Assembly: GCA_000697355.1 (NCBI GenBank)
Contig: JNEN01001244.1
Span: 310,001 to 374,000, forward strand
DNA from: Syncephalastrum monosporum B8922
Lineage: Eukaryota > Mucoromycota > Mucoromycetes > Mucorales > Syncephalastraceae
Direction of reading: 5' to 3'
DNA: 64,000 nucleotides
The translations under genes were made by a program, and so were the position numbers. Shown in pieces: positions 1 to 64,000 of this stretch (the stretch's first letter is position 1; each line of letters starts with the position of its first letter). The notes under the pieces were generated by a model, which made no database searches, had not been told where the DNA came from, and saw only the letters and a list, made by a program, of their open reading frames with translations.

Positions 1-212
1 TTGCTGGAATCAAACAGGCCGGTGGCGGTACGACTTCGTTTGGTGTGGTATATCGGCTGCTTTCCAGTGGAAGTAATGGGCACCGTGTTTCTACAAATGG
101 TCATCAGCTTGTTGTCGTCTTTGTTTATGGCTTGTTGCCGAGCTCGACGGTGGAGAACGTACTCTGAGAGGGTATAGGATGCGGAAAAAGGGTGGGTAGA
201 CGGTGAGTCCAT
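1..212 (-). CDS. Partial hypothetical protein, N-terminal end
   Basis: An open frame runs leftward from an ATG at 212-210 to the window edge, about 70 codons with no stop. The visible part is basic and polar, beginning MDSPSTHPFSASYTLSEY, and shows no signal peptide, membrane segment or family motif I recognise. The start is supported by the sequence just upstream: on the minus strand, 213-330 is a strongly CT-rich tract of the kind seen before most starts in this window. It lies head-to-tail behind Spc25. The rest of the gene is outside the window, so no function is proposed. Confidence 0.5.
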   Translation of the reverse strand, partial: MDSPSTHPFSASYTLSEYVLHRRARQQAINKDDNKLMTICRNTVPITSTGKQPIYHTKRSRTATGLFDSS

Positions 213-541
213 GAGGTCAGCTAATGATGACAAGAGAAGAGACAGAGAAACGGGCAGAGGGAGGAAAGGAGAGAAAACAAGGAAAAGACGAGGAAAATCG
301 CGAAGGTTAGAAAAAGCCAATTTGAAATCTCACGCGATCCACCCACCCCCCTCTCGTCCACTCACAAAAATTCTTGACCCATTTATTCCACGTGATGCCG
401 CATAACAGATCAGAGACCGTCCTTCCCTACAGCATGCAGGACAGGCATTTTATACGTCTTGTTACGTATATGTATTTATTTATGTACACGCTAGTGCGAA
501 ATGGTGTCGTTGCAGCTATGACTTTTGGTATATACAGCCTA
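213..541 (-). promoter_or_regulatory. Promoter and CT-rich leader of the partial left-edge gene
   Basis: This 329 bp gap lies between the Spc25 stop and the start of the left-edge gene. On the minus strand 215-330 is a long pyrimidine tract, the usual leader composition here. I see no clear TATA box and no conserved coding signal. ORFs called in it on the plus strand are low complexity and look spurious. Confidence 0.4.
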
Positions 542-1547
542 TCAAGCAAGAGCCTGTCTTTCCTTGTTGGCAAACATGTAAAATGCCCTCCACATCGAAC
601 GTATGAATTGGTACACGTCGTGTGTCTCGTTCAGCGTCTGGAGAAGATCGGGCAAATCCGGTACGCTAGGAACGCATTCTCGCACTTCAATGGGGGGGGG
701 GTTGTTTGTTGAGATGAATAGGAAAGCAGAGCCACTTGGATCATTGGAAAACATACCTGTGTAAGGTTCCGGCTTGGATGGGGTGCACAAGATAAAGTAG
801 TATGCCTCGGATGGATTATCCTCACGTACGCACGTAAATTCAAATTTCAAAACGTCCTCTATCCAATGTGTGTGTGTGAGCAAGTATACCTACAGACCCT
901 TGCTTGCCTATTATCCTGCAATACCTTCCATGGTGACGATGTCGAGTTTGAGAGCCTCACGACAGGCCATGGCTTGCGCGCTGACGTCCTGGCGTTGGGA
1001 GATCCGTAATTGGTTTTCGTTGGCTACGTGTTTTCAAGGTTAATTATCATCCTTGTCGTTTGCGCCTGGGACCTGGATTCACCTGCTCCTCGCGCCTGGG
1101 CCACCTTTTGCTTGACACGGTCGAGTCTCGCCTGCGTTCGCTTTGCGCGGATAGTCGCAATTTCACGGCGCATGTGGTCGATCGCCTCGGCCAGTTGGTG
1201 TCGCTCTTGCTCTGCCTCGGGCATCTCTACAACAGGGACAGGTCAGAAGAGATTTATGAAAGGTTCCCAAGGCTTACTGGTTTCGTAGGCAGCGATCTCG
1301 GCTTTCGTTTGTTCGATGGCACTCTGGAGGGCTGACTGTTGGCCTGGATGAGACGAGGGAGAGTCGATGAATAGGGACTCGGAGAGGATGGGCCAATGAA
1401 CCTACTTTGTTGATCCTGCACGAATTCATGAAGGGCGCGCTGAGCAGCGTCTTGTTTGCTTTGCTCTTGGGATATGTGCGCTTCGATACGCTGCGTGCTT
1501 TCGGCTAAAAGAGATCGCACTTCCTCGAATCGTTTATCAAAGGCCAT
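542..1547 (-). CDS. SPC25: Kinetochore protein Spc25 (Ndc80 complex)
   Basis: Six exons splice to about 231 residues, close to the family's usual length. The first ~115 residues are a charged coiled coil (for example EQERHQLAEAIDHMRREI). The C-terminal ~85 residues fit the Spc25 globular domain: DVLKFEFTCVREDNPSEAYY, then VRECVPSVPDLPDLLQTLN and the terminal QFIRSMWRAF helix, where the family has a conserved LN.t..f..Fi..mR.aF pattern. Spc25 pairs with Spc24 in the Ndc80 complex, anchoring it to the inner kinetochore (family knowledge). Introns are short with GT-AG edges; the one before DVLKF uses GTATTG and removes an in-frame stop. The start at 1547 is the first ATG of the coiled-coil exon. 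The identification rests on the C-terminal domain and is fairly secure. Confidence 0.82.
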
Positions 1548-1866
1548 GATTGAAAGGGGAGTGGAACTGCTTTTGCGCTATTCAACGCGTTGACCAGCAT
1601 AAAAAATTGGAGGGGAGGGAAAGGACGCGCTCCAAAAATAACAGTGTCGGTATCTCAGTCAGCGGGAATGACTGTATCCCGTCTTGGATTCAAAAGCATG
1701 GAGCGTCCCACTTTCTTCCAGACAGGGTGCTCACACAAGCACGTATTACTTTTTATTAGCTTGATCGTTTAAATATAAGGTTGACAGTATAGTAAATTCG
1801 ACGCGGTGCATAACGAACGAAACAGAAAATTGAAATACCAGGAATCCTTCTATAGTTTGCCTTTTT
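1548..1866. other. Intergenic gap, Spc25 promoter and Sec12 3' end
   Basis: This 319 bp gap separates the Sec12 stop from the Spc25 start; both genes are on the minus strand. It must contain the Sec12 3' UTR and the Spc25 promoter. I see no convincing TATA box and no protein-like open frame. A pyrimidine-poor AT-rich stretch near 1750-1860 probably belongs to the Sec12 terminator. Confidence 0.4.
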
Positions 1867-3353
1867 CTAATCGTAGTCGGTACCAGGCGCGGTCTGTATA
1901 ACAGGCTCTGCCACAGGAGGCTTGGGAGGCCGTATCGCGTTATACAGCACGCTGTGGGAGGGGCGGCCACTGCTGAAGGCAATGCTCAGACCCAGGGCAA
2001 TAAAGGCCACAATAATAGCAAGCAACAGCGTGTAGAGGGGGTTGATTGTGGTGGGTGGGAACTGCTCTGGTAAGATCGCGATACGACAAGAGTTATCGGC
2101 CGATCCGGTCGCCAGCAACCGTCGGTCGTGACTGATAGCAACACTTGTGATGGAGAATCCATGTGCGTTCGGTATGCGGGTCAGCACCTAAAAAGGGACG
2201 CGTACATGAGTTGATCTGTCCTTGTGCTTCCCTGCTCCATTTGCATTGCTTACTCGTAAGCTGATCGCGTCCAACAGAATGATGCTCAAGTCAGAAGATG
2301 TGACAGCCAAGATACCGCCGTCGCGGCTGACACAAGCGGCAGTGATGGGCTTTTTGGATACGCGCTTTTTGGACTTGATCTCGAGGGTGTAAGGGTCCAT
2401 CTGGCAGACGAAGCCGCTGCCGTTGACTTGATTCACAATGGCAAATGCGGACTCTTTGCAATAGCCTCGGCCATAGCGGAAGGCGCGGAAAGAAACCTTG
2501 TTCTTTTTGTCGACCGCAGCCGGCGAGAGAGACTGGATGATCTTGCCTGCGTTACGACCCCGTAGATTGATCAGTTTGATGCTGTCACGGAGCACACAGA
2601 CAAGCTTGTCTTTCTCGAGTGCAATGTCGACATCCATCACCTCGTCGCCGACGTTGACAGGATCAAAGCTAGGGTCAAGGTCGGGATACTTCAGGAGATG
2701 GACCGTGCCCTCTGTCGTGCCCGCCGCCAGTAACGTGCCATCGTAACTGAAGCGGACCACCTTTTGGTACTCTTCCGGATTGGTGCTTTTCACAGTTTGG
2801 ACAGTCTGAATTGCGTCAAACCTGTTTTGGACGTGTCAGACGGCGTCTCGCGCTCAGCTTATTACGCATACCGATCCTCCAAAACGTCGAATAGGCGGCA
2901 ACACTCGTTCTTCCCGTCTTTGATACTCTGCTCGGAAGCATTGATGCCTGATACCACGACTGGTTTCTAACGAGAAGCAGCAGTCGAAGAAGGTAAGGAG
3001 ATCGACCATCACGCAGGATTTCGAAAACGAGGGGGAGACCAACTTACGGTGGGATGAGCGTCTAGGCACATGGGCGCATCGTGATCAGGAGGCAGGTCGT
3101 AAACCGCTTGTTCCTCGAGATCCTTGCGGCGCGGTTCGACCTTGAATGAGACCTGGACATGGAGAGTATAAGTTCAATGCACGTCGGTCGCTCATCACGC
3201 GTGGAATAAAGCACTCACGAGTTTGTTTTCGACGCCTGTCCGGCCAGCACCACCGCCCCCCGCCACGACGAGCTGTCCGTCGGCGGTGAAACCAAGGCCA
3301 AAGACGGGGAACCCGACGGGCACAGAAAAGGAAGGGCAAACCGGAGGAGCCAT
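1867..3353 (-). CDS. SEC12: Sec12/PREB-like Sar1 guanine nucleotide exchange factor (WD40, ER membrane)
   Basis: Five exons splice in frame from the ATG at 3353. The N-terminus has the diagnostic glycine-rich loop of the Sec12/PREB propeller, VVAGGGGAGRTGVENKL, which in the family binds potassium and helps open Sar1. WD40 blades follow, including VVRFSYDGTLLAAGTTEGTV, GGILAVTSSDLSIILLDAIS and ISHDRRLLATGSADNSCRI. Near the C-terminus a ~22-residue hydrophobic segment (YTLLLAIIVAFIALGLSIAF) forms the single ER anchor, leaving a short lumenal tail. Sec12 activates Sar1 at the ER and starts COPII coat assembly. Splice junctions restore SI.DGKNECCRLF between the second and third blades, as expected. 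Length and topology match the family, with no sign of damage. Confidence 0.9.
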
Positions 3354-3890
3354 GCCGTATACAAAATGGGAAGATAGCAAAAAGGACACTGTCCGTAGCT
3401 TCACTGGAGCTCGGGAGTGGCGATTTTTGTTTCTCAGCACCTTGTGCGACTACTGCATAAAGAACGAAACAAAACCCCCTAAATAATTCTCACTTCACTC
3501 CTTCAATCCCGAGACATTCGATCGATATGCACGAAGCCATCCATGGTCAGCCTCGAAATACTCTGTAGTAGAAGCATAATGATATAAGAGCATCCCCACG
3601 GTACACTTGTGCTCCACGTATCATTACGTATGCATACACATAAACATAAGACCGGATCCACGCAGAAAGGTCACATGTAACCAACCAGGCAGACGCCCAG
3701 TCCAGCGGGCGACGCGTATCGTCATCGATCATTCATCATCATTGCTTGCTAGCTTTGTCTCTCTTTGAATTCAAGAACCCTTTCTTTTTTTATAAAAAAA
3801 TTATTTCTCTTCCTTTCTTCCCCCCAACTTCTCTGAAACGTCTACATACACACAACATCTTATCATAGCAAAGGCGCGTATATACACACG
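3354..3890. promoter_or_regulatory. Divergent promoter between Sec12 and the 3891 gene
   Basis: A 537 bp region lies between two divergently transcribed genes. On the plus strand a TATA-like TATAAAAAAA at 3791-3800 is followed by a TTCTCTTCC-type pyrimidine tract and the ATG at 3891, a spacing of about 100 bp. The left half would serve the Sec12 gene. No coding signal was seen. Confidence 0.5.
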
Positions 3891-4571
3891 ATGGCTGACA
3901 ACAACGTAAATGCACTGGGTCAACGCTTCCAAGAGCTGCGCTCGATTCAAGGTCAATACAACGGAGGCGAGTTCAACGAGACTGTCGACTCCCCAAACGG
4001 CGAAAAGTTCCAGGTCATGAAGGTATAAAAACGAGCAGCAACGCACGCTGCGTTAGAGGAAAAGAGACGACTTGTTTGAACGTAATGTTGATATATATAT
4101 AATAGTCTCTCGGAGACCAACTCGGACTGCCTGGCACAGCAGCAGCAGATGTCCTCGCGCGGTTGGGTAAGCCGGATGAGCTGACCCCATCGTTGCAGTC
4201 GTCTGCAGGTGTTCCGGTCATGCCAGGTAACGTCTTTGCAACCCTTATTTCTCTTCATCTTCTTTTTTCCTGTGTGTATACGTGTATGTGTGTCCTCATG
4301 CATGATTTCAACTTTCAGGTCCAGCCATAACCGGTGCTGCTGCCGAAGGCGCTCAAGCTCAGCAGCAGCAACAACAATCTTACTACTTTGTCTATTACTG
4401 GCGCCAGAAGCACGACTACCTTTACTTCAAGGTCATTCATACATTTATTCAATCACACGTCCATCTTTCTTCGTCTCTTCTTTCTATCGCTGACTCTCTT
4501 GTGCTTTTTACCTTTAGATTGATCCTGTCAACGAGACCGTTATCACCTCTGACTGGCACAAGACCGAATAA
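3891..4571 (+). CDS. Conserved fungal protein of unknown function
   Basis: Four exons splice cleanly (phases 0, 1, 0) to about 139 residues. The N-terminal part is polar and contains SLGDQLGLPGTAAADVLARL and a LGKPDEL turn. A Gln-rich stretch follows, and then an aromatic C-terminal block, YYFVYYWRQKHDYLYFKIDP, ending near TSDWHKTE. I recall similar short fungal proteins with a Y.WR..HDYL.F signature and no assigned role, so this is probably a conserved family, but I cannot name it. No signal peptide or membrane helix is visible, so a cytosolic or nuclear protein is likely. The TATA/CT-rich promoter is well formed and the gene looks intact. Confidence 0.75.
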
Positions 4572-6290
4572 ATTGACATTAGTTAGTCTGATACAGCTTG
4601 CGCATATCACTTTGACATATCTACTTATTGATTATGGGTGTATAATGCATGTATGGATTTCACATCAGTGCGACGGAAACTGATATACGTTGGGATAAGA
4701 TTATGACGCTTTATAAACCAAACAGAGAGGACATGAATATGGAAAATAATAAGAGAAGTGCACAACAGAACAGTATATTTTTTCAGCTCCAAGGCCAAAT
4801 TTTTGTGCGCATAATCTATCGTGTACACATAAAGGTAAAAGTCACTGGTTTCATGACAGTGATTTAGCTTCTATCTTTTAATTTGCAAAGCATCACATCA
4901 GCTTATGCATAGTTTCTGATGGAGTGCTGGTCGCCAAATAATCTTCCTCGTCATACACGTGTGCCATGGAAGCCGCAGACGACGAACGACCACCCAAGTC
5001 TCATTGCTATTATATAATAACATAATAGTGGATGCAAAAGCACTGATAATATATCGCTCTATGGATTTTACTCCATACGCATATGATCCAAGTATTATTT
5101 GAAAGTATCTGAAGTACCAAACTCTCAGCAAAGTTACTGTGAGTTGTAAGCACCCAGCTGGTTGCTCGTGTTTATTGTTTATTTGTCTGAACAGCGACCA
5201 AGCCAAATTACATATGCACAAAGAGCGTTTTGAAGGTGAGGTTTCCTGGCCTAGCTACTGTAATTTGTGTGAGCTCAAGATGGCATTGGAAAGAGGATGT
5301 GTTTCGCATGATGAAAAGCCATGAAAACCCTGGTCACGTACATACAACACATCACATTATATATTTGGGTATTCCGTGTTATAGTAACCATTTGATTGCA
5401 AAATCTAATGAAGGGTTACGCGAACTTCACTATTACGATGGAAACACACAACCTGTAATGGAAATCATATAAATTATCACTCATTTGGCGGATTTCACTT
5501 GCATCCTAGTTGATACTTTCATGTGCCGTCACTGGTTCCACCGAAAATAGAACGACTAGGTTGTCTACGATGCCATATTTATAAAGCATCTCATATGTAT
5601 ATACATGCCGCTAATAATTGAAAATCGAATTTAAAAAGGTCTTGCATATTTTGAAGCAGCTATAATAATGCCCATCGAACGTAAAATCTTGGTCTGAGAA
5701 GCACGTAGAAGAGCAGACATAATATTACAGGGCAGTGCTGAATGGCGTAATTTGGACGCCAGAATATGTATGTATAATGAATTGAAGGACTGCATAACTT
5801 AATAGATTGCAGTAGTAGATTTCTAGAAGCATGGTTGGCTTAAAACCATACTAAATATAGCATTGTCTCGCCATGGGTGTGCACATGGGCTATCATCTCA
5901 AAGTGGACTGCATGAAGACCCTGATACACTGATTCCTCGACGAGATAGACAGCATTCCAAAGAGCTTATGCACCGTTTCCAATTGGCTATGACAGATGTT
6001 GTCGTGGCTCACCATTATGTGTAGAGTAATAACGATGCATGAAGCCAATGAGTACATTTGCTATTTTGGAAAATTATATTACGAAAGGCGACCAGCGCAT
6101 ATACAGCATGTTTACTAATGACGCCATTATGTATGTAATGGGGAGTGGAATTGGGTAAATAGTGATTATAAGGCATAAAAGCACAAGATTAATGGGGCCG
6201 CAACAGCCCCATACTGCGGATTGAACGGCCCAGGCCGTAAACTAGGGCATCCATGTGACAACAGCGCCGGGTTCTTGTTCCGGATTTGAT
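4572..6290. other. Gene-poor AT-rich region
   Basis: About 1.7 kb without a supportable gene. The open frames present are short, lack introns that join to anything, and have no protein-like composition. The 3' UTR of the 3891 gene lies at the left end. No tRNA-like B box, long inverted repeat or tandem array was found by eye. It could contain decayed mobile-element DNA, but I see no recognisable remnant. Confidence 0.4.
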
Positions 6291-6572
6291 TCAGTTCTGT
6301 TGCCTTCCATTGAGCCATGCGCCAATACTTTGCTTGCTCGGGCGTCTGCCTAGCTGGGTCGGGCAATCTTGATCTTCCTTGACAATAAAAAAGGTCGCAG
6401 GGTCGTTGACGATGACCACACGCGAAAATGTGACACGGCCCATTGAAGATGCTGACTTTGAGCTCCGAAGACGGGAGCAACATGATGTGCTCAAGTCAGA
6501 GTCATTACGCGACGGGTACGTTGGACGAGGAGGGAGAAAAAAGGGCACCATTGTGTTGTGGAAAAACAGCAT
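6291..6572 (-). CDS. Possible small hypothetical protein (93 aa)
   Basis: An open frame of 94 codons runs from an ATG at 6572 to a TGA at 6291. Upstream on the minus strand is a pyrimidine-rich tract (about 6573-6620) with a TATATAATG-like element further up near 6630, the normal promoter layout here. The protein is Ser/Arg-rich and contains MGRVTFSRVVIVNDPATFFI; the RVTF core resembles a PP1-docking RVxF motif (inference only). I do not recognise a family. An overlapping plus-strand frame (6379-6612) is an alternative reading, and the first ATG may not be the true start because a CTCTCCAG acceptor-like site sits just before it. Treat as tentative. Confidence 0.3.
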   Translation of the reverse strand: MLFFHNTMVPFFLPPRPTYPSRNDSDLSTSCCSRLRSSKSASSMGRVTFSRVVIVNDPATFFIVKEDQDCPTQLGRRPSKQSIGAWLNGRQQN

Positions 6573-7437
6573 TCGGACAACTGGAGAGCAAAGTAAAAAA
6601 GAAGAAAGGTAAGAGAAAAGCACGACATTATATAGGTATGATAAAGTGAGGCTATGATATGCACCATACGCACACGCGCGCGCGTGCACCTTGCTCCTGC
6701 ATAATTTACGCATCACAAGCGCCGCGAATCCGAAAGAAAGATTCAGCACCGAAATATAACGCATACCATGTGCGGCTGACTCAATACGGGTCAGCAATCT
6801 GCATGTCTTGATACATAAAGCTGCGATTGAAGCCAGCCAAAGAAGCGACCGTGCTTGTTAATATCTACTCCTGAAGGAGTTTGACAAAACTCTAATCCGT
6901 CATGCCGATTAGTTCATTTATTCTGGGGTGGGCCATCCAGTTGCCAATGTAACTATGGAAACCCGGGAAACGTCCATACCGCCCCACATCCGTATGTGCA
7001 CCGCCATTGAAATTGCTTTTTGCATGTCAAAGACACGCACTACAGCAATTATTTCTCCATCTCTATCGTGCAAGCCGCTCAAGATCTCCTGTCACCTTTT
7101 AATTACAGATTTAGCTTTCGCTCCATCTTCTTCCTTCCTTTCTTTTCTTTTCTCTTTGCCCTTATCTTATCTTTTTTTTTTTTACTTGTCTACTCTTATG
7201 CCCATGTGCGCCTCTAATTAGAAAAAAAGGGAGCATGTCCCACCGACGCATGATTATGCCGTTACACCCGCCTTCATTACCAGAACGCTTCAGTAGCATG
7301 TACGTGTACCTGATTCCGGCTGAAACGAACAAGACGAATGGAGTTTGAAAATTCAATTAGAGACGTTCTTTTAACAGTGGAGAAATGCTATGAACTTACT
7401 AAGGAAACCTCGAAGCATTTTTGTTATGCTGATATTT
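6573..7437. other. Region 3' of the Fanzor gene; candidate site for its guide RNA
   Basis: An 865 bp non-coding stretch downstream of the Fanzor stop. It contains an alternating purine-pyrimidine run (CACACGCGCGCGCGTGCACC) near 6670-6690 and a T/C-rich tract at 7135-7195. No protein-like frame is visible. TnpB-family nucleases usually draw their guide RNA from DNA near the end of their own element, so this flank is a reasonable place to look. I could not identify a terminal inverted repeat or target duplication by eye. Confidence 0.3.
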
Positions 7438-10400
7438 TCATTGTTGTTGAAGTGGCGGTGTAGTTGGCCGTGCTCGTGGTCGTGGAGGTGGTCTGGTCAA
7501 AATCGGAGGTCGACCGCGACCCAAGGCCTCGTTGAACGCGATGCGCCGAATGTTTCGACTGGCGTTGATATCGCGCTGCCACAATGTTCCACACAGTTGA
7601 CAAGCGAGAACACTGTTTAGCGCATAATCAAAGCCTTGGGGTTGAACTTTGGGCATCGGTCGGCTGTTGCACCGCGAACAGACTTGTGATGTGTAGTACT
7701 CGTCGACGAGAACAACGACCAGCAGACCACACCGCTCTGCTTCTTTCAGCTTCTGGAAAAGGCGACGGGACAAGCCAGAATACTGCACGCCAGCCATGCT
7801 CGTCGCAAAGGTGGCACTTCCCAGAGCCACAAGCGGGATTCGTCCGGGAGCAGGTGGGCTGAAGGGTTTTTGGCGCCATTTCGAGACTTTCTTTTTCTTG
7901 GCAGGCCTATGTAAAAAATGTTCAGAGGGAATACTCGCTGACTTATAGAAATATTATACCTGAGAAATGTTGCGGCAGAGGAGGTACTTGCATTATTGCT
8001 GTATAAAGTTGTAAAAGCTGCATCCTCATAGTCAAGACGTAAGAGAATACAATACGTACCTTTCCTTGAGATCATCCTGCTCCTGCTCCTGCTCCTGTTG
8101 CTGCTCCTGTTGCTGCTCCTGCTCCTGCTCCTGTTGCTGCTCCTGCTGCTGCCCTCGTCTGCGCCGTCTTGGTGGTCGGTCCCTGTGTTCGGTATTTCCC
8201 CGGCTTCGATATTTCTTGCCGCCGTTCATGAAAATCTTGATCATCTCAGCGTCTGCTCGCTGCCTGCCTTTGTAATTCCAAAACCGGAGCTGCGGCATGA
8301 ACTGGCCATAGAAGGCATGTAGACGAGCAAAATGGCCGAGTCTGCTCCGAAGTCCGTTCACAAGAAGATCAAGGTGACTTGTCTTGAGCGTCTGCAGCTG
8401 CTGTTCAATCTCGCCAATCTGTTGGTCGTTCTTCTCTTGCAGTATACGTGCAGTGGTCTTCTTGAATCCAGCAAATGAGTAATACTCTGCGCTGCTCATC
8501 TTCCGGATCTCGTGTCTCTCCTCACCGTGGCCGTTGCTTGCTACGAATATCTCCTTGAGTCCTGGATCAGCACCCCAAAGGTCAAAGACCTGCTGCAGTT
8601 CGGCCTCATCAAAGTCCTTTGCTTCCAAGTCAGGCAGCTCTTGCTGAGCGCGTCTTCTTGCCATGATAAAGTCGATATCATAGCCGTCTGTCCTGATTGC
8701 CATGGTGAATAGGTGGCGGGGCTGCGCTGTAGTTTCCCAACTAGCGATGATGTCGTCCACCTTGATGCTTGAAAAGTCGAATACGGCATTGAACAAGCGT
8801 AGATACTCTGCACGAGAACGAGGACTCGTTGGAGCGATGCCTGCTTGTCTGTGTAGCATTTCGCGAAGACCACTACGATTGATCAAAGCAGATAGATCTT
8901 GGCCGTCCAAGGACGCGTAGCGCTTCTGGAATGACATTTGTGGCATCAACGAAAATAAACGCCATGTGCTTGCTATCAAGTGCATTTCGGGCAAGAAGCA
9001 ATCTTCGCGCGGGACAGCGGATTCACCAGTTTGACGGATATCATCCAAGAAAGTTCTTGAGTTCACGATAGATCGCCGGGCAGCGGCAATGGTTTCAGTC
9101 ACGGCGAGGAGGGAGGCGTCTCCCAGACGGTGAGCCATGATGGTACCTTGGTTCTCGGCATTGACGGCGTCCCGGATGCGCCTGCTTAGCTGATTACGGT
9201 ATCGTCTGCTGAAGCTGGCATACTCTGGCAGGTCGAGATCCCTGAGGGCCGCACGCGCCCACGCTGTCGTCGCTTCAACTTGCGGCTCTTCAGCTCTGGC
9301 CATCGCGGCCTCATTAGCATCCTCGATTTGGCGCAGACAACGGAACATGAAACGCATGTACAGCTCTGGGTGAGATGATAGTCTTTCGAGGGTGATGGGA
9401 CGGGCGTTTTGACCACCCAAGAGCTCCACTGCACGGTCGACAAGGTCGTTGACAATGCCCTGCAAGGCTTCTGTTTGCTCCACAGCATCTGGCCAATTCG
9501 GGGCAGCTTCCCCGTCTGCGAAGCGCGTATATGCGAATTTGGCCAGGCTCTTGGCTGCTTGCGGATCGGGGTGCTCGTCGCTCTCCAGAAGACTGTACTG
9601 GAAGTACTTGAGGGCACGGGACTGGAAGCGCTCCGTCAACGAGTTGACAAATGAAGTCCTCATCTCTCGAGCCAAAGAGGACCTCGAGTGCGAGTAGGGT
9701 AGCCGGCGCCGTTCCTGTGCCACCAGGCAATGCGCGTCATTGTTGATTTCTTGGCGGTAGGCAGCAAAGACGTCTTGTAGCTCCTGGGCGGGAATCCTTT
9801 CGTTCTGGGTTGTGACAAAGGGCGACCCATTCGCCAGCTGTATGCAGGCAAAAAAGAAGGGCTGGGAGAATACCGCTGCAGGTGGCGGATCTTGCTCGCG
9901 AGTGGAGAGACTGTGCAGCAGGTAAAAATGTGCAAACGCGTATGCTTTGCCGGCAAGTTCCGTGATATACTCTGACAGCAGATTGGCCTCTTGCATAAAG
10001 CGCTCACGCGGAGCATTCTCGAGGCGCAGGACACTTGCAAGTCCGCTCTTGCGGGTGAAGTTTGTGTAGTCCGGGCCGAGAAGTCTCTTCATGCGCTCAT
10101 CAGTGGACTCGACGTGGAAGAGGCACAGTGAGCTGGAGGCATTGCTGTGATGTCGTTCTGGGTCGTAGGCGCCGGCGTTCACGCAGCGGGAGCAAGCCGG
10201 TGTTTTGGGGTTCTTGATCTTGCGCTCCCGCTCGACTTTGCCTTTGGTACGGCCCCGTTTTGCAGCCTCACGCGCTGATTCCGAGACGCTGGAGCTCGCT
10301 TTGCTAGACATGCTCTCTCGGCGACTGGACGCCGTCCCATACCTTTTGTTGTATGGGCACTTTTTCGTGCGCGCGTCCTTATGGCCAGCCTGCCCACAGC

Positions 10401-10926
10401 GCTTGCATATCGGAACCTCAGTTGCTGGAGCTTGAGGATTTTGTGGATCTTGAGGGGCCGCTGGCTCGGGTGCTCCTACTGGAAACCCGTAGTGGAACCG
10501 GCAGAGCTTCGAGGTTGCGTCACGGTGCCCGGCTAGGTTGCAGTGCAGACAGACACACAGGGCTTGCATGGCAGCTTCCTCTTCCTCCATGCGTCTCTTC
10601 TTCTCCGCCTTCTTGCGGATGATGACCTCCAAAGGCGTTGCTTGTGCAAAGCGAAGCACAAAGGGCTCGGCGCTCCCGTGGAAGTCAAGCTGGGCTCGCT
10701 TCTGGGCTCTCCCGCTACCGCAATATTTGAGTATGAATAACAGTGAAACTGGTGTCATCACCGACATTACTATATACCTTTCATCAAGAGGGTCTTCAAC
10801 GTCGCTGCCCTCGTACTGGTCCTCGCCAGTGGTTCGAGCTCTTTTCTTGCTATTGTTTGAAACAAGCCATAGCACAGATAAACCTCTTGATATGGATACC
10901 AGTGTATCATTCATACCCTTTATCAA
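7438..10926 (-). CDS. Fanzor1-type RNA-guided nuclease (eukaryotic TnpB homolog)
   Basis: Exons 10926-8060, 7986-7960 and 7906-7438 join in one frame of 1,120 residues; a further 63 bp intron at 10777-10715 may be removed without changing frame. The N-terminal extension has two CX2CX4HX7C zinc knuckles (residues ~126-142 and ~174-190) and basic clusters. After a helical middle, RHLFTMAIRTDGYDIDF leads into the RuvC fold. RuvC-I is WGADPGLKEIFVAS (Asp codon 8568-8566), followed by EIRKMSSAEYYSFAG. RuvC-II is VLVDEYYTSQVCSRC (Glu codon 7701-7699). A CX2C...CX2C zinc ribbon follows, and RuvC-III is WQRDINASRNI (Asp codon 7572-7570). The Glu just before the zinc ribbon matches the rearranged active site reported for Fanzors. 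A PAKKKKVSK nuclear-localisation-like motif lies in exon 3. Fanzors cut DNA directed by an omega RNA. All catalytic residues look intact, so the copy may be active. Confidence 0.88.
8066..8160 (-). repeat. Gln/Glu-coding CTGCTC hexanucleotide repeat inside the Fanzor gene
   Basis: On the plus strand this stretch is built from CTCCTG, CTGTTG and CTGCTG units. On the coding strand it gives an uninterrupted Gln/Glu tract of about 28 residues, directly after an RRRRR cluster and before the first 3' splice junction. It lies between RuvC-I and RuvC-II, outside any catalytic motif. The pattern suggests slippage-driven expansion, so length may vary between strains. Confidence 0.85.
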
Positions 10927-11096
10927 CCATCAGAAGAAGTATAAACAGCAGTTGCGCGGAAAATTGGGTTGGAAAGAAGAAGAGTATATAGAAAGCTACA
11001 AGAAAACAATAGGAAGAAGGGAGAAGTGAGGAGGAAGAACGAAGGACGAAGAAGAAGTAGATGATGAGGGAATCGTTCCATTTTATATATCAATAT
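10927..11096 (-). promoter_or_regulatory. Fanzor promoter: TATA box and CT-rich leader
   Basis: Read on the minus strand, an ATATATAAAATGG element (plus positions about 11080-11092) is followed by roughly 60 bp of almost pure pyrimidine (CTTCTTCTTCGTCC-like) and then a leader of about 100 bp to the ATG at 10926. This is the same layout as the host housekeeping genes in the window, so the nuclease gene seems able to be transcribed. Confidence 0.55.
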
Positions 11097-11272
11097 CATG
11101 CATCAGTGTCCACATTGTTTGAAATCAGTGATTAAGAGGCTTGCTATGTCTATTTCATGCATCACTTTCCACCTGGTTTAAAAACAGTGAGTAAGAGGTC
11201 TGCTATGTCATTCCATGAATCAGTGTTCACAATGTTTGAAATCAGTGATGCTTGATATGTCACTTTCACGTA
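11097..11272. repeat. Three tandem ~58 bp repeats upstream of the Fanzor promoter
   Basis: Three imperfect direct copies start at 11097, 11156 and 11214 with the motif CATGCATCAGTGTCCAC, then a TTTGAAATCAGTGA core and a GCTATGTC end. The period is 58-59 bp and the third copy is the most worn at its end. There is no gap between copies, so this is a tandem array and not a CRISPR-like array. It ends directly at the TATA box region of the Fanzor gene, which suggests either an upstream regulatory array or a subterminal repeat of the mobile element. Confidence 0.8.
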
Positions 11273-12903
11273 ACCTTTTCATGTCTCAACTTCATGTGCA
11301 GTGCCCGCTAAAATATTAGCCCAGGAAAAAAAGGGCCAGCAAAGCTGCAAACGGGAGATTGGGGCCAATTTTCGGTTCACTTATTTCTCCCTCGAGCTAG
11401 CCGTCAGAAAGAGTTACTTTGCTTCAGATGCATATGGACAGGGATTTTTCAGCCAAGGAATATGACGATAGGCGCAAGGAAGAAGATCTGAGAAAATCAG
11501 CCAGGGACTATCAGGAATGGGATGCTGACGTCTATACGTAGGTCCAATGTGATCAAGACAGGATGGATAAACTGTGGACAACAGGACCCAAATGAGAGGG
11601 TGAGCAGAAGTACAAGATTGACGGATCTAATACAAGACAGAAGGGACTACCTATATGGATCAGAAACCTATTCTGCTTAGTGATTGGGCATCTGGCGTCT
11701 TCATACCTGCGGGGCAGAGGCAGGGCAGAGGCTTGCCAGAAATCTAGTGGGCTTTAACTTATGATCGACTAGATTGACGAGAATGGACAGAGGATTTGAG
11801 GATGGATTATTGGATATCGTTTATTACTTGATATGTTGGATCTTGCACATGTGTAGATACTGCTCATGACAACGATATCTTTGAATTAAATATACAAGAG
11901 TCATTTTGTGAAATTCTTTTGATTGAATTTGCATCTCTTACATGAGCTTCTCTCTAGTAAAAGATATAGCACATATCATAGAAGGATTCATGATCATAAA
12001 GAAAATATATATCAAATCTATGCTGTACTTGATGATGGTGATACTGCTTTGAGGGAGCCACAAAAATTATATGAATTCTTCAGAATAAGAAATATAATCA
12101 TAGTAAACAAGAATAAAAGATTAAACAGTTCTACTTTAAATGGGGTTACAGCTTTCACAACTGCTCTTAAAATTGAAGAGACCATAAGCGCATTATTCTC
12201 TCTATCTCTGTTTTTTTTTGTTGGTCCTAACGAGTGACAAAAAGGTCGATTGGCGTGTGCCGAATCCGTTAGTTCGAGGAAAATAGAAAAAGCTTCAGCT
12301 GCACGGGCGCCTGGCCATGAATAACGCAAGTAGCAGATCCCATAAGCGCCGTCGGGACATGGCCGTGTGTGCATAATCATCACGGACCTGAACTTAATAA
12401 TACCGCTCAAAGTCTGCACAGGATGTTTTGCATGCGATTGAATTCTATGTAAACATCATCAGTCGACTGTCGCTACGAGGTGGAATATCCGACAGATGAT
12501 ACTTGAATGATGGTTTACTCGTTTTTACGGTGACAACGTGCAACCGGCTTATTAATTCTTTGACAGGGACCTAGGGGGGGTTCAATTGTCTGAGTAAAGA
12601 CGGCTTCTATTTATTGTTCATGCCTCCATTACTCGCAAAAATATTACACCGAGGATCCGGACGGTGAAAGGGAAAGTCCTCGTCTCCAGCATCGGGGTTT
12701 AATGGCGAGGATAATATCGACCGTCGGTAAATCGGTTCAGGCGCGCACGTCTGACATGGCTGCGCTTGGCCCCCTCCGCCCTCCCCCTTTTCTCAAGGCC
12801 AACGGGCAGCCATCGTTTCTTGGATTTCCCTCCTTCTCTTCTTTTTTCTTCGTCGCTTCCAGCTCAATCCTTCTCTTTTCATTCGTTCCCTTCTATCTCA
12901 GAA
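11273..12903. other. Probable decayed mobile-element or pseudogene block
   Basis: About 1.6 kb with no intact gene. At 11430-11680 several short plus-strand frames look protein-like but are broken by stops and frame changes, for example DFSAKEYDDRRKEEDLRKSA followed in another frame by DRMDKLWTTGP. From about 11820 to 12230 the base composition becomes markedly AT-rich and an open frame of 104 codons (11923-12237) appears with no recognisable family. The right end (12640-12903) contains the promoter and pyrimidine-rich leader of the SH3 gene. The block adjoins the Fanzor and may be part of the same insertion. Confidence 0.35.
11923..12237 (+). pseudogene. AT-rich open frame of unknown origin
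   Basis: A 104-codon frame lies inside the AT-rich part of the accessory block. The translated product contains QIYAVLDDGDTALREPQKLY and later NGVTAFTTALKIEET, which look like genuine protein, but the C-terminal end runs into a low-complexity FSLSLFFFVG stretch. Codon use is much more AT-biased than in the neighbouring genes, suggesting foreign or long-decayed DNA. No homologous family is recognised; it may be an exon or a relic of a mobile element. Confidence 0.25.
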
Positions 12904-13933
12904 ATGAACAGAGAAGCCACATTTGCCAATTATGTGCTGGACTCTGTCCGCAAAGACCTTGACTTCCTCAAGGCACAGCAGTACTTGACACCAGAGGCCT
13001 ACAACACCATTGTGAGCAATCTGCCTTCGAACAGTGCGCCATCGCCAGCAGGGCGCGCGATGCCTTCTCCTGCGCCAGGTTCGGCTACCGCGCCATCACC
13101 CGCTGGCGGTGCCGCACCTCCGCCACCTTCGTACCAGGCTTCGACCGGCCTGGCAAAGGCAGAGGCACTTTATGACTTTACCGGCGCCAACCCGCAGGAT
13201 CTCAGCTTCCGCCGTGGTGACTTGATTACCGTGACCGAATATGGTAGGTGCCTTTTTGTTTCCTGTGTCCCCAACCGCTCAAAAAATAATAAAAATGCTC
13301 ACGATCAAAACAAACGACACGTAAAAAGTCAACAATGACTGGTGGCGTGGATCGCTGCAGGGAAAGACTGGATTGTTCCCGAGCAACTATGTCGAAAAGA
13401 AGCAAACGTACGTAATCTAGGATAAATACATCGTATGTCCGTGTAGGAGCTTATTTGTTTATCATTGTAGGCCACCTCCTCCGCCTCCCCCAGCGGAAAA
13501 GGCGGCGCCACCTCCACCGCCACCTTCGGGAGGTGAGAACAACTCGTATGGCGGTGGTTATCCTCCCCCGCCTAGCGCAGGCGGCTACGGCGGCAGCCCT
13601 TATGGTGGTGCGGGCGGTAGCGGCTACGGTGCTCCTCCTCCTGCCCAACCTTACGGCTATCCTCCTCCGCCAGCCCAGCAGTACGCTCCCTCCCCCGTCA
13701 GCCAAGGCGCGCCTCCACCGGCCGTTCCAGCCGCTGCTCCTCCTGCTGAAGAGCATAAGAGCGGCAGCAAGTGGGGCAACATGGCCTCCAAGGTTGGAGG
13801 CAACGTTGCCAATGCCGCCACCTGGGGTTTCGGTGCCACACGTAAGTGACCTCGGTTGATCACACATGCAAGCGAGATATTAATCGGATGATCCTTCTTA
13901 GTTGGCAGCGAAGCCGCCCATTCTATCTTTTAA
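12904..13933 (+). CDS. SH3-domain protein of the Lsb1/Pin3 family
   Basis: Four exons give about 280 residues. The N-terminal helix (NREATFANYVLDSVRKDLDF) and the short C-terminal block SKWGNMASKVGGNVANAATW with GATLGSEAAHSIF at the end match the ends of yeast Lsb1/Pin3. Between them is an SH3 domain: ALYDFTGANPQDLSFRRGD, then WWRGSLQGKTGLFPSNYVE after an intron at the EY/VNN junction. A long Pro/Gly/Tyr-rich linker follows. In yeast these proteins bind the WASP homologue Las17 and tune Arp2/3 actin assembly and prion behaviour (family knowledge). The start at 12904 is preferred over in-frame upstream codons because it follows a long pyrimidine leader. The gene appears complete. Confidence 0.85.
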
Positions 13934-14210
13934 ACAAGTCGAATCAATTGGACTATACCATTTCCGCGTACAGTGCAACTCTTTGGATCCTCGCAAACGG
14001 GTAGAAAATGATTTTTCTTTTGTTTGGGAAAGCTTGGAACAAACAGGGCGAGCCGCGCGCGGGTACCTGTCAGGCACATTATTTGAAACCTCAATAAATA
14101 GAAACTTCTCAAAACACATTTCGTGTGCCATATAACACAACCTTTTTCATGGCTGCGTGATAGCAGGCTTTATTCCTTTCTCCCTTCTCTTCCCCCGCTT
14201 GCTTGTGATC
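13934..14210. promoter_or_regulatory. Gap between SH3 gene and SPX-VTC gene
   Basis: The two genes are in tandem on the plus strand. The left part is the SH3 gene 3' UTR. A pyrimidine tract (TTCCTTTCTCCCTTCTCTTC) at about 14172-14200 runs up to the ATG at 14211 and marks the leader of the SPX-VTC gene. No other feature was seen. Confidence 0.4.
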
Positions 14211-16619
14211 ATGCACCTTACTTACGACACGATCCCTCCCGTGCTTTTGCCTAGCGTCATCGACCTGGCTAGCTTGACTGATGTCACGCGCATCCTCGCG
14301 GACTCCTCTGATGGTGGACATGCCTTTGTAAAGACCTATCAGGAAGAGCAGGTGTATCCTTGGCGATTTTACTATATCGACCTTGCTGCGTTTCAGCAGC
14401 AATCTAAAAGGCCTTTTCTCATCACTTTTTCCGAGGAGCTTACGAAGGTATGCAATCAAATAAATGTCAAAAGAGACAGAACCAGCGGACGTGTCCGAGC
14501 TCGGATCCAATGCTGATTATCCATGCCTCTGCCTCTGCCTATTATGGCCGTTCTTGGGTTGAATAGGTGCACGACTTTTACACGCTGAAGCTGGACGAGA
14601 TTGAGCGCCGCATTGCACACCATAGTGATCCGGCTCGCAAGAAGAAAAACAACAGAATCCAGCTGTCGGACGAGTTACAGCGCATTGCAGCTGATATCGT
14701 GAACCTTTATCGGTTCTGCCGACAAAATTATCGCGCAGTGGCCTATGTTGTTGTCACCCGTGATCAGCAAAACCGTAACAACAAGGATGATGAGCAAGTC
14801 TTGCGCCGCGTCCTCGAGACGCAGCCGGTGTATGATCCGAAGCTTCTGTTGCAAGCTGCCAATGCTTATGGGAAATTGTGCAAAAAGATAGAGCCACTAG
14901 CGCCCACACCTACCTCCTCGTCTTCTTCATCTTACTTTAGCACACACGAGTCGCTCCGTCAGGTGCCACATTATTTCTATCAAAATTCAACGGGTAGTAA
15001 CATTTCCGTGGCGACCGAGCGCAGCACGGCTCGCTTGCCACGTAAGCCAGCCTTGCTTCCCCCTTCACCAGCTGTATCCGACCATGAGGATAGTGACGAC
15101 ACTGTTTCAAGTGTCACGCTTAACGATCGCTACAGCACCTCCCAAACGTTCCTACTCCATCCGAACCAGCTGATGGATGCGATGGTGTGGATTGGCCAGC
15201 ACCTCGATCCACAGCGCCCCGACCTGCAGCATTTGACGACGCTCTACCTTGACTCTGACTTGATGGGTGGCTACGAGGCACAATGCAAACATCAGGATCA
15301 CGTGGCACGATGTGTGCAGTATTCGCGCGGCAAAGTCAAGCAGGATGATTTGGCTGCACTAGAAACGACGACGTTTCGCAATGGAGGCACAGCATTTGCG
15401 ACACATTATCAGTGGCTGAAACCAAAGCACGTTAACCGTTGGCTCGACGATGACACATCGCCTCCGCCCTGGGACGCCAGTCTAAACGCAGGTCCATATA
15501 ACAAAAGAAAAAACAAACAAAAAGGAAAAATGGTCGTGTTATACTTATATGGCGCTTTCTTTGTTATTCTTCTGTATACGCTCTTTCTTTATATGTATAC
15601 GCATCTATAGTGCTTCAGGCTGAATACGTCCACGCCACTTTTGCCGACCCCAAAGATGTTGTACATGTGTCCGTCGATACCGACATTGTCTTGGCGAGAC
15701 CTCCGACTCTGCAAGGCACTGCTCCCTACCCTTACAGCCCATCCAGTCCTTCCGACACCCTTCTCTTCCCGACGGCCGTGGTCCAAGTCACCTTCTCGCC
15801 AAAACTGTCGTATGCTCAAGTGGTCGCCGAGCATCCTTGGCTGGTTGATCTTATGGATTTGGTAAGCGATACGCCTCAAACGTCCTTCGGTTAATGATGA
15901 AACCAACCTGTCATTTCTCAGAGCGAGCCTGTCCAACACTTTTCGCTTTATGTGCATGGCGTGAGCTCCTTACATAAGGGGCAAGAATCACCCTGGGTAC
16001 GTCGATCTATGAAGCAAGGTCGTTCCTATCATATAGGCGAGATACTAAAATGAAGCAACAGGAACATCACTTGGACCAGCTGGATACGCGTTGCTCACTG
16101 AGTAAGCTTTTCTATGACCCAGCCGACAGCACACGAAGCTTGCATAGCAAGAAACGCAAACGAGCGAGCCTGCCACGCAGTAAGGACAGTGACCGGTCTC
16201 TAAGCAGTAACAGCTGTTATAGCACAGGCGACGGTCTGTCCACACCGACTCTAACCGTGAACAATGCGGCATCATTAGCGCCTCCCGGCGGGATTGAGAA
16301 AGGAGAGCAAACGCCCTTGCTGGAGCATCAGTCATCATACTGCAGCTTTGACCACCCTAGCTCCTCACGCGCGGACGCCTCCCAATGTCGTAGCTGCAAA
16401 CCCAAGAAGGTCGCTCAAGCTGTCCAGACCCTTTTCAAGAAGACAGAGCATCCGCTCGTACTGCCTTACCACCGCGACGATATCACCGAGGCAGAGACGC
16501 GAACAGTGTTGGGTGGTAACAAGCGGGCGCTCCGACTCATCTTGGTCACAGGCATTGTGTCTCTCTCGGTTGCGTTTATCTTCTATCGAGTGCTTTTATT
16601 CACGTTGTCTGAATCATGA
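14211..16619 (+). CDS. SPX-VTC domain protein, vacuolar transporter chaperone-like
   Basis: Five exons. Residues ~45-60 carry YPWRFYYIDLAAFQ, matching the P.WR..YI.Y start of SPX domains, and the following exon continues with EELTKVHDFYTLKLDEIERR and the ELQRIAADIVNLYRFCRQNY helix. After a Ser/Pro-rich spacer comes a VTC-type tunnel domain: TTLYLDSDLMGGYEAQ, AEYVHATFADPKDVVHVSVD and FPTAVVQVTFS, then HPWLVDLMDL, with HFSLYVHG in the next exon. A single C-terminal membrane helix (LILVTGIVSLSVAFIFYRVL) ends the protein. VTC complexes make polyphosphate at the vacuole under inositol-pyrophosphate control via SPX. Here the basic R.R pair expected near VARCVQY is incomplete, so this may be an accessory subunit and not the polymerase. 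The family call is firm; the subunit identity is open. Confidence 0.78.
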
Positions 16620-16675
16620 ATAAAGTGTATACCATCTAAATCGTACAACATGTGCCCCGTTGGATATCATTCAGT

Positions 16676-17610
16676 TCAGAAGGTCGACGGTGGTGGTACG
16701 ACACCGTGCAGATCTATTTTGGCCTGGACGCGCTTTTCGAGTTCAAACAGGTGATCATCACTTGCGTCGGGGCAAATGGCACGCAAGGCAGCGGCCAGAT
16801 TGAGCAAGTATTCGGCGTTCCAACCCGATGGACCGTGTGTTTCGTAAATCTGCTGTGCAAGGGCTTCCATGGGAGCAGGTCCGACATAGGCCTCGTTGTC
16901 GGTGGTGGCAATGTAGACCAGGGCGTTCTTGACCGCAGGCGCCTCTTCGCCCGCCCGGTAGACATCGACGGTGTGTACGGTGTAGCCATTCTTCTCACGG
17001 TGATCGAGGTAGGCACGGGTGGCCTCGGCGTCGTCGGAGGGGATCTTGAAGGCCACGCCCCATGTCACGTCATCGTGGCCGTGCTGAACGCAACAGGGTC
17101 AATTGCTTGAAAAGGTGAACACGATGAACGGTTCTAGGCTTACCACATCCTCCATCGTTTTCCACTCGTCGTAAGGTATCAGAGTCACTACACGACCCGG
17201 CTTTTCAGGTGTGCCACGATGGTCTTCACTATGCTGAGTCAGATATGAAACAATGTTGTCAGTGTCAATTTCCCCTGTCCTTTGTGTATTTGTGTGCGTG
17301 CGTATTTCTGTAGCACAGCCCATCCTCGCTTAGTACTGACCTGCCAGAAGCGGCGCACGTAGTTCTTGATGTAGCCTACCACCCTAGTAGAAGTAGGACG
17401 GTCAGTGGTGCCAACGTTTCTGTGTCGCCATTCAAAAGCTTACTTCGACTCATAATGGATGGGAGGCTTCCAAATGAGGGAACCATAGCCAAAGACCCAA
17501 ATGCCCTGATCGGGTGCTTGTTCTAAGACAGCGTCGATGGCATCGGCTTCAGTTTTGATTTGGGATTTGTCAGGGACGTTATTGAGAGGATCGGTGGTGG
17601 TGGGCGGCAT
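16676..17610 (-). CDS. GCG1: ChaC-like glutathione-specific gamma-glutamylcyclotransferase
   Basis: Four exons, start ATG at 17610. The first exon ends a short leader with GIWVFGYGSLIWKP, the family's substrate-binding loop. Next come VVGYIKNYVRRFWQ and SEDHRGTPEKPGRVVTLIPY, then VTWGVAFKIPSDD and YLDHREKNGYTVHTV, where the Glu of the HREKNGY motif is the catalytic acid. The end has DNEAYVGPAPMEALAQQI and GPSGWNAEYLLNLAAALRA. The enzyme cleaves glutathione to 5-oxoproline and Cys-Gly in the cytosol (family knowledge). It converges with the SPX-VTC gene, leaving only 56 bp between stop codons. It shares a promoter region with the divergent gene at 17913. No damage was seen. Confidence 0.9.
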
Positions 17611-17912
17611 ACTTGAGTGGAGAAAGAAAGACAAGTTCGGTTTCACTTAGTTCAGCCGTTGCACGCTTGTACAATAAAAAAAGGGCGCCTCCTCCATGCA
17701 TGACACAAATGCGATATATCAGTCAACTCATGATAGGCCATGCTTCTCTTGAGCACGATATATATCTGGCTAGTGGTCATCGACTATGGCACGACAAAGT
17801 GCCGTTTGCATACGGTTTAGTGAGAAGCAGTTCATTGGATTTACCGTGTAATTGTTTCCGGGGAAGCTCAGCTATTCCTGCTTTTTTCCATCATCATATC
17901 ACTCCATTATTG
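17611..17912. promoter_or_regulatory. Shared promoter of the ChaC-like gene and the 17913 gene
   Basis: A 302 bp divergent intergenic region. In the plus direction a frame is open upstream of 17913, but its translation is not protein-like and the first ATG that begins a sensible sequence is 17913. An ATATATCTGG element near 17758 is a possible TATA-like site. No operators could be recognised. Confidence 0.4.
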
Positions 17913-18962
17913 ATGAATGAAGTGTTCTCTGAGGCGCAGCCTGGTGCTATTCTAGGGGCCTCATGGGGTCAGATTTCAACACAACCTTCCTCGTCCAAAC
18001 AGCCTCCTGTCCATCCGACGCACCGCCTTTCGTCAGTAACCCATGGACCCTCTTCACCCGGATCATCTTACGGCAACCACAACAACAATAACAACAGCGA
18101 CGACGACGACGACGACGACTATACAACGCTCTCCATCACCAGCTGGGATCAGTGCTCAGCAAAATCGAAGAATACAACAGCAGCCCGCGGGTGGGGCGAT
18201 CTAGTGGATCCCAACTTCCAGATCAAAGCAAATGGCCTCGGTAGCGGTAATCTTCACCGAAAAGGAGCCAACTACGTCCCAGTCGATGAATCATATATTC
18301 TGCAACAGCGCAGCAAGCAACCCAACTCGAAAGCTGTCAAAAAATCGCTGAAGGCCAAAGAAAGTCCTGCCGTAGTCCAAGCACAGGCGAGCGCGAATGG
18401 CATCCAACCTAGCCCTCCAAAGGCGAAAAAGAAAGCGAAGACAGCCAAGAAAGTCAAACCGGTTATATCACCTGCTTCCTATCAAAGTAATATCGCCACG
18501 ACAACGACAACGACAACGAAATTGACGAATGACTTTGCCAATCGTGTGGACGTGCCCGCCGATTCTCGATGGAACGCCGACCAGCTTGCCTCGGTTCCCT
18601 TTTGGCAGCAATCATACGCACCTACAACGTCGTCGTCCGTATCCTCATCATTACCCTCACCTCATGGCTCCTCGTATGCTTATGACTCCACTGTGTCGAC
18701 AACTGCGCAGACCTCTCCACAGGTGACGGCTTCCCTTCTTCACTCTCCTCCGACTGAGCCCGTGCTCGTCATCAAGATACCCATTGCCACCGGCATCAAA
18801 ATCGATTTACCTATTGGTAAGGAGGACCCGAAAACCACCGTGAAGCGATTTGTGGAAAAGCACTCTTTCGACATTGATGATACAGTGCTGCATAAGCTTC
18901 ATCACACAGTCTCTCTTCTTCAGGACGCGGCGGTCCGCCGAATGGCATCCTCAGGGACATAG
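17913..18962 (+). CDS. Low-complexity protein with a conserved-looking C-terminal domain
   Basis: A single-exon frame of 349 residues from the ATG at 17913; the frame is open further upstream, so the start could lie earlier. The middle is Ser/Pro/Thr-rich with an Asn/Asp run and Lys-rich patches (PKAKKKAKTAKKVKP), suggesting a nuclear or RNA-associated protein. The last ~80 residues are different: VLVIKIPIATGIKIDLPIGK, then DPKTTVKRFVEKHSFDIDD and a final helix. That strand-turn-strand-helix pattern resembles a ubiquitin-like beta-grasp module, but this is inference from the pattern alone. I do not recognise the family and propose no function. Confidence 0.65.
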   Translation: MNEVFSEAQPGAILGASWGQISTQPSSSKQPPVHPTHRLSSVTHGPSSPGSSYGNHNNNNNSDDDDDDDYTTLSITSWDQCSAKSKNTTAARGWGDLVDPNFQIKANGLGSGNLHRKGANYVPVDESYILQQRSKQPNSKAVKKSLKAKESPAVVQAQASANGIQPSPPKAKKKAKTAKKVKPVISPASYQSNIATTTTTTTKLTNDFANRVDVPADSRWNADQLASVPFWQQSYAPTTSSSVSSSLPSPHGSSYAYDSTVSTTAQTSPQVTASLLHSPPTEPVLVIKIPIATGIKIDLPIGKEDPKTTVKRFVEKHSFDIDDTVLHKLHHTVSLLQDAAVRRMASSGT

Positions 18963-19250
18963 AAAAAAAAAAAAGAATACGCAGAAGAAAAAGAAAGAAA
19001 AAAGAAGTCAAGCATGGGGAATATGAATCTCTGGCATGGAAGCATACGCATACAATTGAATTGAATAATAAAAAAGGGGGAAGACCAGGCCATCTTTGGT
19101 AGATCATGCATTTTGACATTTTTCTTGTTCAGCCACTGATTGCAGGAGAGAGAGGGAGAAAAGAGAGGCAGCCACAAAATTTGACAGCGGGAGCGGAAAA
19201 GAAGCAAAGAGTTCGCTTTTTCTGCACCGTTTTTCAAACGAGATTCACCC

Positions 19251-22200
19251 ATGGTTGCACCCGACGAAAAGCGACGACGCACCGAGCAACCGACGACCGG
19301 CAAGGCCGTTGAGCGCTCTCGCATATACCAGCCTTTTCGAGCGATCGGCTACATTACCACCGAGATCCCCGTCGTAATCGAACACCATGGCCAGGACTTC
19401 TTCATGACCACAAGTGTGGGCAGGAGCTTCCAAACATACAACGTAAGTTCCCCTCCCCTCGCTGCCTCACATCGGCGGCTGACTCGCCTACTTTGCTAGC
19501 TTGCACGCATGACCTTGATCTACGTCAGTCAACCTGTGGAGGAAACGATTACGGCCATGACAGCCGCACGAAAGATTATTTACATTGCATTCGGGAGCAC
19601 GATCGCGGGTTACAAGCGAGGCCGAGAATTCAAGCGCATCCGTGGCGAAGGAAGCTACACGATTATCCAGCTGATGCACCTCGGTGGTGACTTCTTGGCC
19701 GCGCTCTGTGACGACAATGTCCTGCGTATTTGGGACTTTGCCACGGGTGGTAAGTGTGTGACATGAATGGAAGAGAGCAAGGAGACGCTCATATTCGTTC
19801 CATGCAGAGGATTACAGCGAGATCGAATTTGGAGAGTCATTCACAGCCACGACGATGGTGCATCCCAGCACGTATCTGAACAAGATCTTGGTCGGCAGCA
19901 CACAGGGTGCGATGCAGATCTGGAACTTCCGTACCTCAAAAATGGTCTATCAATTTGAGCCCTTTTCTTCCGCCATCACTTGCCTCGTCCAATCACCCGT
20001 CGTCGATGTTGTCGCTATTGGTCTCTTGGACGGTTCGGCCATTCTGCACAACATCCGTATCAACGAGAAGATCGACAGTGTCCGACAGGATGACCGTGTC
20101 ACTGCCATCTCCTTCCGAACAGGTTTGTCTTGGTGGTAGTAATATCACATTTGAGACCTAATCAACTATGCGCATGATAGATGAGGAGGTCATGATGGCC
20201 ACGGCAAACATGCACGGTGACGTTGCGCTCTGGGATCTCCAGGAACGCAGACTGGTTCATACCATGTTGCATGCGCACTCGAGCTTGATATCCAGTGTCC
20301 ACTTTTTGGCAGGTCAGCCTGTGCTTCTCACCTCGGGTGCAGACAATGCGGTCAAGGTAAGACAAAACAAGAAAAAAAAGTAGAAAGGAACATGCCATTA
20401 AGGACTGATGGTGGAAATAGCAATGGAAATTTGAAAAACACAATGTGGAACCCCACTTCTTGAAAGGTCGAAGCGGTCATCATGCACCGCCTTCCAAGAT
20501 TCGTTTCTACGGTGAAAACGGGAAGCATCTTCTTTCGGCGGGCCGCGACCAGTCACTGCGCAGCTTCTCCATTGTGCGCGACTCACAGAGCGTCGAGCTC
20601 TCACAGGGTAGCATCGACAAGAAGGCAAAGCAGCGCAAGGTCACGCGCGGAGAGCTCATGCTGCCTGTGGTGACCGACTTTGCCGCATGTAAGCGACCCT
20701 CATCTTGCCATGTTCTAGTCGCTCATGCATCTCTCTTGAATAGCAACGACCAAAGAAAAGCAGTGGGACAATATCGTCACTTGTCATGTGAGCGATAGCG
20801 GTGCACGGACATGGTCTTACAAAAACAAAGCACTGGGTAAACACATCTTGCGAAGTGCCGACAAGTCTGCGTTGAAGGTGACCAACATCAGCGCCTGTGG
20901 TAACTTTGCCTTTATCGGCTGCGCTTCGGGTGCCATTGAGATGTACAACTTGCAGTCGGGTCTGAAGCGGAAATCCTACGTTGGTCATAAAAAGGCGATC
21001 ACCGGCCTCGCAAGCGATAATACCAACCGTTTCCTGATCAGCTCCTCTATGGATAGGACGGTTCGGGTAAGTTTAGGATTTTCTATTTAAACAAAACGAG
21101 ATACACACGACTAATTGCGTTTTCCGATCATTAGATCTGGTCTTTCCAAAAATGCGAAGTCCTCCATACGATTGAGCTCGAAGCCCCCGTTGTTGCGATC
21201 GAGTATCACCGCGAAAACGACCTTTTGGCTGTTGTCTGTGATGATCTCGGTATCCGTGTCATTGATGTCGACACACTGAAAATTGTCAGAGAGTTCTGGG
21301 GTCACCGGAATCGTATCACCGACTTTGTAAGTCAATCACAGGAGGCGGGTGTGTGTGTCAGGCTGACTTACACTCTTCCTATTTCTTAGTGCTTTAGCCC
21401 AGACGGTCGCTGGATCATTTCTGCTTCGTTGGACAACACGATCCGGACATGGGACCTGCCTACAAGCAGCATGATTGACATTTTCAAGACGGAAGACATT
21501 GTTTCCAGTCTTTCCTTCTCTCCTACTGGCGACTTCTTGGCCACCACGCACGTAGACAACATTGGTATCTTCTTATGGTAAGTGTACATGACATGGCAGC
21601 AGCGCACACTTGCTAACGCACATCCGTTTCAAGGGCCAACCGCACACAGTTTACCAACGTCCCGCTGCGCAGCATTGCGGACGACGAGGTAGCACAGGTG
21701 CTTTCCTTACCCTCACTGGCAGAAGGCGATGCTTATGGTAAGATGTGCCGACATTCAAACGCCAGACGTATTAACCTGTTTCTCTAGACGCGGAAGAAGA
21801 AGTAGTGCCTCAAAGCAGCGAAGATTTGACCACGAGCGAACAACTGGCAGACGCATTGATTACCATGTCCATGGAACCCAAAGCCAAGTGGCAGAATCTG
21901 CTCAGCCTTGAAACCATCAAGAAGCGCAACAAGCCCAAGGAAGCGCCCAAACCGGCCGAGAAGGCGCCCTTCTTCTTGCCTACCCTGGCCGGTGCCAAGG
22001 CTCAGTTTGATCTGAGTCAACCCAAGCAAGAAAAAGAGGCCCAGTCACGTATCTCGCACGGCACAGAGATGATGGATATCGAGACCGAGTTTAGCCAGCT
22101 CCTCGCGGCCGGTAGTGAAAAGGGCGACTACACTGCATTCGTGGACTATGCCAAGTCGCTGAGCCCTTCTGCTCTGGATGTGCAGATGCGGACGCTGCCC

Positions 22201-22458
22201 ATCAACGAGAATCTCAGCGCCCACCAGCAGTTTGTGAGTGCGATCCTGTTTATGCTCCGGACGCGCAAGAATTTCGAGATGGCGCAGGCTTGGCTGAACG
22301 TGTTTTTGACTATCCATGGCGACCTGATCATTGCCAACCCGCTTAACGACATTCATGCGACGCTCAAGGAAACCCTGGCAGTCCAGAACCAGGAGTTTGG
22401 CCGGTTATCGGAGCAGATTCACTATGGTCTTTGCATGATTGACTTTGCTCGCAAGTAG
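19251..22458 (+). CDS. UTP21: U3 snoRNP protein Utp21 (WDR36 homolog)
   Basis: Ten exons splice in frame throughout. The N-terminal propeller starts with RSRIYQPFRAIGYITTEIP and the second begins around VTCHVSDSGARTWSYKNKAL, GNFAFIGCASGAIEMYNL and GHKKAITGLASDNTNR. FSPDGRWIISASLDNTIRTW and FSPTGDFLATTHVDNIGIFL close the WD40 section. The C-terminal ~200 residues are the Utp21-specific region (KAKWQNLLSLETIKKRNKPK, then DVQMRTLPIN and the helical end). Utp21 is part of the UTP-B module of the small-subunit processome and is needed for 18S rRNA maturation in the nucleolus. Size and domain order match WDR36/Utp21. The start at 19251 follows a poorly structured leader, with no in-frame alternative of note. 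Confidence 0.93.
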
Positions 22459-22669
22459 AGGCTTGTATACATTTTAATAATAAAGAGAAGGATGGCGATT
22501 ATTTAGGCATTATACTTCGTGGTCTCCTGGATAAGATAGAATGATGAAGGCTGAAAAAAGGTGAGAGGGTGTACAGGCGGGGAGGGGACGAAGGAAGGCA
22601 GAGGCAAAGGTGCGAGTGCGGGTGCGGGTGTGGAAGGGGAGAGAGGATTGAGATGGGGTATAGAACATT

Positions 22670-24282
22670 TTACACAATGGTGGTGGTAGCAGACGTGCTC
22701 CCTTGCAGGAGGACGCGCAGCTTGCTGGAGATTTTGGACAGCTGGTCGGTGATGGCGAACGCGACTGGGCTTTTGCGCTTGTACAAGAAATAGAAAAAGA
22801 TGAGGACGCTGATGAGGTTGATAGCCGCGTGTTTGATAGCGGCCTTGATGACCCATCGCCAGCCCTCCCATTTTTCATCATCCGTGGCATCACTGCTGCC
22901 ACTGGTGGTGGAGCCTGTGGGGCGCCGTATGGGCGGGACAGGAGTGATTGTGCTCGGAGGTCTGCTCGTCTCGCGCGCCAACTCATGCCGCAGATCATCA
23001 ATGCGCTCGTTCAGGGCCACCACCTCGGCCTGCAGGGACTCCAATGCCCGTTTGGTGGCAGGACCTAACGCAACGACGGACATGACATCGGGAGAGGGAC
23101 GCGGCATGGAGGCTGGGGAGCGTGGTGGGGCAGGGCCTGCCTGCGACGGACGGCGGGGATGCTGACGTGGGGTGAGGTGGGTGGACCGGTGCTGGCGGGG
23201 AGTGGGAGGCGCAGGAGGAGAAGAAGTCAGGGTCGTCGTCGACGTGGAGATCAGCGGCTGAGTCGGGGCCCAGGGATTGGCGTCGAGCGGCTCGTCATCC
23301 TGCGTGCGTTGGGCCAGCATTGCACGACGCCGTTCATGCTGAGGTATCATGTGCGGAAGCAGACGGTCATTGTTGGTCTTGGTGGCTGTGCTCGCGGATG
23401 CCTGCGAGGCGACCGACCCAGGACGCCGCCGTGATGCGGAAGGAGGTCGGGAGGCACGCGGGGATAGCAGACGCCGCCGTGAATAAGACGAAGCCGGTGT
23501 CATGCGGCCGGCGTTGGCCTGTATCTCTCGTAGGTAGGCCTGTTCCTCGGCGTCAGCGGACGTTAAGCTGTTGATATCTATTCAGTTCATGTGAGAAAGG
23601 GCTAACCCATCCGTTGGACGAAGATTGCTACCATCTTCTTCAGCAGCAGAGGAGGCGGAGTCATCGCCGGACGACTGGTCTTCGGAGGGCTGCATGATGT
23701 TGAAGGCCTGGATAATCTGCTGCGCTGTCGCGCGTCCGGCATTCTTCTTGTAGGCCTATACGAATCGACTTTAGATTATCGGGACAGGTAGCTAGGATGG
23801 GACGAATGGGGCAATACCTCCGTGGCAGACTTGAGCAAGGTCTCGACATACAAATGCTTTGCGTCTGTCTTGGATAAGCCTTCCAGTCGTTTCCACGCAT
23901 CCCTTGATTGGTCGAAACAAACGCATCAGCCATAACGTGAATGCAGCAGAAGGGTAGGGGTCAAGAAGCAGTATAAATAGGATATACACTAAAATACAGA
24001 AATAGTCGTCATACCATTTGGCGCGGCCAACCATGTCGAATATACCAGGTCGCTGCGTATTTACATTCCCGTGCGAGACTTGTTTGTAGTAGGCGTAAAG
24101 CTATAGAGGAAGACGATGGTCAGTCGACATGGCCGAATGAGCTGAGAAAGCGTTACCTCCAGCTTCTCCTCCCTTGAGGGCTGGAATGCGGAAGAAGCGG
24201 GGAGGTGCTGTACGATTTGCAAGGCCTTATTATAGCGTTGGTTGACATAGCGATTGGAATAGTGCGAAGGGGTTACAGACAT
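22670..24282 (-). CDS. Acyl-CoA-binding membrane protein (ACBD5/Atg37-like)
   Basis: Several exons on the minus strand from the ATG at 24282. The N-terminal ACBP fold is assembled over three exons: YNKALQIVQHLPASSAFQPS, LYAYYKQVSHGNVNTQRPGI and FDMVGRAKWDAWKRLEGLSK, where the YKQ and KWDAW residues are the known acyl-CoA contacts. A disordered Ser/Pro/Arg-rich centre follows, then a coiled coil (LESLQAEVVALNERIDDLRH) and one membrane helix near the C-terminus (HAAINLISVLIFFYFLYKRK). ACBD5 and Atg37 are tail-anchored peroxisomal proteins that bind long-chain acyl-CoA and support lipid transfer and pexophagy. The layout here is the same, so a peroxisomal location is likely (inference). Complete as far as can be seen. 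Confidence 0.85.
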
Positions 24283-24521
24283 TTAATAGCTTAAGGAGGT
24301 AGCAAATAGGCTTTATAGGTATGTATATATATGGGTGTCTGTGTCTGTGTCTGTGTGTGTGTGAACGAAACGAGAGAAGGAAGACAAGGAGGAAGAGAGG
24401 GAACGGCGCGTGAATGAGTTTGGGTTGGTTGTGCTTACGCGCATCAAAAAAAGTCCGCGTTTGGCAACTCTCACTCGGCCGCCCTTTTCGCCTTCGCTAT
24501 CTCTTTATTTGCTTGTACCTC
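24283..24521. promoter_or_regulatory. Shared promoter of the ACBD5-like gene and TRAPPC13
   Basis: A 239 bp divergent region with a TGTCTGTGTCTGTGTCTGTG microsatellite at about 24336-24362. A TATATATATGG element near 24323-24333 is a candidate TATA box for the plus gene. A CTCTTTATTTGC-type pyrimidine-rich leader precedes the ATG at 24522. Confidence 0.4.
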
Positions 24522-25940
24522 ATGTCAGGACACACCTCACCCGTGTCTTCGCCACGACAACAACAGCCCTATGGCTCTCCTGCTTCATTCCAACAACAGC
24601 AGCAACAGCAGCAAGAGCACCACCACCAACAACAGCAAGACGATGGTCAATTGCCGCATGCCCTGAATCTGAAGGTCATGCGTCTGTCGCGCCCCCTTCT
24701 GTCCACCAACGCACCCGTCTATTACGAATCCTCAGCGACGCCTCTTTCAGAAGGACTCGATTCACTCAACATTTCGGACCTCACCGCTTCACACCCCATC
24801 GTCGCGGACAGCACCCTTCGAATTCGTGATTTCGGCTTGAGTCAGATGCTCAAGCTGCCCTCGACATTTGGCAACATTTACCTTGGCGAAGCCTTTAGCA
24901 CGCTGGTCAGCATCAACAACGAGACGTCCGAAGCAGTGCAGCAGATTGGCATCAAGATTGAGCTGCAGACATCGTCGCAACGTTTCAATTTGTCAGACAC
25001 GACGACCGTCCCACGCGCGACTTTGGATCGCCAAGACACGCACACGGTTTCGGTGAGCCACGAGATCAAGGAGCTCGGTGTGCATATTCTCGTGTGCTCC
25101 GTGCATTATGCCGTGGAGGGCAAGCGTCGCCACTTCCGCAAGTTTTACAAATTCCAGGTTTCCAATCCCCTCGCCGTCAAGACAAAAGTCAACAACCTAC
25201 CGGACGGCCGCGTCTTCCTCGAGGCCCAACTTCAGAATGTCTCGGCCGGCCCCATGTTTCTCGACCACATGAAGTTCGACCCTTCCGAGCATTTTGTTCA
25301 TCGAGACCTGAACCATATTATTCCGCACAAACAACACGACGAAGATCAAACGCAAGATCAGGAAATGAAACCACATACCGTCTTCGGCTCCCGCTTCATC
25401 CAGCCGCAGGACGTCCGCCAGTACCTCTACATGCTCACCCCGCGTAACCCAGACAACGACCGTTTAGCACGCACAACCAACGCGCTCGGCAAGCTCGACA
25501 TTGTTTGGCGATCGGCTATGGGCGATCTGGGCCGTCTCCAGACCTCGCAGCTGACGCGGAAGGCACCTGCCCTCGACGAAATCGAGGTGCAACCCTTTTG
25601 GCTCAAAAAGGACGTGCCTGCCCAGGTCATCTTGGAAACCCCGTTCACGCTCGGCATCCGCATCCGGAACCACTCGAGTGCCAATATGAAACTGATCCTG
25701 TCGGCTGTCAAGACAAAGATGGGATCTGTGCTGCTGAGCGGGCTCAGCACGCGCAACATTGGCGAGGTTGGACCCAATCAATCGGCCGAGACCCGGCTCG
25801 AGTTCTTTCCTCTGACCCCAGGTCTGCAGCGCATCGGCGGCTTGCGTGTCGTGGATCTTTTGTCGGGATATACCAAAGACATTGATCACCTGTGCGATAC
25901 GTTCGTCCAGACTCAAGACGTTCACCAGGCGCACATGTAA
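24522..25940 (+). CDS. TRAPPC13: TRAPP complex subunit 13-like protein (DUF974)
   Basis: A single-exon frame of 472 residues, unusual in this intron-rich region. After a Gln/His-rich leader the body matches TRAPPC13: LKVMRLSRPLLSTNAPVYYE, then LPSTFGNIYLGEAFSTLVSI and VQQIGIKIELQTSSQRFNL. Next are HEIKELGVHILVCSVHYAVE and FRKFYKFQVSNPLAVKTKVN, LYMLTPRN, GKLDIVWRSAMGDLGRLQTS and a final beta-rich domain ending in GGLRVVDLLSGYTKDIDH. TRAPPC13 belongs to the TRAPPIII tethering complex acting in ER-Golgi traffic and autophagy (family knowledge). The start at 24522 is chosen because it begins the family-like part; the frame is open upstream to 24414 but not protein-like. Confidence 0.92.
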   Translation: MSGHTSPVSSPRQQQPYGSPASFQQQQQQQQEHHHQQQQDDGQLPHALNLKVMRLSRPLLSTNAPVYYESSATPLSEGLDSLNISDLTASHPIVADSTLRIRDFGLSQMLKLPSTFGNIYLGEAFSTLVSINNETSEAVQQIGIKIELQTSSQRFNLSDTTTVPRATLDRQDTHTVSVSHEIKELGVHILVCSVHYAVEGKRRHFRKFYKFQVSNPLAVKTKVNNLPDGRVFLEAQLQNVSAGPMFLDHMKFDPSEHFVHRDLNHIIPHKQHDEDQTQDQEMKPHTVFGSRFIQPQDVRQYLYMLTPRNPDNDRLARTTNALGKLDIVWRSAMGDLGRLQTSQLTRKAPALDEIEVQPFWLKKDVPAQVILETPFTLGIRIRNHSSANMKLILSAVKTKMGSVLLSGLSTRNIGEVGPNQSAETRLEFFPLTPGLQRIGGLRVVDLLSGYTKDIDHLCDTFVQTQDVHQAHM

Positions 25941-26899
25941 AATGTAGATTACACATAGGAGGCTCCCTGTTTTTCCTTTCTTTTTTTTTGTGTTGAATAC
26001 AATAGATACCATGAACCAATTGCATATAAACTATATGCTATGCATATCTCACTTTAAAATTGCGCGCGACTTGCTACGTAGTTCTCTCTCAGCTAGCTAC
26101 ATCATGACGCACAATGCCGATCATTTAATGCGACCGATCGGCACACCTCTTTATTTATCCAAGGACGTCTTTTTGCTGTCATTTATGGTGACACGAACGA
26201 AAATGAAATTTAGCAACATGGCTACCGTACACGACGTATTATATGTTTGACCCAGGAATAATTATGCGTATTTTGATAATCTCATTTGGAAGGATAACAT
26301 CTCTTTTCAGGGAGTAGGAACGGAACAAAATCAGCAAGGTGAGTTGGGCGCTGGCACCGTGCTGCCTGGTTTGCATCACTTTTGTGCTACACGGCCCAGC
26401 ATCGAACGCGAAACATCCAGCGCAGGTTCCCTAACCAATACGCATCATTATATTTTAGATCGACACCGACACTTATGACATGATTGTTCTCTCACACTAT
26501 GCTTCCAATCCCTTTGTAGCTTTGCAGTGTGCAGAATGTCAACGAAGGCACATAGGAACATACGACATGCGCTGATAGCATTGTCATCACGTGCTAAGTT
26601 ATACATCATTGGCGACATAATTCTCGCTCACTCTTCAGTCATTGTACGCAGTTTTATATCTAAGCACGCGTGCGCCTGTCTTACTACGTGCAAACCCACA
26701 AACGTGGAAAAAGCGGATGTGTGAGCGGAGTTAAAAACCAATGAGGTCTGCATGAAGAGAGGCGAGGGAATGATTTCAACAGATTATGTCATTATGACAG
26801 CTCGAGGAAGGGCGTTTGAATGTGTCTCACTTGCAATCATTTATAAAAGAGATGCACGACCCATGTCCTTCTTACCTACTTTTCTTTTAACCAAGCAAG
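25941..26899. other. Intergenic region with HAM1-like gene promoter
   Basis: About 960 bp without a supportable gene. The left end is the TRAPPC13 3' UTR. On the plus strand TTATAAAAGA at 26841-26850 is a good TATA box about 55 bp before the ATG at 26900, with a CTTCTTACCTAC pyrimidine-rich leader between. The remaining short frames have no protein-like features. Confidence 0.45.
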
Positions 26900-29800
26900 A
26901 TGGCCCACGCTGTACAAAATCCAGTGCCACCCCACAAACAGTCAGTTGAACAAAGGGTTCCCATCTCGGAACGCGACGGCGAGCAAGTGATGCGCCGCAT
27001 GTCTGAGGACTCTGCGCGAAAGATGCAACCGTTGAACGACGAACGCCAACGAGCCCAGGAGCGTCTCGAGATGGTCGAAATTTTTGAATCTCTTCGAAGC
27101 GGCCGCATGCCCAACAACAATCAGCTTACTGAATTCATTGACCGACTTATGGACAATCCATCGATTGAAACGCGCAAGCATTTGATGTCGCATGACGGAC
27201 AGCGTCTTCTCGAAGATCTCCGTGAGCTATTGCGCTCGCTGCAAAAAACGATTCACACCAAAAACCGCGATCAACTGTTCCAGTCGCTGTACTACCATCT
27301 CCACTGCATGAATCCCTCCGTCAATAAAGGTATCATTATTGAATCATCCCACGAACCATTTTCATGTAAAACTGAACCTATCCTACTTTGCCTTTCCAAA
27401 ATAGATAACATCAACATTGATGTGACCGGTGGCAAGAGTAAAGAGGAGCTGAAGCAAGAAGCCCAGGGTGGCGCCAATGCCATTGTCAAGATTGGCCGCC
27501 TTATTCTACTTCACGAAGGCTTCCGCTCTCGGGTCGACGAACTACTCCTGATTGTTCAGAGTCTCTTTGGCGAGCATGCTGAAACGGCCGGTCAAAACAT
27601 CCAGGAACTCGGTAACAAGATCAATGAACAGATGCAGGAGATCGGCGGCCAGATGCAAGACATGAATGACCCGGAAAAGCAGCGCGAGCTGGCCAAGAAG
27701 CTCAAGGACACAGACTACAAGCAGAAGTGGAATAAGAAGCCCGATTTGGAGGCCCGCAAGGCCGAGGCCAAAGAGTATGGCTCCAAGACCCAGTCGTCTT
27801 TGCGTGAGCGCTTGCCCCCGGAGAAGGTCGACGAGATCATCCGCCATCTCAAGTCAATCCTGGCCGAGGTTCAAAGCAAGGAAGACTACCAGCAGGCGAT
27901 GGACACCATCTTCCGTCTTTTTGACTCCTGGAGCAACCGCCTCACGGATGTTGGTCAGACATCGCAGGGGCATGCTGCGGACGCCACCCAGCAACTTCGC
28001 TCGGATCCCAACTGGGCTGCAGCTGAACAGGAGATCAAGACCATCCTGGAAGACTGGGCTCAAGGCCAGTCGCTCGACCCAGTCATCCAGGCGTTCCATC
28101 GCATCGCCGTCTCCATCAAGGAAGATCCTGAGCTGCACAAACGTTATCAGGAGGTAATACCCCCACATAATTCCGGTCTTTGTCTATGTTTATCAACGTT
28201 CTCTCACTCTCTAGGTCGCCGACTACGTTCGCCGCTTGCTCCGCGAGCCCGGTTATTTGCAAGACGATAAGTCTACCCAGGATGGCCGTGAGCTTGTCCA
28301 GCGCGCGCGCGAGATGACCCAAGACCGCCACACCCACGAGTTCAACAAATTGAATCAGGAAGCCACATCCTTCTTTAAGGCTATCGAGCAGGACCCCATG
28401 GCCCAGGAGCTCAACAGCCGCATCCGTCAGATCCACAACGATTTGTGGTTTGATCGGTGAGTAGAAACGAGATACGCTTAAATATGTACTCACGCTGCTC
28501 TACTTTCTCAAATTCACTAGCGATGGCAATGCCACCTTCAAGCCCTATCTGCTCAATGACATGCGCTTGACCTTGCTTCCTGCCGCACTTGAGATGATCA
28601 AGTTCATCCCTGTGCCACGCATCGAGTACTCTGACGAGGGTTTCGACGTCGCTGTGGAAAATGTGGTCCTTACCGGAACCACACTCCTTCCTGATGTTTT
28701 CGAGATGAAGGTTTGTCAAAAGCTTGGCCATGTTGGTGGCGATGCTTACTCTATTTGCATAGATGGAGAACTATATGAAGTTCAGCCCTCGCACCAACAT
28801 CACCAACACCAATCAACAAACTCTGTTTGTTAAGATGGACCAGATCCAGACTGTCGTCAACGATGTAAGTTTTCTTACTTTCATAGAGAAAACAACCTTA
28901 AACTAATGGACATCTCAAGGTCGTCTTCTACTACAAACGCAAGACCGGCTTCCCCAGACTGTCAGACCGCGGTGTGGCTTCTCTCATTGTAAGTCCAATT
29001 GTACAGCTCACAACCATTTCTAACCACCGGCCAATACGCGTAGATCGATGGTCGTGGTATCAGCGTGTCTGCCCGCATTCTGAGCGACACCAGCGACCAG
29101 CAACACACATTCCGCGTAACTCAGTGCAACTGCCGCGTCAACAAGCTTGACATCAAGGTGCACGACAGCCGTCATGAGTAAGTCCATCCACTTTGTATGC
29201 AATGAAAGGACTAATGAGTCCTATGTAGCCTTTTGTACAAGACGGTTCACCCACTGATGGTCCGTATCCTCAAGCGTCAGATCGCCCGTGCCGTAGAGCA
29301 AAAGATTGTTGAGAGCCTCGAAACGGCTGACCAACATCTGACGTCGACGCTGCTCCGTTTGCACCAAGAATCCGTTGCCAAGGCCGCCTACGCCCAGGTG
29401 CGACTTCCCGACGAGGTCAAGAGACTGGGTACTGGCCGCGACGTCAAGGTCACCGATGCCGAGGGTAAATCCACATCGGTCGCGCCTGCCGCGAGCACGG
29501 AGGCCAAGACCTCTCAGCAACAGGCCCCAGCTGTCCAGGTGGAGCCGCCGTCGAAGCGCCCTGGTCTCTTTACCACGATGCTGACGGTTGTCAACAACAA
29601 TTTGCGCACCAGTGTCGCTACCGCCGCACGCAAGGGCCATGAGCAGCGTGTCAAGGGCAAGCAGCGTCGCGAGGAAAAGGAGCGCGAAGCTGAACGCGAC
29701 GCTGAGCAAGGTGGTGGTGAAGGCGGCAGCCGCGTGTTACGCGACGAAGAGGAGGATGGCCGTACCGAGGCCGAGGCTGTGACGCCCCAGCAAGAACTCG

Positions 29801-29904
29801 GCGAGATGAGAACAGGCCGTCAGGACCTCGCGTCTCAGCAACAGCAACACTCTCAGTCTCAAGTGTCTCAGCAACAGACGAGTGACGCGCCCATTCAAGT
29901 CTAA
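26900..29904 (+). CDS. HAM1-like lipid-binding protein
   Basis: Eight exons. The long N-terminal half is helical (DERQRAQERLEMVEIFESLR, LLEDLRELLRSLQKTIHTKN, IVKIGRLILLHEGFRSRVDE) and includes repeats of charged helices around GNKINEQMQEIGGQMQDMND. The C-terminal half, beginning at FKPYLLNDMRLTLLPAALEM, is beta-rich and resembles the bactericidal/permeability-increasing-like fold used to carry lipids: FIPVPRIEYSDEGFDVAVEN, VVFYYKRKTGFPRLSDRGVA and IDGRGISVSARI. A Gln- and Lys-rich tail ends the protein. This combination is found in the fungal HAM1 family (HAM1 N- and C-terminal domains), whose exact role is not well settled. The N-terminus, the splice sites and the TATA box at 26841 all agree. 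Confidence 0.85.
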
Positions 29905-31257
29905 GTCAACTTTACTGCCGTGAACTGATGTTTCCAGGTCTTTTAACTTGATGTACTACTTATTTTAGTTTAGCTTTTACATACTTATATCATTTTTGAT
30001 GTTCTCTCAATCTCTACTCTTAATATATAGCAGTACTTCTTTCTTATACTTGTATGATTTTTTACAATAACTGTAAAATTTTTGCTGAAGAACGGCCGTG
30101 TCACTACAGCACGAACGTGAACACGTGTCGTATTTATCCGCTTGAGCGAACTTTATCTTTTAATTTTACTCGTATTTGCGTTTGACACGGATGAGAACAC
30201 GCATACAACAGCTAGACGGACCCGAATTTCAGGAGAAACCTGTTTCAATGATATTTACAAGGCCTAGAATCAGCCCCAAGTATTCAAAAATGACAAATAT
30301 AGCATCAGCCTTCAGACCCCCTGTCATAGAATGGTTTTTATTTCTCCCTAAGTCTTCAGCACGGTTTTACCCAGCGCGTATGTCTCTAATACTTCATCTA
30401 CCCACTGAAGTCCAAATATCTTCTGGTACTCAACATGTCTACCAGCGCACAGACTCACACAAAAAAGCCATGACACGTATAAATGGAACCTAAAATCTCA
30501 GTGTACAAATAGAGAGACATTCTTCATTTGACCTTGCGGACTTCGCCTTCAATCATCATCTTCAACGAAAAGCATGTATGATGTGGTTGGCTTAATAGTA
30601 AGATATATATAGCACATACGTCCTCGTTGACCGGTGTCTAAAGCATACATATATTTGACATGTAAATATTAATAGGAATGATTCAAAAAGTATAGAAGCC
30701 ATCGCGAGATTTCCAATTGAATTATCTGAGTTGGGAACTTGGCCTGCTGGTAGCTTGAAATGTCGTGCAGATCGACACGTAAGAGGTGTGTCGACTGACA
30801 AGAGGTTATTACCTAGGAGTAACAAGCTGCGACTGATTTTAGCAATGCTATCCGTAGCTGCTTCCCCATGAGCACCTAAGAGTCTCGCCCCAGCGCGATG
30901 CCCACCCCCCGCGAGCAGCTTTTGCCGCGTGTGGCTGGTTCGTCCTTGCCCCACCCTACCATATGTAGCTTTGGTAATTGCACATACCTCTCTCTCTTTT
31001 TTTTAGACTTCGATAGCTTACTTGCAGGTTTCCTCCTGAAACTTTTTCATCCACGCATCTCGATCTATCATGAACACATATGTATTATTATCATCATAAT
31101 AATCCGTCTTTTCTTCTCCTACTGCAGGCCCCACCTAGCTTCTCTATTTTTTTATGTATATATAGATCCCTTTTTCCGTCTTACCTCTTCTTTTCTTTTC
31201 CTCTTTCCTCCTCTTCCCAATTCAAGAGAAATCTCGCGAAGAGCCCTCTACTCCATT
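29905..31257. other. AT-rich intergenic region
   Basis: About 1.35 kb between two plus-strand genes. The first 150 bp are the HAM1-like 3' UTR. Near 30527-30560 a minus-strand reading gives a short plausible C-terminal tail (MMIEGEVRKVK then stop) after an AG acceptor-like site, but I could not find upstream exons that join to it. The promoter of the secreted-protein gene occupies about 31000-31257, with TATATATAG at 31157-31165 and a strong pyrimidine leader. Confidence 0.35.
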
Positions 31258-32801
31258 ATGTTACCAGTACGAGAGCAAGTCGCCCTCAGCCTGTATATTA
31301 TATTTTTGTTTTTCGTCATTGCCCATGCGAAACCTACTGATTTAAGGGCAACGCACCATCAGAGGACGTCACTTCATCACCCACCGGAAAATACAGTGGT
31401 AAGTAGATGGCGTGAATGCCCGAAATATGCATCGTAATATGCAAGTACAGGTCAGACTAACGTAAACTAATTGCATAAATGAAGATGGGTCAGCATTCTC
31501 CTCTATACAAGCGCATGACAAGGTAATAGTTATTGGAAAGAATGTCATGATCTATGCCTCACATTGCGTACTCAGGATTCGACGAGGGGAGGCGCAAAAG
31601 CAAGATGACACTGATGGTACCCAGACAGCCTATGCAGACATGCAAACCCAATTGAACTCAGCGCAAACGTGTACGGGTGAAAACTGTCCTCAGCACCAGA
31701 GCGCCCGCCCTGAGGATAGGAGCAAGAAGGATGATGACACTAGCAATGGTAGTAGGGCCGGCGCCTTGCAGGAAGCACCTGCACCACCTGCACCATCCCG
31801 TCCAGACAAAGCTCAGCGGAAAAAGCAAGAGCAACCGAAACAGCAGCAGAATCAGAAGCAGGCGACCCCTTCCTCACCTCCCGGTCCCCTTTCAAAGACC
31901 AAACCGCCTTCCGAACGAACCAAACCTACCTCGTCGCCAACTCCGAATACCCCTACAGGCGGCTCGACCGCTCCAATTCCCAAGAGTGCTGGCGACAACG
32001 GCGGCTCATCGAAGAGTGCGCTAAAATCGTCTCCCCCTTCTCCTGCTGCTTCTGCCCCTCCTACCGCCTCGCCTCCACGTAATGCAACAGCGCCCCAACA
32101 ACAGAAAAAGAAGCCCAAGAAGCCCAGACCGGTCTCCAAGGTCTACGTGAGTGGAAAGACGGTGACCATCGAGACAGCCGACGACTTTTGTCTTATGCTA
32201 CCGAGCTCGCCAGGCAACAAGGATGAATACAATGGACAACCTGACCCGGAAGCGATTCAACGGTCAGAGAAGTCAGCGACCGCATTCTGCACCAGTCAGA
32301 GCACCATCGATGCTGTGCCTGGGGCTCGCCCGATGCCGGTGGACTTTATTCAGTCGGCTGCGCTGAGCAGGACGGATGCGTATGTGCAGGTGACAGGCAC
32401 CATCAATCCAAGCGCATATGAACTGTCTCCTGAGGACGGTGGCGGACAGGTAAAGCATTCAAGAGGCTTCGGAATGATAAATTTCCGTTTCTTTCCCCTA
32501 AGACATCACAGATGAGCTTATCCTAACTGTCTTACTATTGTCTCTAGTATGACGATCACGGCGCAGGATCACCTCCTGAATCGCATTGCAAAAATTACCC
32601 TTACTATGTGGCACTGGTGGAACCCGACGTCAACCGCTTTTGTATCCGCTGGTATGTATATGTAAACACCATGTCAACAAAACGATCTGCACATGTTTAT
32701 ATTTTGAACTGACATTTGTACCACATTGTAGTTGCAACGCATACGAGGATTGTAATGCGGGACGGAGCGCGTATGGCTGCGGCCGTGTGGTCCCTGAATG
32801 A
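31258..32801 (+). CDS. Secreted cysteine-rich fungal protein
   Basis: Five exons, the second only 38 bp (about 31485-31522), which restores the frame between TV and MGQHSPLYKRM. The first ~25 residues form a signal peptide (VALSLYIIFLFFVIAHAKP). A long Pro/Ser/Lys-rich disordered region follows. The folded part is near the C-terminus: VSGKTVTIETADDFCLMLPS, then FCTSQSTIDAVPGARPMPVD, FIQSAALSRTDAYVQVTGTI, YYVALVEPDVNRFCIRC and a CNAYEDCNAGRSAYGC block. I recall secreted fungal proteins sharing the DFCL.LP, VQVTG and EPD...FCIRCC motifs, with no agreed function. Extracellular or wall-associated location is inferred from the signal peptide and the paired cysteines. Confidence 0.75.
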
Positions 32802-32963
32802 ACTGTAAAACTAGATATTTTTTTTTTATTTTTTACTTTTTTTTGCTGATTTATGTGTGTGAAACAACGCCTCTATTTTACGTACACTTGATACGTTCTT
32901 TCATACCTCTTGGTTTCCTCCCTGTCTTTCCCCCCCCCCCGCTCTTCCTTTTAATTTGCTGCC

Positions 32964-34112
32964 ATGACGTCTCCCAGCAGCAACCGCAGCGACAGCGAGA
33001 GCACACCTCTGTTGGGTCAGCCTGCAACAGCAGCTGCCCCTCGGCGGTCGCTCGAGACCTTGGGCTTGATTTTTATGACAATGTCTGCCCTGACATTTTC
33101 GGTCATGTCGTTGTTCGTCAAGATTAACGGCTCGTCGTTCCCTTCGTTCGAGATCGTCTTTGCCCGATCCTTCGTCCAGGCGATTCTTGCCCTGATTGCC
33201 TGTGCGTTTCTCAAAGTGAATCCACTCGGCCGTCGCGATCTGCGGGGGTGGCTCGCCCTGCGAGGATTCCTCGGCTCGCTTGGCCTTGCGTTTCTGTTTT
33301 ACAGTCTTACTCAGCTGCCCTTGGCCGATGCAACAGGTACAGAGAGAATCTATCTTAATTTCTGGCTGCTGTGTCACACACCGACTCAACCTTAATTCGA
33401 TCCATCCCCTCTCTCTCCACACACACACACTCCCTTCTAGTCATGTTCTTCTTGAACCCAACCTTCACGGCCATCCTGGCTGCCATCCTGTTGAAGGAAC
33501 CTTTCACGCTGCTGGACGGCACCTGCGCCGCGTTCTGCATGATCGGCGCCATCTTGGTTTCCAAGCCAGAGTTCATCTTTGGCCACAGCGAGTCGCACAA
33601 GCCGCTCCGACTTTTGCCCGTCCTCTCGGCCATCGTGGGTGGTTTGATCGCCGCTTCTGCGTATGTCACTGTGCGCAAGCTCGGCAAAAGCGCCCACTTC
33701 TTGGTCCATTGTTTCTACTTTGGCGCCATCTCGGCCGTTATGAGCCCGATCTTGGCTGTGCTCTTTGGACAGTCTTTCATCGTGCCCGACTCCACTTGGA
33801 ATTGGTTCGCGCTCCTCATCACCGGTATCACCGCTTTCATTGGCCAGTGCTTCCTCAACACTGGGTATGTTTCTTGCCAATGTATCAACCACATCAACTG
33901 ATAGTTTCCTATCTTTTTTTTTTGACAGATTGCAACTCGCTCCTGCGGGTCCTGCCACGCTCATGCGTATGAACGATATCGTGTTTGCATTTCTCTTTGG
34001 TATCTTTATTCTCGGCGAATGGCCCGATCTGTACAGTATCCTGGGTGCCATTATTATCACCATCATGACCTCCGTGATGGGTCTCCACAAGTACTTCTTA
34101 AGCAGACGATGA
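32964..34112 (+). CDS. EamA/drug-metabolite transporter family protein (SLC35G-like)
   Basis: Three exons give about 340 residues with about ten hydrophobic segments in two EamA repeats. The first repeat starts at LGLIFMTMSALTFSVMSLFV and runs through GFLGSLGLAFLFYSLTQLPL; ADATVMFFLNPTFTAILAAI closes the usual proline-bearing helix. The second begins at LLPVLSAIVGGLIAASAYVT and ends with LQLAPAGPATLMRMNDIVFA and GIFILGEWPDLYSILGA. The N-terminal STPLLGQ motif looks like a dileucine sorting signal, pointing to an endomembrane location (inference). Family members move nucleotide sugars or small metabolites, and the substrate here cannot be told. Large antisense frames over this gene are shadows. 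Confidence 0.87.
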
Positions 34113-34517
34113 TTGTTTTTTTTCTTTTTACCGGTTCTTTTTATCATTTTTTGAACTTTTCATCAGTATGCAACTAGGAAGAAAATGATCTTGTACAAAA
34201 ACCCGAAAAGGAAAAAAAAAAGACCAAAAAAAAAGCTATCGGACAGGGAGTGGAGTTGAGTTTGCGTGTGGAGTGAGTGTGTGTGCGTGCGTGCGTATGA
34301 GAGTGTAAGCGTGTATCTGTGACTGTGTGTGTGTGTGTGTGTGTGCTTTCGACGGGATCATGTTGCAGACAATGTGGAATGACATGAAAAAAATGTACAA
34401 GGAAGGAGAGAGCTTTTTTTCACTTAGTGAGAAGTGGGTGTATCCATTGGAGGTTCAGTGGCGGCTAAATTGTAGAGCTGCGGTGTTAGAAGGATCGCAT
34501 GAATTTAACCTCATTCG
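34113..34517. other. Convergent 3' region with GT microsatellite
   Basis: This gap of about 400 bp separates two converging genes, the EamA transporter and ataxin-2. It has A-rich stretches at 34195-34235 and a long GT-rich run from 34270 to 34346 including an uninterrupted (GT)n block at 34322-34345. No coding signal was seen. Confidence 0.5.
34322..34345. repeat. (GT)n microsatellite
   Basis: An almost pure TG dinucleotide run in the 3' region between the transporter and ataxin-2 genes, within a longer GT-rich tract that starts near 34270. It is likely length-variable. Confidence 0.8.
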
Positions 34518-37317
34518 TCACTCACGTGATTGATCTGCCTGTGGTTGATAGGGCAATGGTTCCACCATCACGGGTCGTTGCATCATGACGGGTCCTGGAC
34601 CTGCTGTCACGTTGGGTGGCATGCCTTCGGGAGGGTATCGGATCATCATTGGTCCTCCTGCATAGTCTTTGGGTTAGTCTTTGTTATAATAGTATCCTGT
34701 TCATCCAGTACCGTGAGGGGCGTTGCCTTGGTATTGGTAAACTTGGTGCGGTGGTGCACCCTGCGGGACGATGGGCGATCGCTGAGGCGACGGGAAGCCT
34801 TGAGGGAAGGGAGAGCCATCTGCACACACGCGTTTATACAAAACTCTCTCACATTGTTTGTTTGACTTACGTGGAGACACATTCGCCATCTGCGGGCTAT
34901 ACGCCACCGCGGGCGGTGCACCAGCGTGGGGCATGGGTGCAGCCGTCATTGGCACATTGTGCACAAACTGAGGGCTCATGTAGGGCACATGACCTGGTTG
35001 CTGGACCGCCATGGGTGACATGTTCTATGATTGATTTGAGAGGCATGCGCTTTTTACATCGTGCTGGCACTTACGGGCGGGTAGCGGTACTGCGGATAGC
35101 CGTAAGGATAACCGGGGGAAGCGTAGCCCTGGTACATGTCTTCCTCATAGGGCGAGTACTGGTGGAAGTGGTGTCGATACTGCTTGGTACCAAAAGGCCA
35201 GGTCGGGCCGACTGAATTGGCGCGCTTGTTGTTCTGCTTGGCGAAGGGCGAGCTGAACGCGTCGGCCACCGTGATGCGTTCGTTCACGTTGCCCTTCTTA
35301 AGCTGACGCCCGGTAAAGAAAGGCGAGGTCTCTGCTGACGAGGAAGCCGGCTTGCCGCCCTACAAAACGATAGATATGTTATGCCAGGCCATGTCGCAAC
35401 CCACATCCAAAAACTTACGGGAACAAAGGCAGGAGCAGCAGGGTTAGGTTTGAACTCCATCGCCTTCACATTGAACTTGAAGCTGGGCTTAGCAGCCGCA
35501 GGCTTTGTTTCTGCCGGTTTGTCGGACGGCTTGGATGGTTTCGGTTTCGTTTCACTGGTCTCTGGCACAGACGGTTTGCTTGCGGGCGGAGATGTCGTCT
35601 TTACTTCCTCGGCCTTCTTTTCAGCAGGCTTGGCAGGTGCTTCCTCTGGGCTCGAGGGCTTCTTGCTCGAGAGCAGAGGTACAAGATCGGGAGGCACAGG
35701 GACGTTGAGCTTGAAGGTCTGGTGGAACTTCATGAGTCCCTGCAAGAGAGACTCCTTTTCCTTCTTTTGGAGTGCTTGCTTCTTGGCCTGGAGCTTGTCC
35801 TTTTCGTCCTTGGCAAATTGACGAAACGTATTGGCGATCTCGGTTTCGATGCGCTTAGACATTTGGCTGTCACGCGACTAGATATTTTGCAGGGTCAATC
35901 GCATGCACACAACGTTACGCTTAGTATTATTACGGACCTTATCTGACGGTGAGCCCCGACCAAGATGCGATACCGGCGACCCGGTAACGCCACCGGCCTT
36001 GGGCAGATTGGACGTCGAGACACCCTGCAACTTCCCAGCAGGCTGTTTGCTTGCTCCAGCCTCCTTTTTACCTGCGGATTGCTGTTGAAGCTGCTTACGA
36101 ACAGCCGGAGGCATGTATTTGTTCGACGTGCCATCACGCACCACAGCACCATAGCGGTCCTCTTCGTCGTAGCCACTGTCATCCACGGCCAGGCCGCGTT
36201 CCTCCATGATGTGGATATTCGTGGCAGCAGACTATGCATAGAAAACAACCCTGTTAGCCCTCATGCCAAGAGAAACCCCCCCCCCAATCCACAGCGTAGT
36301 CCCAGTGATTTACCCGTTGGATCTCATTCGCCTTTTCAATGGCCCACTTTTCACGGTCCTTGAAGTCGGGAGCGTTTCTGTCGAGGCGGGTGGTGTACAT
36401 TTCCTCGTCGAAATCGGTCTTCAAGCCAAAGAGTTTCTCGTTGGCCGCAAACTGATCCCAGGAACCGGTTCCGTTCGTGCTTGCGCCGAGGTCACCCTCG
36501 AGAGAGTCAAACACGCTTCCTTCTTTTTGTCCAGGGTTCCATTTATGCAACTCGCGTTCTTTGATCTCGGCCCGAGCACTGATATCGGTGTCTGTTCTAA
36601 AGCCTGCATCGAGATGAGGGACAAAGAATGAATATTTCTGAACACAAAGGGAGCAGAATGAACTCGACTGTTGCGTGCTAACGTACTTTCTCTGTCATGG
36701 GAGGGGCCGTCGCCGGCTGAGAGGTCGGTATCGGGTGAGACGATTTCGACGATTTCCTTGCCGGGGATAAAGACCACGTCTTTGACAGGGTGTGGATTCA
36801 CCTTGCTCTTGTCATTCTGCAGAGGGTCGACCGTCTTTCGTGCGTGTTTCAGGGCGACACTGATATCGCCTTCCGTCGACGCACCATGGAACACACCCTC
36901 GAACTTGGTGCCGTTCTTGACGACGACCTGTACTACCGTGCCCTAATATACCCCATTATTAACAGGATTCAACTCCACTGAGGGTTCGGACTCACAGTCA
37001 GGCTCGCCAAGAGGAAGAGCATACGATCGTGCATGAGTCGAGTCATCTCTGGATCCTCCGGCACCTCAATCGTCTTGTTCTGAGCATTCGCAGAGGGATG
37101 GGCGTTGCTGTTGCTGCCGTTGTTGCTGTGAGTGGCAGGATTGCCACCGCGATTGCTGTTCGGATTCCATTTCTTGTTGCGGCTACACAGCGTACCGAAG
37201 GGGATTAGCAATGCGTCCACATTAATGCTACGACTTATAAATGTACTTTGGATGGGCCGGCTTCTGGTTGTTAAACTCCTTTTTGTTGCCTTGTCGCGTG
37301 TTGGTGGCGAATGCCAT
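34518..37317 (-). CDS. PBP1: Ataxin-2 homolog (Pbp1)
   Basis: About nine exons from the ATG at 37317 to a TGA at 34518. The LSm domain starts in MTRLMHDRMLFLLASLTGTV and continues with VVVKNGTKFEGVFHGASTEG and DVVFIPGKEIVEI. The LsmAD domain has WDQFAANEKLFGLKTDFDEE and MYTTRLDRNAPDFKDREKWA. Downstream is a long disordered region with a PAM2 motif, FNVKAMEFKPNPAAPAFVPV, which fits the N..A..F.P consensus for binding the poly(A)-binding protein MLLE domain. A Pro/Gln/Tyr-rich C-terminus completes the protein. Pbp1 controls poly(A) tail length, stress-granule assembly and TORC1 signalling in yeast. The gene is complete and typical. Confidence 0.9.
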
Positions 37318-37817
37318 GGTACGAATGAAAAAGCAAGATGCAGATTAGGCGGAGAATGGTTCAAAATAAGAGGAGAGAAATAGAGAGAAGCAAAAAGACG
37401 AGTATCTCTATATTATTATCAAATGTGTGCTGAGACAACAATAAAAGGAAAAAAAGGAAATAAGAGTACAGCCAAGCGTATGTAAGAGTGAGAAAGAAGG
37501 GGTGCGAAAGGGGCGGAGGGGTCCGGAACGAGCTGGATGTACTGAGGAGGAGCAGAAGGGAGTATGGAGCACACCGTATACGTAGCAGGTCCATAGGCTT
37601 GTGCAACCCATGAAAAGCCACGCTTTTCCCTCTTTGCGTCCGTTTGTATCCCACACGCGGGTGGCGATCCGAACCTACTTGCCACGTTCTTTCTTTCTGT
37701 TTTCTCTCTTTCCCTGGTCTCTTTCGTCTGCTTTCTTCATATAGAGTACTGTACATAATTCAAATATATGTATAATTGCACGTACGCATGATGCATGTGT
37801 ATATGTTTAATTTTTTT
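37318..37817. promoter_or_regulatory. Ataxin-2 promoter and arrestin 3' end
   Basis: A 500 bp gap between two minus-strand genes. Read on the minus strand, 37318-37700 is almost entirely pyrimidine-rich, an unusually long CT-rich leader for ataxin-2. The last 80 bp before 37818 are AT-rich and fit the arrestin terminator. The open frames called here are translations of the CT tract and are rejected. Confidence 0.45.
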
Positions 37818-39761
37818 TTACCACTCCTCATCAAAGAGACCTGGAATAATAATAGCATCCAAGAGCTCATTCGCGTGGAAGGCATTCTTAGCCGGTCGGC
37901 TCAAGTAGACCGTGCGCTCCTTGCGTTCGCGGCGTAGCTGCAGTGGCTGGGGAAGATTAGGTAAGCTAAAGTAGTTGGGTGGCTCTTCGTTCTGGGGTGG
38001 GGTGGCACCGCTCAGTGCCGCTGACAAGGGACCAATCCACTCACTCGGCACGCCCGGCGGCTGCTCGGGGGCTTCCTCCATCTCAGGAGGATAGAAAAAG
38101 GGAAGGTCTTTTGAGTCACGGTACGAAATGGCGGACGTTAGGCTCGGTATCCTGAGCAAATGGTCGTTGGGCAGGTTGGCGATCGTCAGTGGAATGCTGA
38201 ACTCAGCAACATGATTTGTCTTGAATAAATGTCCGTATTCTATCGTCACGAGGAAGAGCAACCCGTAATGGACCCGTGTGTGCCTCGAGATAAACGAAGG
38301 CGACACAAGCCGCGTGGGCACGTCAAACCGGACTGTCTCTGACACTTGACGCGTCGGGTCGCTGTTCACCAGGGGCACGTTGCCATGGAGCACATTCCTG
38401 ATGTGCTCTTGAAATGCCGTGCCCTGTTGGACAAGCAGTTTGCCTTCGTGGTGCTTGCGGAACCGGTAGTCCACGCTTATAATCTTTGCGTCAGCATGAA
38501 GCAATGAAATATCGAGCTGCATCTCAAAGGGCTCATCTGTCGTCGAATATGAGTCGCATATATATATCATGTATGCTCGTCCGCTTACCTGGGCAATACG
38601 TTTGCTTATACAATTTCGCCTTGACCCCGGCCAGAGCATGCTTCTTGTCACGCATCAGAGTGGTACGGTACGACCATTCCTTGTCTACAAACCGTGTTAT
38701 TGACCTGGCGTTTTATGCTGTACGACCTGCCTTACCGGGTGTGGATAAGATGATGGGACGATACGGAGTTATGTATTCCCTGCTTTTGATACCCGACAGT
38801 AGACCAGGCCCATCTGTCTGGGCGCTCCAGATGAACCGTATTGCAAAGCCCGCAGGTTCTTCCATCGAAGGTGGGTAGTTGACATTAGGAAACTTGGAAC
38901 GCGTGCCCAGTTCAGTCACATTATGCAAATTCGATCTTATGCAGTTTTACCTTTAAAGCGAACGGGAATTCATAGTGGCCGGCATCCAATTCCTCCCAAG
39001 GGCTTTGCGCATAGGCTAAAAGAAAAAACGCATGAGTCAGTCCATCACGTCATTCGCCTGTCTCTACTTTTATCATGTGTCACGTACGACTTGACTCATT
39101 TCCCCAGAGCTTCCATTCAGACTCGAAAAAGGTCGTTATTGCCTGGTGGACCCACTCGCCTCGACCGTCGCTGCCGCCTTCTTCGACCTTGACCATGGCA
39201 GATTCTTCGCCGCGGAACTGCATTCGTGTATCATTGCCGTGTCGTGTCAGTCATGGTTTGGTAATGATGATTATAATGATAACGATGATAAGAGCAAAAA
39301 GGCAACTTACCCGGATGCGTATCCGAGTCACAAGTATGCGGTCAGCCACATTAAATATGACTTTACCTGAATAACGGATAGCAAGACAAACAAAGCGAGT
39401 CGGTTAACACTGGATACAAACAATGAGCGGAGCACTTTCTACCTCGGACGACACGGTCAGGACGAACTATGACATGAGATCCGCCATCGAATTCAATGGC
39501 AAGAGTGGTCTGAGCAGGCGATGGCGCAGGCGACTGGTCACCATCGCTGCTGGACGGGTGGGGGCTGTTGGTGTCTGACAGCTGGCTGGCGCTGCTCGAG
39601 ACAGTCTGGTGCCGTTGGGTATAATCTTCGGTAGCCGCCGGAGGAGGAGACGGCCTATTCGTGTGGTGGGGTGGCTCGGTAGGCGCGGGCAGCATCGTAG
39701 CAGAGGACGACGACCGATGGCGGGTTGCCACATGGGCTGCGCTGGATAGTAAGCTAGCCAT
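37818..39761 (-). CDS. Alpha-arrestin-like protein
   Basis: About seven exons from an ATG at 39761. After a Ser/Pro-rich N-terminus, the arrestin N-domain starts at LAIEFDGGSHVIVRPDRVVR. A following exon gives GKVIFNVADRILVTRIRIRF and later WKLWGNES. The next exons add LDAGHYEFPFALK and the strands leading to FAIRFIWSAQTDGPGLLSG. The C-domain includes PYRPIILSTPG, MQLDISLLHADAKIISVDYR, SETVRFDVPTRLVSPSFISR and YGLLFLVTIEYGHLFKTNHV. Alpha-arrestins act as ubiquitin-ligase adaptors for endocytosis of plasma-membrane transporters, or in pH signalling (Rim8). I see no clear PY motif in the parts I translated. The start is uncertain: an in-frame ATG at 39914 is possible, but a GGGTATAATG element lies between the two. 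Confidence 0.78.
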
Positions 39762-40492
39762 GAAAGAAGACCTACACAACACAGTCGCTCGCGCACGCGA
39801 GAAACCCTCGCCTTCTGAAACCCCATCCAGCGTCCCGATATGCACCCCGCCCGAGTGTATGAGTCTTTTGTTGCCCGATAGCCGCCCCTGCATTATACCC
39901 CGCCCGCGCCCCATACCAACCCATGACGCAATTCAGTTGAAGCGCATAACGGCAGCTCGTTTTCTCTCTTACCTCTTTTCTTCTTTGCGGCTAGTCGACG
40001 CCAAAGGACTGCACTCTTGGATAGGGCTGCATCTATACTACGGAAGGTTCTGGACGGACCTTTTTTTTCCTGCTTTGCTCAATCCAGCATATCGGACTCT
40101 TGCAACGAAACCAATCATTTCTCTCATGCACCATTTTTTGCAGCTCCACGTCCGTGCGCGGTACAGCATATCTATAAGCAAATACGGTAACAGTGACCAC
40201 CTACATGTGTTGAGTCTTTATGTATTTACTTCTACTGAATATTAAGCAAAGTCACATAATCCTCTCCGTCGGCCGACTCGGTAAATACGTCTCTAAGCAT
40301 GCCAGAGGAGGATAGGCGAATAGCAATGACTGTATTCAAGCAAAGACCATTTCTGTCGCTACTGCTAAATAAGTCATACTGCTCAAGTAGGATTGAATAT
40401 CTCGGCAAAAGAAAAGCTGGTGGCTTCCGTAAATCGTGCTACTTGATCTCGCAAACACTCTGTACGAAGCATACACGAAACCATTTCTTCAG
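39762..40492. other. Intergenic region, arrestin promoter
   Basis: About 730 bp between the arrestin start and the stop of the small gene at 40493, both on the minus strand. The arrestin promoter is at the left; on the minus strand a GTATAATGC element near 39890 may be its TATA box. The plus-strand frame at 39661-40245 is only open by chance in my reading, with no family signal. The 3' UTR of the small gene lies at 40250-40492. Confidence 0.4.
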
Positions 40493-40921
40493 TCAGTGCC
40501 CCAATCGCGTCTCAATCTCTAACAGTCGTCAGATATGCTTTTTCGACTTCATACCTTGGTCATCAATGATATCCTGCACGCTATTGACCTGAGACGTTAT
40601 TTGGTCTAAAAATGCATCGTCTTGCTGCTTTACGTGCTGCTTAAGGATTTCAGATATTTCGTGGACCACGTTGGCCATGTTGTCGAACGTTTCTGTTGTC
40701 CAACTGGATTTAAGTATTGTTCCTTGCTTGTTACGTGCCATACCGCATTTAAAAGCAATGCCTGTACGCCACGTACCTGTAAGCTTCTTGTTACGCCTCT
40801 CTATGATGGAGAGAATGTGGCGCTCGATTTCTTCCATCGGGAACGGAGGAAGAGGTTGAAGCAGGTCGTCCTCGTTGGAGGAGAAGGTCGCGTGTGCGTC
40901 GCGCAGGTCATCCAGAATCAT
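40493..40921 (-). CDS. Small coiled-coil protein of unknown function
   Basis: Three exons give about 102 residues. The proposed first intron runs from GTACGTGGCG to a CAG acceptor and joins RRNKKLT to ETFDNMANVVHEISEILKQH. The second uses GTATGAAGTC and ends the protein with EIETRLGH. Nearly the whole product is predicted helix with heptad-like spacing (EEIERHILSIIERRNKKL, then KQQDDAFLDQITSQVNSVQD). It resembles small subunits of larger assemblies, but I recognise no family. Reading straight through without the first intron is also open, so splicing needs evidence. The start at 40921 follows a short AT-rich leader. Confidence 0.6.
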
Positions 40922-41082
40922 GTTGCACGAAAAAAAATAATAACAGAAAAAGGATGGAGAACCGGGCGGACACCCAAATCGTGGGTTTCCTTACTCATTT
41001 CGTTTCTCTCACGCACTCTCTTTCTCTTTCTCTTCTCTCCCCACCTTCATTTTCCCATATTTATTTATAACTTGAACTTTCC

Positions 41083-41748
41083 ATGACCTCTTCTCCTACA
41101 GTGGTGGGTGCGCACATGTCCACCTTTACACGCACGATTGTGATGGCGTTGCGGCACTTGGGCGTCACGTATGAATGGATCAGCGCCGCACCGCACTCGG
41201 ATACGGCCCGTCAGTACAACCCGTTCGGCAAGATTCCTTCGTTTGTCACCCAAGACGGACACACGATCTATGAGGCACTCGCCATACGGACGTCCATTGA
41301 ACAAAAGTGGGGTGACGCCCTCTCGCTGTCGGGCGAGCTGGCTGTGCGCGTCAACCAGTGGACAAGCATCGTCTCGGACTATGTCTTTAGGGACGTCATT
41401 TTCGGCGTCTGCAAAGCGCGGTTTGCGATGGAAGAGAAACAGGTAGCAGAGGATGAGATCAAGCAGAGGCTGCAGGGTCCGGTTGAGAAAGCACGCCAGA
41501 TCCTGGGTGTCCTGGAGGGGCTCTATTCGGAAACGAAAGGGCCGTGGCTCTGCGGCGCCGAGCTCTCATGGGCTGATCTCTACTTGTTTCCTTGCCTTGC
41601 CGATGTCTACTCGACCCCTGAAGCGGACACTGCCAGAGAAGCCGCACCCCAAATCTGGGAATGGTTCCAGCGCTTTGAAAAGCTCGATATTGCCCAACAG
41701 ACGTATCGGGACACAGTCGCATATAACCGAGCCAAGAGCAAGATCTAA
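41083..41748 (+). CDS. Glutathione S-transferase family protein
   Basis: A single-exon frame of 221 residues. The thioredoxin-like N-domain starts VVGAHMSTFTRTIVMALRHL and has the expected NPFGKIPSF cis-proline turn, followed by DGHTIYEALAIRTSIEQKW, the glutathione-contacting Glu-Ala (usually Glu-Ser) step. The helical C-domain has EKARQILGVLEGLYSETKGP, then WLCGAELSWADLYLFPCLAD, the family's N-capping box region. The probable catalytic residue is one of the Ser/Thr in STFTRT. Such enzymes conjugate glutathione to electrophiles in the cytosol; the class is not clear. The ChaC-like enzyme at 16676 also acts on glutathione, but the genes are far apart and nothing links them. Confidence 0.88.
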   Translation: MTSSPTVVGAHMSTFTRTIVMALRHLGVTYEWISAAPHSDTARQYNPFGKIPSFVTQDGHTIYEALAIRTSIEQKWGDALSLSGELAVRVNQWTSIVSDYVFRDVIFGVCKARFAMEEKQVAEDEIKQRLQGPVEKARQILGVLEGLYSETKGPWLCGAELSWADLYLFPCLADVYSTPEADTAREAAPQIWEWFQRFEKLDIAQQTYRDTVAYNRAKSKI

Positions 41749-41869
41749 AATAGTAGAGGAAAAAATGAAGCGATATACCAATATAGAAGAAAAGGGAAAA
41801 GAACAGAAAAATTCAAGTATATTTTCATGTGCAGGGTGGATGAGTCATTCATGGTATATACACGCAGCG

Positions 41870-42666
41870 TTATCGCTCGGGAAGTTCGACCTCACACAGG
41901 TCGCTGAATTCTTCAATGGTCGCGTCGTCCAAATCGGGCAGATGCAGCCAAATGGACAACAGTGCCAGGCCCTCGTCGCGTTCTTTGATCTGTCGGAACC
42001 CTTTTTCTGCCATCCTCTCCAACGTTTGCATCGTTTTCTCGTACATGGTGACAATGGCTTGTAGTCGGGTATCTGTTGGGCACGCGTTAGTGTATGCGTC
42101 GGATATGAATAGGTGATTAGCAGGCACTTGCCAAACACAGCCATGGGACACGTCGCAAAAAGAGGTGTGTTTTGGACAAAAGAAGCATCGCTGAGCTGCT
42201 CAGCGCGTTGACAAATGGCGTGGATCTCGGACGACTGCTGCTGCATCTTTTGCAATTGTTTGCTCTGTGCCGCATAATGCGCGTAAGTTTCTCGTCTACG
42301 GAGAGATCGACTCTGGGCTACTTGCCATGCGTTCAATGAAGGATTCCAGTTTGGCATGGCGTTCTTGAATGAGCGCTTGGGTCTTTTTGTAGTAAGCTTG
42401 TTTAATGTTGGGGAAGGATAAAGTCAAGGCTGGGTGCCAGTATGCAGGGTTGTCGACGTATCTGTGAAAGGAAGAAGGGCAGACGTGTCAAACGAATACG
42501 ATATCGACGAGAGGGAAGCGTACTTTGCTTGAATCACGGTGTTGACCACTTCATTCACGACTGGAAACGCATCCGCGACAAGCTGATGCCAGAAAGTACG
42601 AGTGCGCCGCGCGTCAAGCAAGACGGTGTTGAGCCGCCGCTTCAGCGTGCCCATACTATGGGCCAT
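41870..42666 (-). CDS. Coiled-coil protein of unknown function with two GC-AG introns
   Basis: Four exons give about 200 residues. The first intron is normal GT-AG, but the next two begin GCAAGT (42325-42265 and 42131-42072) and keep the frame only with GC donors; the nearest GT alternatives lead quickly to stops or to unlikely sequence. The protein begins MGTLKRRLNTVLLDARRTRT and continues YVDNPAYWHPALTLSFPNIK, then a coiled coil (QALIQERHAKLESFIERM, SKQLQKMQQQSSEIHAICQR). It ends with LHLPDLDDATIEEFSDLCEV. No signal peptide or membrane segment is present. I recognise no family. It converges with the GST gene with about 120 bp between stops, and starts 132 bp from the divergent UNC-45 gene. 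Confidence 0.7.
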
Positions 42667-42798
42667 GGTTAATATATATATATATGTGCGTGTTGTCTAG
42701 AATATATGGAAGAAAGCGCAAGGAAAATGGAAAACTATGCAAAAATCTTTGCTCTTTTCCTTCCGTTTCGAATTCCAGACAGCGCGATCCGCCCCATC

Positions 42799-45080
42799 AT
42801 GACCACACTTGAGGTACCAATTCAGCTGTGTCGCGCAGCCTGATTAACTCATACTGTGCATCGTCGATTCAGGATTCTGAAAAGCGTGTCAAGAAACTGA
42901 CAGAGGGTAAGCACGATACCCTTTGATCTATTCTTTTAGTTGTCTTTGACTCATGTCAATAACAAGAACTGAAGGAGCGAAGCAACCAGGACGTGTCCGA
43001 CCTTCTTGTCGAGCGCGCACGTCTCTTGAAGGACCTCGACCGTATCCCCGAAGCGCGCGACGATATCCAGACGCTCTTGAAGCGATACCCCGAGAACAAA
43101 GAGGCACAGCGCCTGGCACAACTCCTCCTCACAGACGCACCTCCCTCCTATTCAAACCCCACATCAAGCGCACCGCCCAACACAGACCTCCAAGACTGCC
43201 TATCTCAGATCGACGCAGACCCCAAGCGCTTCATCCACACCCCCCGCTTTCTCGATATTCTCAGAGCATGCGGCAACGCCGCCGACGAGAAAGAGGCGCG
43301 CCAGGCCAAGGCAACCGCGTACATGGTCCTGACCCGCCTCTTCAACCCGCCGCAAGACAAGCAGAAAGACTACCCGCTTGCCTCTATCATCCAGATCTGC
43401 GCCGACGCCTTCTCCCAATGCCTCGGCTCGGGCAAAAACGCAGACAAGCTCCTCGCCTACCGCACCCTGTACGCCATCTTTGAAACCAGCATCACCGTCG
43501 GCGCCGCCATCCTCAGTCAGGAAGGCGTCGTCGAGGATATGATGGATGTCATTGAATTCGAGGTGCTGCCCGTGCAGATCGCCATGACGGACGTCCTTGC
43601 CATTGCCTCGTCCGACACGTCATGCCAGAAATCCATTGTTCGCTACGGCAGTTCATGGCTGGCCAAGGCCGCCGCGCAAAAGGATGGCGACGCACAGCTC
43701 AAAGCCGCGGCAGGAACCGCTTTGACCAAGTTGCGCATGCGGCAGCAGTTTGAGCAGAAACAAGGCGAAGAGGACCAGCAGCAGCAGCTCCAGGGCGCGA
43801 TGGAGAAGATGCACCTCGGCACACACGACCTGACCGATAACCTGATCCACACCCTCAAATCCAAGGAAAGCCCTCCCGGCACCCTGTTGAGCGCTGTCGA
43901 AGGCCTGGCGTACGCCTCGCTGCAGCCGGACGTGAAGGAGACGATCGCACACGACCCGACGCTGCTCAAGCGTCTTGTCACCCTCGCCCTCGAGTCCGGC
44001 ACAGAGCATGCGCACGCCAACCCGCTCCTGTTTGGTATCGGCACTGTCCTCGCCAATGTGACCATGTACAAGCCCGTCCTTGACGAACAGCAGCGTCAGA
44101 TCAAGAAGTTGCGTAACCTTGCCAACGCCAAGCAGAATGGGACAGCCGAACCCGAAGAGGATCCGCGCGAGCTGGATGCGGCGGTGGAAGCACGCGTTCA
44201 GGCCGTGATCGATCAAGGCGGCGCTCTGGCGCTGATGGTGCTCAGTAAAAACAACAGCCAGAACCTGAGGACGGTCGCGGCCCAGGCCTACCTGAACTTG
44301 GTCACGCCTCAAAAGACGCGGGGCAAGCTCTTGCAGCAAGGCATCGTCAAGGGCCTGGCGGCCCTCGCGACCGACCTGCAAGCCGCCCAGGCTCTCGCGC
44401 GTCTGGCCATCACGACCGATCCGCGTCTCGCGTTCGGCGGACAGACCTCCCTCGCGCTTGTGCGACCGTTCCTGAATCTCTGCAAGGACAGCGCGCAGCT
44501 GCGCCAGTTTGAAGGCCTGATGGCGCTCACGAATCTCGCCTCGGTCGAGGACGACGCGATCCGGCTGAAGATCGTGGCCGAGGACGGCATGACGACGTTT
44601 GAGAACCTGCAGCTGTCAAATCATACCATGGTGCAGCGGGCCGCGACCGAGATGATCTGCAACATGGTCTTTTGCGACCCGGTGTTTGAAACGTACAGCA
44701 CCCACCCGGGTAAGCTGCGTCTGATGATGATCCTCAGCGATCATGAGGACGTAGCGACGCGGCGGGCCGCATCGGGATGCCTCGCGATCCTCGCGAACCG
44801 GCCCGAGGCCTGCGAGCATATGGCCCAAGTCGACAAGGCCTATGAACGTATGGCACGGTTGGTACAGCCAGAGGAGTCGGTCGAGGTGCAGCACCGCGGT
44901 ATTGAGATCATCCGCTGCATGCTGCAACACCTGGGTAAGCCTGCCGCGCAAGGCTTCGCGGAGCAGGGTGCGCAGACCTGCCTCGTGCAGCTTGTCAAGA
45001 ATTGCAAGGTGACGCCGGTCCGCAGTGCAGCCGTCGAGGTGCTCAAGATGATGGTAGAGTTGGGTGTTCAAATACAATAA
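42799..45080 (+). CDS. SHE4: UNC-45/She4-type myosin chaperone (UCS domain)
   Basis: Three exons (42799-42813, 42873-42906, 42967-45080) give 720 residues. The N-terminus has one TPR-like helix pair, LLKDLDRIPEARDDIQTLLK with KRYPENKEAQRL, shorter than the three-TPR start of animal UNC-45. The rest is armadillo-repeat helix, with a UCS region that includes LALMVLSKNNSQNLRTVAAQ, LARLAITTDPRLAFGG and FEGLMALTNLASVEDDAIRL, then VQRAATEMICNMVFCDPVFE. These chaperones fold and stabilise class II and V myosin motors. The reduced N-terminus fits fungal She4/Rng3. The tiny 15 bp first exon is supported by good splice sites and in-frame joining. Confidence 0.9.
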
Positions 45081-45619
45081 GCTTGGCGTCATCCCCCAAG
45101 ATACAGAGCGAGCGTGTCTGTAACAATACATGATGCGGAGAATAAGAATATCTCCATTGTAGTTGTGGATGGGGGGGCGGGGCTTGGAAGTCGCGAATAG
45201 ATCTGGGTCACCGTGTCATCATGCACCGAAAGCGCGGTTTTTTTGCACGATGATGATGATGTGGTCTGTTTTCGTTCCCGCACGAGCTCCGCGCTCAAAA
45301 TTTACGGGCTTTGCCATATAAAGAGCGGGACCCAACCCACATGGCACTTCGTAGGCGGCGATGTGAGCTGAGATAACGCTGGGCCGACGCGTTTTGTAAA
45401 AGAAAGTTGGACTATCAAACCATCATCAGCAACAAGAACATACGCAGGGGTTTCTATTCTGTAAAGTATTGATAGTACCTACGTCATGCTATAGAATTTC
45501 GGAGCGAAAAAAAAAATAAAGCCCTTCCAAAGTAGCTTTAAGCTTGGATTTTTTTCCTTTGCGTTTACATTTTTTTTCCCTTTATACTCCCATTTTCTTC
45601 CAAACAAACTTAACTCACA
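45081..45619. promoter_or_regulatory. Promoter region of the aldo-keto reductase
   Basis: A 539 bp gap between two tandem plus-strand genes. A CCATATAAAGAG box at about 45313-45324 is TATA-like but lies ~300 bp from the ATG, so a long leader or another element is possible. TTTATACTCCC at about 45578 is a nearer TATA-like candidate before a short leader. Pyrimidine-rich DNA at 45555-45615 leads to the start. No coding signal was seen. Confidence 0.4.
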
Positions 45620-46808
45620 ATGGCTGCCAACGTCCCTAAAGCAAAGGTAAAGGAAGATCAAGCGAAGGATCAAAAGTCACTTATATATAATTATGTTTCA
45701 GTTGAACAGCGGTGCTGAGCTGCCCATGATCGGTTACGGCACCTTCGGTGGTGCGGACGCACCCGAGTTGGTGTACAAGGCTGCCAAGGTAGCATTGGAG
45801 GTCGGCTACCGTCACTTTGACACGGCCTACCTTTGTAAGTGGATTTACCGGATGGCCGTCACGGAGTAATAGTATAATAATGCTGATCATGGTGATCTGT
45901 AGACAAGACGGAGCCCGCGCTGGGCCAGGCGATCCGCGAGAGCGGTGTGCCTCGTGAGGAGGTGTGGGTGACGACCAAGCTGTGGCAGTCGTTCCGCCGA
46001 CCTGAGCACGTCCGCCCTGCTTTGGAGCGTTCGCTGAAGGAGCTCCAGTTTGATTATCTGGACATGTACATGCTCCACTGGCCTATGGTACGTCCCACTC
46101 GACTATAGAAAAAAGGAAAAACAAAAAGGAAACGAGGAGCGGGGAAATGGAAGGAAGATTTATTCATGCTTATTCTTTTTACTACAGGCTTGGGAGTTCA
46201 CGGGATACGAGCACGAAAAGATCTTTGTCAAGGACAAGGACAACGATATCAAGACGATTGACGTGCCCTTGATCGACACGTGGCGCGAGATGGAGAAGCT
46301 GGTGAAGGACGGTTTGGTCCGCAACATTGGTGTGTCGAACTGCACGATCCCGATGCTGGAGGAGCTACTCAAGGAGGCCGAGATCCCGCCTGCTGTTAAC
46401 CAGATCGAGATTCACCCTAGCTTGCCGCAGGAGGAGATGCTGAAGTGGGCCAAGGAGCACGGCATCCATCTGACGGCGTACTCGCCTCTGGGCAACCCCG
46501 GCTTCTCGTGGTTCTCCAACACTGGCCACTCCAAGACGCTCGAGCAGCCTGCCGTGCTCAAGGCCGCCGAGAAGTACAACAAGACGCCCGTGCAGGTCCT
46601 GATCAACTGGGGTGTCGCTCGCGGCTACTCGGTTATTCCCAAGTCTGTCACCCCCGAGCGCATCAAGGCCAACATTGAGTACTTCCCCATGGACCCTGAG
46701 GACGTTGAGGAAATCACAAAGATCGGACGCGAGCACCCCGTCCGTACCTGTGACCCCGTCCTCATGTACGGTCCCTCCAACGACATCTTTGGCGAGCACA
46801 AGAAATAA
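45620..46808 (+). CDS. Aldo-keto reductase (xylose/aldose reductase-like)
   Basis: Four exons give about 320 residues. The start is MAANVPKAK, joined to LNSGAELPMIGYGTFGGADA. The catalytic tetrad is visible: Asp and Tyr in HFDTAYLYKTEPALGQAI, Lys in VWVTTKLWQ, and His in MYMLHWPM. The Asn of NIGVSNC and the later NQIEIHP and LTAYSPLG motifs are standard. The end carries YSVIPKSVTPERIKANIEYF with the KS..P.RI.N motif of NADPH binding. Such enzymes reduce sugars or aldehydes in the cytosol; the substrate is not set by these motifs. One departure is Lys at the usual Gly position before T-E in the YKTE step. The frame and splice sites are clean. Confidence 0.9.
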
Positions 46809-47333
46809 TTCGCTTTCGCTTGTAAATTAATTACCTAGATAACCTGCTCGCCATAGAAACAGACTGTCTATATTATGTATCCAATTCTTTTCTCTGTAAA
46901 TTATAAAGACACAATTTTTATCATTGGATATATGTAAACCGTCGAATTCATCATTAGACTGTAGTTTATGAGCATGTCGGCTGCCTATCCATGGATCAAT
47001 TCACATGATGGCGTCATTGAGTCTATCTAACCATGGCCGTACAAAGTGCATTACAGGGTTTTAACGGTATTTGGCAAGACTACACTCTAAGCAACCTGCG
47101 TGTTAACTGCTATAAGATCTTGCTTTCGCTATGAACGGGGCATTGGCGCGGGAGACGAGATTAATACACTGAAACACCATTTTTTTATGCTGCAATTTAT
47201 CCATCTCACATATAGCATAAGGGCCACTGTATCATGTCACCCTGTCGGTATTTGTGAACGCGTCGCATGATGATCAAGGTGAAACGGCGCCCCTCTCTTT
47301 TTTTTCGCCTTCCCTTGCTCTTTCAGCTCGACT
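46809..47333. promoter_or_regulatory. Intergenic region before SCAI
   Basis: About 525 bp between tandem plus-strand genes. The left half is AT-rich 3' UTR of the reductase. The right end has a CTCTCTTTTTTTTCGCC pyrimidine tract at 47292-47315 just before the SCAI ATG at 47334. No TATA box of good quality or coding signal was seen. Confidence 0.4.
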
Positions 47334-50110
47334 ATGAACAAAGACTCACCTACACTACCTAATCCACATAATCCGGTAGACAATCCTCACCTGGCCGTGG
47401 ACGAGTCGAGTTCACTTCCTACGCCGGGTCAACCTTCGCCTCATCCAAGCCTGACTCATCCTGTCGATGAGCCCCAGACACAGACACAAACGCAGCAGGC
47501 ATTCCCACCACCGAATCAGACGCAACAGCAGATACCCTCTGTGGTTGAGCAGACGCCCACCACAGCCACGAGCGTATCAACGTCGACGTCGAATACAAAC
47601 CCTGCCTCGTCCGCGGCTGCGTCTGCGGCTGCGAGTGCTGCCGTTGCGGCCGCGGCTGCTACAGACGAACGCGCTTTACAGAACCAGAAACTCGTCGAGG
47701 AATTCCAATACCTTCTCGAAAAGAGCCAGAGCCTTTTTAGTGGGCTAAGGCATGCCGTCTCTCTTCTCTTTTCTATCCTGCTTCTGCTGACTCGTTTTTC
47801 TGCTTCAATAAAGGGATCTGCCTCCCACCGGAAGCCACCGACAATGGAGACCGGTAACCCACCATCTATTCTACTTGCTCGTAACCGTATCCTCACTCGT
47901 CTCCTTCTCTGTCCATCGACATATCTACCTATTTGTACTTAGTACTTTGAGAAGACCTTTGAGATCTACACCAAGGTATGAGCTCCGTTCTAATGTCGAC
48001 CTACGCTGACTCAATAACCTCATGTGCTCTAGCTCTGGAAATTTCAGCAATTGCACAGGTACGACGCCTACGCTTCGTAGCCCATGATCTGTAACTGTCT
48101 TTGCAGGCCCGTCCTCGAAGATAAGGAGAACTATGGCTTAAAACGATGGGAAGTCGGCGAAATAGCGAGCAAGATCGGCCAGCTTTATTATCATTATTAG
48201 TACGTTGGGATGCACACACACACCCCTCTTCACACATTTACTCAGACCATCGCACAGTTTGAGGACAAGCGACACCAGCTACCTTTGGGAGTCATACGTT
48301 TTCTACGATGCCATACACGAGCGACAATACTTTAAAGACATTCTGGAAGCAAAGAACCCTGCTCTCATGATCAAAAAGATCCGTTACTATGCGCGCTTCA
48401 TTGTCGTCAGTCTGCTCTTGAACAAGGATGACAAGATCCGGCAACTGGTGAGCGAGCTCGAGGAACTCGTGGACGATTACACCAAGGCATTTAAGCCGCC
48501 AGATGCGAAGGAGTGGCAGGTCGTCGTTAACGAAATCAGCACATTCATGGAAGCCGAAAAGAAGCTTGCTCCCATATCACCTGAGAAGCTGCTCATGACG
48601 GTCGATTATCGGCTACCGATAACGGCCCAGAATGACCCACCCGGACGATTGCGGCTGCAGGAGGCCGTCCTCGTTGGCAGCTGCCAGAAGCAGATCAAGT
48701 TTTCGGAGCTCACCCTGGATATGTATCGAATGTTGCAAAGTCTTGAAAAGCAGTTGCCAGCATCTGACTTGCCGCAAAAGGCTGCCAATACACGCACCCA
48801 GGAAGAAGCAGGCAAAAGTCGTCAGGAAGCGGTGATGGCCAAGAACGAATCCACCACGACGAAAAACGGCGTACCCCCAGATACAAAACAAACCACCCCA
48901 CAACCTCAGCAGCAGCCTCAGCAGCAACAACAGCAGCCACCCGCCCATCAGCAGGCGCATATGCAACAGGCTCAACTGCAACATCGACGTATCAACCCAC
49001 ACAAATATCTCCTCTACCGACCCTCCCTAAGCCAGCTAATGGTATACATCGCAACCGCGTGTAAAGACACGACAGACAATGGGGTGGTACTTATCTATCT
49101 GTCAGCCGACGGATGTGAGTACCCGGATGTATCTGTACCTGGATTTCAAGGTGGTGTGGCCACAGCTTACCAGCCGCGTAAGGGCACCGCATCCGAGTCA
49201 GCACCGTCAGGTGCAGCTGCGACATCGACCTCCACAGCCACGGCAGCCTCCACCACATCAGGGGCAGGCCCTGTGACGACCAGCAGCGCGAATGCGACTT
49301 CTGCTGGCTCGACGAATGCGATGCAATCCAACAACCCTGCCATGACCGCATTGCACCCTAAAAACCACTGCCTCCATCCCGCCGATCTTGTCCCCTTCAC
49401 GCGGAAACCTTTGTTTCTGATCGTGGATAGCAGCAGCAGCGTTGTTTTTGCCGAGATACCCAATGTGTTTGACCAACCTCTGATCAGCCTCCTCTCACCT
49501 GTCGAATACCCCTCCTCCGTTCAGGATCGTAGTGAGATTGGCAGCCTCTTCACGCTCTTCCTCCATGCACCGCTCCTCGGATTTTGCTCTGTGTCTGATA
49601 TTGGTAATCTGGACCAAGACAAATGGGATGAGTCGGTAGTGCTGATGGGCAAGATGGAAGAGCACATTGGCAGCCTGCTTCTGGAAGATCCCGATGTCGG
49701 TATGTATTTAACTTTGGGGTCATGCCATGCTACGTAAGGCTGATGACTTGCTGTTTTATCTGTTTAGCACCTCATTGGAAGAAATGCATGACCGATGAAT
49801 TCCTCAAAGCCTTTATGGTACGCTTTGCATTATGTGGCATTATTCTGCGATGTCATTCCTCCTTTAAGGACGAAAAGGTAGAACCGGATATGGCATCATT
49901 GAAGGTATGACTCACGATGTACGCTAGAACTATCCAAGCTCTTCTCCCGCACTTCCAGAAAGCGTCTACGGCTCCACAGAGATCATACACATGCTCTATG
50001 ATCTGACGCTTATCACTCGCGTTTCGACCTATTTCAGCTTTCCCGCTAGCGTCGTTCCACCCGAAACATTCGTGAGCCATGATAATCAGACAGCAATTGA
50101 AGCAAACTAA
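47334..50110 (+). CDS. SCAI: SCAI homolog (suppressor of cancer cell invasion family)
   Basis: Seven or more exons. After a Thr/Pro/Ala-rich leader the SCAI core begins at FQYLLEKSQSLFSGLR, continues over a GC-AG intron (47750-47813) into DLPPTGSHRQWRP, then YFEKTFEIYTK, LWKFQQLHR and YGLKRWEVGEIASKIGQLYY. The HYYLRTSDTSYLWESYVFYD block follows. Later parts include QLMVYIATACKD, HPADLVPFTRKPLFLIVDSS, IGSLFTLFLHAPLLGFCSVS and ALPESVYGSTEIIHMLYDLT. SCAI in animals binds the MAL/MRTF-SRF complex and also acts in DNA-break repair; the fungal role is unknown. A Gln/Ala-rich insertion of about 100 residues sits in the middle. The family assignment is secure; the role is not. Confidence 0.85.
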
Positions 50111-50269
50111 CATAGTTGTTGTTGTTCATTTATGGTAAATAAAAATAAAAGTAGAGAGGAAAAAAAGAGAATACAACGGACTTCATACACAAAGTGGGGA
50201 GAGAGAGAGAAGAGTAGATGAAAGGTGGACAAAATATTTAACAAGCGTGCGTGTATTAATATCTACAAT

Positions 50270-52443
50270 TTATGCATCGCGGCAGCGCGCAGGCACATCA
50301 AAGCTCTCTGTGCGTCGCTCGAGCCAGCCTTCCTTGATGAGTTCAGCGCCGACGCCAAGACCACGACGGGCAAACGCAGCATAAATAAGACAATAGTTCT
50401 CACCGTGGGTGAGCTGAGACTCGGCTGAAAGGATTGCATCACGCGCATCGACAAAAGTGGGGTTACAGGGCTGCTGCTTCATGCCATCCATGACGAGCTG
50501 CAAAGCCAAAGTGTTGCCATGGTTTAGGATATGGTCACGTGCTTGGTGGATATCAGCGGGCGGGAACCAGATCGGCGTGTAACCATGCGCATCGACCAGA
50601 TCCCAGTACACTTCATAGAGCATTTCAGCCCAGACCTCACCCTTGGCATGCACGCCCCAGTAGTTGAAGCGGTCCATGATGCGATACGTGCTCGGGTTAG
50701 TCTCCATGCTCGTCGAGTACTTGTAGTTGCGGATGCCCGGACCGCCGTTGGCCCAGCCGCCCATGCCAAAATCGGACTCGCGTGTATCATTGATAGACAT
50801 GCGGATGATGGTGGCGACAAAGTCGCCCCAGCCCTCGCCCATACCACCTGCCTCGCCCCAGCCAAGGCAGTTGCTGTTGTGTGGGCCTTGTGTCAACCGG
50901 TTCGAGACACCGTGAGTGTACTCGTGGATGATGATGCCGCTCTCAAAGTCGCCATCGCGCATCGGGTGGGTCTGGTCCCAGACGTACATGCGCATCTTGC
51001 CGTGGCGTCCGTCCGGCGGGGTAGCAAAGTTGGCATTGTTGCGTCCTGAACCATCCTGGGCATTGGCAATCACGGCGTCGTTCTCGCCGTCGTCGTTCTC
51101 GCGTCCGCGGCCCAGATTGCTCTCCTGGAAATTACCTAATCACCGGCCAATGGATGCTTAGTGATTTTGGAAAATAATTTGAGCAACCATTCCTCTTCCT
51201 ACCTGACTTTTCGTCAAAGCCGTAGCGATAAAACAAATCGTGAGCCGTGTTGCACCAGTAAAAGAGGTTGGTGACCGCCGCATCCTCGTACTGCTTGGGT
51301 TCGTCCACGTCGAACTTGGCACGGTAGTCAAAGATGATATGGCCTTCGTCGTCCGACTTGGCGGCTGGGCGGTAGTTCTCTTCCCAATTGTAGCCACCAT
51401 CGGGGTTGGTATGTGCATAGACATTGTTACCGATCGTTACGTTATAGAGGTAGCCACCATCCTGTGTCTGCCAGCCGATAGGGCTTGCGACTAAGTCGTG
51501 TGGGTTCCTGAGCAGGGTTTGCTCAGCTTCAGAGGGGTCGTTGGCCCCAAACGGGATCACGTTGTAGTACACTGCATCGGACACCCAATCCACTAGACCC
51601 ACGAGACGACCATCATGCGCATTAACATGGGCGTTGTACCAATGATCCACCAGTTCGATTTCGATATCCCAGACCTGGACGAGCTCTCCTGTCTCGAGCT
51701 GCGAATACGCCCTGCGCACACGCACATCCGACTGAGCACCAGGAAGGTCGAAAAGCATGAAAGCCGAGTCCTCCTCTTTGGGTCGAAGTGCAAAGGGTGT
51801 GTGATGCACCGTGTGACCCACATGGCTTAAAAGAGCCAGAATTGCGCTTTCAGGCGGGATCACCGGCTCGGCTGCTTGCGTGTACCGGTAGCCGATCGCG
51901 TCATGATCGGAGAATACCAGTTGCTACGATAAGCACAGAGGGACTATTGAGCTTTCATGCATAACAAACAAGCCAAACAAATCGATGACGTACTTTCCAC
52001 CATGATGAGGAGCTCTCTTTTTTGCTCTGCACAGGCTGGGCAAATGAATTGCCAGCAGATAAGACTTGACCATGCCGATCCACATTGATATTCATGTCTC
52101 CGTTGACGACCTCGATGCCGTCCACCACTTGTCGCAGATAGACATGCGTCACCCCGCTGAGCTGGCTTGTGTGTGATGACTGCACGATAAACTCGCTGTG
52201 GGGCGCCAGGTGCGACGCAAACAAGGTCGCTACCGTTTCAGGCGATGTCGACTCTCCTCCCGCACTCCACATCAGGTCGTTGCCCTCACCGAACATCGTC
52301 GTGTACGTCTTGTGGGGCAAATGGGGCCCAAAATTGCCTGTGGCCCGAGACTCGGGCTGAGCGTGCAAATGCTTTGGCAAAGCGGCTACGCTCGTGATAG
52401 AAGCAGCAGCGAGCGCCACTGCGGTAGTGATCAAATTGACCAT
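50270..52443 (-). CDS. Secreted fungalysin metalloprotease (M36)
   Basis: Three or four exons from the ATG at 52443. A signal peptide (LITTAVALAAASITSVAALP) is followed by the FTP propeptide, with FIVQSSHTSQLSGVTHVYLR and GDMNINVDRHGQVLSAGNSF. The mature enzyme has VTNLFYWCNTAHDLFYRYGF and the zinc site IIIHEYTHGVSNRL, where the two His ligands and catalytic Glu form HEYTH, and the GWGEAGGMGEGWGDF segment carries the third ligand. The end has CNPTFVDARDAILSAES and the C-terminal GVGAELIKEGW. The M36 family digests elastin, keratin and other extracellular proteins as a nutrition enzyme. The gene is complete and the active-site residues are all present. It converges with SCAI with about 160 bp between stops. 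Confidence 0.92.
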
Positions 52444-53549
52444 GTCGCGAAATGAGATAAAACAATAGAAAAGAGAAAAGAAAAGGAGAAGAAATAAAAT
52501 GTTGCGATAGGAAAGCAAAAGGCTCAGTCATGATTGGGCTTTCTGGATATTTGCCTTGCTGTTATCTGTGACGCACATGACAGATCCACGCAGGTCATGG
52601 CGTATTTCAGGCACACGAGGACACATGATGGCTGTACCTTCAGGCACACCCGACTCCTCAGCCGACATTTAACTCTCCGATATAACCTTACCCGCTTGGC
52701 CTGTGAACAAGCATGACGCGTCTAACAGAAGGTGATAGTTTTATTGCGTCTTCACGTCCGATACATGGGAACATACTGGTTTGATACGATTCAAAGACAA
52801 ATGGAATTTAGCATAAGGAGAAAAGCAACAACATCAGTACATCATGTTTCAGTTTGTGATCGAGAAGAGAATATAAAAAGAAGCAGCGTGTAATAGGCGA
52901 TCCAATGCACTGTCAGCGCAGCCATCCCATACTTTCTACTGTCAACTATATGAAAGATAATATTTCATCGTGACTTGAAACTATTACTGCGCCACCATAG
53001 GCTATCACTTTCTCACCCCACCTTGTCATCACCCATGTTTTAACACCAATTTCTTGAATGCCCCTATGCGCGTACTACGTCTTACAAATGCGCACCTGAT
53101 GAGCTTTTCAATACTGATCTGGCTGGAATGTACGATTTAGGCACTTATTTAATATTTATGAACTGCGTTGAGAAACCAGAGTTTTTTTTCCATTTTCCAG
53201 CAGTGTGAAGCATTCATAGCTATTTGGCCGCAGCGCAGGTGTACAAATGGCGGATAGACTCGCGCATACCGGTCAACGAACGTTGATTGAATGTTGCCGC
53301 GATGCATTAGTTTTCAGCTTATATAGACAACGATGTGCTATGCATACGTGACTAGTTGAACACAAACGGTAGAAAAGGTAGCGTAGATGTTGGTGTAATT
53401 TTATGTAGACATAGAACCGAGGTTGACTACAATGTCTATGTACGAATCAAAATGCACGTGGTATAAAAGTATAGCACCGATGACCACAGGAGTCTATATT
53501 ATATATATTCGAGGGGCGGGATATCAAAAGAACCACTCAACTTCGTCCG
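52444..53549. promoter_or_regulatory. Divergent promoter region of fungalysin and cofactor C
   Basis: About 1.1 kb between divergent genes. Just upstream of the fungalysin ATG the minus strand is TTCTTTTCTCTTTTC-like. For the plus gene, GGTATAAAAG at 53460-53469 is a clear TATA box about 80 bp from the ATG at 53550. The middle has no coding signal. I could not identify nitrogen- or pH-response sites with confidence, though secreted proteases are commonly regulated that way. Confidence 0.45.
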
Positions 53550-54682
53550 ATGGCCAACGTAGCCGAAGCATCCAACGATTTCTGGGTCCATTTCAAAGCC
53601 AAGCGCGCTTGTAAGCACCAACTCGGCCTGAAAACCTTGATCGACTGAAATCGTAAACAGCTATTGAGGATAGCATCCACCGATCGGCGCAGATCAACAA
53701 AGCCGAGCTCCCGGGCCATTTCAACGAGATCTTGCAACGCATAAATGAACTCGAGAAGCAACTTACCAAGGCGACTGAGTATATCCCGTCCTATGACGCG
53801 CGGCAGTATGTCTTGGCAAGTACCGGCACATGTATCACGACGGCATCCTAACCAAAAGAGCAGCAAATCAAGGAGCTTAGCAACGCGCTAGAGTCAGCTA
53901 AGGCTTCACTCACACCCAAACCCAAATTTTCCTTCAAGTCACGCAAGCCCAAAATACCCTCCTCTGCCGCCCCTCCTTCCTCTGGTGTCGTATCAGTACC
54001 TCTGCAACAACCCGATCAGCCGAAACAGCCCGATGTCTCCACGCTTACCGGTAACGTGATTACCTTCAGTCAATGTCACGACCAGCTCGTCCGTCCTTCT
54101 TGTCCGCCACCGCACGCGGTCGACGTCGCCTTGTCTGGGCTTGATCGCTGCTTCGTCTGGCTAAGGGATACGCCCATATCCGCCCTACATATCAAAAACG
54201 TAACACGCTCCATTATTGTGTGCTCCAAGGTCGAAGGCTCCGTGCTTATCTACGGCCTCACCCATTCCATCCTGACCACAACCTGCCACCAGGTATGCAT
54301 GGATTTTTCACTTATCTGCATTCGTGTTGTTAACGATCCTTTAGTTCCGTATGCATGATGCTCATGATGTTGATATTTTTCTGGGCGTGACGAGTAAGCC
54401 GATCATTGAAGACTCGGATACAATACGCATCGGTTCTGTTTCATCTGGAGATCCAGTAAGTCGAAACGTTAATTGGGACATGTTAGCAGCCGATCGCTGA
54501 CCATTCTTGAGCAGATCAATTACTTTAACCAGGTCGAGGACTTCAATTGGCTGAAGAAACAGGCTTCGCCCCACTGGCGAGTAATGGACGAGGTCGAGCA
54601 GGTCAGATTGGATGGCATGGATCCAGACAACTGGCAGGGTGTACTTGATAGACTGCTACCCGTGGAAAAGTTAGCCACATGA
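53550..54682 (+). CDS. TBCC: Tubulin-folding cofactor C
   Basis: Five exons. The N-terminal spectrin-like helical part begins NDFWVHFKAKRASIEDSIHR and continues with LPGHFNEILQRINELEKQLT and EQQIKELSNALESAKASLT. A Lys/Pro/Ser linker precedes the C-CAP/cofactor C domain: LSGLDRCFVWLRDTPISALH, IKNVTRSIIVCSKVEGSVLI and HSILTTTCHQ, then FRMHDAHDVDIFLGVTSKPI and FNQVEDFNWLKKQASPHWRV. Cofactor C acts as the GTPase activator for beta-tubulin during heterodimer assembly. The catalytic Arg expected in the beta-helix is probably the one in FRMHDAHD, matching the family's Q.R.H pattern. The intron after RQYVL has alternative edges. The TATA box at 53461 supports the start. Confidence 0.87.
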
Positions 54683-54735
54683 GAAAAAAAAAGTTTACAC
54701 ACACAAAGACCATATGCTTTTTCGTTTGTTTTCGG

Positions 54736-55105
54736 ATGACCTTTCAGCTCAACGTCTTTTTGGAGAGCGTGGAGCGTGGGTTTGATAATGTCGAGATGGA
54801 TCTCATCCAACGGGCCAATGAGCTACTTTCCCACGGGCATTTGGTACACACGCATGTTAGTCGGCACCAATCGAAACCAATCATGGCGATGATAAACAAC
54901 CGCGCCTTTTATATGCTTGAATCATAAGGGCTACACACACGGAGATGCATAGTCGTTAATTTCCACAGCCCGGAGCACTTGGTGCAAAGATATCCGCGGG
55001 CCATTGCAGTTTATGGTAGAATACCAAAAGAAGCTCAGCCGTGAGAAAGCGATAGGTTACGGGACTGGCCGCTACTTGCACGACCTGGATAATGGGCACC
55101 TATAA
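54736..55105 (+). CDS. Possible small hypothetical protein, two exons
   Basis: The first exon reads MTFQLNVFLESVERGFDNVE, then a charged helix MDLIQRANELLSHGH. One GT-AG model joins the L of HGHL to SLISTARSTWCKDIRGPLQ and ends at YGTGRYLHDLDNGHL before TAA at 55105. An alternative GC-AG junction joins HT to PEHLVQRYPRAIAVYGRI and stops at 55043. Both look protein-like, which suggests coding DNA, but only one can be right. It begins only 54 bp after the cofactor C stop, leaving almost no room for a promoter, so it could be an alternative 3' exon or a gene remnant. No family is recognised. Confidence 0.3.
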
Positions 55106-55168
55106 ACAGCTGGCATCATATACCCTACCATTAGAGGTACGGTATCTTTGCATGATTCCCTTGTCCCT

Positions 55169-55241
55169 ATAAAAAACGCAATCCATCCAAGACAAGCATC
55201 CATCTTTATTTTCACAAAGTAACTACCCTTCAAGAAAAATA
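55169..55241 (+). promoter_or_regulatory. TATA box and leader of indoleamine dioxygenase
   Basis: A TATAAAAAACG box begins at 55169, about 70 bp upstream of the ATG at 55242, with a short A/C-rich leader. This is one of the clearest core promoters in the window. Confidence 0.55.
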
Positions 55242-57076
55242 ATGCTTTTCCAGCGCCCTGTCCTGCGTACTACTACTACTTCTACCTTGGCTGTCCTCCG
55301 TGCTAGCCGGTGCCGTTGTCAAGCACGGCGCGCCCTGCATGAGTCTCCCGCCGCAGCTGCCATTGTCGGCGAGCAGAACCTCGAGGAGTCGCCCATGTTC
55401 ACAGTCACCACTCAAAATGGCTTTCTGCCTCGCAAAGACCCCCTGAACCGCCTGCCAGATAGTTTCTCCAAGCTCGAGTCTCTCCTCGAGCGCATGCCCA
55501 TCAAAAACCCTGAGACCGGCCGGCCCGGCCTGCTTGCCTCCGGTGAATTTGGCGAGGCTGTCCTGACCGAACTTCCTCTCTACGATGTGGATGGTGTTCA
55601 TGATCCCGCGCTTTTGTCCGGTAAGTCGCAAGCTAAACAAAAATGTCTCACGGGTATGTACTCACACGCATATCCACTTAGCGCTCTTCCGTGATTATAC
55701 CTTTGCTGCCTCGGCCTATCTCCTCGAACCCTGCGACCTCCGATACCGCGCTACCAAGAAGGACTATGGTATCGGCCGTTTGGTGCTTCCCCGAAGCATC
55801 GCTGTGCCTCTCACCAAGGTGGCTCAGAAGATTAACAGTAAACCCTTCATGGAATAGTAAGTTTTCAGCGCAGAGCATCACCGTATGGAATACTTACCCT
55901 TTGGCAACTTTCTCTCTTCTCTTCTATTTACAATCATCCAGTGCACTTAGCTATGCGTAAGTGAACAAAGGCGGGACTCTTGTACTATGGACCTAACTTT
56001 TCGCTCTTAGTCTTTACAACTACAAACGGATTGACCCCACCGGCGGTCTGACCTATGACAACCTCAAACTTATTCGTTCTTTTACTGGCATGGAATCAGA
56101 GTAAGTCGCACCCAATCATGCCGCAGTAATGAGGTTGACACGTGACATCTTTAATAGGAAGGGCTTCATCCTGAACCATGTTACCATGGTGGCGCACTCT
56201 CCCAAGCTCGTACGACACGCACTTGGTGTCCTCAACACACTCGAGGCTGAGAACAGGAGCGGGTTCGACCACCACATGGCCAACCTCAACGCGACGTATC
56301 AAAAGGTGAACGATGAGATGGAATACATGTGGGCTCGTAGCAACCCGGCCGACTACTTGGACTTCCGGACATTCATCATGGGCACCAAGAACCAGCCCAT
56401 GTTCCCCGACGGCGTTGTGTACGAGGGTATCAACAACAACAAGCCCGTCAGCCACCGTGGCGAGAGTGGCGCAAATGATTCGATGGTGCCGCTGGCGGAC
56501 AACCTTTTGCAGATCAAGATGCCTGATAACCCGTTGACGGAAATCCTGCGTGACTTCCGCACGTACCGGCCCACAGACCACAAGACCTTTTTGGAGCTTG
56601 TCCAGATCCGCGCCAACCAAAACAACCTCCGTCAATTTGCGCTCGGCGATCCCAACTCGGCTGGTACGAAATGATTGCGTATATTCTGGGTACTCTGGAA
56701 ACTGACTAAATTAATTTGTGTAGCCCTTTATCTCGCCAATGTCGATCAAATCCGTGCATTCCGTCATCGGCACTGGAGCTTCACAAAGGAATACATCATC
56801 AAGTACACCGAGCACCCGGTCGCCACCGGCGGCTCCCCCATTGTGACGTGGCTGCCCAACCAACTGATGACTGTGCTGGATGTTATTGAGGAGGTGGCAA
56901 GCGGTATCGACCGATCGCTGCTGACCAAGGAGCACGCTGCACTGGTGCAAGAGATCGAACAGCGTGCGGATGCCCAGAAGCGGGTGCTGCTCCGCGATGT
57001 TCAGAAGCTCAAGGAGCGGTTCCCCGAAGAGGCGGTGGCACCCCGCTTCCAGGAGGCAGTTGCTGCAACAGCTTAA
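55242..57076 (+). CDS. BNA2: Indoleamine 2,3-dioxygenase (kynurenine pathway)
   Basis: Six exons. A 15 bp micro-exon at 55942-55956 encodes most of ALSYA and is needed for frame. The core reads YTFAASAYLLEPCDLRYR, RLVLPRSIAVPLTKVAQKIN, TYDNLKLIRSFTGMESE and GFILNHVTMVAHSPKLVRHA. After that come MFPDGVVYEGINNNKPVSHR and GESGANDSMVPLADNLLQI, and finally IRAFRHRHWSFTKEYIIKYT, where the His before Trp is the proximal haem ligand. PVATGGSPIVTWLPNQLM follows. The enzyme opens the indole ring of tryptophan to N-formylkynurenine, the first step toward NAD. The first ~30 residues are rich in Arg, Ser and Thr with no acids (MLFQRPVLRTTTTSTLAVLR), like a mitochondrial presequence, which is unusual for this family. 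Confidence 0.93.
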
Positions 57077-57137
57077 AGGTTTCAGCGTAAAAGGTTTAAA
57101 TAAAACAATAATTTCAACAGGAAGGTTCATTGGAGAT

Positions 57138-58434
57138 TTAAAGGGGGTCTTGTTTTTCTTTGAGTGATTCGATCGACCACTTGGGTCGGGTGGTGATGGT
57201 ATATTCATCTACGAGTCCTGCCTGGAACCGCTCGAGACCCGTCCAGGCAATCATCACGCCGTTATCTGTACATAGACGTGGTGGTGGGCATACCAGGCGT
57301 AGACCATAGGATTGTGCAAGCGCACCTAATCTATAAACAATATGCACATTGAGAACGATACATATGCATTGATAGTATAAAGATAAAGCATACCTTGACC
57401 GAATCAACTGGTTGCTCGCGACACCGCCACTGACGACAAGCGCAGTGAGAGGCGTGTTTTGGATCTCACGGTCGAGAGCCATGGTGAGTTTGTGTTCAAG
57501 GTGGCGTACGCAGGTCATCTGAAAAGCGGCGGCAAGATCGCTGACAGACTGTGGATCGTCGAGGAGGGTCGGTTCGAGCTGAACAAGTCGGGTCACGGCT
57601 GTTTTGAGACCTGCGAAGCTCCAGGCCAGTGTGTTTTTGTTTCGATGAGTTGACATGGGCAGTGGCAGGCGCTGCGCCAGCCGATCCGGGTCCCCTGCAG
57701 CAGCTGCGCGCTCCAATGCAGCCCCAGGACCGCCCTTCTCTGCCCATGCCAAGCCGAGTGCGCGGGCAGTCTTGTCAATGGCTTCACCTACGGCGTCATC
57801 CAACGTGTTGCATAGGACGGTGTAGTCGCCCAAGCTACGCGCGGTCAGGAGCATCGTGTGTCCTCCTGATATGAGTAACGTCATAAACGGAAATTGTAAG
57901 GTCGGGTCTGACAAGCGTGCGGTGAGGGCGTGGGCTTCCTTTAGCATACAAAAAACACAAAATCACGTCAGACCTTCGAACGTTGTTCTTGAGTCATATC
58001 TACTCTCGTTTATTCTTAGTGTCATTGTTATTATTTACCATGTGATGGACGCCAATCAACGGCTTTTGCAGGACCGCCGCCAACGTCTTAGCCGCATTGA
58101 GACCGACTGGCAAACAGGGCGGTAAACCCGGGCCCCGTGTCACTGCCACCGCATCCAAGTCAGCCACTGTCAACTGCGCATCCTCGAGTGTCTGGCGAAT
58201 CACACTGGGCAGGTACCGAGAATGGCCTTGGCTTGCCAGCGTAGGCACAATGCCTCCCATCGGTTCATGTAGTTCACGCTGCCCACGCACCACTTCAGAC
58301 AAAATCTCGCGTTCGGACGATACAATCGCTGCCGAAGTGTCGTCACATGAGGTCTCAATTCCGAGAACCAGGCGCCGTCGCTGACTGCTGAAGAAGCGTC
58401 GGGACAGCAGGCATGAAAGTCGGCGTGATAGCAT
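57138..58434 (-). CDS. QRI7: Mitochondrial tRNA N6-threonylcarbamoyladenosine synthase (Qri7/OSGEPL1)
   Basis: Three exons from the ATG at 58434. A basic mitochondrial presequence (MLSRRLSCLLSRRFFSSQRR) precedes the Kae1/TsaD fold: LVLGIETSCDDTSAAIV, GGIVPTLASQGHSRYLPSVI and VTRGPGLPPCLPVGLNAAK. The metal-binding GVHHMEAHA motif is rebuilt across the first intron. Next are LLISGGHTMLLTARSLGDY, TLDDAVGEAIDKTARALGL and VVSGGVASNQLIRSR; the last exon gives LVCPPPRLCTDNGVMIAWTG. The enzyme adds threonylcarbamoyl to A37 of ANN-decoding mitochondrial tRNAs. All signature motifs are present. The 3' end is 61 bp from the convergent dioxygenase stop. Confidence 0.92.
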
Positions 58435-59003
58435 TCAGTAAGTGGGAATGAAAAATGTCAATAAGCCACTCATTGTATGTGGCGGAACCACTTGGCAAGG
58501 GAATGGAAGTCGATCGATTCTTTTTTTTTTCACAACGCACAGACTTCTTTTTACGCGCCATCCTTGACGTCTCCGAGACATCATCCGTTTGTGCGACGGT
58601 TCTGCAACAGTGATGTGTGTGGAATTTTCTCTGAGAAGAAATTGGTCAAATGCCTGACTGTGGTGTCAGTTGAAATTGCATTAGCCACGCCAAGTAAAAA
58701 GCAGGAGACAGATAGTGATTTTGGCTGCTGCGAACGGTTTGGATAAACCAGATATCGCCGTGGATGCTAGGTGCGTGTATGTATATCTTTATGTATGTGT
58801 GTTTTTAATGTGTAAACCCAAGAAGGCGGAGACGGAAAGCGTGCGTAAGAAAAGGGGACTCCCAAAAAAAAGGCAACGAGGCTCGCGTTCCCTGGGCTCG
58901 AGATATATAAGATTGTCGGTCCGGCTTAGATGCTTTTCGTCTTCCTTCCTCCCGCCCCAATCCCCTCCCCCTTTCGTCCTCTTTCTTTTGTGCCCCTTCC
59001 CCA
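58435..59003. promoter_or_regulatory. Divergent promoter region of Qri7 and the RhoGEF gene
   Basis: About 570 bp between divergent genes. For the plus gene an ATATATAAGATT box at about 58901-58912 is followed by a CTTCCTTCCTCCCGCCCC-type leader to the ATG at 59004. On the Qri7 side the sequence is of mixed composition, without a clear TATA box. No other feature was seen. Confidence 0.45.
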
Positions 59004-59623
59004 ATGCCACCCTACTCGCAGCCATCCTTCGAGGTCATTGAGGCCAAGTCATGGGCCGCTGCTTGCGTCGATAGCCTCCTTTCCGATACCGAATCCATCA
59101 CATTCGAACCAGAGCAGCCTATCAAACTGCCACCTTCACCAATGCGGCAAGAGAAAGACATTCGACCACACCCACCGTCGCTGCTGAAGTCCAGGGTCAG
59201 CGCTCCCGCATCTACCACGCCACGCCCTGCCCACCGTACAAAAGCCAATCCTCTTCGCCGTTCCATCTCAGTTCTCGAAAGCAGCACATTCATGTCGTCA
59301 GAACACACCAAAACCGAACGCAGCAACACCTATCGCGACAAACGCAGCATGACACCCTCCGCAAGCGCGACCCATTTTTGGCTCGACCACTACCCGCCTG
59401 CCGCGCAGTCTGCTCCCGAGCTACTGCCACCGTCACGCCCCAAGCGCCGGTCATGGACGCTTGACCGACTCGCCGTCAAACAGCTGTTCACTGCAGACAA
59501 CTGCAACCAAAAGGAACGCGACGGCCTCGCCATTTGGAAACGGTATTTCCACACATTCTTGCTCGACACCGCACCGTTTCTGCCCGACAAGGTTTGCGCT
59601 GATTCTGGTCCCACATCCCCGGT

Positions 59624-59655
<32 letters not shown>

Positions 59656-60480
59656 ACAGCTTGTTTCTATTCATAGACACGCAAGTCGCACGTCTTGACA
59701 CAGCGCTCAGCTCAATTATCACGCTTCATTATGACCGAACTGCTCTCAACAGAGGAGACGTACCTTGATCACCTCACAATTATTCGACAGGTACCGTCAT
59801 TTTTATCCTCACAAAACAATATAATAACGAGATTGACACATGTTTAGGTGTTTATGGATCCACTGATGGAAGCTGCAACGGCACAACCCCGACCCCTTGC
59901 AAATCTAAAAGATGTCCAGACGATCTTCGCATACATCCCCCAGCTGATCATGCTTTCAACAAGTCTATTGCGGCGGTTACATTCCGTCGTGCGAGAGGAT
60001 GCAACTCGGTCAGAGATTTACAGCGGTGTCGGCAAGGTCTTTTGCGAGTATCTCCCTCAATTGGATATCTACATCTTCTATGCCGCCAACTATGCAAAAG
60101 CGCAACGCTGTGCAGCCAAGGCTAAACAGAATATCATAAGCCGCCAGCTCGTGCAGGTATTAATATTTTCTGCTGTCTTTTTTTTTGTTTTGTGTGTCGA
60201 TCCATGATCCTAAGACCCGGCTTAGGAAAAGCGCATGAACCGTCTGGGTCTCGCGGATTACGCCATTGCTCCGATCCAGCGAATCACTCGCTACTGCTTG
60301 CTGTTGAAAGGTGTGATTTTTCTTTTTCGGACCCCAATCCATTTCGTACTAACTCACATTCTCTTGCTGCTCCTAGATCTCATCAAACATTCGACACCCG
60401 CGCATCCAGATTATCCCTATCTTGAACGAGCACTCAAGTGCATGACCGCATTAGCGATCGCTATGAACAATATCCAATAG
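59004..60480 (+). CDS. RhoGEF (DH domain) protein without a visible PH domain
   Basis: Five exons. The first ~190 residues are disordered and Ser/Pro/Arg-rich, with an aromatic patch THFWLDHYPP. The DH domain starts at FIMTELLSTEETYLDHLTII, the family's E...TE..Y...L motif, continues VFMDPLMEAATAQPRPLANL, then IFAYIPQLIMLSTSLLRRLH and ends with RLGLADYAIAPIQRITRYCL (matching the conserved P.QR..RY.LLL) and a last helix LERALKCMTALAIAMNNIQ. DH domains load GTP on Rho-family GTPases and so control actin and polarity. A stop follows directly after the DH fold, whereas most such proteins continue into a PH domain. Further exons after 60480 were looked for and none seen. Confidence 0.82.
59623..59658. 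repeat. (CA)n microsatellite inside an intron
   Basis: An ACACAC run of about 36 bp with one CT break lies in the first intron of the RhoGEF gene. It extends the distance between donor GTTTGC and the TTCATAG acceptor and is likely length-variable. Confidence 0.8.
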
Positions 60481-61500
60481 TAGTAGTTATCATAACCCCA
60501 TTTTTCATTCAATTTTTTGCATTTACTCATATATGAAAAATAATACCCCATAATTTCATATTTTTTTTTTCTTTGGTTACATATTTTTCATGACTTTTCA
60601 TTGGATGCAGGACGGAGAAAAAATTGCATCAGGCATGGCATGTGCACACAATGCAGGCCATAGCAGCCCTGTTGCTCTTTTTCCATTCTCTTGCAGAAGT
60701 CCGGTGATACGCTGATATCAAAAATGATAACACAAGCCATTCATGGGTTTCGTTTTTGCTCCGCATCTGTCTGTCTGTCACCTCCAAGGCCCAAAACCAT
60801 GGAAGGCAGTACTGCTTCTGGTTTGGTGGGCGTCACACAGGCGAATATACAAGAAGGAAAAAAAAAAGTATCATTTTATCCATGCCGTTGTGTGACAGGC
60901 TCAGTCAGGTAGCACGGCACAGAAATTCCCTACTTTTTTGTCGTACGTGCGGGCGCGGTGTTATGGAGACGCGAAATCGGCAAAAGGATATATATATTAT
61001 TCGTCTTGTAAAGCCACAGTCACCACCGCCACGAATGCGGAGGTCATCGGCCCGGCATTTGCGAGAAATGCGCCCGCTGCTATCGGCGCGTAGTGTACAC
61101 CACACATGCGCAGATGATAGCGTTATGCGAAAAAAAAAAAAAAATTGACTAGTCAGGACTCATATCCCAATTTTGTCCAACCCGATAGCCTTTCTTCAAT
61201 GGATACAAAGCCCCATTAAAGACAAACGAGAATAAGAAGCTATCCGTGCTGTTTATGGTTAATGGTTTGTGCTTTATGAACAACCTTTAGAGATAAAAGG
61301 GAGAGCAGGAAAAGGAAAATATAGATGCATAGAATATGTACAAAAGCAAAAGAGCAGTAAATGATAGAGAGAATCAAAGGTGCGCAAGTGTATGAGGGAG
61401 CGTGTAGAAGTAGAGAGAAGGGGGAGGGTTATTGGATCGTGAAAGCGGGTGAAATTGAAGAGAAAGAGAGAAAGAGAGAGAGGGAGCGCAACGATATTCG
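60481..61500. other. Convergent intergenic region without a supportable gene
   Basis: About 1 kb between the RhoGEF stop and the NmrA-like stop. It has T-rich and A-rich tracts (60560-60580, 61127-61143) and a GA-rich stretch at 61360-61500, the latter near the NmrA-like terminator. Short frames at 60691-61148 could not be joined to the RhoGEF gene as a PH domain. No RNA gene could be identified. Confidence 0.4.
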
Positions 61501-62581
61501 TTAAGCGACAAAGGGTGTAGGCATGGGTGACTTGAAAATGTCTTGAACCGTGTCGTCGTCAAAATATTCGTTCAATGTTTTCCCGCTTTGTCCCGTCAAC
61601 GCCTCCAGGTCGCGTGTAATTTCGAAACGGGTGCCGCTGAGCTTTTGTTGGAGACCCCACACTTCGAGCAGGAATGCAACGTGTTCGCTGTTGCCAATGC
61701 TCTCGTACAGGATTTGCTCTAGCGACCGGATGTCGACAAGATTGACTTCGCCGTCGTCGCGTCGCAGACCGGTAAGCACTCGGGCGCTGACTTCCTCAAG
61801 TGTCAGCAGCTGAGGTCCGGTCAATTTGTAGTCATTGCTGCTGTGCCGCAGCGTGGGCGAGTGAGCGATGCAAGCTGTCGCGTTCGCGATATCGAGCATA
61901 CTCGAGGACTCGACAGTAGATTCCGGGTGTTGGCTCGATAGTGGGAAAGCATTATGCTCGAGAATGTACTTGCGAAAGACGCGCAGATGCTGATAGAGGA
62001 TACCCGGGTAGCGCAGCAGCGTGATGCGCTTGGCTTCGAATTGGGACCGCAGATACGACTCGATAAGCATGTATTGACTGCGGTAGGTCTTGCTGGCTTC
62101 CCGGTGCTCGTCCACAGGCGAGCTCGGAGGCGAGACGGGATCCAACGGCGAGAAGGGCGTCAGAAAAATAATGTGCTCCACGTTGGCAGCTTTGGCCGCA
62201 TCGATAAAACTAATTTTTTTTCAGGTCAGTCTAGGACTTAAAAGGGACGTACTAATAAAGAACTTACGCTTTGGCATAACTGAAAGCATTCGTGCGGCTG
62301 ATGCGCTCACTCAGAGGGTCGACAATCAAGCAAAGTTTGGCGATGCCTTGCAGGGCCTGCACAGCTGCGTCGGCGTCGTTGAAAATGTCGAATGCTCGCA
62401 GGTGGGCGCCCTGAGCCTCGAGCAGCTTGGCCCGCTGCGTCGATGCATCCGGCAGACCCGCATACACGGGGTGCCGCTCCAGGTGAACGTACTTGTCCGT
62501 GAATTGAAGCATTTGCTGGGCAATAGCAAAGCCCTTGTCGCCGTCTGTGTTGGTGATGAAAATGGGTCCTTTACCAGACAT
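61501..62581 (-). CDS. NmrA-like NAD(P)-binding protein
   Basis: Two exons with a short intron near 62210-62267. The start is MSGKGPIFITNTDGDKGFAI, where the early GDKG turn takes the place of the glycine-rich dinucleotide loop. Then come GAHLRAFDIFNDADAAVQAL and LCLIVDPLSER, AAKAANVEHIIFLTPFSPLD, and YLRSQFEAKRITLLRYPGIL. A C-terminal helical region follows. The layout fits the atypical short-chain dehydrogenase/NmrA group, which often senses the NADP redox state and not catalyses; no Tyr-X3-Lys pair typical of active reductases is clear. In this group the role is often transcriptional or stress-related. Overlapping plus-strand frames are shadows. Confidence 0.8.
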
Positions 62582-63684
62582 GTAAAGAAAGTAAAGCAAA
62601 AGTTTTTTCGGCTTTTTCCCGTCGTTTGACTTTTTTTTTATACGCTAAGCTGATCTTAAAAAGAGCTTGTTATCATCCAATCAGAACACGACCTGTTATC
62701 ATTTTGATCCTGCTTTATTTTATTTTATTTTCAGGGCACCAAAAGCATTTGTCAGGATGTCACGGTTTCAAGGGCACAAACAAATGCCTTGTTCCCTTTG
62801 GAGGTGTGGCCCTGGAGCGTGCCAGCTTTGCTCTGGTTTCATTGGCTGATATGCTCCTTTTTGACATACAAGACGATACCCAGTCCCACATTTTGTTGCT
62901 TCTCGGCTGCTCCGTCTTGAGTAACCTTCATGCTGGAAGACAAACAAGGTTAATCAGTAGGGACACATGGCGCATGATGTCCCGGGTTCCCTTTGTTGGG
63001 GGTATAATTACACACTGGCTTTGTTTCCACACATATTTACCATTTAGGGTTGCACGGCGATGAAACATGATTGGGTGTAGATCATTTTATTTATAATGTC
63101 ATGCCTATTATGATATCATGACTTGCCACAGAAGAGCATGTATGTAGCAAGCATCAGAAAATACACAAAATATGCAGAGGTGGACTTTTTTTGCATCATT
63201 ATCATTAGCAGAGAAAGTAGGTCCGACTGCTAAATGGTGCACCGCATCGCGATCAGTTGTTTGGGGGGCAGATGCATGGAAACAAGTATCGAATTAAGTT
63301 GCTTCATCAAGTTGATTCAGCGCCAGTCAGACTGATTTATTGTTTTGTTGGCTGAGTATGATGTATACACGCACAAATGCACAAATACTGCTGCTTGTGC
63401 GAAACTCTGTACACGTATTTTTTTTTTTTTCCTCGTACGCCATTTGGATGTCAAATCCTCGACGCTGGTTGGTTCCTTCTTTTACTTGCTGATCATCTGT
63501 GTTTTTCCTTGTCTTCTATTTGCTTGATAACATTCTTTGTGTTTGATAATGCAGAAATAGTATAAAGAATATGCGCGTCGGACAGGATAAAGCCTTTTTC
63601 GTGCATTACGTATACATTTTACTTCCTGTAATGCTCTACCTAGGCTCATATGCCTACCAAATAGCGCTGTCATTCGATACATAA
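62582..63684. other. Intergenic region at the right end, NmrA-like gene promoter
   Basis: About 1.1 kb. The promoter of the NmrA-like gene lies near 62582-62720; the minus strand has no strong TATA box. A plus-strand frame of 145 codons (62626-63063) includes a hydrophobic stretch, but composition and lack of splice context make it doubtful. The rest is AT-rich with no feature I can name. Confidence 0.35.
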
Positions 63685-63909
63685 ATGAGTAAACTAGGTC
63701 GCAGCAGTCCCCAAAACCTTTCGACTAACACCGTGGGTGGGACCCCTTTCTTGTTCAAGGAAAAAATCTTTACACACGCACAGGGGGAGCAGACCTTTAA
63801 TGGTAGGACGGAGCAGCTTTTAGAACGAATGTCAAGCAACTTATTCATTGATTGGTCGGGAAATCTTCAAGCTGCTTCGTCCTTTTACCGTATTCAAAGT
63901 CCTCCGTGA
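63685..63909 (+). CDS. Doubtful small ORF near the right edge
   Basis: A 74-codon frame from ATG at 63685 to TGA at 63907-63909. The translation is of mixed, soluble composition (NTVGGTPFLFKEKIFTHAQG, then RTEQLLERMSSNLFIDW). There is no recognisable domain, no clear promoter and no neighbour within the window on the right. It may be a first exon of a longer gene or chance. Confidence 0.2.
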   Translation: MSKLGRSSPQNLSTNTVGGTPFLFKEKIFTHAQGEQTFNGRTEQLLERMSSNLFIDWSGNLQAASSFYRIQSPP

Positions 63910-64000
63910 ATTGATGTCACATGATAGGAAGGCCAGAGCTTTGAGCGGTTCTTCCCAAAGCCAAATGTAATCGTTTCACTTGCGCTTTCGAATCAGCCTA

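Follow-up and report, generated by a model that had tools for sequence, protein, structure and literature searches.

The Fanzor locus of Syncephalastrum monosporum B8922

The window analysed here comprises 64,000 nucleotides of the Syncephalastrum monosporum B8922 genome (contig JNEN01001244.1, positions 310,001 to 374,000) and contains, on the minus strand, a DNA transposon copy carrying a single recognised gene, a Fanzor1-type RuvC nuclease. Fanzor proteins are eukaryotic relatives of the CRISPR-Cas12 cutting enzymes. The features of the locus are as follows.

10931..12182, minus: 5' untranslated and promoter region, read from the sequence, with TATATAAAAT at 11089 and three 59-bp tandem units (11086-11261)
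10917..10930, minus: coding exon 1, 14 nt, ATG at 10930, GT/AG junction
10778..10849, minus: coding exon 2, GT/AG junctions, placed by cross-copy alignment
8060..10714, minus: coding exon 3, the large exon, with N-terminal zinc-knuckle-like modules, an inferred REC/WED-equivalent region, RuvC-I Asp745 and a Q/E-rich linker, from motif positions
7960..7986, minus: coding exon 4, 27 nt, GT/AG
7438..7906, minus: coding exon 5, with a KKKKV basic stretch, Gly952, Glu992, the C4 zinc ribbon, RuvC-III Asp1035 and the stop codon, from Pfam TNB and motif positions
7318..7437, minus: conserved 3' untranslated stretch to the right end (ending CTTGTTCGTTTCAGCC), a candidate omega-RNA scaffold with the inverted repeat, from cross-copy identity
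7320..7399, minus: speculative intron-like 80 nt in the 3' UTR (GTAAGT, CTAAT, TTTCAG), stopping two bases short of the tip
7303..7317, minus: flank past the right end, candidate guide, by analogy with SpuFz1 as described in PMC10432273 and from the 8-bp duplications of copies L029 and L054
7318..12182, minus: the whole window copy of the element, ~4.87 kb, delimited by comparison with the complete copy L029; copies stop sharply at both ends

The gene model (10930-7438) consists of five coding exons encoding 1078 aa in an uninterrupted frame, with neither stop nor frameshift across the 1078 codons, and translation likely starts at the ATG at 10930. Splicing is predicted from the splice sites and their conservation between copies: the exon 1 GT/AG junction is kept in all five further copies whose alignment spans it (L029, L030b, L031, L032 and L034), and the two 3' junctions (8060/7986 and 7960/7906), also GT/AG, are kept in five other covering copies (L029, L030a, L032, L033 and L035). 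That the predicted exons join in one frame, as an earlier note on this DNA had proposed, is borne out. The single 964-codon exon of that note is ruled out, being a read-through of two small in-frame GT/AG introns (10916-10850 and 10777-10715) that are kept in five other copies; the true large exon spans 10714-8060, and an open exon of its 885 codons has a composition-based chance probability of ~1e-15. The 27-nt exon 4 could be skipped, which would give a predicted product of 1069 aa, the frame being intact with or without it.

A TATA-like TATATAAAAT lies 159 nt upstream of the ATG. The earlier note had described a host-like TATA/CT promoter and possible expression, for which no direct support was found. 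Its placement of the gene in an accessory island did not hold either. The neighbour scan took in 20 frames, out of 50 in the window that run from stop to stop over at least 170 aa, and the 10 of these 20 with a Pfam match look like ordinary cellular genes: WD40-type (below cut-offs), SH3, TRAPPC13, HAM1-like, UNC45-type, SCAI, an aldo-keto reductase, two M36 peptidase pieces and TsaD.

The RuvC core and family assignment

The three RuvC acidic residues lie exactly where they had been placed, with Asp745 in WGADPG (RuvC-I) at 8568-8566, Glu992 in VDEYYTS at 7701-7699 and Asp1035 in QRDINAS (RuvC-III) at 7572-7570, and a zinc ribbon formed by CSRC (7680) and CQLC (7602) is confirmed between the last two. 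Both aspartates, the glutamate and the four ribbon cysteines are invariant in 4/4 core sequences, which represent three sub-families of the same genome, as is the DPG at RuvC-I (D745-P-G). Fanzor proteins carry their glutamate six residues before the first CxxC of the ribbon rather than ~50 residues upstream, according to Yoon et al. 2023 (PMC10711439). The rearranged glutamate previously suggested for this protein is present: E992 stands six residues before C999 and aligns with SpuFz1 E541. The position of the lost canonical glutamate, preceding E992, is occupied by G952, the glycine of an ALG motif, and is glycine in 4/4 core sequences. The published long motif D-X(125,275)-[TS][TS]-XX-C4-X(5,50)-RD is also found (D745, a gap of 249 to TS995, C4, 5 residues, RD); neither this motif nor the Fanzor-specific spacing occurred in shuffled proteins (0/5000 in each case).

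In profile searches with the spliced protein, a kind of check that had been suggested, Pfam TNB matched above its cut-off (E=5.4e-13, 49.3 bits, cut-off 26.3) and is matched by 4/4 core sequences; the NCBIfam TnpB models matched below theirs, the best being NF040570 at 34.4 vs 100 bits. A profile of the four RuvC cores searched against the PDB returned the Spizellomyces protein SpuFz1 (8gkh) as the first of 21 matches, with a whole-sequence E of 2.7e-6, followed by the TnpB-like protein L79 and by GtFz1 (9cer, E=0.0027), and aligned D745 and E992 with SpuFz1 D383 and E541; these residue numbers are from PMC10432273, and the chain offset of 394 was counted in the present analysis. Taken singly, the SpuFz1 stretches gave weak i-Evalues of 0.013 and 1.7. 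SpuFz1 was absent from the PDB matches of a profile built from two near-full-length sequences (A3), and a PDB search with the single sequence also failed to find it, yielding weak matches to TranC and TnpB chains (best E=0.042); the homology to SpuFz1 therefore rests on the RuvC core. From the core profile and the motifs, the gene is assigned to the Fanzor1 type on the basis of the DPG at RuvC-I, the shifted glutamate, the long motif, the homology to a proven Fanzor1 and carriage by a transposon. The TNB match, the rank of SpuFz1, the invariant catalytic and cysteine residues and the purifying selection described below together uphold the proposal of an intact Fanzor.

A transposon in multiple copies

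The locus is a copy of a mobile element with inverted-repeat ends, 8-bp duplications and multiple copies. The copy elsewhere in the genome designated L029 is complete, with 4872 bp, GGCTGA/TCAGCC ends and an intact 1078-aa frame. The window copy has a complete 3' end but is short of ~56-60 bp on the 5' side, among them the inverted repeat of the left end, and is therefore probably immobile by itself; it can probably still make protein and RNA. The 8-bp target duplication is perfect (8/8) in L029 and in the 28-bp remnant L054 and is matched at 6/8 positions in the old copy L039, these being 3 of the 15 right ends examined. Matches to the element ends number 14 for the right and four for the left, and the genome holds, besides the complete copy and the intact window gene, old and broken copies, remnants that consist of ends alone, and two or more additional sub-families.

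An autonomous partner with the same ends was not found among six of the end-matching loci (L054, L065, L066, L060, L044 and L041), in whose open frames, judged by eye, no transposase was recognised. Assignment to MuDR (MULE) was rejected, as the duplication is 8 bp and not 9, the ninth base differing in L029. The MULE locus L073 and the weaker L074 showed no end similar to that of the Fanzor element within the 2675 and 3153 bases compared. The hAT transposase domain PF05699 had no match in the genome, in a search that was likewise matchless in 14/14 control genomes.

The 3' end and a candidate guide RNA

Relative to the window copy, the 3' stretch has 90-95% identity in L029, L030, L032, L033, L038 and L048 and 80-89% in six older copies, and it stays conserved while the flank beyond the right end varies between copies. 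By analogy with the duplications of other copies, the target-site duplication would be the first 8 nt of this flank, GGAATCAG (7317-7310). The idea of a strongly folded guide RNA was rejected on a weak, non-significant fold (z=-0.53) and on the lack of covarying base pairs in this stretch among 13 copies; Rfam had no match in the window.

The 3' tip also carries splice-like signals, with GTAAGT at about -82, CTAAY at about -43 and TTTCAG at the tip. The element's tip might then be a spliceosomal intron with its acceptor site right at the end of the transposon, in which case splicing would connect RNA from further upstream in the element to the flanking guide, or would compete with the formation of guide RNA; this is a long shot. 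In the bacterial IStrons, splicing and the guide RNA are in conflict, and the splice-at-tip reading, if true, would be the eukaryotic counterpart. Sub-family B (L067 and L068) is similar as far as compared, with no boundary found. In sub-family C (L069 and L070), similarity ends at ...GTCGGGTTTA and no splice acceptor was seen by eye at the tip, which counts against the idea being general.

Selection on the frame and interpretation

Purifying selection shows in five frame-keeping copies or pieces, with dN/dS of 0.15-0.29 and Fisher p values between 3e-17 and 8e-6, and the window copy compared with L029 gives 0.21. Left out of this set were L030a (0.49 overall and 0.10 in the core, part of it being misaligned where a rearrangement lies), L032 (0.33, with a frameshift) and L034 (0.14, covering just 68 codons); a value of 58% for the 5' region of L032 was not used, as it spans sequence without a blastn match.

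The best explanation, to which we assign a probability of about 0.85, is a multi-copy non-autonomous DNA transposon whose only recognised gene encodes a Fanzor1-type RuvC nuclease that is intact and carries the rearranged glutamate, and which would most likely be maintained by RNA-guided copy-back. The protein would bind a short RNA that is read from the element's conserved 3' end into the flank, the flank part serving as the guide, and would cut empty sites that match it on other chromosomes or donor DNA; repair of the cut would copy the element back, so that copies persist to the element's benefit. The transposase that moves the ends may act in trans from elsewhere, or may have been lost.

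A decaying relic, an old insertion with a frame intact by chance and no functional nuclease, is a doubtful but serious alternative. It would suit a window copy without its left end and the decay of other copies, with in-frame stops in 13 of the 31 genomic rows that match and a frameshift in L032; an unbroken frame of 1078 codons, conserved splice sites and the dN/dS of 0.21 against L029 argue against it, though this could still be explained by differences that predate the loss of the left end. The intact frame and the purifying selection, seen beside the missing left end, would equally fit a domesticated Fanzor, immobilised by that loss and kept by the fungus, but the intact and mobile-looking L029 accounts for the selection with no need to invoke a use to the host, and domestication is considered very improbable. 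It is scarcely easier to credit that the protein serves the transposase chiefly as a nuclear factor binding RNA or DNA and not as a guide-programmed nuclease. The very long N-terminal part with its CxxC modules would agree with such a role, as would the extra host-protein-binding insertion reported for the Mucorales Fanzor1 PpFz1 in PMC11423790; catalytic residues invariant in four core sequences from three sub-families are hard to explain without cutting.

Comparison with known systems

Fanzor1 genes in transposase-less elements were described in 2013 for ROr-4, PBl-3 and MCi-4 of Rhizopus, Phycomyces and Mucor (Bao and Jurka, PMC3627910). Like the present element, these are inverted-repeat DNA transposons of early-diverging fungi with a Fanzor1 gene and no transposase gene; compared by description, they differ in having MuDR-like inverted repeats and 9-bp duplications, whereas those found here are 8 bp. 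The Spizellomyces punctatus SpuFz1 (Saito et al. 2023, PMC10432273) shares the alternative glutamate and the DP motif at RuvC-I, and at its locus, as here, the stop codon is followed by a short conserved stretch, the inverted repeat and then a flank that varies. The SpuFz1 omega-RNA comprises a 75-nt scaffold and a guide of 14-15 nt. Unlike SpuFz1, the window protein has 1078 aa, a long N-terminal part with zinc-knuckle-like modules (CLHC 10551, CKRC 10407 and CSRC 10194; zf-CCHC_6 sub-threshold, E=0.018) and a Q/E-rich linker that separates RuvC-I from RuvC-II. Most Fz1 proteins are 600-700 aa long, according to PMC11423790. The same source describes Parasitella parasitica PpFz1, also a Mucorales Fanzor1 with extra sequence inside RuvC; its FRI insertion is a folded cyclophilin-binding domain, whereas that of the window protein consists of a Q/E repeat. 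The 21 chains matched by the core profile in the PDB include none named for Parasitella. Prokaryotic TnpB likewise has a RuvC with a C4 zinc ribbon; the window protein differs in scoring below the 100-bit cut-off, in the alternative position of its glutamate and in its spliceosomal introns. It is a new, unusually long Fanzor1 member of an already known kind of element.

Homolog searches, each of which scored only the ~8000 candidates sharing most words, yielded two public relatives in one case and none in the others; the two are from Chlamydoabsidia and Hesseltinella, both annotated as hypothetical proteins, with DPG (P0002) or DPD (P0001) at RuvC-I. Both models end before RuvC-II and therefore lack the diagnostic zinc ribbon, and neither matches TNB at E up to 1, which fits the earlier expectation that annotation would miss the family. 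Gene models that lose the catalytic end in this way constitute an annotation trap, and these two cases suggest that Fanzor counts in the Mucorales are too low.

What is new here is a Fanzor1 lineage of long proteins that bear zinc-knuckle-like modules in their N-terminal part and a Q/E linker within RuvC. The splice-like signals at the 3' tip are the boldest lead; if the cell does use them, a mobile element of a eukaryote would show competition between the processing of its RNA and the making of guides. With its mix of complete, intact, broken and remnant copies and its several sub-families, this genome offers a natural system for the role of Fanzor in its transposon.

Gene structure and catalytic residues

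The Fanzor1-type nuclease gene was modelled with five coding exons, and all of its introns are bounded by GT/AG:

10930-10917, minus, coding exon 1
10849-10778, minus, coding exon 2
10714-8060, minus, coding exon 3 (long exon)
7986-7960, minus, coding exon 4 (27 nt)
7906-7438, minus, coding exon 5 (last exon)

The predicted product is 1078 aa, and skipping of the 27-nt exon stays in frame, giving 1069 aa. The earlier note had given minus-strand coordinates of 7438-10926 for the gene; the spliced gene was upheld and its exon structure was revised, as the two 5' introns had been overlooked because they contain no in-frame stop. When eight copies or pieces were aligned, each splice junction was covered by five copies, with GT/AG in 5/5. 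The three RuvC acidic residues lie at the codons previously claimed (D745, 8568-8566; E992, 7701-7699; D1035, 7572-7570), and the zinc ribbon and rearranged glutamate were also correctly called, with E992 six residues before the CxxC and an aspartate 4-8 residues after the ribbon in the spliced protein. The protein contains the Bao-Jurka motif and fits the Fanzor spacing rule (DPG, a glutamate six residues ahead of CxxC, and an aspartate 4-8 past the ribbon), each with 0/5000 occurrences in shuffles; the DPG and alternative-glutamate criteria are from Yoon et al. 2023 (PMC10711439). The short core pattern was found a single time when the entire window was translated in six frames, and that instance is the Fanzor gene. 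Three CxxC modules are found N-terminal to the core, where the Pfam zinc knuckle matches the protein at only E=0.018, and a Q/E linker sits inside RuvC.

Family assignment

The last exon encodes a Cas12f1-like TNB zinc-ribbon domain (Pfam, 49.3 bits vs a cut-off of 26.3), and the large open frame has no Pfam match at E up to 1. With the NCBIfam TnpB models, the scores of the protein fell under the cut-offs. A PDB search with the single sequence returned weak matches (best E=0.042). With a core profile built on the four-sequence RuvC alignment given below, SpuFz1, the solved and proven Fanzor1 of Spizellomyces punctatus, was top of 21 matches at E=2.7e-6 (0.013 and 1.7 for its two aligned stretches taken singly), followed by the TnpB-like L79 and the Guillardia theta Fanzor1. 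The query Asp and Glu align with SpuFz1 D383 and E541 (using a chain offset of 394, counted by us), which are named among the metal ligands in Saito et al. 2023 (PMC10432273), where RNA binding and activity of SpuFz1 are demonstrated. SpuFz1 was absent from the PDB matches of a near-full-length profile built on two sequences only, so homology to known Fanzors is not extended to the N-terminal half.

Across a RuvC core alignment of four sequences from this genome, the two sub-family B members are 48 and 47% identical to the window gene and the sub-family C member 40%. No sequence departs from the D, E, four Cys and D; all four also have Gly in the ALG motif upstream of the alternative glutamate, and all four match TNB. 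At least these two further Fanzor1-type sub-families are represented in the genome (L067, L068, L071, L069 and L070); catalytic residues are retained in L068, L071 and L069, while by eye the L067 long exon changes frame and L070 has one zinc-ribbon Cys replaced by Tyr. A frame at L044:3438-4076 with ITDEHRSSKTCHQC...RDAMAA looks by eye like a different Fanzor1 lineage; it matches TNB at only E=0.076 and nothing in PDB at E up to 0.1.

Scoring the 8000 best word-sharing candidates of the protein database with the core profile yielded two relatives, hypothetical proteins of Chlamydoabsidia padenii (190 aa, RuvC-I region with DPD) and Hesseltinella vesiculosa (497 aa, RuvC-I region with DPG). By eye both models end before RuvC-II, and TNB, looked for in both, has no match, as expected from the earlier prediction that annotation would miss this family. 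Other protein-database searches for homologues, each likewise scoring about 8000 word-sharing candidates, gave zero matches. Going by the two relatives, the host of the window probably belongs to Mucorales or stands near that order.

Copies and selection on the frame

In the 27.5 Mb genome (198 contigs), the C-terminal peptide matches 31 rows, own copy included and some from one locus, with in-frame stops in 13 of the 31. With the window gene as reference, dN/dS in five copies or pieces was 0.21 over 1072 codons (L029), 0.18 over 504 (L030b), 0.17 over 425 (L031), 0.29 over 442 (L033) and 0.15 over 296 (L035), with Fisher tests of 8e-6 to 3e-17. Indel lengths in the five are divisible by three, apart from one 28-nt gap, in L030b, past the end of the blastn match; L029 retains the whole 1078-aa frame. 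Outside these five, L032 is frameshifted (0.33), L030a is partly misaligned (0.49) and L034 covers 68 codons (0.14). As a family, the Fanzor is probably active.

Element ends and mobility

The DNA at 6500-12500 matches at least 71 genome pieces, including itself and short Q/E-repeat pieces, and long matches to the window copy end abruptly near 7315 and 12182. Downstream of the gene the element closes with its right end, ...CTCCATTCGTCTTGTTCGTTTCAGCC. Allowing 3 mismatches at most, this sequence was matched 14 times, counting the window copy itself, against 0 for a control pattern; the left end, GGCTGATTTACCTTTACAAATGGAGTTT, was matched 4 times, also against 0 for a control. Left and right end together make up an imperfect inverted repeat. 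The interval from the gene to the left end has no further frame above 104 aa that is entirely inside the window copy; three 59-bp units, which belong to the element, stand head-to-tail at 11086-11261, upstream of the gene.

Three of 15 right ends have a duplicated 8-mer beside an element-like start: the complete 4872-bp copy L029 (8/8, GATGCTTG), a 28-bp remnant at L054:1498-1525 (G000:C191:28265-28292; 8/8, GAGTAATG) and L039 (6/8). The remaining 12/15 showed no convincing duplication, many being without a left end in the sequence compared. In the L054 remnant, four bases from the start of the left end run directly into the final 24 of the right end, the structure that internal deletion or abortive repair of the element would leave. 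No convincing partner was found for the window copy's 8-mer; about 56-60 bp are missing from the left end of this copy, and the abutting sequence (12181-12419), which starts at the element boundary, recurs once, on contig C79 (L047:1642-1895, 88% identical). Mobility of the element is well supported.

Other frames were also observed. L073 (G000:C197) contains an open frame matching MULE transposase (71.8 bits) and no Fanzor-element-like end in the sequence compared. L065 carries on its minus strand a 493-aa open frame that by eye resembles the reverse transcriptase of non-LTR retrotransposons; a decayed left end of the element is nearby. An M36 fungalysin-type metallopeptidase gene occupies two open frames at window 50273-51923.

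Candidate guide RNA and signals at the tip

From stop codon to right end, L029, L030, L032, L033, L038 and L048 share 90-95% of their bases with the window copy, and L036, L039, L040, L041, L045 and L046 share 80-89%; identity is low, at 58% and 74%, in L054 and L060, which are end-only remnants. This stretch is conserved about as well as the coding tail, and the flank past the right end is non-matching (1 to 13 identical bases over 21 to 25). The same layout, a conserved 3' stretch followed by variable flank, gives rise to the RNA of SpuFz1 (PMC10432273). The fold of the stretch is unremarkable (z=-0.53), RNAalifold gave 8 pairs with zero compensatory changes, and the window has no Rfam match. 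Position and conservation suggest a candidate guide RNA from the element's 3' end; L060 (L060:1433-1525, G000:C100), where the element match is confined to the last 93 bases and the flank is a different one, may be a remnant reduced to the guide RNA.

Ahead of the tip TTTCAG, GTAAG[TC] occurs in 12/15 right-end copies, CTAA[CT] in 12/15 and both in 10/15, counts that are not independent as the copies are related. In tests made post hoc, the arrangement appeared in 88/20000 base-composition shuffles of the window stretch and upstream of 2/243 YYYCAG sites in the window. By eye, sub-family C has no acceptor at the element tip. These predicted intron-like signals ending at the tip are offered as a lead; among the papers listed on Fanzor, splicing and introns (15 of 22), no title or abstract opening describes the arrangement.

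Comparison with published Fanzor1 systems

Fanzor1 has been reported in Rhizopus, Phycomyces and Mucor, in part from elements that lack a transposase, have 9-bp duplications and end in MuDR-like sequences (Bao and Jurka 2013, PMC3627910). Most Fz1 proteins are 600-700 aa according to PMC11423790, whereas the window protein has 1078 aa. PpFz1 of Parasitella parasitica, described in the same paper, carries an FRI domain inside RuvC; the Q/E linker likewise lies inside RuvC. The window gene is a new Fanzor1 member, set apart by its length, its three CxxC modules and its Q/E linker. That it is a real Fanzor, ordinary in kind and unusual in build, is well supported.
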